Shown: positions 1 to 48,566 of the stretch, piece after piece | Position numbering within the stretch: the stretch's first letter is position 1 | How the letters are laid out: each line of letters starts with the position of its first letter | NCBI GenBank assembly: GCA_944326675.1 | Contig: CALVET010000015.1 | Coordinates: 1-48,566 of the forward strand | Length of the DNA stretch: 48,566 nt | Reading direction: 5' to 3' | From: Candidatus Gastranaerophilales bacterium | GTDB taxonomy: Bacteria > Cyanobacteriota > Vampirovibrionia > Gastranaerophilales > Gastranaerophilaceae | The notes under the pieces: generated by a model | What the model saw: the letters and a program-made list of their open reading frames with translations, nothing else | Databases searched by the model: none | Told to the model about the DNA's origin: nothing | Program-made: the position numbers and the translations under genes

Positions 1-1
1 T

Positions 2-520
2 ACAGATAAATCAAATGAAATTTTAGATGGAAACATAAGAGTTTTATTCTATAACAATGAAAATGATTATGCTGTTCAACTTTTAACAAAAACAAACGAT
101 ATCGTTTATCTTTATAGAACAGATGAAAACAAAAACCTAAAAACCCTATATTCTAAAATGCTAAAAAAACAAAAAGAATATAAAGAAGGCGAAGTTTTTA
201 ACCCTAACGACACTCTTAAAGTTCCAAATCTGGTAATTAAAAGCCAAAGAAAATACCCTGAATTATGTAACAAACAAATCAAAGGCACAGATTTATATTT
301 CTCACAAGCCATTGAAACAATTCAATTAGAATTAAACAACAAAGGCGGAAAAGTTAAATCTGAAGCTGCTTTAATGACAAAATGCATGGCAATGCCAATT
401 CAAACAACTCCAAGACACTTTAATTTTGATAAATCTTTTGCAATGTTTTTAATTGATACGGATAAAAACGATCCTTATTTAGCCCTAAAAATTAAAGACC
501 TAAAAGATTTAAATAAATAA
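2..520 (+). CDS. serpin-like protein, C-terminal part (5' end outside window)
   Basis: The frame is open from base 2, so the gene begins upstream; 172 residues are visible. The order of elements matches the last third of a serpin (serine or cysteine protease inhibitor): VPNLVIKS, resembling the family's VPKFKIES strand; TDLYFSQ; a hinge-like stretch [11 protein letters not shown] that precedes the reactive-centre loop; then the closing strands [13 protein letters not shown] and PYLALKI, which correspond to the family signature F-x-A-D-x-P-F-x-F-x-I. The reactive loop region contains [11 protein letters not shown], and the hinge alanines are fewer than in classical inhibitory serpins, so inhibition is uncertain. 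A strong terminator follows the stop. Secretion cannot be judged because the N-terminus is missing. The family call rests on motif resemblance only. Confidence 0.6.
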
Positions 521-529
521 AATATCTAA

Positions 530-553
530 AAAGCTCCCTTAAAGGGAGCTTTT
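530..553 (+). terminator. rho-independent terminator after serpin-like gene
   Basis: The arms AAAGCTCCCTT and AAGGGAGCTTT form a near-perfect stem with almost no loop, followed by TTTTAAT. It lies 10 bases after the stop codon. Confidence 0.8.
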
Positions 554-576
554 AATCATAGATTAAACCAATTAAT

Positions 577-627
577 CTTCATCGGGAGCAGTCGAGGGCT
601 TTTATCTCCACGAACGTCAACCCGGTA
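577..627. other. locally GC-rich intergenic island of unknown nature
   Basis: About 50 bases are close to half G+C inside otherwise very AT-rich spacer, between the serpin-like gene's terminator and the 3' end of waaA. Short complementary segments (CGGG at 583 and CCCG at 621; GGAG and CTCC) could form a weak fold. No start codon or known RNA motif was recognised. Confidence 0.3.
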
Positions 628-653
628 TTATATTAATTCCTCATTTAGATTTT

Positions 654-1925
654 TTATAACACATTTTGTAATTTTTTTATAACAAAATCAGAAGCACCTT
701 GTTGATTGTTAAAACAATTCAAACAATTATTTGAAATTTTAGAATAAAATTCTTCATCAGTTAATAATTTTTCCAATGTATTATAAAATTCATCCTCATT
801 TTTAACTACAAATGATGCTGCCTCACGCTCTAAAATAGAATAAATATCTCTGAAATTTTTAATAGAAGGCCCTGAAATTGTAGGTTTAGAATATATTGTA
901 GCTTCTAAAGGGTTATGACCTCCTGTTTTATTAAAACTTCCGCCAATAAAGGCTACATCAACTATATTATATATCTTAGATAATTCTCCTAAAGTATCCA
1001 AAATAATTATATCGTTGTTTAAGAAATTATCTTCTTTTGTTCTTAGGCCATAACTAAAACCTGAATTTTGAACTAAACTTTTCACTTCATCAAGTCTTGT
1101 TAAATGTCTTGGCGCAACAATTAATTTTAAATTTTGAATTTTTTGTTTCAATTTTTTATATTGCCTTAAAACAATTTCATCTTCGCCTTTATGAGTTGAG
1201 CCGGCAATTAAAACCTTAAAACCTTCTTGTTTTAAATCTATATCACAAACTTTTTTCTCGATTTCAAACTTTAGATTTTTCATAACAACAGTTTTTTCTT
1301 CTTTTGCGCCAATTGCAATAAATCTGTCTTTATCCAACTCACTTTGGCAAAAAATGCCTTGATAACAATCTAAAATAATTGATAAAAATCCTTTAATTTT
1401 TAAATAACTCGGATATGATTTATCTGAAATTCTGCCGTTGATGATATATAAGGGAATATTTTTTTGCTTAGCGCAATATGAAAAATTAGGCCATAATTCA
1501 GTTTCAGCTATTAAAATAACACTAGGGTTAATAGAATCAATAAATTTTTCAACTGTTTTATAAGCATCAAGAGGAAAATAAGTTATAAAATCAGCAATTT
1601 CTGAATATTTCTTTTTAGCCAGTTCTTGCCCTGTAACTGTTCCTGTTGTTATAACCATTTTTGCTTCAGGAAAAGTCTTTTTAATTTTTTTAATTAAATT
1701 CTCTAAAGATAAAACTTCACCAACAGAAACCCCATGGACTAAAATCACTTTATCAGAAGAAAAGTCGGGAAAATCAATCTCTGCAAGCTTTTCTTTCAAG
1801 GGAATTTGCGGTTTATTATTTATTTTTCTTATTACATCTGCAAAAGGAATAACTGCCTTAATCATAAACGGATTAAGCGATTTATAAACATTAAAGCAAA
1901 CTTTTTCAAATATATTATTTAACAT
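654..1925 (-). CDS. waaA: 3-deoxy-D-manno-octulosonic acid (Kdo) transferase
   Basis: This GT30-type enzyme transfers Kdo from CMP-Kdo to lipid IVA at the cytoplasmic face of the inner membrane, the first core step of lipopolysaccharide. At 423 residues it has the usual length. Visible family motifs are HGVSVGEV near residue 64 (E70 fits the catalytic glutamate), ETELWPN at 141-147, NGRIS at 163-167, and GGHNPLE at 335-341 in the C-terminal nucleotide-binding half. A hydrophobic N-terminal stretch fits the membrane anchor. The start is supported by AGGAGTG upstream. It is divergent from the oxoamine synthase gene and no other lipid A gene is adjacent. Its presence implies an outer membrane with Kdo-containing lipid A. 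Confidence 0.95.
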   Translation of the reverse strand: MLNNIFEKVCFNVYKSLNPFMIKAVIPFADVIRKINNKPQIPLKEKLAEIDFPDFSSDKVILVHGVSVGEVLSLENLIKKIKKTFPEAKMVITTGTVTGQELAKKKYSEIADFITYFPLDAYKTVEKFIDSINPSVILIAETELWPNFSYCAKQKNIPLYIINGRISDKSYPSYLKIKGFLSIILDCYQGIFCQSELDKDRFIAIGAKEEKTVVMKNLKFEIEKKVCDIDLKQEGFKVLIAGSTHKGEDEIVLRQYKKLKQKIQNLKLIVAPRHLTRLDEVKSLVQNSGFSYGLRTKEDNFLNNDIIILDTLGELSKIYNIVDVAFIGGSFNKTGGHNPLEATIYSKPTISGPSIKNFRDIYSILEREAASFVVKNEDEFYNTLEKLLTDEEFYSKISNNCLNCFNNQQGASDFVIKKLQNVL

Positions 1926-2032
1926 TAGACACTCCTATAAAAAATTTATAATAACACCATATTAGCTTATTGTCTATTTTCTGTATCGAATAAAATTTAT
2001 ATAATTCCGTTTAAGTAAAGGAGAATTTAATT

Positions 2033-3301
2033 TTGTCTATATCTGAAACTGAAATAATCAATATTAAATTTGAAAATTTTGTCCACACCCAAGAAAAAGA
2101 AGATTTATTTGAAAAAGCCAAAAGAGTGGATAAAATCCTAAACAGCGGAATTTTAACAGGAAACGAAGCCCTCGGAATGATAAGCTTAAATAAGTTATCC
2201 CCTATAGTTAAATTAAAAGAAAAAGACGGCTATTGTCATGACGTCATAATGCTTGGGTCAAATTCATATTTAAACATTGCAAATCACCCAAAAGTTATTG
2301 AAGCAAGTAAAAAAGCAATTGAAAAATTCGGCATGGGTATGGGTGCAGTATCAAACTATGCAGGCATTTGTGATTTACATAAAGAATTAGAAAAAAGAAT
2401 TGCAAAATTCTATAATTGTGAAGACGCAATTGTTTTTCCTTCAGGATACGGAACAAATATTGGGGTCATATCCGCTCTTTGTAACAGTGAAGATATTATA
2501 ATAAACGATAGTGCAAACCACGCTTCAATTTATGACGGGTGTCAGTTATCAGGAGCTCAAATTAAAGTATATCCCCATGGCAACATGAAATATTTAGAAC
2601 GCATTTTAGATAGAATTCCCGATGATATAACAGGCAGACTAATAATAACAGACGGTGTATTTTCGATGGATGGCGATATTGCACGCCTTGATAAAATAAC
2701 CTCATTAGCGCAAAAATATAAATGCAAAGTCATGGTAGATGATGCACATGGTATTGGGGTAGTAGGAAAAACAGGCAGAGGAAGCGCAGAATTTTATAAT
2801 GTCCAAGATAAAATAGATTTAAACGTAGGTATGCTATCTAAAGCCCCCGGTGGGCTAGGCGGATATAGCGCCGCCAAAAAAGAAATTATTCAATATTTAA
2901 GACTTTATGCAAGAACATATTTCTTTTCTACCGCCATGCCTGCATCTGTTGCAGGAGGCTTAATTGAAGTATTTAAGCTCTTTGAAAAAGATAAAGCAGG
3001 CAGAGCTGAATTAATGCAAAAAACAGATTATTTAAAAAAGAAACTCTTAAAAGCAGGTTTCACTCTAGGTAATACGCAAAGCGCAATAATTCCCGTTATG
3101 ATATATGACGAAAAAAAATTATTTAAGCTCTATCAGGAACTTAGAATGCAAGGCGTGTATGTGAACATAGTAACCTATCCCGCCACAAGAAGAAAAGAAT
3201 GTCGCTTAAGGCTTTGCGTTATGAAAGATTTAACCTATAATCAACTGGATATTGCAGCAGAATTAATCATAAACAAAGGAAAAGAATATCAAATAATATA
3301 A
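2033..3301 (+). CDS. PLP-dependent alpha-oxoamine synthase (AONS/Kbl/SPT-like)
   Basis: This fold type I PLP enzyme condenses an amino acid with an acyl-CoA and releases CO2; known relatives make 8-amino-7-oxononanoate (biotin), 2-amino-3-oxobutyrate or 3-ketosphinganine. Motifs are SGYGTNIG near 137, NDSANHASI at 158-166, VDDAHGIG at 235-242 and the PLP lysine K270 in LSKAPGGLGGY. The C-terminal VNIVTYPATRR resembles the yPaVp segment of SPT and AONS. The start is TTG, with AAAGGAG nine bases upstream (2017-2023). The Arg expected four residues before G111 in most members is Ser here. No biotin, threonine or sphingolipid genes are nearby, so the substrate cannot be assigned. Confidence 0.85.
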   Translation: MSISETEIINIKFENFVHTQEKEDLFEKAKRVDKILNSGILTGNEALGMISLNKLSPIVKLKEKDGYCHDVIMLGSNSYLNIANHPKVIEASKKAIEKFGMGMGAVSNYAGICDLHKELEKRIAKFYNCEDAIVFPSGYGTNIGVISALCNSEDIIINDSANHASIYDGCQLSGAQIKVYPHGNMKYLERILDRIPDDITGRLIITDGVFSMDGDIARLDKITSLAQKYKCKVMVDDAHGIGVVGKTGRGSAEFYNVQDKIDLNVGMLSKAPGGLGGYSAAKKEIIQYLRLYARTYFFSTAMPASVAGGLIEVFKLFEKDKAGRAELMQKTDYLKKKLLKAGFTLGNTQSAIIPVMIYDEKKLFKLYQELRMQGVYVNIVTYPATRRKECRLRLCVMKDLTYNQLDIAAELIINKGKEYQII

Positions 3302-3324
3302 AAGGCGGAGTTAGACTCCGCCTT
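3302..3324. terminator. bidirectional hairpin between convergent genes
   Basis: A ten-base perfect stem (AAGGCGGAGT / ACTCCGCCTT) with a three-base loop lies one base after the oxoamine synthase stop and eight bases before the glnA stop on the other strand. The T-rich tails are short on both sides. Confidence 0.75.
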
Positions 3325-3331
3325 GGTTATT

Positions 3332-4672
3332 TTAGTAACTGTTTAAGTATGAATCTAATTCCCATTTTGTAACGTTTGTTCTATATTTATCCCATTCGAT
3401 ATTTTTTGCTGTTACAAATTCGTTCAAAATGTGCTCTCCGAGGGCATCTTTAACAACTTCGTCTTTTTCTAAAAGTTCTACTGCTTCAATTAAAGTTCCC
3501 GGAAGTGAATCAATTTTTGCTTTTTTCAATTCTCTTGGAGTCATTTCATATATATTTTCTTCAACTTGCAACGGCGGTTCAATTTTATTTTCAATACCGT
3601 CTAAAATTGCGCCCAATATTGCAGCTAAAGCCAAATACGGATTGCAAGAAGGATCAGGAGAACGCAATTCAATTCTTGTTGCAACGCCGCGTTTAGCAGG
3701 AACTCTTATTAAAGCTGAACGGTTTGCCAAACTCCAAGCAAGATAAACAGGAGCTTCATACCCCGGAACAAGTCTTTTATAACTGTTTACTACAGGATTT
3801 GTAACAGCAGTAAATGATTTAACGTGTTTTAATACGCCGCCTATAGAATATAAAGCTTCTTTTGACAATTGAAAATCACGCTCAGGAGCATAGAATAGAT
3901 TTTTGCCGTCTTTAAATAAAGATAAATTACAGTGCATACCTGAACCATTTATTCCGAAAATCGGTTTTGGCATAAATGTAGCATGAACGCCATATTCTGC
4001 AGCTATACTTTTTACAACATACTTAAATGTAATAATGTTATCTGCAGTTGTTAAAGCGTCTGCATATTTAAAATCAATTTCGTGTTGACCGTCAGCAACT
4101 TCGTGGTGAGAAGCTTCAATTTCAAAATCCATAGCTTCCAATGTACCGACTATATCACGTCTTATGTCTTCGGCCATATCGGTAGGTGCAGCGTCATAAT
4201 ATCCGCCCTTATCATGTGGAATTGTAGTTGCTTCGCCTTTTTCATCCAATTCGAAAATAAAAAATTCCGCCTCAGGACCCACGTTCATCTTATAGCCCAT
4301 TTTTTCGGCTCTTGCAATCATTCTTTTTAAATTACATCTTGGGCAGCCTTCAAAAGGAGTTCCGTCTGCATTGTGAATATCACAAATAATTCTTGCAACA
4401 TTTTCTCCATCTCTTTCGCACCAAGGTAATATCATGAATGTATCAAGATCAGGGAAGAAATACATATCAGATGTTTCAATACTTCTAAAACCTTTGATGG
4501 AAGAACCATCAAGCATGATTTCATTATTTAAAACTTTATTTAATTGACTTATCGGCAATGAAAGATTTTTAATTGTGCCGTTAATATCGCAAAACTGAAG
4601 TCTGATAAATCCTACGTTGTTTTCTTCGCATAGTTTAGCGATTTTTTCTTTTTTTAACTTGGTATCTGTCAT
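3332..4672 (-). CDS. glnA: glutamine synthetase, type I-alpha
   Basis: It makes glutamine from glutamate, ammonia and ATP as a cytosolic dodecamer. The 446-residue length matches the GSI-alpha class. Visible are the beta-grasp segment FCDINGTIK, the active-site strand [51 protein letters not shown] and the [21 protein letters not shown]/glutamate region. The GSI-beta adenylylation site (NLYDLP) and the extra insertion are absent, so control by feedback inhibition is more likely than adenylylation (family knowledge). A strong AAGGAGG ribosome site precedes the ATG. It stands alone. No GTA-N8-TAC NtcA box was found upstream. Confidence 0.97.
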
Positions 4673-4909
4673 ATTTCCTCCTTAAATACCTATTTGTTTT
4701 TATTTTCATTCGAACGTATTTTTTTGTCAAAAACCAATTCAAATAAATAAAAACTCAACTATAAAATAGTATACGAAAAATTAAAAAAACCGAATTTTTT
4801 TTATATAAATTTAATATCTTTCACTCTATTTTTTTAAAAAAACAAAGAATTTTTTTTAAAAATTTAATTTTTATATCAAAAAATTTTAATTTTTAGAAAA
4901 CTTAATATT

Positions 4910-5680
4910 TTATTTTACAAGAAAAGTTGCAACATAATCATCTTCTAAATCCATATCTATGATTTTGTATGCACAATTCTCAGAATAACTTTCAGTAATT
5001 ATATTATAAATTCCATGGATTTTTTTCTCATCATTATCGCCGTAATGACCGGAAACAATCATTTTTACGTTATTGTGCTTCATCAATACCTGAATATAAT
5101 TTTCTATTTTTGCCGTTTGAAGCCATTGAGATTTAACTAAAGTAATCGGAAAATGCTGCAATATAATTACTTTTTCATCTTTATATTCTTCCAAGGTTTT
5201 ATCAAGCCAATCCAACTCGGCTTTTGTGTAGTATCCGTTTGATGATTGGAAATATTCTTTAGAACCATCCATCACAACAAAAACATATCCGTTTTTCTTA
5301 AAAACATAATTCGGCTTATCACTATGTTTAAAAAATAAAGCTCTTCTTACTCTTTTTAGATAATAAGTCTTATCAATTCCGTTTGAAGCAAAAACATCGT
5401 TTGAACCAAGCAATACATAACATCTCTTATTTACTTTTTTCAATAAATACAAAAAAGTATTCAAATTATCTATGTTAGCTTTTGATATATTATTTCCGCC
5501 AAAAACAACAAAATCTATATCTTGATATTGATTTATTTCTTCTATTGTATCTTGTAATAAATATGCATTTTTTGTATTAAGGTTTATATCGGTTATATGA
5601 ATAAATTTCACCTCTTTTGAAAAAGCGGTCAACCCCATAAAACACATCATAAATATAAACAATTTAAATACTAATTTCAT
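4910..5680 (-). CDS. exported calcineurin-like phosphoesterase with degenerate metal site
   Basis: The protein opens with a signal peptide (MKLVFKLFIFMMCFMGLTAFS). It then keeps the layout of a metallophosphoesterase: HITDIN, FGGNNIS, LGSNDVF, ILQHFP and VSGHYGDN. Compared with the family pattern D-x-H / GD / GNHD / H / GHxH, several ligands are changed: DIN replaces DxH, GGN replaces GD, SND replaces NHD, and the second His of GHxH is missing. It may bind metal weakly or act non-catalytically. The ATG at 5680 is chosen; an in-frame GTG at 5686 is possible, and neither has a clear Shine-Dalgarno. The upstream 4673-4909 gap before glnA is very AT-rich and shows nothing else. Confidence 0.75.
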   Translation of the reverse strand: MKLVFKLFIFMMCFMGLTAFSKEVKFIHITDINLNTKNAYLLQDTIEEINQYQDIDFVVFGGNNISKANIDNLNTFLYLLKKVNKRCYVLLGSNDVFASNGIDKTYYLKRVRRALFFKHSDKPNYVFKKNGYVFVVMDGSKEYFQSSNGYYTKAELDWLDKTLEEYKDEKVIILQHFPITLVKSQWLQTAKIENYIQVLMKHNNVKMIVSGHYGDNDEKKIHGIYNIITESYSENCAYKIIDMDLEDDYVATFLVK

Positions 5681-5834
5681 ACACACTAGAATAATATAAA
5701 AACATAATTTTTAACAAATTTAAAAATCAACTTATTTACAAAATGTTAAAATGTTTTTTGGTTAAATGGTGTTTTTAATTTTTTCTTGCTAATATAAATC
5801 TGCCCAAAAGAAATTAGAAAGGGTTTATTATAGG

Positions 5835-7367
5835 ATGAACAAATTATTTACCATACTTTTGACAACTTTATTATTTACACTAAAAGCTCAAGCTATGAAT
5901 GTGGATGCTTTCATGGATAAACATGTTGCCCCTATTTCAGACGCAATTGCAAGTGTAATTTTTTATCCGATTAACTTTTTTGGAAATAAAGTTCCCTTAA
6001 TTATCTTCTGGATTTTATTTGCAGGGATATTTTTTACGATTTATTTCAGAGGAGTGTGCATTTGGGGTTTCAAACACGCAATCGAACTTATTGTAAAACC
6101 TCATAAACACTCAAACGGCGATACATCAAACGATTGCGGTGAAGTATCTTCTTTTCAAGCACTGGCAACAGCGCTATCAGGCACAATAGGAATTGGTTCA
6201 ATCGCAGGTGTTGCAATCTCAATTTCAATCGGAGGCCCCGGAGCTGCATTTTGGATTTTTGCGGGTGCTCTTTTGGGTATGTCAATAAAATTTATTGAAG
6301 CTACTTTAGCCGTTAAATACAGAAGATTTAACGAAGACGGCTCAATTTCAGGCGGGCCGATGCACTATATAGCTCACGGCTTAACAAGAAAAAAATTAAG
6401 ATGGCTTGGTCAGCCTTTATCCGTACTTTTTGCAATTTTATGTATCGGAGGCGGAATAACAGGCGGAAATATGATTCAAGTCAACCAATCAACACGCCAA
6501 ATAATCTTTATGACAGGCGGAGCCGACAGCATATTAAACGGCTGTGCTTGGCTTGTAGGACTTGTTATTGCAATATTAATCGGACTTGTTACCGTTGGCG
6601 GTATCAAAAGTATAGCTAAAATTACAACTGTTTTAGTTCCTACAATGTGCGCTATGTATATAATTTCAGGGTTAATTGTAATATTTGCAAATGTGGTTCA
6701 TATACCAAGCGCCATACTTCTTATTTTAAGAGAAGCATTTCATCCGACAGCAGTTGCAGGCGGAATTTTTGGAACAATAATAATAGGTTTAAGGCGTTCC
6801 GTTCAATGTAACGAAGCAGGAACAGGCGCAGCCGCTATTGTATATGCTGCAGCACAAACAAAAGAAGCTGTTTCACAAGGCTTTGTTGCTTTATTGGAAA
6901 CATTCCTGACAGGTATATTGTGTTTATTTACTTCTTTTGCAATTATATTTTCAAACACTTGTACACAAGCTGCCCATGAAATATCAGGAATCGAACTGGC
7001 TTCAAGAGCATTTCAATCAGTTATACCGTTTTTCCCTGTTATTTTATCCATAATTGCGATAATGTTTGCAATTTCAACATTAATATCTTGGGCATATTAC
7101 GGACAAAAAGCTTGGACTTTCCTTTTTGGAGAAGGCAAAAAACGTGCTCTTGCATTCAACCTGATATATTGCGTATTTATTGTAATCGGCTCAGTTATGA
7201 ATGTAAAATCAGTAATCGAAATAACAGACGCTATGATGATTGCAATGTGTGTTCCTAATATTATTGCACTATACATCTTATGTTCCGATGTTAAAGATGA
7301 CTTAATAGATTATTGCAAAAGATTTAGCTTAGGCAAAAAAATCTTTATAACAACGGAAGATAAATAA
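5835..7367 (+). CDS. AGCS-family sodium:alanine/glycine symporter
   Basis: This is an inner-membrane Na+-coupled amino-acid carrier of the AlsT/DagA family. After a signal-like first helix (KLFTILLTTLLFTLKAQA) come the family hallmarks: FRGVCIWGFKHAIELI, EVSSFQALATALSGTIGIGSIAGVA (the substrate/Na+ loop), GGPGAAFWIFAGALLGMSIKFIE, GGPMHYIAHG, and RSVQCNEAGTGAAAI further down. About ten hydrophobic segments are visible over 510 residues, the normal size. It sits near glnA but is divergent from the phosphoesterase gene. The substrate (alanine, glycine or glutamine) cannot be read from sequence. Confidence 0.93.
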   Translation: MNKLFTILLTTLLFTLKAQAMNVDAFMDKHVAPISDAIASVIFYPINFFGNKVPLIIFWILFAGIFFTIYFRGVCIWGFKHAIELIVKPHKHSNGDTSNDCGEVSSFQALATALSGTIGIGSIAGVAISISIGGPGAAFWIFAGALLGMSIKFIEATLAVKYRRFNEDGSISGGPMHYIAHGLTRKKLRWLGQPLSVLFAILCIGGGITGGNMIQVNQSTRQIIFMTGGADSILNGCAWLVGLVIAILIGLVTVGGIKSIAKITTVLVPTMCAMYIISGLIVIFANVVHIPSAILLILREAFHPTAVAGGIFGTIIIGLRRSVQCNEAGTGAAAIVYAAAQTKEAVSQGFVALLETFLTGILCLFTSFAIIFSNTCTQAAHEISGIELASRAFQSVIPFFPVILSIIAIMFAISTLISWAYYGQKAWTFLFGEGKKRALAFNLIYCVFIVIGSVMNVKSVIEITDAMMIAMCVPNIIALYILCSDVKDDLIDYCKRFSLGKKIFITTEDK

Positions 7368-7384
7368 ATAAATAAATAAATAAA
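7361..7384. repeat. TAAA tetranucleotide repeat, six copies
   Basis: Six uninterrupted TAAA units span the symporter stop codon and its 3' flank. They provide stops in several frames, so copy-number changes would not alter the protein. Confidence 0.9.
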
Positions 7385-7385
7385 T

Positions 7386-7420
7386 TAAAAACCCGAGGCT
7401 AATGACTTCCTCGGGTTTTT
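7386..7420. terminator. bidirectional terminator between symporter and rpsT
   Basis: CCCGAGG (7392-7398) pairs with CCTCGGG (7409-7415). It is flanked by AAAAA on the left and TTTTT on the right, so it can end transcripts from both sides. Confidence 0.9.
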
Positions 7421-7440
7421 AATAATCTTATTAACCGAAA

Positions 7441-7710
7441 CTATTTGTTGATAATTTTATTAACAGCTTTAGTTAATCTTGATTTTTTTCTGGCTGCAGT
7501 ATTTTTATGTAAAATACCTTTTCCTGCTGCTTTGTCACATAATTGATACACTTTTGCCAATAACGTATTTAATTCAGATCTGTCTTCGCTTTTAGCACAA
7601 GCTAAAACTTTTTTAACTGCTGTTTTAATTGACGTTTTAAATGCAGTGTTTCTTTCTGTGTTTCTTTGAGCAATTAATACTCTTTTTTTTGCAGATTTAA
7701 TATTTGCCAT
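7441..7710 (-). CDS. rpsT: 30S ribosomal protein S20
   Basis: An 89-residue basic protein opening with MANIKSAKKRV and continuing RNTAFKTSIKTAVKKV, which is the S20 signature. It binds 16S rRNA in the body of the small subunit. The ending KSRLTKAVNKIINK is typical. An AAGGAAAG ribosome site precedes the ATG. Monocistronic, as is common for rpsT. Confidence 0.98.
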   Translation of the reverse strand: MANIKSAKKRVLIAQRNTERNTAFKTSIKTAVKKVLACAKSEDRSELNTLLAKVYQLCDKAAGKGILHKNTAARKKSRLTKAVNKIINK

Positions 7711-7815
7711 TTTTCTTTCCTTTCACAAAAATAACTTACGTTATCTGCGAGGTTTGAGTGAGTTAACTATATAATACGCAAAAAGATTTTTTTTTGCAAT
7801 TCGCATGTAAAATGT

Positions 7816-7821
7816 TAAAAT
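7816..7821 (+). promoter_or_regulatory. extended -10 box (TGt-TAAAAT) nine bases before an ATG
   Basis: TAAAAT is preceded by TGT and followed by only nine bases before the ATG at 7831. No Shine-Dalgarno lies between, which suggests a leaderless or nearly leaderless transcript. Confidence 0.45.
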
Positions 7822-7830
7822 GAATTTACT

Positions 7831-8619
7831 ATGTCAGAAAATAATATCAAAAAAGCACTTAAAATTTTTAATTCAATAAAAGAATTTAATCTTCCAAAAA
7901 TTAAAGAATATTTTCAAAATTGCGAAGATTTTGCCATTAATATTGAAAACATTAATTCATTTAAAAATAAATTAGAAGGCTTTAGCTACGCTCATTACGA
8001 AATAAACCAAAATGAAAACGACGATATAAACTCTGCAACAATATATATTAAATTTCCAAATGATGAAAAAGAAGAACTGCAAGTATTATCAGCCATCGCC
8101 CATGAATATACTCATATTTTGCAAAGAAAAAATGATAGAACGTATTTCGGTCTTAAAAATCATCTTGATAACAAAGACGACATCAAAATAATTGAACATT
8201 TTGCTTCTTTGTCTTTTTTGGATTTAGAAAAATATTTCATAGATTACCTGTTAAAAAATGAACAATTCAAAAAATTACTAAATGAACATTTAAACAAAAA
8301 CACCCATTTTACTTTTGAAGAAATTAAATCATTAATAGATTATGAAATTCCAAAAATATTTAATTCTGCAATTAAAAACACTCTGGATATTTTATATCAC
8401 AACAATTTCATAAAAAATCAAGATTTAAAGTATAAAAATGCAATTATTAACTATTTTTGTACAATGTCAGATATGGAAAAAGAAGCAAAACAAACCTCTT
8501 GCAGCAGTTTTGATTTACTTGATGATAATTGTTATTATGAAATTTTTAACGAAAACATTTCAAAAAATATATATGAAAATTTCCATAATTTTTTAAAAAC
8601 AAAACTTGCTTCAAAATAA
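7831..8619 (+). CDS. putative zinc metalloprotease-like protein (HExxH)
   Basis: I do not recognise the family. The 262-residue protein has HEYTH at 91-95 within a hydrophobic helix (VLSAIAHEYTHILQ), the zincin signature. E122 in IIEHFASLSF is placed as a gluzincin third ligand would be. The rest is charged and helical, rich in Lys, Asn, Asp and Ile. No signal peptide or membrane segment was found, so it is cytoplasmic or exported by another route. The C-terminal half has a run of short helices with no recognised motif. Its last codons overlap the flagellin terminator of the opposite strand. Protease activity is inferred from the motif alone. Confidence 0.7.
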   Translation: MSENNIKKALKIFNSIKEFNLPKIKEYFQNCEDFAINIENINSFKNKLEGFSYAHYEINQNENDDINSATIYIKFPNDEKEELQVLSAIAHEYTHILQRKNDRTYFGLKNHLDNKDDIKIIEHFASLSFLDLEKYFIDYLLKNEQFKKLLNEHLNKNTHFTFEEIKSLIDYEIPKIFNSAIKNTLDILYHNNFIKNQDLKYKNAIINYFCTMSDMEKEAKQTSCSSFDLLDDNCYYEIFNENISKNIYENFHNFLKTKLASK

Positions 8620-8632
8620 AAAGAAGCAAGTT
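8603..8632 (-). terminator. flagellin terminator, overlapping the 3' end of the facing gene
   Basis: A ten-base perfect stem (AACTTGCTTC / GAAGCAAGTT) with a ten-base loop; on the minus strand it is followed by TTTTGTTTTT. It lies 30 bases after the flagellin stop. Confidence 0.7.
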
Positions 8633-8661
8633 CCATGGAGAGAAAATTAAAAATTAAGTTG

Positions 8662-9639
8662 TTAGCCTCCAAGCAACGATAAAGCACTCTGTTGCATAGC
8701 GTTCGCGCTTGATAAAATTGAAATATTTATTTGCTGCATTATTTGTTGTTGTGCAAAATTTGTTGACTCTTCTGCAATATCAGAATCAACATAAACTGAT
8801 TTAGCAGATTCCAGAGATTCTATTCTTGTTGACAAAGAATCATAAGAGCTTTGCATTCTATTTTCGTAAGCACCAAGCATACCGCGTCTTGTGGATAATT
8901 CAGAAATTGCCGCTTGAACTTTTTCCATATAGGCTCTACAATTTTCATTACTTGGGTCAAATGCGGATTCAAAATCATCTGGATCAGTAATTTGTGCAAC
9001 AGGATCGCCTGTTTCAGAATCAACATAACCTGTGCCGTCAGGATTTGGAATTGCAATTTTATCATCACCGTCATTATATTTAAGTGCATCCGGATTTAAA
9101 ACAGCAGGCAAATCCACATCCAATGCTTTACTGTGGCAATCAGTTAAAGCGGATGAAATTTCTATATATGAAGTCTCAGTTTCGTCAGGTCCCATCTGTA
9201 CATAAATTTCATCTGTTGAACCATCCAGCATTGTTCTTCCGTTAAAATTTGTACTGTCTGCCAAACGATTAATTTCATCAATACGCTCTATAATTTCTCT
9301 AACAGCCGCAGTTCTTGATTCAATATCGTTTGTATCATTTGCCATATTTACCAGCAAATCATTAACACGCTGCAAATGATCCGAAATTGAAACCATACCG
9401 TCTTCTGCAACGGTTAAAAAACTTTCAGCCGTTTGAATATTTGTCATGGCTTGTTTTGAGCCCCTGACAAGCGATTCCATGTTTTCTGAAATTACAAGAC
9501 CTGCAGCGTCATCTCCCGCCTTATTAATTTTCTTTCCGCTTGACAATCTTTCCATGGTTGCAGTTAAACTATCATTAGCTGAATTTAAATACATGCGAGA
9601 AACAAAAGCAGGTATGTTTGTTCCTAATGTGATAGCCAT
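8662..9639 (-). CDS. fliC: flagellin
   Basis: This is the filament subunit exported by the flagellar type III apparatus. The N-terminal D0/D1 region shows the conserved LNSANDSLTATMERLSSGKKINKAGDDAAGLVISENM pattern and GSKQAMTNIQTAESFLTVAEDGM. The C-terminal D0 ends AQQQIMQQINISILSSANAMQQSALSLLGG. Between them (about residues 150-225) sits an acidic, variable D2-like insert rich in Asp, Pro and Asn. At 325 residues it is a medium-length flagellin. GGAGAG provides the ribosome site. A sigma28-like promoter and a perfect inverted repeat lie upstream. It is not next to the other flagellar genes at 36.9-41 kb. Confidence 0.96.
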   Translation of the reverse strand: MAITLGTNIPAFVSRMYLNSANDSLTATMERLSSGKKINKAGDDAAGLVISENMESLVRGSKQAMTNIQTAESFLTVAEDGMVSISDHLQRVNDLLVNMANDTNDIESRTAAVREIIERIDEINRLADSTNFNGRTMLDGSTDEIYVQMGPDETETSYIEISSALTDCHSKALDVDLPAVLNPDALKYNDGDDKIAIPNPDGTGYVDSETGDPVAQITDPDDFESAFDPSNENCRAYMEKVQAAISELSTRRGMLGAYENRMQSSYDSLSTRIESLESAKSVYVDSDIAEESTNFAQQQIMQQINISILSSANAMQQSALSLLGG

Positions 9640-9670
9640 TTTTTTCTCTCCATAATTTTATATAGTAGAA

Positions 9671-9697
9671 ATATCGTTTCATTTTATTTATACTTTA
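9671..9697 (-). promoter_or_regulatory. sigma28-type (FliA) promoter of flagellin
   Basis: On the minus strand TAAA (9694-9697) is followed 17 bases later by CGATAT (9671-9676). This matches TAAA-N15-GCCGATAA in spacing and in the CGATA core. The predicted start lies near 9664, giving a leader of about 25 bases. Confidence 0.65.
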
Positions 9698-9724
9698 GTA
9701 TAAATTTTTCATACTAAAGTATAA
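9688..9724. repeat. perfect 14-base inverted repeat overlapping flagellin -35
   Basis: Arms 9688-9701 and 9711-9724 are exact reverse complements around a nine-base spacer. The arm nearer the gene contains the TAAA -35 element, so a dimeric regulator bound here would control access to the promoter. Operator function is inferred. Confidence 0.7.
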
Positions 9725-9819
9725 TATTCGGTAAATTTTCAATCTATATCAGGATTTTGAGACCTTAAGCATTTTTATAAAATATCATCCATATAAACTA
9801 GAAAACGAAAAATTTATGC

Positions 9820-9825
9820 TAAAAT
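9820..9825 (+). promoter_or_regulatory. extended -10 box (TGc-TAAAAT) nine bases before rsmE
   Basis: TAAAAT preceded by TGC ends exactly nine bases before the rsmE ATG, with no Shine-Dalgarno between. The arrangement is the same as at 7816. Confidence 0.45.
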
Positions 9826-9834
9826 TATACTGTT

Positions 9835-10563
9835 ATGCCGCATTTTTTAATTAAAAAAGAAGAAATAAAAAACTCTCACATTGAACTTATTAACAGTGAA
9901 AATTTGTTTCACATTTTTAAAGTTTTAAGAATGAAAAAGGGAGAAGCAATAAAATTCATCGATGAAAATCATGTTGTATATAATTGCAAAATTGAAGAAA
10001 TTTCAAAAACAAACCTAAAAGCTCAAATTATAGATAAAAAAATCTCAACAAGAACACTAAAACATGATTTAATTTTAATTCAATCCATACTTGCAAATGA
10101 TGCCCAAAATTTAGCTATAGCTAATGCGGTACAAACAGGCGTTAAAGAAATATATCCTATAATTTCAGATAATACATCTTTAAAAATCAAAAATCCTAAA
10201 GAAAAAATTGAAAAATGGCAAAAAATCGCCCAAGAAAATTTCAAACAATGTGAAAGAGCCGATATGCCCAAAATTCAACCCATTCAGCCTTTAATGAATG
10301 TTCTTTGCAATTTTAAAAAGGAAAACACTTTAATTTTTGCCGAAAAATATGAAAACTTAACTCTTGAAACATCGCTCAATGATATTGACAAAAAATCCAA
10401 AATAGCTGTTGTCATTGGTCCTGAGGGCGGTTTTTCGCAAAAAGAATTTGATTTTTTTATTAAAAATAACTACAAATTAATTACACTGGGCAAAATGATT
10501 TATAAAGCGCCAAATGCAATAACAGCGGCTATTTCAAACATAATTTCGAGGCTTGAAGAATGA
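9835..10563 (+). CDS. rsmE: 16S rRNA (uracil1498-N3)-methyltransferase
   Basis: A SPOUT-class methyltransferase of 242 residues. An N-terminal PUA-like domain (residues 1-70) is followed by the knotted SAM-binding domain, with QCERADMPKI at 139-148 and VIGPEGGFS at 193-201. The final knot motif, usually LGxRILRxETA, reads LGKMIYKAPNAITAA, so the Arg and Glu-Thr-Ala are replaced. The expected reaction is N3 methylation of U1498 in the small subunit. The stop overlaps the next gene by four bases (ATGA), so rsmE and cca are likely co-transcribed. Confidence 0.88.
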   Translation: MPHFLIKKEEIKNSHIELINSENLFHIFKVLRMKKGEAIKFIDENHVVYNCKIEEISKTNLKAQIIDKKISTRTLKHDLILIQSILANDAQNLAIANAVQTGVKEIYPIISDNTSLKIKNPKEKIEKWQKIAQENFKQCERADMPKIQPIQPLMNVLCNFKKENTLIFAEKYENLTLETSLNDIDKKSKIAVVIGPEGGFSQKEFDFFIKNNYKLITLGKMIYKAPNAITAAISNIISRLEE

Positions 10564-11912
10564 TAATTAAAGATGAAATTTTATCAAAAATTGATGATAT
10601 TATTAAAAACCGCAAAGTTTTTCTTGTGGGCGGTTATTTAAGAAATTACTTTTTGAATAATGAGATTTCACCTGATAGAGATTTGGTTTGCTTAGATGGC
10701 GCAATTGATTTAGCAAAAGAAACGGCACAAAAGCTAAACGCAACATTTGTCGAGCTTGATAGCGAAAATAAAATATACAGAGTTGTCCTAAATGACAAAA
10801 AAAATTATTTTGATATATCTGAAGCTATTGAAAATGATATAGAAAAAGACATTAGAAGAAGAGATTTTACAATTAACTCTATTTTTTATGACTTAAATAA
10901 AAAAGAAATATATGACCCTAATTGCGGATTAGAAGATTTAAAAAAAGGAATTATAAAAGCAATTTCATTTGATAATATGCTTGATGATTCTTTGAGATTT
11001 TTAAGAATGTACCGCTTTAGAGCAATTACCGGTTTTAAAATCGACAAAGATTTAAAAGAATTTTCTAAACAAAATTTTTTCAAGATTAATTCTGTTGCAA
11101 AAGAGAGGATTAACTACGAAATTATTCATCTTTTTCAAGGAAAATATCTGACTGAAACCCTTTTAGAAATGTTTGAAGACGGAGCTTTAGAAATAATTTT
11201 CCCGTTCATTAAAGAAATTAAAAAAGTTCCTTCTAACACTCATCATCACCTTGATTTGGTTCATCATTCAATTGAAACAGTTAAACACATAAAATCAAAA
11301 AATCCGTTATTAAAAATTGCAGCACTTTACCACGACATAGGTAAACCCTCAACTTGGACAATAGAACCGTCAGGAAGGCATCGTTTTATCGGTCATGACA
11401 TTAAAGGCGCACAGTTAGCAAAAAAAGAATTAGAAAAATTAAAATTTTCCAATAAACAAATTGCTTATATTTCAGATATGGTCAAATACCACATTTATCC
11501 TGCAAGTCTTATAAATTGTTCGGATAATCAAAAAGCATACGCAAGATTTATCAGAAAACTAAACACAAACACTCCTGATATAATAGAGCTTTCAAAAGCA
11601 GACAGACTAAGCGCCAGAGGTGTTGCAGTCAGCGATGAAATGGTTGAAAAAGCACTTTCACATCTTGATAACCTGTTAAAATACTATCAAGAAGTAGAAG
11701 CCATGGCAAAAAATCCAAAATGTCTTTTAAATGGCAAAGAAATAATGGAGATATTAAACATTAAACCGTCAAAATTGGTTGGAATAATTACCGAAGAATT
11801 GCTTGAAATGCAGCTGAGTAAAGAAATTACAACAAAAGAACAAGCTATAAATTTTATACAAAAATATAAAAATAAAGCCGCTAAAGATGACTTTAACGGC
11901 GCTAAAAATTAA
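10560..11912 (+). CDS. cca: CCA tRNA nucleotidyltransferase with HD domain
   Basis: A class II polymerase-beta-type nucleotidyltransferase. GGYLRN is at 24-29, the metal pair DRD at 39-41, RRRDFTIN at 99-106 and the RFLRMYRFRA neck helix near 146-155. A C-terminal HD phosphohydrolase domain has HHHLDLVHH (228-236) and HDIGKP (258-263). It adds or repairs the 3' CCA of tRNAs. Both tRNA genes in this window lack an encoded CCA, so such an enzyme is essential here. A split A-adding or CC-adding specialist, or poly(A) polymerase, cannot be excluded from sequence. It is translationally coupled to rsmE. Confidence 0.9.
   Translation: MIIKDEILSKIDDIIKNRKVFLVGGYLRNYFLNNEISPDRDLVCLDGAIDLAKETAQKLNATFVELDSENKIYRVVLNDKKNYFDISEAIENDIEKDIRRRDFTINSIFYDLNKKEIYDPNCGLEDLKKGIIKAISFDNMLDDSLRFLRMYRFRAITGFKIDKDLKEFSKQNFFKINSVAKERINYEIIHLFQGKYLTETLLEMFEDGALEIIFPFIKEIKKVPSNTHHHLDLVHHSIETVKHIKSKNPLLKIAALYHDIGKPSTWTIEPSGRHRFIGHDIKGAQLAKKELEKLKFSNKQIAYISDMVKYHIYPASLINCSDNQKAYARFIRKLNTNTPDIIELSKADRLSARGVAVSDEMVEKALSHLDNLLKYYQEVEAMAKNPKCLLNGKEIMEILNIKPSKLVGIITEELLEMQLSKEITTKEQAINFIQKYKNKAAKDDFNGAKN
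11877..11900 (-). terminator. minus-strand terminator inside the 3' end of cca
   Basis: The stem GCCG-x-TAAAG / CTTTA-x-CGGC, with a four-base loop, is followed on the minus strand by TTTATTTTT. It would end transcripts of the 127-residue gene that faces cca. Confidence 0.6.
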
Positions 11913-11946
11913 ACAATAGAGGAGAATAAGGAAAACTTCTCTTTAC

Positions 11947-12330
11947 TTACTCAGCAGCATATACATTCGCTGCTAGAGCAAGTTTATCTTGTTGCGAAAA
12001 TACGCTTGGAAATTCTGCTTCAATCATATCCGCAACTTGATTTACTCCGGATTCAAATTTACCCATCATGGCTTCAATATCTTTAATTCTATCTTCGCTC
12101 AAATAATCCATAGGATTAACTTCTGTTCTTGAAATATTGATTTGAGCTTTATTTTGTAAGCCTGCAATATTCATTGCACTAAACAATTCATCAGCGCTTA
12201 CTTCATTTTTCACACCTTCACTTTTAGCTTCAACAGGTGCTTCTTGCTTTGCCTTTGCTTCGCTTTTCCTTGCACCAATACTTGAATTTCCTATCGAATA
12301 ACTTCCAAATCTAACTTGATTAATATCCAT
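11947..12330 (-). CDS. small protein with a sigma28-like promoter, function unknown
   Basis: A 127-residue protein of unknown family. It starts MDINQVRFGSYSIG, continues through a low-complexity Ala/Lys/Glu segment (residues 18-45), then a helical C-terminal part (MDYLSEDRIKDIEAMMGKF, then ANVYAAE at the end). No signal peptide, cysteines or membrane segment. An AAGGAG ribosome site lies about ten bases upstream. Its promoter matches the flagellar sigma28 pattern, so it may be a flagellum-linked secreted or regulatory protein. It is monocistronic, between cca and the lipoprotein-like gene. Confidence 0.7.
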   Translation of the reverse strand: MDINQVRFGSYSIGNSSIGARKSEAKAKQEAPVEAKSEGVKNEVSADELFSAMNIAGLQNKAQINISRTEVNPMDYLSEDRIKDIEAMMGKFESGVNQVADMIEAEFPSVFSQQDKLALAANVYAAE

Positions 12331-12375
12331 AACTTATTGCTCCTTATTGCCTATTGTTTATTATCTACATAATAA

Positions 12376-12403
12376 ATATCGACAAGCTTGCAATTAAACT
12401 TTA
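12376..12403 (-). promoter_or_regulatory. sigma28-like promoter of the 127-residue protein gene
   Basis: On the minus strand TAAAGTTT (12396-12403) is followed by CGATAT (12376-12381), with 18 bases between TAAA and CGATAT. The -35 octamer equals the enteric FliA consensus; spacing is one base longer than at the flagellin promoter. Confidence 0.5.
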
Positions 12404-12435
12404 GGATTTAATGTTTTATTTTTACAAAAGTTAAC

Positions 12436-12466
12436 AAAAAAGCACCCTTTTAAAAAGGGTACTTTA
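12436..12466 (-). terminator. terminator of the lipoprotein-like gene
   Basis: On the minus strand AAAGTACCCTTTT pairs with AAAAGGGTGCTTT and is followed by TTTTTTGTT. It lies about 17 bases after the stop at 12483. Confidence 0.75.
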
Positions 12467-12482
12467 AATTTTTATTATTATT

Positions 12483-13304
12483 TTATTTTTCTATTTCTCT
12501 CACAACTTCAATCCCATCATCAATTTCAACCTGCTGGGAAGTTGTCAATGGTTGGGTTTCTTCTTTTTGTTCTTCTTGAGTTTCCTGTGTAGCTTCTTGT
12601 TTAACCGCATCTTGCGAATCTTCTTGACTTGTTAATTCTTGTGAAGCTTCTTCAGAACTTTGATTTTTTTCAACTTCTTCTTTTTGTTCGTCTAAAGTTT
12701 CTTTTTCTATTTCTTCTTTAACAGGCTTTACAACCAAATAAAATACATCGCCCTCTTTTACGGTAACTTCTTTTCCATATTCAACCATAGATAAAAAAGA
12801 ATCTTTATATACCTGTTTTGCACCTGATTTAAGCCTGTTGCCTTCAGGGTTTGTCGCAAAGCCGTCAGCAAAAGAAACACAATAAGAAAAACCCTTCATA
12901 AAGAAATTACCAACAGTGCTTGCTGCTTTTTTAGCTATTTTTTTAGGAGGAGTTTTTTTGATTTCTTCTTTATTTAAAACAGTTTTTGCATACCTTGCAA
13001 CTAAAGGCTCTTGAACATCATGCACCCCTTTAGAGTCTTCATAACTTTCTACTGTAAAATAAATTTTAGCATCTCTTTTTGCTCTTGTCGGATCAGTTAC
13101 TTTTTTTAAAACACAATTTAGGATATCACCTTTTAACATATAAACATCATTCATCATGCCATCTTCAACAAGCTTAACGCTGAAATTAAACCCTGCTTCC
13201 ATATCCTCGCTCGAAAATCCTTTTAGTGCTTCAACATGCAATTTATCTGCCGCTAATGCACAAGATGTAAGAAATAACATTAATATAGACAATATTTTTT
13301 TCAT
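12483..13304 (-). CDS. exported lipoprotein-like protein, Gln/Glu-rich C-terminus
   Basis: I do not recognise the family. The N-terminus MKKILSILMLFLTSCALA is a signal peptide with a lipobox-like LTSC, though A-L-A could also serve signal peptidase I. Residues 20-195 look like a beta-rich domain (DVYMLKGDILNCVLKKV, DAKIYFTVESY), with a central GFSYCVSFADGFATNPEG stretch. The last 80 residues are a low-complexity Glu/Gln/Ser/Thr tail. The ATG at 13304 is preferred over an in-frame GTG at 13313 because GAGAG precedes it at normal spacing. It stands alone, next to the tRNA-Lys gene. Confidence 0.75.
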   Translation of the reverse strand: MKKILSILMLFLTSCALAADKLHVEALKGFSSEDMEAGFNFSVKLVEDGMMNDVYMLKGDILNCVLKKVTDPTRAKRDAKIYFTVESYEDSKGVHDVQEPLVARYAKTVLNKEEIKKTPPKKIAKKAASTVGNFFMKGFSYCVSFADGFATNPEGNRLKSGAKQVYKDSFLSMVEYGKEVTVKEGDVFYLVVKPVKEEIEKETLDEQKEEVEKNQSSEEASQELTSQEDSQDAVKQEATQETQEEQKEETQPLTTSQQVEIDDGIEVVREIEK

Positions 13305-13414
13305 ACAAGCCACTCTCTATTTTAAACTAATCTAAATATTTTATAACATTATACAATATTTATTAAAATAGAATATGTGATGTATAATTTTTCGCAATAA
13401 AAAACAAAAAACTT

Positions 13415-13487
<73 letters not shown>

Positions 13488-13536
13488 AAAGGATATATAT
13501 ACTATAAAATAACTTTGTGTTAAAATCAAGTTAAAT

Positions 13537-13610
13537 GTCCACGTAGTTCAGATGGATAGAACGTCACCCTCCTAAGGTGAATGTCGGAGGTTCGAATCCT
13601 CTCGTGGACA
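13537..13610 (+). tRNA. tRNA-Arg (anticodon CCT)
   Basis: A 74-base cloverleaf. Acceptor GTCCACG / CGTGGAC, D arm GTTC-AGATGGATA-GAAC, anticodon stem CACC / GGTG around CTCCTAA (anticodon CCT), T arm GGAGG-TTCGAAT-CCTCT, discriminator A, no encoded CCA. It is divergent from tRNA-Lys, 50 bases away. Confidence 0.97.
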
Positions 13611-13688
13611 TTTTATTTATATAAATTAGCAAAAATTTTTTTTATGCTTTTTATATAAATATACAATCCGGAGCATGCAACTTTATTT

Positions 13689-15665
13689 ATGAAAATAAAC
13701 TTTATACCGTTTAAGCCGATAAAAAACTCAATAAAAAAACAACAAAGCACCATAAAATTCCAAACTGTTCCCCTTCAAAATGATGTTTTTATAAAAAATG
13801 CAGTAATTTTTAAAGGCGACGCTTGCTCTACTTCAAACTTCAAAATAAAAACAATAGAAAATCTCCATTGCCCTGTTTGCGGCTATATAATGTTGAACCC
13901 CGAGCAACAAGAAATGTTTGTGCAAGATGTTTACGATAAAAAAGGTGAAGATTTAGCCAAAACATTAGAAAAATACGAAGATGAAAGCATTTTTACACAC
14001 AAACAAACACCTCGCAAAAAAAGCATTTTCAACCCACAACGCCAGCAAGTTGTAAACATAATTAAAAATTTAGCCCTAAAACATCCCGATTTAGACCTTG
14101 CTCAATTAGTTCAATTACAAGCCAATTCAAGCATGCCGTCTTTAATTGAGCAGCAATTAGCAATAACAACGGAACTAAAAGAGTATGTTAAACAAAATAT
14201 CAACAGCCCTGACAAGCTTCAATCATTAAATAACACTATTTTTGAGCATGAAACAAGGATTAAAGGAAAAAGCCCCATTGGTTTTTCCAGAAAAGTTTTT
14301 ATATATGAAATATTAAAAATAGTAGATGAAGATGAAAACAAAGAAAGAATTAACGAAATTGTATCTAAATTACCAAATTCAAAAAACGATATAAATTCAT
14401 TCTTTGTTAAATATTCAAAAAACAAAACGTCTAAAGAAATTGCACTAAAAATCATTGAACAATCTAAACCAACGGCAGAACACCTTTTTCCGGAATCAAA
14501 AGGCGGAGCAAACAGTATTTCTAATTACATTTGCGATTGCGCTGTCTGCAACAACAAAAGAAGAGATTTGGACTTTTTTGATTGGCAAAAAGAAATTCCA
14601 AACTTCCAACAACGCCTGCAAGAATATTTAAAAACAATACAAGCTGCACTTGACAATAATATTTTACCCGATGATTACGATACTTATATTCCAAAAATCA
14701 TTGAAACCATTCGCAGCCTAAGCGGAGGGCACATAATTCTTTATCAACCGGACTCCACTCTTGATAAATCAAAAGCAAACACAATTGCAACAAGAAATAA
14801 AACACTAATTTCGTATGAAGAAAAATTAAGCAAAATTATACAAGAAAAAACCACACTTGAAACTGAAATCAAAAAAATAAAACTTTCACCTTACTATCAA
14901 AAAATAGCTTCAGGAGAACAAACACAAGAAGAAGCAGAAAACGAAATTAAAATACAAATTTCTCAACTTAGCGCACTCTTAGCACAAGAAGAAACCATCA
15001 GAAAAGAAGAGCGAGCATTATTGGAAAACTCTCAATTAGCCCATGAAATTAAGCTTTTAGAACAAGAAACAAGAATTCTGAGCACAAGAAATGCCAGATT
15101 AGAAAAGCTAAATCTTGCAAATGCGGATGATAATAAAGATTACGAAGAATATTTGCACACAAAATATTTATATCAAAAAGCGCTTGAAGAAAGAGATAAC
15201 TACCTTTTAAGCGGTGACTTAAGAAAATGCCGAACATCAATAGAAATTCTAAATTACGCTCTTAGAGCACTAAGAGATAAAATGACATTATATGAAGGCT
15301 CAAAAACAATTGAATATTTCACAAACATAGAAAAAATGGCAATCAATAAAGAAAAGACAAAAAAACTTGAACAAAGAATTCAAAAAAATGAAAAACAAAG
15401 ACAAACAATACAGGATCATATTGCAGCACTAAACACCCAATTAGGCGGAAGAACTATTGAAGATGTTAAAAAAGAGTGCCAACAATTAACAGAAGCACTG
15501 GAAATGTTGGAAAACATCAAAAACCTTCCCAAGATGGAAAAAGATATAGAGACGCTAAAAGAAATTATTCACTATAATGCAGACATTATAAAAAGAGCAA
15601 GAAATATTTATAAAAAAGCATCTAATAAAAATTTTGACGCTTTAATGAAAAAAGTATACATATAA
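13689..15665 (+). CDS. HNH-like zinc/nuclease motif fused to long coiled coil, function unknown
   Basis: A 658-residue protein not assigned to a named family. Residues 1-45 are basic and end in VIFKGD. CPVC at 61-64 pairs plausibly with CDCAVCN at 282-288, and EHLFPESKGGANSISN (264-279) supplies the H-x2-P-x-S-x-GG-x5-N pattern of HNH endonucleases, with C284, C287, N288 and K290 completing it. From about residue 300 to the end it is almost entirely charged coiled coil (EKLSKIIQEKTTLETEIKKIK and similar). There is no signal peptide. The gene follows tRNA-Arg, and no convincing Shine-Dalgarno is near the ATG. Nucleic-acid cleavage is inferred from the motif; a structural role is equally possible. 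Confidence 0.75.
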   Translation: MKINFIPFKPIKNSIKKQQSTIKFQTVPLQNDVFIKNAVIFKGDACSTSNFKIKTIENLHCPVCGYIMLNPEQQEMFVQDVYDKKGEDLAKTLEKYEDESIFTHKQTPRKKSIFNPQRQQVVNIIKNLALKHPDLDLAQLVQLQANSSMPSLIEQQLAITTELKEYVKQNINSPDKLQSLNNTIFEHETRIKGKSPIGFSRKVFIYEILKIVDEDENKERINEIVSKLPNSKNDINSFFVKYSKNKTSKEIALKIIEQSKPTAEHLFPESKGGANSISNYICDCAVCNNKRRDLDFFDWQKEIPNFQQRLQEYLKTIQAALDNNILPDDYDTYIPKIIETIRSLSGGHIILYQPDSTLDKSKANTIATRNKTLISYEEKLSKIIQEKTTLETEIKKIKLSPYYQKIASGEQTQEEAENEIKIQISQLSALLAQEETIRKEERALLENSQLAHEIKLLEQETRILSTRNARLEKLNLANADDNKDYEEYLHTKYLYQKALEERDNYLLSGDLRKCRTSIEILNYALRALRDKMTLYEGSKTIEYFTNIEKMAINKEKTKKLEQRIQKNEKQRQTIQDHIAALNTQLGGRTIEDVKKECQQLTEALEMLENIKNLPKMEKDIETLKEIIHYNADIIKRARNIYKKASNKNFDALMKKVYI

Positions 15666-15768
15666 TTTTATTAAGCAATGTAACAAAATTTATTAATCCC
15701 GAAATCGTAAAAAGTATATCGTTTTTATATATATGTAAGAAGAATATCAAACGAGGGAGATAATAAAT

Positions 15769-15957
15769 ATGTTTACAGTTGGTTTAAATTTAGCACAATC
15801 TTCAAAATATCCTACAAATCACGAAACAGCAGGTTCAATCGCATATAAACCGAGCCAAGGAAGTGTATTTGGAGGAACAGAAACAGCAGGTTCAATCGCC
15901 TCATCTTCACCTGCTTCAAGTACATCATCATCTTCTTCATTTTCTGCAGTAGCATAA
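15769..15957 (+). CDS. small Ser/Ala-rich protein with internal repeat
   Basis: A 62-residue ORF with a good ribosome site (GAGGGAG, 8 to 14 bases before the ATG). It holds two copies of ETAGSIA, 19 residues apart, and a poly-Ser tail (SSPASSTSSSSSFSAVA). The composition resembles a secreted or surface peptide, but there is no hydrophobic signal. It lies between the HNH/coiled-coil gene and a tiny membrane ORF in the same direction. Function unknown. Confidence 0.55.
   Translation: MFTVGLNLAQSSKYPTNHETAGSIAYKPSQGSVFGGTETAGSIASSSPASSTSSSSSFSAVA
15823..15899 (+). repeat. exact 20-base direct repeat inside the small Ser/Ala-rich gene
   Basis: Bases 15823-15842 and 15880-15899 are identical and 57 bases apart, so they stay in frame and encode the two ETAGSIA copies. 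This looks like a recent in-gene duplication. Confidence 0.85.
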
Positions 15958-15976
15958 TTAGAACAGTGAGGGAAAG

Positions 15977-16117
15977 ATGACAGACACAAAGCTTGCAAAT
16001 TGTCTTTTAATAACACTTGCACTAATTTCATGCACAATGTTTATATGGACAATGAATTACATTACAACAACCAACGATACAAACATACCAATGGCAATAT
16101 CAGCATTTAATGCTTAA
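15977..16117 (+). CDS. 46-residue predicted membrane peptide
   Basis: The ATG at 15977 follows GAGGGAAAG directly and reads 46 codons to TAA: MTDTKLANCLLITLALIS, then CTMFIWTMNYITTTNDT and a short polar end. One hydrophobic helix (about residues 8-28) would span the membrane, and the C-terminus (PMAISAFNA) is polar. It starts 19 bases after the 62-residue ORF and shares its direction, and the pair ends at a terminator. No homologue recognised. Confidence 0.5.
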   Translation: MTDTKLANCLLITLALISCTMFIWTMNYITTTNDTNIPMAISAFNA

Positions 16118-16159
16118 TCATAATTAAGGCGAAAGCTACAAGACTATAGGGACAACGAC

Positions 16160-16187
16160 AAAAGGCTTATACACAAGCCTTTTTTGT
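16160..16187. terminator. terminator shared by the small-ORF pair and the methyltransferase
   Basis: AAAGGCTT and AAGCCTTT pair around a six-base loop and are followed by TTTTTGTTTTT on the plus strand. The stem overlaps the last codons of the facing methyltransferase gene. Confidence 0.8.
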
Positions 16188-16790
16188 TTTTCTTGATAAC
16201 ATCATGCCCGTACCAAAATCTAATATTTGAGACTGGTATTCAGGATTATTAAATAAAGTTTCGATATAATCTTTTACTTTTTCATAATGCGACAAAATAT
16301 TATCAGCCAATATAACTCCGCCATCAATAAGCATTTTATCAACTAATTTAAAATATTCTATATATTCTTTTTTATTTGCGTCTATAAAAACAAAATCAAA
16401 CTTTTGTCTTTTATTTTTTTGAATTTCTTCTAAAATGTCTTCTAAAACAACAACTGCCGAGCCTATTTTAGGTTCACAAAAAACTTCAGGAACACAGAGA
16501 GCAAAATTTTTTCTTGCAACGGATTGCCTTTTTTCCCAAAATTCAATTGTTGTAAATTTCCCTTTTGTTTCTTTTAAAGCTTCCAATATCCATATTCCGC
16601 TGTATCCGTTTGAAGTTCCAATTTCAAGCACATTTTTAGAATTATTTATCTTTATTAAAGTGTTTAAAAAATTAGCACATTCTCTATCTAAATTCCAAAA
16701 TTCAGCCCTTGTTTTTTCCAAAGATGATAAAACTTCTTCTGTTTTATCATCAAAATACACAGAATTTATCTTTTTTACTTCTTGTTCCAT
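16167..16790 (-). CDS. SAM-dependent O-methyltransferase, CCoAOMT/YrrM-like
   Basis: A 207-residue class I methyltransferase of the O-methyltransferase family 3. The SAM loop is VLEIGTSNGYSGIWI near residue 54. FTTIEFWEKRQSVARKNF supplies the acidic ribose contact, and DFVFIDANKKEYIEYFKL plus GGVILADNIL near residues 132-165 are the metal-binding Asp segments typical of caffeoyl-CoA O-methyltransferases. Bacterial relatives include tRNA 5-hydroxyuridine methyltransferase TrmR/YrrM, so tRNA is a plausible substrate. Its start is one base downstream of the propeller gene's stop, so the two likely form an operon. Confidence 0.85.
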   Translation of the reverse strand: MEQEVKKINSVYFDDKTEEVLSSLEKTRAEFWNLDRECANFLNTLIKINNSKNVLEIGTSNGYSGIWILEALKETKGKFTTIEFWEKRQSVARKNFALCVPEVFCEPKIGSAVVVLEDILEEIQKNKRQKFDFVFIDANKKEYIEYFKLVDKMLIDGGVILADNILSHYEKVKDYIETLFNNPEYQSQILDFGTGMMLSRKTKKACV

Positions 16791-18254
16791 TTACAGCCTT
16801 TGAGATTTATCTAAAATTATTATATTTGCAACATCAATATATGATTCTTGAGCTTTTACAAGCTTCATAGTTTCAAGGTTATATATTAAATAATTTTTTG
16901 CATTAATTCCTGTAATCATTATATTGTTACCGTTTGGAATTAAGGTCAATTTTGAATAAAATCCGTCTTTTGAAAGTTGTTCTCTTGAGATAATTTTACC
17001 TTCCACAGTATCATACACATCCATAAAACCTTCTTTTGAACACAAAATAAATACTTTATGTTCATGGATTAAAGCGTCTGTCGGTTTTTTATCCAAATCT
17101 ACAACATTTAATTGTTTTGCTAAAGCCTTATCAAACACATACAATTGCGAATCTGTTCTTGAAAGTACATAAACATTTGCCATATCAGATAAAATTTTTG
17201 AAGCATTTGCAACCGTTCCTAAGGGCTGAACTATAAATTCAGCTCCGCTTTTAGTCACATTGAAAACTTTTTGAGAATACTCATCATAAAATGAAATAGA
17301 TTCATCCAAATCACAATATGTTATTTTTGAAGGTTTTTGATCTAGTTTAACAACCTTATCCAATTGCATTGAATTTAAATTAACTACATAGATAGCCTTT
17401 GCGTTTTGACTTGTCACATAGGCAAGATTTTCCTTCTTATTCAATGCAACATCTGTTGCTTGAGCATCAATCGGGATTGTTGCAATTGTTCTTTCATCTT
17501 TTAAATCTATTATTTCTAAATTTTTTGTACTCCAATATAAAACCAAAGCTACTTTTGATTTTTCCGAAGTAACAATTTTAGATGGCATTGAAGATAATTT
17601 TAATTCATACAAAGGTTCTTTTGAAGTATTATCATAAACTGACAAAAACTTTGAATTTTGAGGATTTATAAAAGTTTTTTTGTCTTTAAAATCAACAACG
17701 GGAATGAATTGATTTCTTTTTACCTGAGGCGCATAAGGACTTTTAGCTTTTTCTTTATCTTGATCTTTTAGTGTTAGAGAACTCTCTTCTTTTGAAGGAA
17801 TTAACAAATCACCCAAAGTGAGCTTTAAACTTTCAGGCATTTTTAATCCGACCGGAGTCAGCATATCTTGAGGCATTAAACCAAGACGAACTTTAATTGG
17901 CAAATCATCCTTCTTTGTAAGAGTATAATTTCCCTTTTCATCCTTAAAAACTTTTAACAATGAATACCCGTTATTAAAAAGTACTACTTCAGGCAAAGCA
18001 GATAATGGTTTTTTCTCAGGGTAAGTATAATCAATTTGAATACTATCTACTGTTGTATCAGATGGAGGATACAAAGGAATATACATAACATCGTCACTTA
18101 TCGTAACAACACTGTCAAACCTTTGTTGGGCATTTGGAAGGCTTTGTTTTATATATTTCCACACATCTTGCGGAAGCTTTGTCGCAAAAGCAGTATTATT
18201 AAGTGTCAAACATAGCATAAAAGCTATCGATAAAGCAATATTTTTAACCTTCAT
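16791..18254 (-). CDS. exported YVTN/beta-propeller-like protein
   Basis: It begins with a signal peptide (MKVKNIALSIAFMLCLTLNNTAFA). Residues 25-160 form a domain without recognised homology (PLYPPSDTTVDSIQIDY). From about residue 200, repeated blade-like segments appear: FLSVYDNTSKEPLYELKL, NLEIIDLKDERTIATIPI, AIYVVNLNSMQLDKVVKL, QLYVFDKALAKQLNVVDL, FMDVYDTVEGKIISREQL, NYLIYNLETMKLVKAQES. These match the YVTN/NHL propeller pattern, probably six or seven blades. ATG 18254 is preferred over 18266 because GGGGGA lies six bases ahead. It is seven bases upstream-linked to dnaJ on the same strand. It probably acts in periplasmic or surface protein contacts. Confidence 0.75.
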   Translation of the reverse strand: MKVKNIALSIAFMLCLTLNNTAFATKLPQDVWKYIKQSLPNAQQRFDSVVTISDDVMYIPLYPPSDTTVDSIQIDYTYPEKKPLSALPEVVLFNNGYSLLKVFKDEKGNYTLTKKDDLPIKVRLGLMPQDMLTPVGLKMPESLKLTLGDLLIPSKEESSLTLKDQDKEKAKSPYAPQVKRNQFIPVVDFKDKKTFINPQNSKFLSVYDNTSKEPLYELKLSSMPSKIVTSEKSKVALVLYWSTKNLEIIDLKDERTIATIPIDAQATDVALNKKENLAYVTSQNAKAIYVVNLNSMQLDKVVKLDQKPSKITYCDLDESISFYDEYSQKVFNVTKSGAEFIVQPLGTVANASKILSDMANVYVLSRTDSQLYVFDKALAKQLNVVDLDKKPTDALIHEHKVFILCSKEGFMDVYDTVEGKIISREQLSKDGFYSKLTLIPNGNNIMITGINAKNYLIYNLETMKLVKAQESYIDVANIIILDKSQRL

Positions 18255-18272
18255 CTTATCCCCCATAAGCTG

Positions 18273-19403
18273 CTATTTTCCAAGAGCTTGTTTCATTCTA
18301 TCTATAAAATTATCTTTATCTTGTTGCTTAGATAAAATATATAATTCCTTGTATAATTTTTCTTCTTGAGAAGACAATTTCTTAGGAATTATTACTTTAA
18401 TTGTAATATAATGATTTCCTTTTTGTGTATCACTACCAAGGTAAGGTACGCCTTGTCCCCTTAGAGTAAGTCTGTCTCCATTTTGCACGCCTTGAGGGAT
18501 TTTAAGCAAAGTTTCACCATGGATTGTCTTTATCATGACTTCGTCACCCAAAACTGCTTGGGGTGTTGAAATTTCAAGCTCGGTATAAATATCAAATCCT
18601 TGACGGGCAAATTCTTTTGAAGGTCTTGTATGTATTACGACATACAAATCTCCGCATCTGCCGCCATTTCTTCCTGCGTTTCCTTCGTTAGCAACACGCA
18701 TTTTAGAACCATGCTCAACGCCGTGAGGAATTTTGATTTTAATTTTCTTTTCTTTTTCAACAGCACCGACACCATGGCAAACTTTGCAAAATGCTTTAGG
18801 ATTTTTACCTGTCCCATGACAAGTAGGGCAAGTTGTTACAGAAGTGAAAGACCCCAAAATAGTTTGCGTACTTTTTTGTACTCTTCCTGCCCCTTTACAA
18901 GTCGGACAAACTGTATCTTTGGCGTCTTGATCCATACCTGTAGAATTACAAGCTTCACAAGGTTCAAGATGCCTTATTGTAATTTCTTTTTCTAAACCAA
19001 AACACGCTTCTAAGAAATCTATTTCGATATCCAGTCTTAAATCTTCACCTCTTTGAGGTGCATTTGAATTTCTTTCATAAGAAGAAAAACCGCCAAAACC
19101 TCCGCCAAAAAAGGATGAAAAAATATCAGATAAATCTATGTCACCCATATTAAAAGAGTTAGGATTAAATCCGGCATTAGATAAACCTTCTTCACCGTAT
19201 CTGTCATAAATTTCTCTTTTATTATCATCATACAAAGTTTCATAGGCTTTACCTATTTCTTTAAACTTTTCGGCAGCGTCAGGCGCTTTATTAACGTCAG
19301 GGTGATATTTTCTTGCTAGTTTTCTAAAAGCAGATTTGATTTCTTCTTTTGTGGCAGACTTATTCACACCCAGTAATTCATAATAATCCATTGTTTTATT
19401 CAT
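18273..19403 (-). CDS. dnaJ: chaperone DnaJ (type I Hsp40)
   Basis: J domain at residues 5-70 ([34 protein letters not shown], with the HPD motif), then a Gly/Phe linker ([11 protein letters not shown]). Four zinc-binding repeats follow: [32 protein letters not shown]. The C-terminal substrate domain includes [12 protein letters not shown] and [21 protein letters not shown]. It stimulates DnaK ATPase and delivers unfolded clients. Its ATG overlaps the end of grpE by eight bases. dnaK is not in the window. Confidence 0.98.
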
Positions 19404-20001
19404 CTTCCAATTTCTTCGCTACACCGACCAATGCGGGTCTAATTATTTTATCATCCAGTTTATATCCTTTTTGTGCAACATAAGCAACAGTATCAGGTTC
19501 AAATTCATTTGTTGGCACTTGAGTTATCGCTTCATGTTCGTTTGGATTAAAAGCTTTTCCGATAGCTTCAATTTCTTCCATTCCGATTTTTTTCAAAGTA
19601 TCCAAAAATTGCTTATATGCAACTTCATAACTGTCTTTTACTGTTTGGCAATTTTCGATATCTTTTAAATGTTCTTGTGCTCTATCAAAAGTGTCCAAAA
19701 CTGAAGCAATTTTATTTAACAGTTGAACTGTAGTAAACTTTGATAATTCTTCCTTTTCTTGAAGTGTTCTTTTTCTGAAATTATCAAAATCGGCAGCAAG
19801 TCTTATATATTTGTTGTTTAAATCCTCATATTTCTTTTCCAGTTCTGATTTCTCGTCTACTTCATTATCAGACGTATTTTCTTCCTCTTTTGTTTCCTCT
19901 ATTTGAGCGTCATTTTTTTCATCTTTTTGCTCTTGTTGTTTTTGTTCTTCTGCATTTTCTTTTTCAACATCAGAAAACGGATTTTGTTTATTGTCTTCCA
20001 T
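19396..20001 (-). CDS. grpE: nucleotide exchange factor GrpE
   Basis: The homodimeric ADP-release factor for DnaK. The first 60 residues are an acidic, Gln/Glu-rich tail. The long helix follows ([33 protein letters not shown]), and the beta domain holds [12 protein letters not shown] and [18 protein letters not shown]. The start is ATG 20001, preceded by AGGAGAAAAACC. A longer in-frame extension to 20097 has no ribosome site and an unlikely sequence, so it is rejected. No CIRCE element was found upstream. It is followed by dnaJ with overlap. Confidence 0.97.
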
Positions 20002-20084
20002 AGGTTTTTCTCCTAAAATATTAGTTCGATTAATTATATTATAAAATATGAATAAACATTGTCGAGTACTCAAAAGAATATAAT

Positions 20085-20115
20085 AAAAAAGGCGCATTAT
20101 CTGCGCCTTTATTTA
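20085..20115 (-). terminator. terminator of sepF (yggS-sepF unit)
   Basis: GGCGCA (20091-20096) pairs with TGCGCC (20102-20107). On the minus strand the stem is followed by TTTTTTATT. It lies about 45 bases after the sepF stop and insulates the grpE-dnaJ unit. Confidence 0.85.
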
Positions 20116-20156
20116 ACTCTCTATTTTCCGTAACAGCTAACTCAATGAACCATCAC

Positions 20157-20654
20157 TTACGCTTTAGTCCACATCGCATCTGTTGATAATTTTGAATTAA
20201 CAAATTCTTGAGAAATGTTTATGTTAGATGGAGTAAAGATGAAAACGCTTTCGCCGATTTTTCTTTGCGAACCATCAAGAGCGTGAGTACATCCGCACAA
20301 GAAATCAACGATACGTTGAGATTGTTCTCTATCAAGAAGTTGTAAATTTAAGATAACAGTCTTTCTTTCTTTTAAAGCTTCAACAATTGTTATTGATTCA
20401 TTGTAAGCTTTTGGCTCAATAACCACAACTTCATAAGCACCTGCTTTAGGTTGAGGAAGAACCCTTAAATTTGCTCTATTTTTTCTGATTGGATTAGACT
20501 CTACAAAGCTTGGTTGTAAAGCTGCATTTCTATCTGTCGGATATTCTGATTCAAATCCGCCTTCCATTTCTTCATCGTATTGTTCTTCACCCATAGGGTT
20601 TAAAGAGTCGGTTAAAGCGCCGATAATTTCTTTAATTTTTTCTGAAAGTGCCAT
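20157..20654 (-). CDS. sepF: cell division protein SepF
   Basis: A Z-ring membrane tether and FtsZ-bundling protein, found in Gram-positives, Cyanobacteria and archaea. MALSEKIKEIIGAL is the amphipathic membrane helix, followed by an acidic linker. The SepF core (about residues 75-155) reads YEVVVIEPKAYNESITIVEALKERKTVILNLQLLD, then QRIVDFLCGCTHALDGSQRKIGESVFIFTPSNINIS. Start ATG 20654 follows AAAGGAG at ideal spacing; an upstream in-frame start at 20678 lacks this. It lies 10 bases after yggS, the arrangement known from Cyanobacteria and Bacillus. It should work with FtsZ encoded at 45.5 kb. Confidence 0.95.
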   Translation of the reverse strand: MALSEKIKEIIGALTDSLNPMGEEQYDEEMEGGFESEYPTDRNAALQPSFVESNPIRKNRANLRVLPQPKAGAYEVVVIEPKAYNESITIVEALKERKTVILNLQLLDREQSQRIVDFLCGCTHALDGSQRKIGESVFIFTPSNINISQEFVNSKLSTDAMWTKA

Positions 20655-20664
20655 CTTTTCTCCT

Positions 20665-21309
20665 TTAATTATTTTCAAATAAAATTCTGCCTAATCTAAT
20701 CATTGTTGCCCCTTCTTCGAGAGCTATTTTATAATCGTGGCTCATACCCATTGAAAGTTCAGCTAAATTAAACTTATCTTTCAGTTCTCTCATGTTTTTA
20801 AACAATTTGTGCAATTGAGCCTCATCTTCAACTAAAGGAGCTATATTCATCAAACCGACAAGTTCAAGCGACTTTAGTTTATAGATTTCTTCGATTAAAT
20901 TTTCAAGTTCACAAGGTGCAATGCCAAACTTTTGAGGCTCAAGCGCATTATTAACCTGAATTAAGATTTTTTGTTTAATGCGTTTTTTATTTGCCTCTGA
21001 GTCTATATGCTGAGCTAATTTTAAACTATCAACAGAATGAATATATTCAAAATTTCCTACAACATATTTGACTTTGTTAGTTTGTAAATGTCCAATAAAA
21101 TGATATATCGATTGAGATTTCGTTGTATCATCTATTTTATTGATTTTTTCAACAGATTCAACAGCTTTACTCTCGCCAAAATCTCTAAGTCCGGCATTAA
21201 ATGCCTCTATCATTTTTTCTATTGTGTAGTATTTTGTTACTGCAATTATTCTTGGGTTGTAGTTTTTAGTATCGTTTAAAATTTTTTCCAAATTCGAAAC
21301 TACAGTCAT
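20665..21309 (-). CDS. yggS: PLP homeostasis protein YggS/YlmE
   Basis: A single-domain TIM-barrel PLP-binding protein without known catalysis that controls free PLP and amino-acid balance. The PLP lysine sits in IIAVTKYY near residue 26. Other family motifs are DFGESKAVES, YHFIGHLQTNKVKYVV, IHSVDSLKLA, QKFGIAPCEL, GLMNIAP, LSMGMSHDYKIALEEGATMIRLGRILF. At 214 residues it is the usual length. It is the first gene of a two-gene unit with sepF. The 21310-21615 upstream region holds a long hairpin. Confidence 0.96.
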   Translation of the reverse strand: MTVVSNLEKILNDTKNYNPRIIAVTKYYTIEKMIEAFNAGLRDFGESKAVESVEKINKIDDTTKSQSIYHFIGHLQTNKVKYVVGNFEYIHSVDSLKLAQHIDSEANKKRIKQKILIQVNNALEPQKFGIAPCELENLIEEIYKLKSLELVGLMNIAPLVEDEAQLHKLFKNMRELKDKFNLAELSMGMSHDYKIALEEGATMIRLGRILFENN

Positions 21310-21435
21310 TCAAAAGCCTTAATAAAATACTCTACATTATTCGTTTGTAAGCTCTATTGATGCCCACATTTCTAATTATAAATTAATGTTTTAAAGTGGC
21401 AAAATATTAATTTTAATAAGAAATATAAACACCTT

Positions 21436-21480
21436 CCATCATGCTGAAATCATGTAGCAGAGCATGTTTTAGCATGATGG
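21436..21480. repeat. 45-base hairpin in the yggS / dCMP deaminase divergent region
   Basis: CCATCATGCT (21436-21445) and AGCATGATGG (21471-21480) are exact reverse complements. The inner part continues with AAATCATG against CATGTTTT (one mismatch), closing an eight-base loop. No T-run follows, so it is not a standard terminator. The rest of 21310-21615 is AT-rich and shows nothing. Confidence 0.75.
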
Positions 21481-21615
21481 GAGTTTATTAATATTTTTTA
21501 ATATAATTTAACAATAAGCATTTTTAAGCCAAATAAGGCATGCCAAACAATTCACATTTTCTGGATTTTATCTTTTCTTTAAACTAAAATAAAAATAGTA
21601 ATAAGGATTAAAAAA

Positions 21616-22095
21616 ATGGAAGAAAACAAATTATCACCTCTTGAGTGGAATGAATATTTTTTAGAAATAGCAAGAACCGTTGCAAGACGTTCTAATTGCA
21701 TTAGAGCACATGTTGGCGCAGTTATTGTGGGTCAAGACAGAAAAATTAAAGCAACAGGCTATAACGGTGTACCTTCTAAAGTAGTTTCCTGCATGGAACT
21801 TGGGGAATGTTACAGAATTAAAAACAATATTCCTTCAGGAACAAGATATGAAACCTGCAGAAGTATCCATGCCGAGCAAAACGCAATCATCCAAGCAGGT
21901 CAAGACAGATGTAAGGGTTCAAGTCTTTATATTTGGGGTCACAATATAATTTGCATCTTATGCAAAAGATTTATTGTGCAATCAGGAATAGAGACAATTT
22001 ATCTTAAAAAAGACGAAAACTCACCCATGGAAATAGTTACCACAAAAGAATTAATTGAAGAATTATCTAATGACGCTCTTGTAGAACTAAAATAA
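21616..22095 (+). CDS. dCMP deaminase (ComEB-like)
   Basis: A zinc-dependent deaminase converting dCMP to dUMP for thymidylate synthesis. The 159-residue protein has the family opening WNEYFLEIARTVARRSNC, then VGAVIVGQDRKIKATGYNGVP. The zinc site is SIHAEQNAI (HAE) with CILC in NIICILCKRFI. The usual Pro of PCxxC is Ile here, a mild change. The GYNG segment and the following Cys/Glu-rich loop (CMELGECYR) are typical of dCMP deaminases. It starts a run of four plus-strand genes that do not share an obvious pathway. Confidence 0.9.
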   Translation: MEENKLSPLEWNEYFLEIARTVARRSNCIRAHVGAVIVGQDRKIKATGYNGVPSKVVSCMELGECYRIKNNIPSGTRYETCRSIHAEQNAIIQAGQDRCKGSSLYIWGHNIICILCKRFIVQSGIETIYLKKDENSPMEIVTTKELIEELSNDALVELK

Positions 22096-22130
22096 TACTT
22101 TCTTCTATCAAAAGAAAAAACTAAAAAGGC

Positions 22131-22136
22131 TATAAT
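22131..22136 (+). promoter_or_regulatory. TATAAT -10 box overlapping an apparent start codon
   Basis: TATAAT includes the first bases of an in-frame ATG at 22135 and ends seven bases before ATG 22144. Transcription would begin at or next to the second ATG, which favours 22144 as the true start. Confidence 0.45.
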
Positions 22137-22143
22137 GTCAAAT

Positions 22144-22914
22144 ATGAGAAAAAAAATACTGTATATTTCCGCTTTTTTAACGATTGGGATAATAAGTACA
22201 ATACCTTTTGTAAAAAGTGAACCCAACTATTCATATAAAATCTACACTCCGCAAAACATAACCAATGTATCAAAAAGTGTAGCAAAAGCTCAAAAAGATT
22301 CTCAAATTATCTTTATTGTCGATTTTTCAAACTCAATGAATGACACAATTCAAGGCATGGCAAAAGTTGACATGGCAAGAAATACATTAGCTGAAATTTT
22401 ACCAAAAATTCCCGCCAACGTAAAAACAGGTTTAAGAGTATACGGTCATAAAGCCGGTTTTACATATCTGCAAGGCTGTCAAGCTTCCAATTTAACCGTT
22501 CCTTTGGGCTACAATAATTACCAATCAATATTAGGAAGTCTTTATGCAACAAATGCTACAGGCTGGACTCCTATAACATATTCGCTAAAACAAGCAGTAA
22601 ATAAAGATTTTATCGGAACAACAGGCAAAAAACATATTATTCTTCTGACCGACGGCGGAGAAAATTGCGACGAAAGCCCTTGTACATACGTTATTGAATT
22701 AATGAAAACAAGAGATGATGTTGTAATTGATGTTATTGCTTTTGATATCCATGACGTTGAAGCAAATAATCAATTAAAATGCACCGCGTTAATGACAAGC
22801 GGAAAGTTTTTGCCTGCAAATACTCAACAAGACCTTTCAAAATCGCTTTTTGAAACAGTAGGAATAGCAAAAGACGTAAAAGGAAGCATTAAACTACCGC
22901 CTATAAATGAATAA
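22144..22914 (+). CDS. exported von Willebrand factor A domain protein
   Basis: An N-terminal signal peptide or anchor (MRKKILYISAFLTIGIISTIPFVKS) leads to a single vWA domain. The metal-ion-dependent adhesion site is complete: IVDFSNSM (DxSxS), the Thr in GWTPITYSL, and LLTDGGENCD. CQAS and CDESPC suggest one disulphide outside the core. Such domains mediate metal-dependent protein binding. Family knowledge gives no substrate, and there is no neighbouring MoxR ATPase. ATG 22144 is preferred over 22135 because the latter sits within the likely -10 box. Confidence 0.85.
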   Translation: MRKKILYISAFLTIGIISTIPFVKSEPNYSYKIYTPQNITNVSKSVAKAQKDSQIIFIVDFSNSMNDTIQGMAKVDMARNTLAEILPKIPANVKTGLRVYGHKAGFTYLQGCQASNLTVPLGYNNYQSILGSLYATNATGWTPITYSLKQAVNKDFIGTTGKKHIILLTDGGENCDESPCTYVIELMKTRDDVVIDVIAFDIHDVEANNQLKCTALMTSGKFLPANTQQDLSKSLFETVGIAKDVKGSIKLPPINE

Positions 22915-22925
22915 TAATTCTATGA

Positions 22926-22931
22926 TAAAAT
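22926..22931 (+). promoter_or_regulatory. extended -10 box (TGa-TAAAAT) six bases before an ATG
   Basis: TAAAAT preceded by TGA ends six bases before ATG 22938, with no Shine-Dalgarno. It is another member of the short-spacing promoter group in this window. Confidence 0.4.
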
Positions 22932-22937
22932 CAAAGT

Positions 22938-23699
22938 ATGGAAGAAAAAGATTTAAAAATTACGGCAATAATAAAAACACATAATTGCGAAGATTACCTT
23001 TGTGATACCCTTGAAGCCATAAAAGAACTTGATGAAATCATAATCGTAGATGAACATTCAACAGATGATACCATTGAAATAGCAAAAGAATACAAAGCCA
23101 AAATCATCTACGCAAATAAAAACGAACTTTCTTTGGGTTTAAATCAAGCAATTGATGAAGCACAAGGGAATTGGATTTTTCTCTTGGAAGATGAGGAAAT
23201 CATTCCTCAAAAACTAATTTCAAAAATTCAGAACTACATTGAAAATCCAAAGAAAAATAAATTCGCGCTTTCATTCAATCAAAAGTATTTTTATTTAAAC
23301 AAAGAAATTAAAGCCGCAAGAAAAAAGAATGTTTTAAGATTCTTTAAAAAAGGATATTGTGAATTAAAAAACAATTTTTCACTTGAGCTTAAATTAAAAA
23401 AAGGTAAAATTCAAAAAATTCAAGACGGCTTCAAAAAACAAAGTGCTTGTATATTATGTTTTTCAAAAAACAGCATAATTCAAAGCTTTGAAAATATAAT
23501 TGAATACGATAAAAATCTCATTAAATCTTACAACAAAACACCATCTGTAATATTCAAACCAATACTCACTTTTTTATTTTGGTATATATTTAAAAAAGCA
23601 ATATTTGAAGGAAAAGCAGGCTATATTTTTGCAACAAAAAAATATTTTGAAAGATTTATATTAGAAACAATGCTTTTAGAAAAAAGCAAAAAGGAGTAA
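22938..23699 (+). CDS. glycosyltransferase family 2 (WaaE/LgtF-like)
   Basis: A GT-A fold enzyme of 253 residues. The nucleotide-sugar site is ITAIIKTHNCEDYLCDTLEAIKELDEIIIVDEHSTDDTIEIA (residues 8-50). LLEDEEIIPQKLI near residue 82 stands where the DxD metal motif is expected. The C-terminal hydrophobic IFKPILTFLFWYIFKKAIF suggests membrane association. The layout resembles LPS core glucosyltransferases of the WaaE/LgtF group, but the acceptor is unknown. Its stop is two bases from the next gene. Confidence 0.85.
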   Translation: MEEKDLKITAIIKTHNCEDYLCDTLEAIKELDEIIIVDEHSTDDTIEIAKEYKAKIIYANKNELSLGLNQAIDEAQGNWIFLLEDEEIIPQKLISKIQNYIENPKKNKFALSFNQKYFYLNKEIKAARKKNVLRFFKKGYCELKNNFSLELKLKKGKIQKIQDGFKKQSACILCFSKNSIIQSFENIIEYDKNLIKSYNKTPSVIFKPILTFLFWYIFKKAIFEGKAGYIFATKKYFERFILETMLLEKSKKE

Positions 23700-23701
23700 A
23701 A

Positions 23702-24157
23702 ATGATTTTTGACAGATTAAAAAACGCTTCTCAGTATTATGTTTTAGGGGAAAAAATCAAAAAAGGCTTTGATTTTTTAATTAATACAGACTTAAAATCC
23801 TTGCCGGACGGAAAATATGAAATAGATGGAAATGAAATTTTTGCCAATGTTCAAACACTTAAAACTAAAGCAAAAGAAGATAAAAAATGGGAAGTTCACA
23901 GAAAGTATATAGATATTCAATATGTCATAAAAGGCAGGGAAAAAATGGGTTACGGAATACTTGAGGATTTCAAAACAATAGTCAGCCCTTATGCACCGGA
24001 AAAAGATTTAGAATTTTTAGACGGTGAAAAATATAACTACATTGATGTTTATGAGGGTGATTTCGTAATGTTTTATCCAAATGACATCCATGCACCAATG
24101 CTAAAAGTAAATAATGAAGAAGAAATTAAAAAAGTAATTGTTAAAATAGCTTTATAA
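23702..24157 (+). CDS. YhcH/YjgK/YiaL family protein
   Basis: A 151-residue cupin-like protein of the DUF386 family. It shows MIFDRLKNASQYY, then EIFANVQTLKTKAKEDKKWEVHRKYIDIQYVIKGREKMGY, with E and H residues as metal ligands, and GDFVMFYPNDIHAPML with the second His pair. Relatives include TabA and the beta-galactosidase beta subunit, linked to sugar-acid or sialic-acid metabolism. The exact substrate is unknown. AAAGGAG lies inside the end of the glycosyltransferase gene, so the pair is probably co-transcribed. Confidence 0.92.
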   Translation: MIFDRLKNASQYYVLGEKIKKGFDFLINTDLKSLPDGKYEIDGNEIFANVQTLKTKAKEDKKWEVHRKYIDIQYVIKGREKMGYGILEDFKTIVSPYAPEKDLEFLDGEKYNYIDVYEGDFVMFYPNDIHAPMLKVNNEEEIKKVIVKIAL

Positions 24158-24190
24158 AAAAAGACCTGATTTCTCAGGTCTTTTTATTTT
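24157..24190. terminator. bidirectional terminator between yhcH and adk
   Basis: AAAGACCTGA pairs with TCAGGTCTTT around a four-base loop, with A-runs on the left and TTTTTATTTTT on the right. It serves both convergent transcripts. Confidence 0.9.
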
Positions 24191-24855
24191 TATTCGTCAA
24201 ATATGATTTTCTTTAAATTTTCCCACATATCAGTTATAGGAACATCAGCATTTAATTCTTTTAAAATACCCATTTGTTTAAAGTAATCATACAGAGGAGC
24301 TGTTTCTTTTTCATAAGTTTCAAAACGAGCTCTTGCTGTTTCTTCGTTATCATCTTTTCTTGTTACCAATTTTGTTTCACAAATATCACAATAATCCATA
24401 ATCTTTGGAGGATTAGAGATTAAATTGTATATTGTGCCGCAGTTAGGACAGCTTCTTCTGTTTATCAATCTTTGAATTAAAACTTCATTATCAATATCGA
24501 AATAAACAGCCATTGCGTCATCTTTTAAGCTGAATTTTCCTATTTCAGCCATAATATCTTTCAGCGCTTCCGCTTGTTCAACCGAACGCGGAAAACCGTC
24601 TAAAATATAGCCGTCTGAACAATCATCTTTTGATAATCTGTCTTTAATTACATCAGCTACAACCTTCAAAGGCACCAATTGACCTTTGTCGATATAAGTT
24701 TTAGCTATAACACCAAGCTCTGTGCCGTCTTGGATGTTTTTTCTCAATAAAGAACCCGTATCAATATGAGGGATAGAAAGTTTATCCGCCAATCTGGATG
24801 TTTGAGTTCCTTTGCCTGACCCGGGAGGGCCTAAAAATATGAATACTTTTTTCAT
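24190..24855 (-). CDS. adk: adenylate kinase, zinc-LID type
   Basis: It interconverts ATP + AMP and 2 ADP. The P-loop GPPGSGKGTQ is at 9-18, the AMP-binding segment IDTGSLLRKNI follows, and GYILDGFPRSVEQAEAL is conserved. The LID carries a four-cysteine zinc site: CPNCGTIYN near residue 137, and CDICETKLVTRKDDNEETARARFETY. Length 221 is normal for the long form. AAGGAT precedes the ATG. It is the last gene of the rpsE-rpmD-rplO-secY-adk run; map and infA do not follow. Confidence 0.97.
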   Translation of the reverse strand: MKKVFIFLGPPGSGKGTQTSRLADKLSIPHIDTGSLLRKNIQDGTELGVIAKTYIDKGQLVPLKVVADVIKDRLSKDDCSDGYILDGFPRSVEQAEALKDIMAEIGKFSLKDDAMAVYFDIDNEVLIQRLINRRSCPNCGTIYNLISNPPKIMDYCDICETKLVTRKDDNEETARARFETYEKETAPLYDYFKQMGILKELNADVPITDMWENLKKIIFDE

Positions 24856-24865
24856 TTTTTATCCT

Positions 24866-26206
24866 TTACTGTTGTAAGAAACTTTCGTAATTCTTAGCTA
24901 ACAAGTGAGTTTTGATTTGATTTATAAAATCAAGAGCAACACCAACCAAGATTATAAGGCTTGTTGCACCTATACCTTGGAATGTTGTAATATTTGTTAT
25001 CTTTGTTGCAATAGTAGGAATTAAAGCAACAATACCCAATGCTAAAGCACCAATTAAAGTTATTCTTGTTAATATTTCATTTAATTTATCAGCGGTTGGT
25101 TTACCCGGCTTAACCCCCGGAATTGCTGAACCATATTTTTTAAGATTGTTAGCAATTTCTTTTGGCTGCATAGATGGAATAATTGACGCATAAAAGAATG
25201 TTAAAGTAACAATCAAAACAAAATATATAACATAATAACTTGTTGAATTTGCGCTAAAAATCAAACTTAACTTTTCAAAAAAGCCTGCAACGACAACATT
25301 TTGAATATGCATTTGTTGAACAAAACCTAATACAGTTGCAGGGAATAACAAAATTGCAACCGTAAAGATAATCGGCATAACTCCGCCGGGGTTAAGTTTA
25401 AAAGGAATGTTGGTATTTTGACCGCCGTAAACTTTATTGCCAACTTGTCTCCTAGCTGAAACAATAGGAACTTTTCTTGCTGCTTCATGAAGAATAATAA
25501 TAAATATTATTGTCGCAATAAATATTGCAGTTAAAACAACTAAACCCAATTGAAGCATGGGATCTTGCGCAACTAAAGTTGCGGTTCTATCGCAATATAA
25601 AGGAATACCTGCAATAATACCCACAAAAATTAATAGTGAAGCACCATTTCCAACTCCTTTTTCTGTAATCAGCTCAGCTAACCACATAACAATTATTGCA
25701 CCTGCAGTTAACGATACGGCTGAGCCTACAAAAAACATCAAAGGATTTACCCCGTGCATAATAGCTCCCGGAAGTTTATACAACGCAAGAGCAAATATTA
25801 TTGATTGGAACAAAGCTAAGCCAACAGCAAAAACTCTTGTAAGCTGTTGAATTTTGCGCCTTCCTGCTTCACCGTCTTCTTTTTGCATTTTTTCAAGGCT
25901 CGGAATAATTACTGCCATTAATTGCATAATAATTGATGACGTAATATAAGGTCCGATACCTAAAGCAAAAATAGAAACCTTACCCAATGCACCCCCTGAA
26001 AACATATCCAAGAAGCCTATCAAGTTATTTCCGCTTGCAAGATTTAAAAATACTTCGTTATTTATGCCATAAATCGGCAATTGTGCGCCAAATCTAAATA
26101 AGGCAATAATGGCAAAAGTGAATATCAGCTTTTGCTTTAATCCACTTGCCTGCCAACTTGCCATTAAATTTTGCACAACTTTATCTGAATCGATATTTTG
26201 TTGCAT
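24866..26206 (-). CDS. secY: preprotein translocase subunit SecY
   Basis: The channel subunit of the general secretion pathway, with ten membrane segments over 446 residues. Visible signatures are GGALGKVSIFALGIGPYITSSIIMQLM (TM2), LAELITEKGVGNGASLLIFVGI (TM4-5), PFKLNPGGVMPIIF (TM7 region), and the C-terminal KYGSAIPGVKPGKPTADKL loop that contacts ribosome and SecA. It shares one base with rplO upstream and lies ten bases from adk. Confidence 0.98.
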   Translation of the reverse strand: MQQNIDSDKVVQNLMASWQASGLKQKLIFTFAIIALFRFGAQLPIYGINNEVFLNLASGNNLIGFLDMFSGGALGKVSIFALGIGPYITSSIIMQLMAVIIPSLEKMQKEDGEAGRRKIQQLTRVFAVGLALFQSIIFALALYKLPGAIMHGVNPLMFFVGSAVSLTAGAIIVMWLAELITEKGVGNGASLLIFVGIIAGIPLYCDRTATLVAQDPMLQLGLVVLTAIFIATIIFIIILHEAARKVPIVSARRQVGNKVYGGQNTNIPFKLNPGGVMPIIFTVAILLFPATVLGFVQQMHIQNVVVAGFFEKLSLIFSANSTSYYVIYFVLIVTLTFFYASIIPSMQPKEIANNLKKYGSAIPGVKPGKPTADKLNEILTRITLIGALALGIVALIPTIATKITNITTFQGIGATSLIILVGVALDFINQIKTHLLAKNYESFLQQ

Positions 26207-26649
26207 TATACTAATTCTGCCTTTCCGCCTGCTTTTTCAATTTTTTCTTTTGCACTTGGGCTGAAATAAGTTGCTCTTACAACAACAGCCTTTGAAATTT
26301 CACCGTTTCCAAGTACTCTTAAAGCGACAGCGGAAGAATGAGCCTTTTTAACACCTTGCAAATAAGCTAAATCTACTTCTTCAACATTTAATTCAGCCAA
26401 TCTTGCAACGTTAATTTCAGCAGAAGCTTCCCTGAATTTATTTTTAAAACCTTTTAATTTAGGCATTTGTCTGTATGATGGCATTTGACCGCCTTCAAAA
26501 CCGCGTTTGTGAGAATTTCCTGATCTTTGTCCTTCACCGTTATTACCACGGCAAGATGTTTTACCATGACCTGATGCAATACCTCTGCCTTTGCGTTTTT
26601 TTGTATGAGTTGCACCTTCAGCCGGTCTTATATCTTCTAAATTTAACAT
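26206..26649 (-). CDS. rplO: 50S ribosomal protein L15
   Basis: A 147-residue L15 with the classic MLNLEDIRPAEGATHTKKRKGRGIASGHGKTSCRGNNGEGQRSG glycine/basic N-terminal tail that enters 23S rRNA. The globular part includes GFEGGQMPSYRQMPKLKGFKN and VRATYFSPSAKEKIEKAGGKAELV. It overlaps secY by one base. Confidence 0.98.
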   Translation of the reverse strand: MLNLEDIRPAEGATHTKKRKGRGIASGHGKTSCRGNNGEGQRSGNSHKRGFEGGQMPSYRQMPKLKGFKNKFREASAEINVARLAELNVEEVDLAYLQGVKKAHSSAVALRVLGNGEISKAVVVRATYFSPSAKEKIEKAGGKAELV

Positions 26650-26677
26650 TATATTAAACCTTCCTTATTTAAAATTA

Positions 26678-26860
26678 CTATTCAACAATTGATACGATGT
26701 GAGGTACTTTATTAACCATACCAAGAATTGTTGCGCTTGCATTATGTTCAACAACTTGATCTTTTTTTGTTAAACCAAGAGCACGAACAACTTTAATTTG
26801 TTTTTCTGAAGCACCGATTGTGCTTTTAACTTGTTTAATTTTTATTTTTTTATCTGCCAT
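26678..26860 (-). CDS. rpmD: 50S ribosomal protein L30
   Basis: A 60-residue L30: KIKIKQVKSTIGASEKQ, VRALGLTKKDQVVEHN, and MVNKVPHIVSIVE. It lies in the standard rpsE-rpmD-rplO order. From memory, photosynthetic cyanobacteria usually lack this gene, so its presence separates this genome from them; a comparison would be needed to confirm that. Confidence 0.96.
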   Translation of the reverse strand: MADKKIKIKQVKSTIGASEKQIKVVRALGLTKKDQVVEHNASATILGMVNKVPHIVSIVE

Positions 26861-26877
26861 TTCTTTATACCTTTAAA

Positions 26878-27519
26878 TTATTTTTGTCCTAACATTTCTT
26901 TTACGCTTAAACCGCGAACTGCTGCAACATCTTTAAATGTTCTTAAAGATTTAAGAGCGTTTAAGGCAGCATTTGCAGCGTTAAGAGGAGATTTAGAACC
27001 TAATGATTTAGATAAGATATTTTCAATTCCTGAAAGTTCTAATACTGCACGAACAGCACCACCTGCAATAACACCGGTACCTTTTGAAGCAGGTTTTAAT
27101 ACAACAGAACCTGCACCTGATCTGCCTGTAATCATATGAGGAATAGTTGTGTTAAATAAAGGAACTGTAATTAAGTTCTTTCTGGCATCAGCAACAGCTT
27201 TTTGAATTGCAATAATAACTTCAGCTGCTTTTGCAACGCCCATTCCAACTTGACCTTTTTTATTACCGACAATAACAATAGCTCTGAAAGACAGTTTTTT
27301 ACCACCTTTAACAACTTTTGTTACACGACGAATTTGAACAACTTGTTCTTTCCATTCTGATTCAGCCGGTTCAACTGTTTCAATTTTTCTTCTTCTGCTT
27401 TTTCTTTGAGGTTTTTTAGCTTCTTGAACAGGAGCTTCGGCAGCTGTTTCAACCACTGCTTCTTCTTGAACTGCTTCAGTAGAAACTTCAACTTCTTGGA
27501 TTTCTTTGTTTTCTTCCAC
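26878..27519 (-). CDS. rpsE: 30S ribosomal protein S5 with acidic N-terminal extension
   Basis: The S5 core begins near residue 52 ([45 protein letters not shown]) and ends with [32 protein letters not shown], all conserved. About 45 extra residues at the N-terminus are rich in Glu, Val and Ala. The start is GTG with AAAGG eight bases ahead. S5 takes part in decoding accuracy and the helicase site at mRNA entry. rplR, normally directly upstream, is absent; an exported-protein gene stands there. Confidence 0.97.
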
Positions 27520-27695
27520 GTTTATTACCTTTCTTAATGTAATTATTTTTCTAACATACCCTTAAAACTAAAAAAGAACACAAACCAAGCTTTTAATTAA
27601 AAGCTAAATTTTTATGTTCGATGTTGGGATTTCTGACAATAATAATTTTATAATAACAAAATATTTTTGCAATACCTTCTAAATCATTTTTAAAT
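27520..27695 (-). promoter_or_regulatory. leader/promoter region of rpsE operon with perfect palindrome
   Basis: A 176-base spacer between the exported-protein gene and rpsE. It contains an 18-base perfect palindrome at 27588-27605 (AGCTTTTAA and its complement). No ribosomal-protein leader fold was recognised. A promoter must lie here if the ribosomal block is transcribed separately. Confidence 0.4.
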
Positions 27696-28130
27696 TTACT
27701 TAACAACTATCTCAAACTCATCAAGTCCGAAATGTTTAAGTCTGACATTTTTCTTGCCGTACACTGTTATCAGAGATTTTACTTTATAGTCTTTATCGTC
27801 TGAATTTACCTGATTTCTTGAACTTATAGGATAAATATAGAACATATGAAAAGTTCTTCTTGTATCATTTAAAAGTAAAATCTTTTTAGATTTAAATAAA
27901 GAATTTTTCATAAAATATTTTTTATTTTTATCAAAATCTGAAATTAAGATAATTTCATAATCGGGAAATAATTCCCTAACTTCATTTTCATCTAAAAGCT
28001 TATTATTTTCATAAAACTTTAATTCATCTTCGTTGTATGAAATATTTCTGTTATTAATCGAAAAATCATAATTTGCAAAAACTTTAGAGCAAAACATTAA
28101 AGTCATCAACAAAAACAAAATTTTTTTCAT
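27696..28130 (-). CDS. small exported protein, function unknown
   Basis: A 144-residue protein with a clean signal peptide (MKKILFLLMTLMFCSKVFA, cleavage after VFA). The mature part is Lys, Asp and Phe rich (NYDFSINNRNISYNEDELKFYENNKLLDE and KKILLLNDTRRTFHMFYIYPI) with no recognised motif. It begins one base after the gpsA stop, so it belongs to the CDF/CorC-gpsA transcript. It occupies the position before rpsE where rplR usually lies. Confidence 0.8.
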   Translation of the reverse strand: MKKILFLLMTLMFCSKVFANYDFSINNRNISYNEDELKFYENNKLLDENEVRELFPDYEIILISDFDKNKKYFMKNSLFKSKKILLLNDTRRTFHMFYIYPISSRNQVNSDDKDYKVKSLITVYGKKNVRLKHFGLDEFEIVVK

Positions 28131-28131
28131 C

Positions 28132-29124
28132 TTAATCTTCTTCTTTTAATTTTCTATTCATTAATTTATCCAAAATTTCTTTTGGAGTAATGTCCGTATA
28201 AACCGCTTCATATATTGCATTTGAAACAGGAACATCTATGTTTAATTTTTTGGCCAATTCGCATAGTGCCTTAGATGTTTTAACACCTTCCGCAACTGAA
28301 CCTAAATGAGCTAAAATATCATCAATTTTCTTACCTTGTGCAATCAATGAGCCTACTGTGTAATTTCTTGAATATGGGCTTGATGCAGTTGCAATCAAAT
28401 CCCCCATGCCTGATAAGCCATATAATGTTTGTGCTTTAGCTCCCAAGGCAACTCCGACTCTAACCATTTCCGCCATACCGCGAGTTAATAATGAGCCTCT
28501 TAAATTATCTCCAAGCCCCATGGAACTTGCAAACCCTGAGGCAATTGCTATAACATTTTTCAAACTTCCGCCCAGCTCAACCCCTATCATATCAGAATTA
28601 GTATAAAGCCTGAATAGCGAAGGGACATTTAAAAGTTTTTGAGCTTTTGAAGCAATTTCCATATTGTTTGAAGCAATAGTTGCTAATGTCGGTTTTCCTT
28701 CAATTATTTCTCTTGCCAGTGTAGGACCTGATAGCACCGCAAAATTAACATCAGGTAAAACTTCTAAAATAACTTCTGACATTCTTTTTAAAGAAGGCAA
28801 TTCAATCCCTTTTGATAAATTAACAAGAATTTGATTTTTTTCTAAACCGATTTTTTTAATTTGTTCACAAACAGGACGTATTCCTGATGTTGAAACTACA
28901 AGAAGAATAATTTCGGCACCTTTTAGCGCGTAAGCCAAATCATCCGTTATTTCGACTTTTTTATCAAGCTCAATCTTAAGAGGTTTATCAATTCTTTTTT
29001 CCTCTTTTAATTCCTTAGATATATCTTCTTTTCTTCCCCAGACACATATTTCATCAAAATTATTGTTTTCTAATTTTGCAATAGTTAAACCCCAGCATCC
29101 GGGGCCCAATACCGTCAATTTCAT
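28132..29124 (-). CDS. gpsA: NAD(P)H-dependent glycerol-3-phosphate dehydrogenase
   Basis: It makes sn-glycerol-3-phosphate from DHAP for phospholipid synthesis. The Rossmann loop reads LGPGCWGLTIAKL (GxGxxG, with Pro and Cys variants of the usual GAGSWGTALA). Other motifs are LVNLSKGIE, VLSGPTLAREI, ELGGSLKNVIAIASGFA with the catalytic Lys, GLSGMGDLIATASSPYSRNYTVG, and AEGVKTSKAL. At 330 residues the length is normal. It shares one base with the upstream CDF/CorC gene and precedes the exported-protein gene, forming one operon. Confidence 0.97.
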   Translation of the reverse strand: MKLTVLGPGCWGLTIAKLENNNFDEICVWGRKEDISKELKEEKRIDKPLKIELDKKVEITDDLAYALKGAEIILLVVSTSGIRPVCEQIKKIGLEKNQILVNLSKGIELPSLKRMSEVILEVLPDVNFAVLSGPTLAREIIEGKPTLATIASNNMEIASKAQKLLNVPSLFRLYTNSDMIGVELGGSLKNVIAIASGFASSMGLGDNLRGSLLTRGMAEMVRVGVALGAKAQTLYGLSGMGDLIATASSPYSRNYTVGSLIAQGKKIDDILAHLGSVAEGVKTSKALCELAKKLNIDVPVSNAIYEAVYTDITPKEILDKLMNRKLKEED

Positions 29125-30971
29125 TATTCTTCCTCTTTTACTTCCTCTTTTATTGCATCTTTATCAACAAAAGGCGTATTTTTATGCATTTTAATTCTTG
29201 TTATTTTAATTCCGTCTATTTCCAAAATTGTATATGTAATATTTTTATCTTCAACCACATCACCAACTTCAGGCTCTCTACCTAATAAGCCGAATACATA
29301 ACCGCCTATTGTCTGAAAATCTTCACTTATAATATCTTGGTCAAATCTTTCATTAATATCATCTATACTTGTTTTAGAAGACACTTCGAGAGTGTTATCA
29401 TCGATTACTATTATTTCCGGCGTTTCAATCTTATCAAATTCATCATAAATTTCGCCTACGATTTCTTCAATAATATCTTCAATAGTAACAATACCTGCTA
29501 TTCCGCCGTGTTCATCAACAACAGCAGCTATTTGGTTTTTTGAAGATGTAAAATCAGACAACAAATCACTAATAAATTTATTTTCAGGAACAATCAACAA
29601 ATCTCTCGCAATTGTCTTTATTTTAAATGATTCATCTATGTTGTTGTTTTTAATGACTTTTAAAACATCTTTTGCATTAATTACACCCAAGATATTATCA
29701 ATATTTTCTTCATACAAAGGAATTCTTGTATGTCCTGATGAAATGATGATATCAGCTAATTCATATATATTTTTTTCACAATCAACAAAAACAATCTCTG
29801 TTCTTGGGACCATAATTTCTTTTACAACCGTATTTGCAAAAGAAAAGAAATTAGAAAGCATTTTTCCTTCGTGGTTATCAATGGCGCCAATATTTTCACC
29901 TTCTTTGATTAATTTTTCAAATTTTTCTTCCCAATTATCCTCTTCATCATCCGCTTGAAGCTCAATTGTGATATCGTTTATATTTTTAACATATTTTCTA
30001 ATTTTGCGCTCCAACATTTGAGCTATATCATCAGCATCTTTCATCTGCGTTTCAGGGTCAACCTCAATAGTCATGTTAACCACAAGCCCTGAAGTACCCA
30101 AATCCATGGTTTTTAATTCAACCACACGCGCAATCCCGTGGATTGTTGAAGCTACATTTCTGATTATTTCTTCAACTCTTGGTTGAGCAGACTGAACCGT
30201 CAAAGAGCTTACATTATTTCTTAAAAGATATATTGCCAAGCAAAACAAAATTATACCGATTATTATAGATGCGATTGCATCGGGAATATATGCAAATTCA
30301 ACAGGAATTGCAAATTTAGCAACAGTTAAAGATATAAGCGCTATACATACACCCAAAAATGCCGCAGTATCCTCATACCAAACAAATTTTGTAGTAGGTG
30401 ATTGTATTCTTCTTATATATTTCAATGAAATAAAAAATTTCTTTATCGGATTTTTTTCTATAACCTGAGCTTCTTCAATAACGGCATTTGTAGCACTGGA
30501 AACAGCCCAAGCCTCAAACATCATGCTAATTACAAGAGCAACAGCAATATAATTATAATTTTTTAACAACTCTCCTATATCATGATGATTAAATAGTTTA
30601 TCAAACCCATGGTATGTTGCGACAAAAGCACCCGCAAGCATAAGTATAGAAGCAAACATAGCCCACACATTAGCTTCAAGCCCATATCCAAAAGGATGTT
30701 CGCTATCAGCAGGACGAGAACCCCTTTTTATACCCACCATAAGGCAAATACTGTTAAATGAATCAACTCCGCTATGGATTGCTTCAGCTAACATAGCAGA
30801 ACTTTTTGACACCAAAAAACAAACAAACTTAACTAATGCAATACCTATATTTGCAATAAACGCCCTAATTACGGCATTTAGCTTTGTATTATCTATCCTG
30901 TCTTGATTGTCTTCAATTGCTTCAATCGTATTTTCACTATCGCTTATATTGTCAATCTGTCGAGGAGACAT
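29124..30971 (-). CDS. fusion: CDF (ZnT9-like) cation transporter + CBS pair + CorC/HlyC domain
   Basis: A 615-residue two-part protein. Residues 30-350 are a cation diffusion facilitator: six hydrophobic segments, the metal pair H66/D70 in AEAIHSGVDSFN, HPFGYGLEANVWAMFASI, and YEDTAAFLGVCIAL in the fifth helix, closest to the SLC30A9/ZnT9 branch. A cytoplasmic ferredoxin-like domain follows (PRVEEIIRNVASTIHGI, VVNMTIEVDPETQ). Residues 395-535 are a CBS pair (EIMVPRTEIVFVD, GHTRIPLYEENIDNILGVINAKDVL, AAVVDEHGGIAGIVTIEDIIEEIVGEI), and 540-605 the CorC/HlyC transporter-associated domain (GYVFGLLGREPEVGD). In CorC proteins this half normally follows a CNNM (DUF21) domain. It likely moves divalent cations with nucleotide-sensed control. 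It heads the gpsA operon. Confidence 0.88.
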   Translation of the reverse strand: MSPRQIDNISDSENTIEAIEDNQDRIDNTKLNAVIRAFIANIGIALVKFVCFLVSKSSAMLAEAIHSGVDSFNSICLMVGIKRGSRPADSEHPFGYGLEANVWAMFASILMLAGAFVATYHGFDKLFNHHDIGELLKNYNYIAVALVISMMFEAWAVSSATNAVIEEAQVIEKNPIKKFFISLKYIRRIQSPTTKFVWYEDTAAFLGVCIALISLTVAKFAIPVEFAYIPDAIASIIIGIILFCLAIYLLRNNVSSLTVQSAQPRVEEIIRNVASTIHGIARVVELKTMDLGTSGLVVNMTIEVDPETQMKDADDIAQMLERKIRKYVKNINDITIELQADDEEDNWEEKFEKLIKEGENIGAIDNHEGKMLSNFFSFANTVVKEIMVPRTEIVFVDCEKNIYELADIIISSGHTRIPLYEENIDNILGVINAKDVLKVIKNNNIDESFKIKTIARDLLIVPENKFISDLLSDFTSSKNQIAAVVDEHGGIAGIVTIEDIIEEIVGEIYDEFDKIETPEIIVIDDNTLEVSSKTSIDDINERFDQDIISEDFQTIGGYVFGLLGREPEVGDVVEDKNITYTILEIDGIKITRIKMHKNTPFVDKDAIKEEVKEEE

Positions 30972-31047
30972 ATTTATTCCTTATATCATATTTTGACAAG
31001 TATATAATATACTTAAATCGGGATTTTTGCAAATTTGAGGAATGTGC

Positions 31048-31072
31048 TAAAAAAGGAGGCATAAGCCTCCAA
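31048..31072 (-). terminator. terminator of the zinc-ribbon gene
   Basis: GGAGGC and GCCTCC form a six-base stem with a four-base loop. On the minus strand TTTTTTAGC follows. It lies just after the stop at 31079. Confidence 0.8.
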
Positions 31073-31078
31073 TTTATA

Positions 31079-31348
31079 TTAAGCTTGTTGTTTTTTTAAA
31101 AAACATTCCTTGCAATAAATTTCTTTACCTTCTATCGGTTTAAAAGGAACTTTTGTTTTTGCTCCGCACTCTGAACAAATTGCGTCATACATTTTTCTTC
31201 TTGATTTTTGTCTGCGTGCTTTTCTGCAATCAGGACATCTTTTTGGAACATTAACCAGCCCTTTTTGAGCATAAAACTCCTGTTCTCCTGCACTGAACAC
31301 AAACTCTTTTCCGCAATCTTCGCATACTAGGTTTTGATCTTCGTACAT
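31079..31348 (-). CDS. zinc-ribbon domain protein
   Basis: An 89-residue protein with three CxxC-type knuckles: LVCEDCGKEFVF, RCPDCRKARR and AICSECGAKTKVPFKP followed by YCKECF. The order matches the small 'probable zinc-ribbon' family with a CxxC motif common in Cyanobacteria, Chloroflexi and candidate phyla. It probably binds nucleic acid or ribosomes, but no member has a firm function as far as I know. AAGGAG lies seven bases ahead of the ATG. The upstream 31349-31486 region is AT-rich with no other feature. Confidence 0.85.
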   Translation of the reverse strand: MYEDQNLVCEDCGKEFVFSAGEQEFYAQKGLVNVPKRCPDCRKARRQKSRRKMYDAICSECGAKTKVPFKPIEGKEIYCKECFLKKQQA

Positions 31349-31486
31349 TTTGGTCTCCTTTTTTAAATGATTATTTCATTCGACCACCGGTGCAAAAAAT
31401 TGTTTAAAATCGATTAAATAATTCAGCGCACAAATAGTTGATTTTGTTATTTTATATCTTTTTTTTAATTAATGCAATATTTTTGT

Positions 31487-32863
31487 TTAACATTTATTAA
31501 GCACCGAATAGACTTCTTTTATTTCAGACGGCACAACAAAAATAATCAGTTCTTCTTTTTCTTCAAGCTCATAAAGACAAGTTCTAACAGCGCTTTTAAC
31601 AGAGCCGTCCATAATTAATAAACAAGGGTTTACACCCGCATATTTTAGTCTTAATGCCATATCGTCAAATCGATTTGAGGTAATATATATTTTATTTTCA
31701 AACCCTTTAAGCGAATTAAAATTTGAATCCCAAATCCAGCTTGTATCTACACCGTCTTCAATTTCATCATTCAAACAAAATACTACTTTTTTATTCTTTG
31801 CTCCGTATAATTCTCTTATACTTTCAGATAATGAAGTCGGGTTCACTATTGTTTTAATTTTAATTTTTTTATTTTCATATTTTAAAATTTCATCTCTTGC
31901 CCTTATGGGCCTATAATTTTCAAAAGCTTCCGTTATTGTCTTTCTGTTTATTCCTAAAACAAGAGCTAAAGAAATAGCCCCAAGAGCGTTATACGCGTTA
32001 TATAAGCCGCCAAAAGGAAGCTTAAACACCAATTTATTATCGTTATGGTATACGTTTAAAAAAGAATAATCGCTAAAAATCTTAACATCAGCACTTATAT
32101 CAAGTTTTGGTCTTTTAAAACCACATTCACAGTCATATTGACCCAAGTGTGAATAAAATCTTTTTTTGTAATCAAGCACGCAAGAGCACTTTGGACATCT
32201 TATCAGGTCATTATTTTGAATAAGCTCATCATCATCAATTGCATATTCTATATTTTCAAAACCATAGTATATTTTATTTCTTTTCTTATTAAAGGTTGTA
32301 TCATTTTTAATTTCGTCAATTTCATAAAAAACAGGGTCATCTGCATTTATAATTAAATTTAATTTAGAATTCAATACAATCGATTCTTGGATTTTTTTTC
32401 TTTTTTCTTCCAAAGAATAATAATTTTTTTGATCTGTAAAAGCATTATGCAACAATAAATAATCAAATTTCATTGTATTAAAATACAAGGGCATTTCAAA
32501 ACAATCCATTGCCATTGAATAATAATCTTTTTTAATTTCTCCGCTAAAAATACTGAAGGTTTTTGATAAATCCAATATTATCGAAGTTAAAACAGGATAT
32601 ATTACAGAATCTTTGGTAACATTTGTTATGAATGTTTTATTGTCTTTTTCTAAAATTTGATTTATTAAATCAAGCGTGGTTTTTTTCCCGTTCGTTCCGC
32701 AAACCGCAATTTTACCGTTATTTGCATAAGTTTGTATTTTAGATATAACCCAAGGATAATTATTGTCAATAAAAGAATCCAATTGGAATTTATTTTCAAG
32801 CTTAATTTTTTCCAATAACCGATAAAAACGTCCTAACCAGATAATTGCAGTTTTAAAATTCAT
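31487..32863 (-). CDS. Mur ligase family protein, MurT-like (DUF1727)
   Basis: In Gram-positives MurT with GatD amidates the glutamate of lipid II. This 458-residue protein has the P-loop AVCGTNGKKTT (K60), the Cys4 ribbon CPKC (near 224) and DCEC with GFKRP, the central FGGLYNAYNALGA, and the C-terminal DTSWIWD hallmark of MurT. K61 replaces the Ser/Thr that normally follows the P-loop lysine. No gatD glutaminase gene is adjacent, whereas the two are usually an operon. It therefore may act with a distant partner or have a different substrate. No Shine-Dalgarno is clear upstream. Confidence 0.85.
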   Translation of the reverse strand: MNFKTAIIWLGRFYRLLEKIKLENKFQLDSFIDNNYPWVISKIQTYANNGKIAVCGTNGKKTTLDLINQILEKDNKTFITNVTKDSVIYPVLTSIILDLSKTFSIFSGEIKKDYYSMAMDCFEMPLYFNTMKFDYLLLHNAFTDQKNYYSLEEKRKKIQESIVLNSKLNLIINADDPVFYEIDEIKNDTTFNKKRNKIYYGFENIEYAIDDDELIQNNDLIRCPKCSCVLDYKKRFYSHLGQYDCECGFKRPKLDISADVKIFSDYSFLNVYHNDNKLVFKLPFGGLYNAYNALGAISLALVLGINRKTITEAFENYRPIRARDEILKYENKKIKIKTIVNPTSLSESIRELYGAKNKKVVFCLNDEIEDGVDTSWIWDSNFNSLKGFENKIYITSNRFDDMALRLKYAGVNPCLLIMDGSVKSAVRTCLYELEEKEELIIFVVPSEIKEVYSVLNKC

Positions 32864-32917
32864 TATTATCCTTTAAAATAGTTTAGTTTACGTATAGAGA
32901 ATTTAATTTCCATAATA

Positions 32918-32923
32918 TATAAT
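32918..32923 (+). promoter_or_regulatory. TATAAT -10 box seven bases before an ATG
   Basis: TATAAT ends seven bases before ATG 32931, and no Shine-Dalgarno lies between. This is consistent with leaderless transcription of the small membrane protein gene. Confidence 0.45.
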
Positions 32924-32930
32924 ACTATCA

Positions 32931-33326
32931 ATGCTAGATTTTGTCTTTATATTGTTAATAATTTTAGAAGTTATTTTAAGCACTATTATAGTTTTGAAAA
33001 TAATAGCCCTTGAAAAATATATTCTTTTGCTCAATAAAAAACTTACCTGTGCAAGTAAAATGATTTTTATTGTCAACAACAAAATCAAAAAAACAATTAT
33101 ATCTCTGAATAAATTTGTATCAATTGTAACCAATAAAAAATTTATCCAAATAAGCAGAATAATAAGAATAACTTTAAATGTTATTGAAATAGTGATATTG
33201 TTACGTTCTTTAGATTTATCTAAAGGTATAAAATCAATAAACTATAAAAATATTAAAAAACTTTTATTAGCTCAGGTTATAAGAAAAATAATAAGAAAAA
33301 TAATAACCAATATGGCAGCTGCATGA
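32931..33326 (+). CDS. small membrane protein, function unknown
   Basis: A 131-residue protein with a strongly hydrophobic start (MLDFVFILLIILEVILSTIIVLKII), followed by a basic stretch (LLNKKLTCASKMIFIVNNKIKK) and amphipathic helices rich in Ile and Lys. Two membrane-associated helices are likely; the second is near residues 75-95 (ISRIIRITLNVIEIVILL). The reading frame on the other strand here is shorter and less convincing. No homologue recognised. The downstream 33327-33456 gap holds only the promoter region of the CHAP gene. Confidence 0.6.
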   Translation: MLDFVFILLIILEVILSTIIVLKIIALEKYILLLNKKLTCASKMIFIVNNKIKKTIISLNKFVSIVTNKKFIQISRIIRITLNVIEIVILLRSLDLSKGIKSINYKNIKKLLLAQVIRKIIRKIITNMAAA

Positions 33327-33456
33327 TTTAAAATTTCGCCAAAAATAATCCTAATTTTTCCTTCTTGTTAAATTTTTAAAATTCGTGGAATACATGAATT
33401 ATAGATAATATTCTCGTGTACATATTATTAAGTTCAAGCAAGGAAGGAATTAGACC

Positions 33457-35304
33457 ATGTCTTTTAACATCACGGATTTTTTAAAAAGCGCCAAAAGCAA
33501 CATTGAAACAAATTTAAGTACTTTAGCTTCTTCATGCGGAATCAATGTTCCCCAGCAAGATACAGCAGATGGAAGCATCTATACGGAAGCTGAACAAGAA
33601 GCACAACCTGTTATGCAAGAAGTAACTGTCGATAAATTTAGCGAGCTTTCACCCGAAGAACAACTAATAAGAACGACCTTGGCCCAAGAAAAAAATATCA
33701 TTGACGGCGAAATCAAAAGTGAAAAAACAGGTGATGCAGATATTTTCGTTGCAGAAAGCGGACGTGGTGCAGATGATGACAAAGGAGGCGTTGCTTGGTG
33801 TGCTGCATATGCTAACTACGTGATAGAAGAATCAGGCATGGAAGAAGCACAATGGTATAAAGATATAAGCCAAGACGTTAACAGAGATGGTGTAAATGAC
33901 GCTTGGACAGTTAAATATGTAAAGGCAGCAGCTGAAGAAGCAGGAGCCATAGTAACTGCAGATAAAACACAATCAGGCGATATTTGTTTCTTAAACAAAA
34001 ATCACATGGGCGTTGTAGCAAAAGTTGAAGATGATGGTACTATTTGCGTTGTTGCAGGTAACAGTGATGATAAAACTCAAGCATTCATGATTCAACCGCA
34101 AGATTATAATGATTATGCTTTTGCTAACACAACCGGTACAGATAGAACAAATGTTAATAATGCAGAAGGTGCAGTTGATGGCGCCATAGATTCAGATCCT
34201 AATGTAGTGACAGATAAATATAACCCAGATTCTATGGGCTTTAGTCAATACGATCAAAAAGATAACGACAGAACAGGCTATTATCATATAGATGAACTTG
34301 GTAAATACCAAGATTATCTTCTTTATGAACCGGGTACAGAAACCGTTACAACGGTTGTTACACCTACTCCGACAATGGCAACCCCGCAGCCTACACCTGT
34401 AACTTTAGATGTACCAGAGCCTTCTGTAAGTACTGATCCAGAGCCTTCTGTAAGTACTGATCCAGAACCATCTGTAAGTACCGATCCAGAGCCTTCTGTA
34501 AGTACTGATCCAGAACCTTCTGTAAGTACCGATCCAGAGCCTTCTGTAAGTACCGATCCAGAACCATCTGTAAGTACTGATCCAGAACCATCTGTAAGTA
34601 ACGAACCCAGTGACGAATGTCCTCCATTACCTGAAGTATCAGCAGAAGATACACCTATTGGCGGAAACGAACCTGAAACACCCGCTCCATCTGAAGGATC
34701 AGAAGCTCCTGAAGGTGAAACAACCGTTACACCTCAACCTGATGTAAGCGATGGCAACACAGATGCTGATGACAGTCAAACTGATATAGATACGGATACA
34801 ACACCTGAACCAAGTAATTCAACAACATCCGAACCGAGTGATTCAACTCCTGATTGCGGAGATAAGCCAAATGTCGGTATAGAAGATGGTCAAATTGATG
34901 CCGATGAACCACAAATGGATGCACCAAGCAACACTGCGCCATCTGAAACCGTTGACGAAGTTGAAGATACAACAGATACAGCTCAAAGTGCAGCCACAGG
35001 AAGCGCACCAAATGATATTTCAAGCTCAGATTCAAGCTCTGATTCAAGCTCTGATTCAAGCTCAGACACAAGCTCAGATTCAAGCTCTGACTCAAGCTCA
35101 GACACAAGCTCAGATTCAAGTTCTGACTCAAGCTCTGACTCAAGCTCAGACTCAAGCTCTGATTCAAGCTCAGACTCAAGCTCAGACTCAAGCTCAGACT
35201 CAAGCTCTGACACAAGCTCTGACACAAGCTCAGACACAAGCTCTGATTCAAGCTCACAAAGCGAAGATCAAGACGCAACAGATAGCGAAATTGAATTACA
35301 ATAA
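33457..35304 (+). CDS. CHAP-like peptidase with PEPSVSTD and Ser-Asp repeats
   Basis: A 615-residue acidic protein. Residues 95-215 resemble a CHAP amidase/peptidase: C115 in GVAWCAAYANYVI and H183 in KNHMGVVAKV, with VVAGN after it. An EF-hand-like DVNRDGVNDAW (140-150) could bind Ca2+. Then come eight PEPSVSTD repeats, a Pro/Glu/Thr/Asp linker, and 19 SSSD/TSSD units before the short end QSEDQDATDSEIELQ. No signal peptide, LPXTG or membrane anchor was found, so export must use another route. The architecture recalls Ser-Asp surface proteins of Gram-positives joined to a wall hydrolase. AAGGAAGG gives the ribosome site. Monocistronic. Confidence 0.8.
   Translation: MSFNITDFLKSAKSNIETNLSTLASSCGINVPQQDTADGSIYTEAEQEAQPVMQEVTVDKFSELSPEEQLIRTTLAQEKNIIDGEIKSEKTGDADIFVAESGRGADDDKGGVAWCAAYANYVIEESGMEEAQWYKDISQDVNRDGVNDAWTVKYVKAAAEEAGAIVTADKTQSGDICFLNKNHMGVVAKVEDDGTICVVAGNSDDKTQAFMIQPQDYNDYAFANTTGTDRTNVNNAEGAVDGAIDSDPNVVTDKYNPDSMGFSQYDQKDNDRTGYYHIDELGKYQDYLLYEPGTETVTTVVTPTPTMATPQPTPVTLDVPEPSVSTDPEPSVSTDPEPSVSTDPEPSVSTDPEPSVSTDPEPSVSTDPEPSVSTDPEPSVSNEPSDECPPLPEVSAEDTPIGGNEPETPAPSEGSEAPEGETTVTPQPDVSDGNTDADDSQTDIDTDTTPEPSNSTTSEPSDSTPDCGDKPNVGIEDGQIDADEPQMDAPSNTAPSETVDEVEDTTDTAQSAATGSAPNDISSSDSSSDSSSDSSSDTSSDSSSDSSSDTSSDSSSDSSSDSSSDSSSDSSSDSSSDSSSDSSSDTSSDTSSDTSSDSSSQSEDQDATDSEIELQ
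34414..34605 (+). repeat. eight tandem 24-base repeats (PEPSVSTD)
   Basis: Eight back-to-back 24-base units encode PEPSVSTD; the last ends PEPSVSNE. Units differ mainly at third codon positions (CCA/CCT, GAG/GAA, ACT/ACC), so copy number could change by slippage while frame is kept. Confidence 0.95.
35020..35256 (+). repeat. 12-base tandem repeats encoding Ser-Asp units
   Basis: Nineteen 12-base units of the form TCA-AGC-TCx-GAy encode SSSD or TSSD, then SSSQ. Each unit carries an AGCT core. Spurious open frames appear on both strands because of the periodicity. Confidence 0.95.
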
Positions 35305-35323
35305 TTTATTTTATTTAAATACC

Positions 35324-35356
35324 AAAAAAAGGAAGACTTAACATCTTCCTTTTTTA
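35324..35356 (+). terminator. terminator of the CHAP repeat protein gene
   Basis: AAAAAAAGGAAGA and TCTTCCTTTTTT form a long stem with a seven-base loop and a T-tail, 20 bases after the stop. Confidence 0.85.
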
Positions 35357-35461
35357 TTTGCAAATTTTACAAAATAAACTCATACATTAATCTGAATAAA
35401 AACAAGAATAATTGCACAAATTAAATTATAAAATTATAATCTAATTAAAAACGGAGAAAAA

Positions 35462-36058
35462 ATGAAAAAGGCGTTCACATTAGCGGAAATTATGATTTGC
35501 ATTTCAATTATGGGCATACTTGCCGTTATAATGCTATTAAATATTAAACCTGAAATGTTTAACAAAAAAAGCAATATTGCAAGTGCATATAAAACAATAG
35601 ATGAATTTGAAAAAGCAAGCCAAAAAATGAGAGAAAAAGAAAAAGACGCAGTTCCCTCAGGCGACTTTATGACTAAAATTCTTGGTGAATATGAATTTGC
35701 AATTATAAATGATGACGGAACCTTAAAAAACGCAACTCAAGTATTAGAATTATTTCAAAAATACATGAAAATTGAAAATATAGGCGAGGATTTTTGCAAT
35801 AATTCAGGATATTGCCCAGAAGGAGATTCTATTGTCGGCGCAAAATTAACAAGCGAAATCCATGTTGGTTTAGAAGTTTTAGAAAATATTGAAGATTGCC
35901 CGATTCCAAAAATTCCGACAGATCCTGATGCTGTGGTTCCCGAAAGAGGTAAATGCTGGGGTAAATTATATGTTGATACTAACGGCAAAGACCAGCCAAA
36001 TGAAGAAGGGGAAGACGTATTTATTTTTGGCTTAAACGAAAAAGGTGTTGCTTATTAA
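35462..36058 (+). CDS. type IV prepilin-like protein (pseudopilin)
   Basis: A 198-residue protein with a short leader and class III signal: MKKA|FTLAEIMICISIMGILAVIMLL, with Glu at position 5 of the mature form. The residue before the cut is Ala instead of the usual Gly. The soluble part (residues 40-198) is acidic with a Cys-bounded loop (DFCNNSGYCPEGD, and DCPIPKIP...GKC), probably disulphide-bonded. It would be processed by a prepilin peptidase and assembled in a pilus or type II-like fibre. CGGAG sits before the ATG. Its stop overlaps the facing gene by four bases. Confidence 0.9.
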   Translation: MKKAFTLAEIMICISIMGILAVIMLLNIKPEMFNKKSNIASAYKTIDEFEKASQKMREKEKDAVPSGDFMTKILGEYEFAIINDDGTLKNATQVLELFQKYMKIENIGEDFCNNSGYCPEGDSIVGAKLTSEIHVGLEVLENIEDCPIPKIPTDPDAVVPERGKCWGKLYVDTNGKDQPNEEGEDVFIFGLNEKGVAY

Positions 36059-36858
36059 CGCTCTTGATTAATTAAAAACAGGGTTTTATTAATTTTATTT
36101 AAAAGATTTTTTTCCTTTAAATCTATATTTTGACTTGAATATTTACCATCATTTACAGGTATATATTTTGAGTAATATCCCGCATCATATTTTAAATTAC
36201 CGAGTTCTTTAGCATAATAATTCGAATTTAAAATTTGTATATAGCTTTCCTTGTGTGATTCCGGCTTATTTTGATATTTTGTTTTCAAGTTTTTCGTATA
36301 TAAATCAACAACATTTACACAACCATTAAATCTTTGAATATCGCCTTTTTCTTCAATACATTTTTTTAAACTGTTGAGCGCATATTTAACCCTCTGAAGG
36401 TCATTAACATAAGTTGAAGATTTTTCTTGTTTAACAATTACATCTAAAAATAACGCATCATCAAAAGGAGCCTTTTGAAAATTTTCTTCTTTTTTTTCAA
36501 CATCATCAGGAATCAAAATATCCTCCTGCGGGCTTGATTTTGAATATTGCTTTTTATAATTAAAATCAGCTTCAATATCAGGCAAACTGCCATAATAACC
36601 CTTGGGAGTGTCTTCATATTTATTTGTCGAATAGTTAAATTTTTTATCCTTCTTTTTAAATTTTGAAAAAAAACCTTTCTTTTCTTCTTTTTTTTCTTCT
36701 ATTTTTTCCTTAATATCATCAATTTTTTGCTCATATTTCGGTTTAGAGTTTTTAGTGTCTTCAAAATATGTATCAATGAAAAAATCTTCTTGACAATAAG
36801 CCTGATTTATCATCAAGAAGATTACAAAAACAATTAATATAAAAATATTTTTTCTCAT
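36055..36858 (-). CDS. exported Lys/Glu-rich protein, function unknown
   Basis: A signal peptide (MRKNIFILIVFVIFLMINQAYC, possible lipobox-like end) is followed by a highly charged segment (residues 45-90, EEKKEEKKGFFSKFKKKDKKF) and a helical C-terminal domain (DLQRVKYALNSLKKCIEEKGD, CVNVVDLYTKNLKTKY). The charged middle may be a coiled coil. It follows the hook/rod gene by a few bases, so a flagellar link is possible. ATG 36858 is chosen; a TTG at 36873 would extend it by five residues, and neither has a good ribosome site. Confidence 0.7.
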   Translation of the reverse strand: MRKNIFILIVFVIFLMINQAYCQEDFFIDTYFEDTKNSKPKYEQKIDDIKEKIEEKKEEKKGFFSKFKKKDKKFNYSTNKYEDTPKGYYGSLPDIEADFNYKKQYSKSSPQEDILIPDDVEKKEENFQKAPFDDALFLDVIVKQEKSSTYVNDLQRVKYALNSLKKCIEEKGDIQRFNGCVNVVDLYTKNLKTKYQNKPESHKESYIQILNSNYYAKELGNLKYDAGYYSKYIPVNDGKYSSQNIDLKEKNLLNKINKTLFLINQER

Positions 36859-36876
36859 AACAACATTATTCAAAAT

Positions 36877-37710
36877 CTAGCTCAATAATTCCATGGCTGA
36901 TTGCAAAAGCTGCTTATATGTTGACATAATTTTACCTGATAAATCCAATTGGGTATTAGCTTCTTGCCAATAAGTCGCATTGGCTTTAAAATCAATGTTA
37001 GATAATTCAATTAAGCCGCTTCTTACTTCACCTTTACCTATTACGGGCTTTCCTGAATATTCGGTTTCCAAATATTGACCTTGTTTATATTCAAAAAGCT
37101 CTTGAGGATTATGAAAATTCATCAAAGCTAACTTATATAAAGGCGTACAATCTTTACCGTTATTAGCTTTTCCATATAAAATTCCGTCGCCTTTTATTTC
37201 ATATTCATCATATTTTCCTAAATATTTACCGTTATCAGGGTCAATCCAAAGTTTAATTTCGGTTGTCGGAACCGCCAAAGCACCGCCTTGGGCTATTGTA
37301 TCTTCATAAGCGCTATCAGATAAAGATTTTGTTCCTGACATAATCTCACCTTTATCGTTTAAAATATAGCCTTGAACTTTTGATCCGTCAGCTGCTTTAT
37401 ATACACCTTCGCCGTCAAACTTAAATTCACCCAATCTTGTGTAGGCAATTCTTCCTTCGTCATTTCTCAAAACAAAGAAACCATTGCCTTCAAGATAAAC
37501 ATTCTCATTTGATGTACCGGGAATTGCCTTACCTTGCCCGGTGTTTTTTAAGACTCTGTCAGGAACAGCAGCGTCAAGATATGTTTTAAATGTCATCTGG
37601 TTTTCCCTGTAGCCGGGAGTATATAGATTAACAAGGTTCTCTGAAATGGCATTCATCCACTGAACCGTTGTTTTTTGAGTGTTCATTGCATTAATATAGG
37701 AATCTCTCAT
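36877..37710 (-). CDS. flagellar hook/basal-body protein (FlgE/FlgF/FlgG family)
   Basis: A rod or hook subunit of the axial family. The N-terminal helix reads MRDSYINAMNTQKTTVQWMNAISENLVNLYTPGYRENQ, equal in pattern to the NNLANVNTPGYK signature but diverged. VYLEGNGFFVLRNDEGRIAYTRLGEFKFD (about residues 70-100) is typical of FlgF and FlgG, as is the C-terminal IELSNIDFKANATYWQEANTQLDLSGKIMSTYKQLLQSAMELL. The 277-residue length is close to FlgG or FlgF, shorter than FlgE. The exact paralogue is not decidable from this sequence. It overlaps the FliK-like gene by four bases. Confidence 0.88.
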   Translation of the reverse strand: MRDSYINAMNTQKTTVQWMNAISENLVNLYTPGYRENQMTFKTYLDAAVPDRVLKNTGQGKAIPGTSNENVYLEGNGFFVLRNDEGRIAYTRLGEFKFDGEGVYKAADGSKVQGYILNDKGEIMSGTKSLSDSAYEDTIAQGGALAVPTTEIKLWIDPDNGKYLGKYDEYEIKGDGILYGKANNGKDCTPLYKLALMNFHNPQELFEYKQGQYLETEYSGKPVIGKGEVRSGLIELSNIDFKANATYWQEANTQLDLSGKIMSTYKQLLQSAMELLS

Positions 37711-38363
37711 TGGTTACTCCTTTTTTTTCTTTGATTATTCGAATTGTTGTTTTCGCCTTTATATCGTGAATATCCGATTTGCGAATAATTTATCTGCGCA
37801 TCATCAAACCTTTGTTTTAAACAAGGAATATTTTGCTTCAAAAAACTTTCTACTTCAAAACTTCCCGGAATAAAATGTGTCAAAATCTTGCCTTCTTTAT
37901 CCAGTTTTAAAATTACGGTTACATCTTTATCAAAATCTAATCTTATGGCTTTTTTGGTTTCAATGGAGCTGTGCAGCATATTTAAAAGCGAATTAGAAGT
38001 CTTAATTGTTTTATCGTCTACATTTAAAGAAATTTTATCATCTTCAACGGTGTAGTTAATTATATTGTTTTGATTTAACAAATTAACAAAAAATATTGCA
38101 TCATTTACACCAATCTTAGAAGAATCTATATCAAACTCAGAACCAAAATCCAAATTTAAAAATTTTTCATTCAACTGCTCTTCAAAAGTCGGCTCTTTAC
38201 TATCGGAAATAAAAGAAATAATCTCTAAAAGCCTTGCTTTGATATCATCAAAAGGAGATGAAGGTTTAACGGTAATATAATCTTGCGAAATATTACCCGA
38301 TAAGCAGGTTTCATCAGGGGAAAGTTGGTTATATTCAATTGTAGACGGGGTGCTAATTTCCAT
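37707..38363 (-). CDS. putative FliK-like hook-length control protein
   Basis: A 218-residue protein lying between fliJ and the hook/rod gene, the position of fliK in many genomes. The C-terminal half reads RLDFDKDVTVILKLDKEGKILTHFIPGSFEVESFLKQNIPCLKQRFDDAQIN, which resembles the FliK C-terminal domain pattern (L-x-L-x-P...G-x-v-x-v-x-f ... LK-x-n-l-x-x-L-k). The N-terminal part is short and lacks the usual Pro/Gln-rich ruler. The assignment is from context and weak similarity. It overlaps fliJ by eleven bases. Confidence 0.5.
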   Translation of the reverse strand: MEISTPSTIEYNQLSPDETCLSGNISQDYITVKPSSPFDDIKARLLEIISFISDSKEPTFEEQLNEKFLNLDFGSEFDIDSSKIGVNDAIFFVNLLNQNNIINYTVEDDKISLNVDDKTIKTSNSLLNMLHSSIETKKAIRLDFDKDVTVILKLDKEGKILTHFIPGSFEVESFLKQNIPCLKQRFDDAQINYSQIGYSRYKGENNNSNNQRKKRSNQ

Positions 38364-38841
38364 TTTGTTTTTGCTTTTCTAAATATTCTATTAATTCTTG
38401 TTCTTGCTGCTTTTCTCTGTTTCTTATGAAGAATTTTTGCGAACCTATTTCGTTTAATTCTTTTAATTCAAGCGCTTTTTGTTCTTTAATATAATCTTCT
38501 TTTTGGTGCTCTTTATGTTTTTCTAAAACATTAACTTCCTGTTCTTTAACTTTTAATATTTCTTTTTCTTTGTTCAAATTTTCAATCGCTTGTCTTTTTT
38601 CTTCTTGGAGTTTTTCATCTTCTTCCCAAAGATGTTTAATATATTTATCATATTGATCAAACATCATAGGATCAGCGCTTCTCATCTGCTTTGTTAAGGT
38701 TTCGATTTGTTTTCTGTTTTCGATTATCAAATATTCAATTCGACTAACTTCTTCTTGCGCTTTTATTACAACTTGGAGTTGCTCTTCTTTTTTTCTTATT
38801 CTTATTTCAAGAATTTTTTGCAATCTGTATCTAAAAGGCAT
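38353..38841 (-). CDS. fliJ: flagellar export chaperone FliJ
   Basis: A 162-residue, almost fully helical coiled-coil protein: MPFRYRLQKILEIRIRKKEEQLQVVIKAQEEVSRIE, the family start, then continuous Glu/Lys/Gln-rich helices. FliJ fits into the FliI ATPase ring of the export apparatus. Its start is divergent from the exported-protein gene at 38986. A weak sigma28-like box (TAAA at 38901-38904, CGTTAT at 38878-38883, 17 bases apart) lies upstream. It heads the fliJ / fliK-like / hook gene unit. Confidence 0.88.
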   Translation of the reverse strand: MPFRYRLQKILEIRIRKKEEQLQVVIKAQEEVSRIEYLIIENRKQIETLTKQMRSADPMMFDQYDKYIKHLWEEDEKLQEEKRQAIENLNKEKEILKVKEQEVNVLEKHKEHQKEDYIKEQKALELKELNEIGSQKFFIRNREKQQEQELIEYLEKQKQNGN

Positions 38842-38970
38842 TAGATTATTCTTTCAAAGCACACTAAGCTATGAAATATAACGACCTGTTCATTTTTTTA
38901 TTTAATAAAAAATTTAATAAAGTCAAAAAAATCAACTAAATATATGATTTTAAATGTAAATAATATAGTT

Positions 38971-38976
38971 GATAAT
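38971..38976 (+). promoter_or_regulatory. GATAAT -10 box nine bases before an ATG
   Basis: GATAAT ends exactly nine bases before ATG 38986 with no Shine-Dalgarno between. This supports 38986 as the start over an in-frame ATG at 38944. Confidence 0.4.
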
Positions 38977-38985
38977 CTTATTGTT

Positions 38986-39927
38986 ATGATGAGGGGAATT
39001 ATATTTAAATTATTTTTATTATTATTTATGCTGTTTTGTAGTAGCCCAAATTGCTTTGCGCTAGAAAAAGTGGGCATAATTACAGACACACTCTTAACAC
39101 CAATTAACTACTATAATGCGTATTACAGAACTCCCTTATTTTTTGCACAAGATATTAAAGGCGAACTAAATAAAAAAAATGTTCAGGTTGTTGCTATTGA
39201 CACAACTCAAAATGCGCTAAAAGCAGCAGGATTAAGACAATATGACCTTGAATCACTGCAAGGACTTCAACAAGGCTATAACATAGAATATCCACTCTTA
39301 AAAAAAATCGCCAAGAATATAGGTGTTAAAAAAATGATTATTGTATCCATGGGTATGGATATTCAAAGAGATTTTTTAAAAAACACTGTTTGGAATGTAT
39401 TTAACGTATCCGGAATGGATGTAGTAAATCCAACTCACAGAGTGAGTGTTTATGTTGCATTTGTTGATGTAGACAAAGAACTTATGTTATGGGAAAGTAT
39501 ATACGCTAAAAACATAAGAAATAACAAAATGAAAAATCTCGATACAACAATTTCAAACAATTACGAAGGAATGTTGAGATTAAAAGAATACTCTAAATAT
39601 ATAAGTCCCGATATTGCATATAATGTTAAAATGAAAATGTTAAATCCAAACTATGTTGAACCGCCTACTTATATTACAAGAGAAAATCTTAAACAATATG
39701 CTAAAGACAAGCACAACATAGGTTCCAAAAAAGAACTGTCAGAAATTGACAGACAAAAATGGGATACAGAAAAACTAAAAGAAGACACAAAAGATAATAT
39801 CATTGAATTTACAAATGATACTAAAAACGGAATAAAAAATGTGGGAAATAAAACAAAAAATGGTATAATCAATCTTAAGAATAAAATATTCAAAAAGAAA
39901 AACCCGCAAAATGAAGAATGGCTATAA
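38986..39927 (+). CDS. exported protein upstream of fliL, function unknown
   Basis: It has a signal peptide (MRGIIFKLFLLLFMLFCSSPNCFA) when started at 38986/38989. A 170-residue central domain of alternating strands and helices (VGIITDTLLTPINYYNAYYRTPLFFAQDIKGEL, MIIVSMGMDIQ, RVSVYVAFVDVDKELMLWE) suggests an alpha/beta fold. The C-terminal tail is lysine-rich and repetitive (NDTKNGIKNVGNKTKNGIINLKNKI). I do not recognise the family. It is followed by fliL after 17 bases, so it may be a flagellar accessory or surface factor. Confidence 0.75.
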   Translation: MMRGIIFKLFLLLFMLFCSSPNCFALEKVGIITDTLLTPINYYNAYYRTPLFFAQDIKGELNKKNVQVVAIDTTQNALKAAGLRQYDLESLQGLQQGYNIEYPLLKKIAKNIGVKKMIIVSMGMDIQRDFLKNTVWNVFNVSGMDVVNPTHRVSVYVAFVDVDKELMLWESIYAKNIRNNKMKNLDTTISNNYEGMLRLKEYSKYISPDIAYNVKMKMLNPNYVEPPTYITRENLKQYAKDKHNIGSKKELSEIDRQKWDTEKLKEDTKDNIIEFTNDTKNGIKNVGNKTKNGIINLKNKIFKKKNPQNEEWL

Positions 39928-39944
39928 GCGATTACGGAGGAAAT

Positions 39945-40562
39945 ATGGTAAAACCTTTAAACGATAAAGAAGATAAAAATCCTAATAAAAAACAAATTGA
40001 GTTAAGTCCCAATGCAATAATGATTATCAATAATGTTGTAATGTTAATCGTAATAATTATTGCAATGATTATCATGTATATTCTGTTGGATTCATCATTT
40101 AATAAAAAAATATCAAAACTAATGCCGACTGATGAAGAACAAATTGACGAAACACAAGATGTTCAGCAAGAAGGCATTTTGCTTGATTTAGGGGATTTTA
40201 TTTTAAATCTGGCTGACGCAACACCAAGACGCTATTTAAAAGTCGGAATTGCAATGGAGTTATCTAAAACAGAAGAAGAAATTGCAACTTCAGAAGCTAT
40301 GGCGGATGCCAAGCCCCAAGGCGGACACGGCGCAAGCACTCCTGTTGACCCAAATGCAAGTATAATATCAGAAATGGAACGTTATAAACCTGCAATCAGA
40401 GATGCCGTTATTTCAGTTTTATCAAACAAAACTTCTGATGAATTATCTACTCCGACAGGAAAAGAATTAGCAAAAGAAGAAATAACAGAAATGGTTAACA
40501 ACGTCTTTGAAGGTCAAAGAGAAGTTATGAGAGTTAGTTTCGGACAATTTATTATTCAATAA
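39945..40562 (+). CDS. fliL: flagellar basal body-associated protein FliL
   Basis: A single-pass inner-membrane protein near the stator ring that supports torque. N-terminal polar region, one membrane helix (MIINNVVMLIVIIIAMIIMYILL), then the periplasmic FliL domain: ILLDLGDFILNLADATPRRYLKVGIAMELS, MERYKPAIRDAVISVLSNKTSDEL, REVMRVSFGQFIIQ. A Gly/Ala/Pro insert near residue 125 interrupts the usual spacing. ATG 39945 follows GGAGG at four bases; an upstream in-frame ATG at 39918 lies inside the previous gene and lacks a ribosome site. fliN follows after four bases. Confidence 0.93.
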   Translation: MVKPLNDKEDKNPNKKQIELSPNAIMIINNVVMLIVIIIAMIIMYILLDSSFNKKISKLMPTDEEQIDETQDVQQEGILLDLGDFILNLADATPRRYLKVGIAMELSKTEEEIATSEAMADAKPQGGHGASTPVDPNASIISEMERYKPAIRDAVISVLSNKTSDELSTPTGKELAKEEITEMVNNVFEGQREVMRVSFGQFIIQ

Positions 40563-40566
40563 AAAA

Positions 40567-41022
40567 ATGGAAGAAAATAAAAACAACATAAATGAAGATT
40601 TAACTTCTGAAATAAGCAATGAGGATTTATCGGCAGCCGAAAAAGCTGATAAAGAAAATCAAACTGAAAAAAATAATCTGCAAAACCAAGAAGAGTCTTC
40701 AAATAATCAATTAATAACCGTTAGACCCGTAAAATTTCAAGAATTTGAAAATATTACGGTAAACCACGCAATTAAAAAAAATCTCGATATTATGCTTGAT
40801 ATTCCAATGCACATAAGCGTTGAATTAGGTAGAACAAAATCAACAATAAGAGAGGTTATGGAACTTGAAAAAGGTTCTATAGTAGAATTAAATAAAATTG
40901 CAGGCGAACAAGTTGAAATATTTGTCAATCAAAAGCTTGTAGCAAAAGGGGAAGTTATTGTTATTGAAGACAAATTCGGAGTCAGAGTTACATCCACCAA
41001 TATCGTTAAACAAATAACCTAG
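40567..41022 (+). CDS. fliN: flagellar motor switch protein FliN
   Basis: The C-terminal SpoA domain is complete: [71 protein letters not shown]. The first 60 residues are an acidic, Asn/Glu-rich linker. FliN forms the lower C-ring that sets rotation and docks export cargo. It starts four bases after the fliL stop without its own Shine-Dalgarno, so translation is probably coupled. Its stop overlaps the facing recG by four bases. Confidence 0.94.
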
Positions 41023-43406
41023 CCTCTAAAAAGATTGTTCGCCTCAACCTCGTTCTTTAAAATCGGAAAATCATCTATATTTTGCTTTTTTGCAAAATCA
41101 AGAGCATATTTTCGAGCTAACTCCAAAATATCAGAATCATTCACAATATCCGCCAACTTAAAATCAGGCAGACCCGATTGTCTTGTCCCCAAAAATTCCC
41201 CCGGGCCTCTTAATTCCAAATCTTTTTGAGAAATCACAAAACCATTGTTTGTTTTTGTCATAATAGAAAGTCTATTTTTAACTTCAGCACTGCCTTGTGT
41301 AATTAAAGCGCAATATGACTGGCTTTCACCCCTTCCTACTCTGCCTCTTAGCTGGTGCAGCTGAGATAAACCAATTCTGTCGGCATTTTCTATAGCAATA
41401 ACTGTAGCATTGGGATTATCCACGCCGACTTCTACGACTGTAGTTGCAACAAGAATATCAAATTTGCCGCTTTTAAAATCATTCATAACTTCATCTTTTT
41501 CGGAATTTGACATTTTACCATGCAAAAGCCCTATTTTATATTGACTAAATTCGCCCTCTTGCAGTTTTTGAGCTTCCAAAGTGGCTGCCTTGGCACTTAT
41601 TGCTTCAGATTCATCAATTAAAGGATAAACGATATATGCTTGATGTTTAAAGAAAATTTCTTTTTTAATTAAATCATAAATTCTCTTTCTTTCACTTTGT
41701 CCGCCTAAGGTTGTTATGATTGGTTTTCTGCCTTTCGGAAGCTCATCAATAACGCTTACATCTAAATCTCCGCACAAAGTCAAAGCCAAAGTTCTTGGAA
41801 TAGGTGTCGCTGTCATATTAAGCATTTGAGGCATTTTGCCTTTATTTAAAAGTGCATTTCTTTGCTTTACCCCAAATCTATGCTGTTCATCAATTACAAT
41901 TGCGCCTAAGTTTTTAAATTCAACCCCTTCTTGAATTAATGCATGGGTTCCAACAGCAACGTGGATTTGACCATTTTTTAAATTAGTCAACATTTCTTTT
42001 TTTATTTTTGCACTATTTTTCCCCGTGAACAATCCAACACTCAAACCCAACGGAATTAACCAATTTGAAAAATTTTTATAATGTTGAATAGCCAAAATTT
42101 CAGTAGGCGCCATAATTGCTCCCTGATATCCGTTTTCAATTGCACAAAGCAAAATAATTGCCGCAACAACGGTTTTTCCTGAACCCACATCACCCTGCAA
42201 AAGCCTTTGCATGGGTATTTCTGAATTTAAATCCTGCATAATCTCATCAATCGCCTTTTTTTGCGCATTGGTTAATTCAAAGGGTAAATTTTTAATAAAT
42301 CGCTCCACTAAACCATCTTTTTTAATTGAAAGCTTAATAGTTTTATTTTTCTGATTTTCTTTTCTCAATAATGCCAAATTAAGCTGCATGGAAAAAAATT
42401 CTTCAAAGACTAGCCTATATCTGGCTTTATCAATTTGCTCCTGACTTTTAGGATTATGCATATCAAAAATTGCTTGTTTTTTATCTTCTAAATTTAATTC
42501 CTCTAAAATATAGTTCGGTAACGGCTCACATATTTTATCCTGAAATTTAATCAGCGCATTATTTATTGCATTTATTAAGGTTTTAGGATTTAACCCCTCA
42601 ATTAAAGAGTAAACAGGCATTATCAAATTTTTATTAAACTCAAGAGCTTCACCTTGACCCAAAACCTGAATTTGAGGCTTATCAATCGTTGTGGCAGACA
42701 GATAATCATCAAACTTAACTTTTCCTAAAACCATCACGCTGGAATTTATCGGATACATTTTTTTATAATGCTCAATTAATCTTCGATTATCAGTTTTAGT
42801 GAAAAAATTAATCGGCATAACCCCTGTTGAATCTTTTACATAGACCGTAAAAATAGTCAGCTTATTTTTTGTTGTCCTGTGAGTAACTTTTATTATGTTA
42901 GCGAAAAAAGAAACAGTTTCCCCCAATTTTAAATCTCTGATTTTCTTTTGACCAATATAATTAACATATTTTCGAGGGTAATATTCAATTAAATCTTTTA
43001 CTTTAAAAATGTTCATTTTATTAAACATTTTAGCTATTACAGGGCCAACACCTTTCACAAAAGCAACATCGATATCTTCAATTTCTTCTTGATATTGTTT
43101 TTTTTCTTCAGCTTGACTTTCTTTTTTTGGTTTAATTAATTTCCTTAAACGCGCAAAAGTTTCAAGAGTTCTGTCGATTGTATATTTTCTATTGTTAACA
43201 CTATCAATATGATAAGACTCAAAAAGATTAATAAGATGAAGAATATTCTGTTTTTCAATTTTATTTATCTTTTTTAAAACCTCGTTCAAAATTCCAATCA
43301 TAAATTTTGAAAAATTCATCTTTCGTCCGTCAAAATCAATGTATTGGTATTTTATCTCAAGAGTTATTGCTTGTTTTATTTTTTCATATATTTCATCAAA
43401 ACTCAA
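41019..43406 (-). CDS. recG: ATP-dependent DNA helicase RecG
   Basis: A superfamily 2 helicase that remodels stalled replication forks. The N-terminal wedge (OB-like) domain spans about residues 120-330 ([30 protein letters not shown]). Motor motifs: [12 protein letters not shown] (I), the DEQH box in [13 protein letters not shown] (II), [19 protein letters not shown] (III), [35 protein letters not shown] (V-VI), and the TRG-like [18 protein letters not shown]. The 795-residue length is typical of Gram-positive/cyanobacterial RecG with an extra N-terminal stretch. It starts 9 bases after the cyclase gene. Confidence 0.97.
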
Positions 43407-43415
43407 AACTTATTC

Positions 43416-45362
43416 CTAATCAACCACTCTTATAACTTCATACAGATTAATTTTATTTTCTTTTCCCCTAATGGCAACATTTTTTATTGTAATAACATCA
43501 ACATAATCTTTAACTTTTTCATAAGTTGCTTCACTTATTAAAAAATTCGTTCTATATACTTTATTATAATTTTCTATTCTGCTTGCAGTATTAACTGTAT
43601 CGCCAATGACAGTATATTCAAGACGTTCTTGAGAACCAATATTTCCAATAAAAGCTTCACCCGATGAAATACCTATTCCGATTTCTATTCTTGGTTTACC
43701 TTCTTCTATCCATTTATCTTGAAGATATTTTACTTTTTTAAGCATTTTATATGCACATTTTACAGCATCCAGTGCATGATTATCACTTTTTTTGGGTTCT
43801 CCAAATATTGCTAAAACGGCATCACCCATAAACTTATTTAAAACCCCGTTATGACCTTCTATTATTGGAACAAGCGCAGAAAAATATTCGTTTAAAATCA
43901 TAGAAACACTGTTAGCGTCCATGTTTTCAGATATTGAAGTAAAATTTCTTATATCCGCAAAAAGAACCGTAATATCTGCCCTTTTGCCGCCAAGAGAAAT
44001 ATTATCAATATTTTTTACAACATTTTGCATTACATCATAAGACAAATATTTTCCCATTGCCTTTTGTATCTTCACTTTTTTATTATCTTCAATTAAATAT
44101 CTGTATGAATAAGCACAAGCTATAGAAACAATAACAAAAACTTCAGGCAAAATAACACTTATTGCAACTTTGTTGTAATACATAAACAATGCAAAAAACA
44201 TATATAAAATCATTATAGATGTACAAGACAACAATGCTCCCACTATCGGCATAGTGTTAATTAATACAAACACTAAAATGAACATAAATAAACAAATAAA
44301 GAAATTATACAAAGGACTGGACATCCTAAAGAAACGATTTGACAATAAATTATCAAAATTTGTTGCTTGAATATCTAACCCTGAAAATGTTTCACTAATC
44401 GGCGTTCTTGCTATATCATTCAAAGCTTGAGCATTAGCATTTGCGCCGATAAAAACAAATTTATTATCAAAAACAGAAGGATTTATTATAGGCTTTTTAC
44501 CTTGTTTTATCGCCCTATAAGAATTAATAATATCTGAAGCACTGTATTTTTTGTGTGAATAATATGCGTCTTTTAAATTATAAAAACAAATATAATTCAA
44601 AGCCATGCCTTTTTTATTTTCAATTGGAATTTTAAGAGTATGTTTATCTGAAAATCCAAAAATATAACTATCAGATAAAATAAATTCTTTTATTCCCGTG
44701 TATTTACTGAACATCAAAAAAGACAGAGAAGGATAAAACTTTCCTTTATACTCAATTATTTGTGCAATTTGACGTATATATCCGTCTGAATCCGTAGGAA
44801 CATTAACAAACCCAATAGAATTAACGTTTTTGAAATACTCGTTTTGTAATGCCGTGAAGCTTTTAAAATCGCTTTGGTTTTTATTTTTAGTTCTTTTGTC
44901 AATTATTTTTACATCTGATTTTGCCGCCAATAATTTATTATAGTAATCTTTATCTATGTTATTTTCAAATTCATCATAAGAAAATGCAACGCCTGTTGTC
45001 AGATTTTTAAATTTATTTATTGAGGAAAAAAATTTTTTATCGCTTAAAGGATATTCAAAATCAGGAGCCATTATCAAACCATCATAGCCCATCACTTTTG
45101 CTTTTGTATAATTTTGAAGAAAATCAAATATTTCAAGATAATATTCCCTTTTCCAAGGCCACCTGCCGATTTCATGCAAAGATTTATCATCAATTGCAAT
45201 CAAAACAACATCAGATGACGGAACTTTATTTTTAAGAGTCAATTTATATAAAAAATTATACGATTTCATTTGCGAAAATGGCGCAAGTGCAAAATATATT
45301 ACAATGAATATAAAAGCAAATACCAAAAATAAAAACTTCGTATTTTTTTGTTTTAACTCCAT
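43416..45362 (-). CDS. CHASE2-domain adenylate cyclase
   Basis: A membrane sensor of 648 residues. One N-terminal helix leads to an extracytoplasmic CHASE2 domain (about 30-345: SSDVVLIAIDDKSLHEIGRWPW, FVFIGANANAQALNDIARTPISETFSGLDIQA), then three helices and a class III cyclase domain. Catalytic residues are visible: the two metal Asp in LFADIRNFTSIS and FMGDAVLAIFG, adenine contacts in VIGDTVNTASRIENYN, with N and R of the transition-state motif. The product is probably cAMP (established for this layout in Cyanobacteria). It lies just upstream of recG on the same strand and is separated from ftsZ by a terminator. Confidence 0.92.
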   Translation of the reverse strand: MELKQKNTKFLFLVFAFIFIVIYFALAPFSQMKSYNFLYKLTLKNKVPSSDVVLIAIDDKSLHEIGRWPWKREYYLEIFDFLQNYTKAKVMGYDGLIMAPDFEYPLSDKKFFSSINKFKNLTTGVAFSYDEFENNIDKDYYNKLLAAKSDVKIIDKRTKNKNQSDFKSFTALQNEYFKNVNSIGFVNVPTDSDGYIRQIAQIIEYKGKFYPSLSFLMFSKYTGIKEFILSDSYIFGFSDKHTLKIPIENKKGMALNYICFYNLKDAYYSHKKYSASDIINSYRAIKQGKKPIINPSVFDNKFVFIGANANAQALNDIARTPISETFSGLDIQATNFDNLLSNRFFRMSSPLYNFFICLFMFILVFVLINTMPIVGALLSCTSIMILYMFFALFMYYNKVAISVILPEVFVIVSIACAYSYRYLIEDNKKVKIQKAMGKYLSYDVMQNVVKNIDNISLGGKRADITVLFADIRNFTSISENMDANSVSMILNEYFSALVPIIEGHNGVLNKFMGDAVLAIFGEPKKSDNHALDAVKCAYKMLKKVKYLQDKWIEEGKPRIEIGIGISSGEAFIGNIGSQERLEYTVIGDTVNTASRIENYNKVYRTNFLISEATYEKVKDYVDVITIKNVAIRGKENKINLYEVIRVVD

Positions 45363-45400
45363 ATTTCTATTCTATTATATTTTATTGAAAATAAAAAGTA

Positions 45401-45440
45401 AAAAATGCGACACTGTTTTATTAATCAGTATCGCATTTTT
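45401..45440. terminator. hairpin terminator between ftsZ and the cyclase gene
   Basis: AAAAATGCGA (45401-45410) and TCGCATTTTT (45431-45440) are perfect ten-base arms, with an inner ACTG / CAGT pair. T-runs flank it on both strands. It ends the ftsZ transcript. Confidence 0.85.
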
Positions 45441-45460
45441 AAACTTATCCTTATTTAATT

Positions 45461-46660
45461 CTAAAGTCTATTCTTAGGATTTAAAAATTCAGGAATATCT
45501 AAAGAACTTGATGAAGAAGGAGCAGATTGTTCTCTAGGCTTTTCTTCAGAACCTGAAGGCATACCAAACGGGAATGAAGAAGAACTGCCCATTCCTGATG
45601 AAGAAAATCCTCCAAACAAGCCTGCTGCTGATAATTTACTGTCTGATGTGCTTGGAGCGGAAACTTCACCGTTTTTAAGTTCAAAACCTGTTGCAATAAT
45701 TGTAATTTGAATTTCACCTTGAATTCTATCATCCACAACAGCACCAAATATAACATCCGCATCATCAGCAACTGCATCATGAATTACATTTGCAGCTTCA
45801 TTTACTTCAAACAATGTCATATCAGGGCCACCTGTTACGTTCATGATAATACCGGTCGCACCGTTAATTGAAGTTTCAAGCAATTTTGAATCAATTGCAA
45901 GTTTAGCAGCTTCCATTGCTCTACCTTCACCAGAAGATTTACCGATACCCATTAAGGCTGAACCTGATGATTGCATGATTGTCTTAACATCAGCAAAGTC
46001 AACGTTTATTAAACCGCCTACAAGGATAATATCTGAAATACCTTGAACACCACATAAAAGGACTTCATCTACAACAGAAAATGCATCTTTAAATGTTGTT
46101 CTGCGTTCAACAACTTCCATTAATTTGTCGTTTGGAATAACAATTAATGCGTCAACATTTTCTTTTAATTTTTCAAGTCCTTGAAGTGCTTGAGCTAATC
46201 TTTTCTTACCTTCAAATTTGAATGGTTTTGTAACAACACCAATAGTCAATGCACCCATTTCTTTTGCTATTTTAGCAACAACAGGAGCAGCACCCGTTCC
46301 GGTACCACCGCCCATACCTGCAGTGACAAATACCATATCGGCACTATCAAGTGCAACAGTAATATCTTCTCTTGATTCTTCTGCTGCTTTTTCACCAACT
46401 GAAGGATTGCCACCTGCACCAAGACCATTGGTTAACTTAGTACCAAGTTGAACTTTTCTTGGGGCACTGGACATTTCAAGAACCTGCGCATCAGTATTCA
46501 TAGCCCAAAATTCAACGCCGCTTAAACCTGAAGCAATCATTCTGTTAACAGCATTGCCACCGCCGCCGCCAACACCGACTACTTTAATATTAGCATTATT
46601 TGAATATCTGGGATATTCTGCAGGTTGTCTGTCATAATTATCTAATTTGAACTTATCCAC
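45461..46660 (-). CDS. ftsZ: cell division GTPase FtsZ
   Basis: A tubulin homologue that forms the Z ring. [27 protein letters not shown] and the tubulin signature [15 protein letters not shown] are visible, then [10 protein letters not shown], the T7 synergy region ([12 protein letters not shown]) and a Ser/Gly/Pro-rich linker. The C-terminal peptide reads [13 protein letters not shown] (usual pattern D-I-P-x-F-L), where SepF would bind. The start is GTG with AGAGGG seven bases ahead. It is monocistronic here: no ftsA, ftsQ or mur genes adjoin it, so it is outside a dcw cluster. Confidence 0.98.
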
Positions 46661-46809
46661 TTATTAGCCCTCTTAAATTTACTTTTATTTTTACTATATT
46701 TTAAAAATTTTTAGATGTAAAGAAAATCTAATAAAAGTATGTATCAAATTTTACATAAATTCAAATTTTACACAAATCTGTGCCAATTCAAAAGATAAAT
46801 ATTAATTCT

Positions 46810-46837
46810 TTGCAAAATACAAAAAATACTATATAAT
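46810..46837 (+). promoter_or_regulatory. sigma70-type promoter candidate for the 104-residue gene
   Basis: TTGCAA, 16 bases, then TATAAT. The predicted start is about 100 bases before ATG 46948. Two copies of AGTAAACTTTT (46845-46855 and 46894-46904) follow it. The other side of this 287-base region must hold the ftsZ promoter, which was not resolved. Confidence 0.45.
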
Positions 46838-46947
46838 TTAGTAAAGTAAACTTTTGTAAACATGTTCTCATTAGTTTAACACTTTATTTATTCAGTAAAC
46901 TTTTAATAATCAACAAACACCATGACAAAATCAAACAAGAGGTCAAA

Positions 46948-47262
46948 ATGAATTTTAAAAACTTTAAAATTGTGAGAAAATTAAAAGATTTAAGCCCGAA
47001 ATTAAAATGGGCAATGTTTTCACAATTTCAAGATTATAAAATAGGTTCAAGATATATAGATTACCTTATTCCTGAAAGCACAAAAGATATAAATAAAGAT
47101 AATGAAAAACTTGAAAAAATGGTAAGAGATACTTTAATTAAAGAGTTTTCTCCCAAAATCAAAGACTATAAATCATTTGAACTTCTTGTCGACGCAACCG
47201 TTCACAGAATTAAAGAAAAACAACTCCGTTCTATGGGCGATTGGGAAGATATTGAATTATAA
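46948..47262 (+). CDS. small hypothetical protein
   Basis: A 104-residue, basic, helix-rich protein (MNFKNFKIVRKLKDLSPKLKWAMFSQFQDYKIG, then EKLEKMVRDTLIKEFSPKIKDYKSFELLVDATVHRIKEK, ending GDWEDIEL). No signal peptide, cysteine or metal motif. AGAGG lies at normal spacing before the ATG. It abuts the XRE regulator gene, which faces it, with no gap between stop codons. Family and function unknown. Confidence 0.65.
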   Translation: MNFKNFKIVRKLKDLSPKLKWAMFSQFQDYKIGSRYIDYLIPESTKDINKDNEKLEKMVRDTLIKEFSPKIKDYKSFELLVDATVHRIKEKQLRSMGDWEDIEL

Positions 47263-47616
47263 TCAGTTACTTATTATTGATGACTTATATTTCATTAATC
47301 CTTTTTGAGCTTGCTTTAATAAAGTAAGATAAAACTCAAGCTCGTTTTCTGATGAATTATTAATAAATTTTAAAAGCTCTGTTTTTATAACATTATTTTC
47401 AACAGGAGTATTTATATCTAAATTACTCATTTTAAATTCTATATCAAGAGTCTTGAAAATTTTAACAATATTATCTAAAGTCGGCATATATTTTCCGGAT
47501 TCAATTCTTGAAATATGCTTTTCATGAAGCGAAACAAGTTCTGCCAGCTGAGCTTGCGTCAAGCCTTTTATCAGTCTTGCTTCTTTTATTTTTCTTCCAA
47601 GGGACACTTTATCCAT
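47263..47616 (-). CDS. XRE-family transcriptional regulator
   Basis: A 117-residue DNA-binding protein. The HTH (about residues 7-62) is typical: LGRKIKEARLIKGLTQAQLAELVSLHEKHISRIESGKYMPTLDNIVKIFKTLDIEF. The C-terminal 50 residues (ELLKFINNSSENELEFYLTLLKQAQKG) probably dimerise. No peptidase or ligand domain is attached. A perfect palindrome with the recurrent core TAARTAYGTTACT lies 13 bases before its start codon, so self-repression is likely (inferred). The same core occurs three more times upstream of the cysteine-rich prepilin gene that diverges from it. Confidence 0.9.
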   Translation of the reverse strand: MDKVSLGRKIKEARLIKGLTQAQLAELVSLHEKHISRIESGKYMPTLDNIVKIFKTLDIEFKMSNLDINTPVENNVIKTELLKFINNSSENELEFYLTLLKQAQKGLMKYKSSIISN

Positions 47617-47628
47617 ACAACTTCCTTA

Positions 47629-47645
47629 ATAAGTACGTTACTTAT
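47629..47645. promoter_or_regulatory. operator-like palindrome at the XRE gene start
   Basis: ATAAGTA and TACTTAT are exact seven-base arms around CGT. The 13-base core at 47630-47642 recurs at 47704-47716 (minus), 47825-47837 (minus) and 47886-47898 (plus). Confidence 0.65.
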
Positions 47646-47700
47646 ATGATAAGGTCTGCAATTAAAATTATGAACCATAATTAAGTTACTATCAATCGAG

Positions 47701-47901
47701 TTTAGTAACATATTTATTAACAAAAATTAAGCCATCAAAAAAAGCACTATAGGCTGTATTACTCACTATAATTAAAAAATATTTCATTTGGGTGATGTAC
47801 ATGTTTAATAAATTATAATAATATAGTAACATACTTAAAGATAAAAATTTACATATATTTTTTGGAATATCAATTAGGAAGTTAATAAATATGTTACTAA
47901 A
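47701..47901. repeat. 21-base inverted repeat flanking the prepilin promoter region
   Basis: Bases 47701-47721 are the exact reverse complement of 47881-47901. The second arm covers the prepilin ATG at 47891. Both arms contain the TAARTAYGTTACT core. A third copy lies at 47825-47837, close after a TATAAT at 47814-47819. The 274-base region contains no other gene. Confidence 0.8.
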
Positions 47902-48566
47902 AAATGCAAAATTTTTTCAGGCATTCAGCTTAGTTGAGCTCTTAATTAGTTTAATCGTAATTTCTTGTATAACTGCAGCATTCACTCCTTTGATTACAAA
48001 GAAATTTTCATCTAACGTTTTTGGAGGCGGTGCTGTATCTGATATCACAACGGAGTGTTCTCAATTCACTGCAAATTGTACATTATGCACAAGTAATTTT
48101 TGTATAGCATGTACAGGGTTATCTTGTGGAGCGGATGAATATAGGGATGATAAATCATGCAGCTGCAAAAAGTGTGTTGATAAATATGGGACTGATTGCA
48201 CAAAGTGTAATTCTAATAAGTGTTTAATTTGTCCTTTTGGAGAATATTTAAATAGCAGTGAACAAACATGTGAACCTTGTTCCGGAAGGTTTGCCAATTG
48301 TGCAAGCTGCAGCGAGGTTGAGTGTTTATCTTGTAAGGATGGGTATATTTTAGAAAGTCCTTTTTCTAATTATCCTTGTGCAAGTTTTACGTGTCCGAGT
48401 CCTGATTTTATGCAGATTGATGATTTATGTGTAACGGCGAAGAACATGGGTGATAGTAGTATATTAACAATTCCTGACAGTGTTAATAATGTAAGTACAG
48501 GGGTAGAGTGTAATGCAAAAAATGAAAAATGCTGCTGGAGTGGTAACAGTGCAAATCAATCCGCAT
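47891..48566 (+). CDS. cysteine-rich prepilin-like surface protein (3' end outside window)
   Basis: The ATG at 47891 follows AGGAAG and the frame is open to the end of the window (225 codons). The N-terminus MLLKNAKFFQA|FSLVELLISLIVISCITAAF is a class III (type IV pilin) signal with Glu5 and Ala before the cut. The following part is extraordinarily cysteine-rich: 25 Cys in about 170 residues. They are arranged in at least three CxxCxxxxCxxC units (CTLCTSNFCIAC, CTKCNSNKCLIC, CASCSEVECLSC) with G-x-Y/F turns between, like furin-type or protist variant-surface-protein repeats. CCWSG near the end suggests a further domain. It diverges from the XRE regulator. A fibre-borne, disulphide-rich tip or adhesin is inferred. 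Confidence 0.85.
   Translation, partial: MLLKNAKFFQAFSLVELLISLIVISCITAAFTPLITKKFSSNVFGGGAVSDITTECSQFTANCTLCTSNFCIACTGLSCGADEYRDDKSCSCKKCVDKYGTDCTKCNSNKCLICPFGEYLNSSEQTCEPCSGRFANCASCSEVECLSCKDGYILESPFSNYPCASFTCPSPDFMQIDDLCVTAKNMGDSSILTIPDSVNNVSTGVECNAKNEKCCWSGNSANQSA

Follow-up and report, generated by a model that had tools for sequence, protein, structure and literature searches.

The fusion gene and its surroundings

The window analysed here is the whole 48,566-nucleotide stretch of contig CALVET010000015.1 from a Candidatus Gastranaerophilales genome. An open reading frame on its minus strand (29124–30971), with an ATG start and no internal stop codons, encodes a protein of 615 amino acids. 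Open reading frame, Pfam, and orthologue data identify it as a fusion gene, in which a CDF part (Cation_efflux and ZT_dimer) is followed by an acidic helical linker, a CBS pair, and a CorC_HlyC domain, all encoded on the same strand. The CDF transmembrane domain (residues 35–257; 30201–30869) matches PF01545 with an E-value of 1.6e-32 and 113.3 bits against a cut-off of 26.6. The ferredoxin-like cytosolic ZT_dimer domain (residues 267–337; 29961–30173) matches PF16916 above the curated cut-off (E 3.4e-9). The linker, which is of the CNNM type, spans residues 341–380 (29832–29951), with 12 acidic and 4 basic residues, and homology to CNNM begins within it at about residue 348–351. In the CBS pair (residues ~383–505; 29457–29825) there are two matches to PF00571 above the curated cut-off, the best at residues 383–441 (E 1.2e-14), and the CorC_HlyC domain (residues 522–598; 29178–29408) matches PF03471 (E 9e-18, 64.5 bits against a cut-off of 27).

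The NCBIfam models divide the protein in the same way. The N-terminal half scores 144.5 bits with TIGR01297 (CDF superfamily; cut-off 82.35), and the GldE, CorC, and PaeA models match the C-terminal half over their cytosolic parts only. DUF21/CNNM (PF01595) has no Pfam match anywhere in the protein. The order of Pfam domains is identical in divergent members of the fusion family. The initial annotation, which had described a CDF, a CBS pair, and the CorC domain in one chain, is borne out by Pfam and its coordinates were exact; the order that it gave stands, with two additions that it had overlooked: the ZT_dimer domain, and an acidic helical linker of the CNNM type that accompanied the CBS pair into the fusion.

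Downstream on the same strand is gpsA (28132–29124), encoding an NAD-dependent glycerol-3-phosphate dehydrogenase, the start codon of which overlaps the stop codon of the fusion gene by one base (taATGa). The fusion gene begins after a terminator-like hairpin with a T tail (31055–31070, minus strand), a match to the consensus only, which lies between it and an upstream zinc-finger gene. No structured RNA upstream of the fusion gene was found by Rfam. An operon with a telling partner was considered and rejected, because the neighbours vary between lineages: gpsA is conserved as a neighbour only in the genus of the window genome, and in other lineages the fusion gene adjoins an Era-like GTPase gene (genera g13, g32, and g41), FlhA/FlhB export genes (families f41 and f46), or ksgA-ispE (family f45). 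No metal-related hint was found in the gene neighbourhood, and since the neighbours differ between lineages the context does not reveal the function.

Other features were recorded elsewhere in the window. A second open reading frame of 615 codons (33457–35304) has an N-terminal region that is cysteine-peptidase/CHAP-like by eye, followed by long PEPSVSTD and SSSD-type low-complexity repeats. A ribosomal-protein/SecY cluster (24866–27519) contains S5 and L15, named by eye, and secY, identified by Pfam; rpmD (L30) is not evident between S5 and L15, and the S5 open reading frame has a long N-terminal extension. A protein with CHASE2 and adenylate/guanylate cyclase domains (43416–45362; Pfam) adjoins recG.

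Distribution and origin

The genome containing the window is an assembly of 87 contigs, therefore a misjoin of two separate genes, through assembly or binning, had to be considered. Beyond this fragmentation nothing was found to favour such an artefact. Full-length fusions without internal stops are present in 11 of the 59 other genomes of the family sample (60 genomes, including that of the window), and this recurrence of uninterrupted genes excludes a chance or misassembled join. The same junction is seen in independent assemblies of many species, including genomes of one or few contigs (G314 and G318). Purifying selection also spans the junction: in comparisons with four relatives, dN/dS is approximately 0.1 or less for the CDF part, for the junction, and for the CBS-CorC part. 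The misassembly that the initial annotation had named as grounds for abandoning its reading is consequently set aside, its probability being negligible.

In the class Vampirovibrionia, which belongs to the non-photosynthetic relatives of the cyanobacteria, 78 of the 318 sampled genomes carry the fusion, which is distributed over six families: f1, where it is present in seven genera, f41 (10 of 10 genomes), f45 (4 of 4), f46 (4 of 4), f47 (2 of 2), and f48 (3 of 3). This breadth rules out a recent lineage-specific fusion. Orthologues were found in public genomes of Candidatus Gastranaerophilales, Candidatus Caenarcanum, and Vampirovibrionales, and Vampirovibrio chlorellavorus NCIMB 11383 is among the carriers. 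The fusion was not found in the sampled members of f2, f3, f40, f42, f43, and f44; a CNNM is present in nearly all of these. Outside the class, the phylum sample yielded only unfused CDFs of ~33 % identity, as did a scan of 84,980 species among the matches listed. Likewise, no match of the same architecture was present in 349 Pseudomonadota genomes at E ≤ 1e-75 or in 246 Planctomycetota genomes at E ≤ 1e-72, thresholds too strict to pick up a fusion based on a distantly related CDF type. One arrangement reminiscent of the fusion, with its two halves as separate genes, was observed on an Azospirillum ramasamyi plasmid (NZ_CP029834.1; L209, 3905–6586), where an unfused CDF gene is directly upstream, on the same strand, of a hemolysin-family (CNNM-type) gene. 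It is treated as anecdotal, because no CorC-type gene lies near any of 20 further loci with an unfused CDF.

The tail of the fusion has a single origin. In the CBS-CorC tree all 26 fusions form one clade (support 100/99), the sister of which is the stand-alone CNNM of families f3, f40, f42, and f43 of the same class (97/93); the CNNMs that occur alongside fusions in f1 form a separate clade. The CDF halves also group together, apart from unfused CDFs, in a quick tree with weaker support, and a copy cut by a contig end (L121) falls inside this group. In the sister CNNMs, DUF21 ends at about residue 184–204 and the linker starts there; the fusions can be aligned to them from approximately residue 348 of the window protein, just past the CDF dimerisation domain. 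Judged from these alignments, the join sits at the DUF21/linker boundary. The initial annotation had proposed that the CDF takes the place of DUF21, and this is upheld by the position of the join and by a tree in which the tail is the cytosolic half of the CNNM of the class. On the simplest account the fusion was born once, when the CNNM gene of this class lost DUF21 and acquired an unrelated CDF domain in its place. Such a birth would have occurred in or before Vampirovibrionia, and the fusion may later have displaced CNNM in several families. The ksgA-ispE genes adjoin both the CNNM gene of f40 (L191 and L194) and the fusion gene of f45 (L200).

Metal site and nucleotide pocket

The protein has the traits of the CDF superfamily: the family match, an H/DxxxD pair in TM2, and, in the predicted model, six TM helices and a ferredoxin-like domain. 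The TM2 metal pair H66xxxD70 (30762–30776), singled out in the initial annotation, does not vary among 77 aligned fusions or among 25 unfused relatives, and nor do E200 and D201 of TM5. These last belong to a VWYED motif (residues 197–201; 30369–30383), in which V197 is also invariant among the 77 fusions and which aligns with HLRTD of the ordinary CDF of the same genome. TM5 therefore has VxxED, with valine at the usual histidine position, rather than the HxxxD pair of YiiP/ZitB-type zinc CDFs; this is a difference at the level of subfamily, and the superfamily match stands. YiiP differs further in having DxxxD in TM2. Unfused cyanobacterial and proteobacterial CDFs, which lack the CBS-CorC tail, have the same HxxxD and VxxED motifs as the fusion. 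The label ‘ZnT9-like’ in the initial annotation holds as a motif pattern common to the nearest unfused CDFs, in a comparison that covered bacterial relatives. The predicted metal site is thus conserved, yet of an unusual type. Because site A lacks the TM5 histidine, the choice of metal is uncertain and zinc is a guess; zinc or another first-row divalent ion would be the most likely substrate.

CDF exporters act as two-fold dimers, and metal bound to the exporter's own cytosolic domain regulates them. In the fusion the ZT_dimer domain contains one histidine and no cysteine, so that the His-rich regulatory zinc site of the cytosolic domain of YiiP cannot be present.

The nucleotide pocket, in contrast, is largely retained. 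In MtCorB, Mg-ATP is contacted by Ser234, Arg235, Thr313, Asp316, Ile311, and Thr207 (PMC8242095). By motif alignment, Ser234, Arg235, Ile311, Thr313, and Asp316 correspond to T415, R416, I494, T496, and D499 here. Across the 77 fusions T415 (T/S), R416 (R/K), and I494 are conserved or conservatively replaced, and T496 and D499 are present without exception. The ribose-binding Thr207 is replaced by valine or isoleucine; isoleucine is also found at this position, in the MxPR motif of CBS1, in the CorC of Salmonella and E. coli. The CBS pair is therefore predicted to keep nearly all of the Mg-ATP contacts.

A structure predicted from 141 sequences, which replaced a first model from 30 close sequences (pLDDT 69), has a mean pLDDT of 85 and a pTM of 0.50. 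The CBS part of this model fits the MtCorB CBS-Mg-ATP structure with a TM-score of 0.95 and 1.3 Å, the CDF part fits YiiP with a TM-score of up to 0.73 (by target length), and among single solved structures the tail is matched best by 4hg0, the CorC of Salmonella/E. coli. At this pTM the relative placement of the CDF and CBS modules in the monomer model is poorly determined. Together, the conservation of the ATP pocket and the predicted structure support a putative nucleotide control of the candidate CDF exporter.

Proposed function and its alternatives

The comparison with known systems places the protein between two families. Like YiiP/FieF it has the six-TM fold and a ferredoxin-like cytosolic domain, which in YiiP/FieF are not followed by a CBS-CorC tail. 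The CNNM/CorB Mg2+ transporters (MtCorB and TpCorC) have the same acidic helical linker, CBS pair with an Mg-ATP pocket, and CorC_HlyC domain in the same order, behind DUF21 in place of the CDF membrane and dimerisation domains, and the tail of the fusion is phylogenetically one of theirs. Thus the predicted Mg-ATP-pocket CBS pair, the CorC_HlyC domain, and the nesting of the tail among CNNMs are all found. However, since the defining DUF21 domain is missing, the fusion is a member of the CDF superfamily with a genuine CNNM tail and not a CNNM protein. In Salmonella, CorC tails occur behind CNNM, TerC, and Na/H-exchanger domains and also alone (PMC12421838). MgpA (YoaE) and YegH share the CBS pair and CorC tail with a TerC membrane domain, and CvrA is a Na/H exchanger-RCK-CorC protein (PMC12421838); CorC of Salmonella and E. 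coli is a soluble CBS pair and CorC domain without a membrane domain, unlike the fusion. CDF is a further partner that extends this list. In line with the initial annotation, which knew of no characterised protein with this order, no description of CDF, CBS, and CorC together was found in the open-access literature searched, so that the fusion is an architecture with many sequences and none found described. The other ground on which the initial annotation would have abandoned its reading, a set of many described proteins of the same architecture, does not apply in that literature.

The preferred reading, to which a probability of roughly 65 % is given, is that the protein is a homodimeric, proton-coupled divalent-metal CDF exporter gated by a CNNM/CorB cytosolic half. 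The metal would be bound at the modified site A (H66, D70, and D201) and moved out of the cytoplasm. In MtCorB the CNNM cytosolic domain is a two-fold dimer; its CBS pair dimerises when it binds Mg-ATP, a step proposed to release the membrane domain (PMC8242095). In the fusion, the CDF dimerisation domain would run through the short acidic helix into the CBS pair. Mg-ATP would bring the CBS pairs together as a dimer on the two-fold axis of the CDF and so switch the membrane domain between idle and active states. As the CDF's own metal-sensing site is missing, Mg-ATP binding to the CBS pair is proposed as the replacement switch. The CorC domain may adjust the switching, perhaps as a cation sensor.

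The tail may instead be a structural or dimerising appendage that no longer senses nucleotide and serves just to stabilise the CDF dimer or its membrane contacts. The loss of the Thr207 contact would fit this, as would a CorC domain without known function (PMC12421838), but the other positions that contact nucleotide are conserved in the 77 fusions and the tail has a very low dN/dS, which makes an inert appendage improbable. Less remote, although still unlikely, is that the fusion inherited the job of the CNNM that it replaced and exports Mg2+ or excess cations in general; in that case the CDF domain would have come to accept Mg2+ or several divalent ions, and the CBS-CorC half would still sense Mg-ATP. 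The grouping of that half with the CNNM of the class favours this, as does the ksgA-ispE neighbourhood common to the f40 CNNM and f45 fusion genes. A CorC-type protein other than the fusion is, in addition, missing from 43 of the 78 fusion genomes and from 7 of the 240 non-fusion genomes of the class sample (E ≤ 1e-25; Fisher test, p ~2e-24, a descriptive value as the genomes are not independent). A direct search gave no match to a DUF21 gene in 15 of the 18 fusion genomes examined, including all eight tested from f41 and both from f45; the remaining three had two clear matches and one fragment below the cut-off. In an earlier set, 6 of 12 fusion genomes had no DUF21 match. Against Mg2+ stands site A, which retains histidine, a soft ligand typical of zinc-type CDFs, and we know of no CDF for which Mg2+ transport has been demonstrated. 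Moreover, another CorC-type protein is kept in 35 of the 78 fusion genomes, and the distribution follows the tree, so that the association with CorC absence rests on few independent events. It is possible, though not likely, that in a natural domain swap the CDF took over from DUF21 the role of membrane engine in the bacterial CNNM system, leaving the fusion as the sole CorC-type protein in Vampirovibrionales with an Mg-ATP-switched role in the export of excess cations, possibly Mg2+.

The fusion is probably a metal exporter under the control of the ATP or cation state of the cell. If such a swap with Mg-ATP switching took place, the fusion would be, as far as we are aware, the first CDF known to be controlled by a nucleotide, and CBS-CorC would be a portable regulator; a nucleotide-sensing module on a CDF would tie the export of metal to the energy or Mg status of the cell. 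The mechanism of CNNM/CorB proteins is a field without consensus (PMC8242095), and the function of the CorC domain is stated to be unknown (PMC12421838). The fusion bears on how CNNM/CorB proteins work and on what the CorC tail does: as a natural chimera, with the same tail behind a well-understood exporter fold, it makes the role of the tail directly testable.
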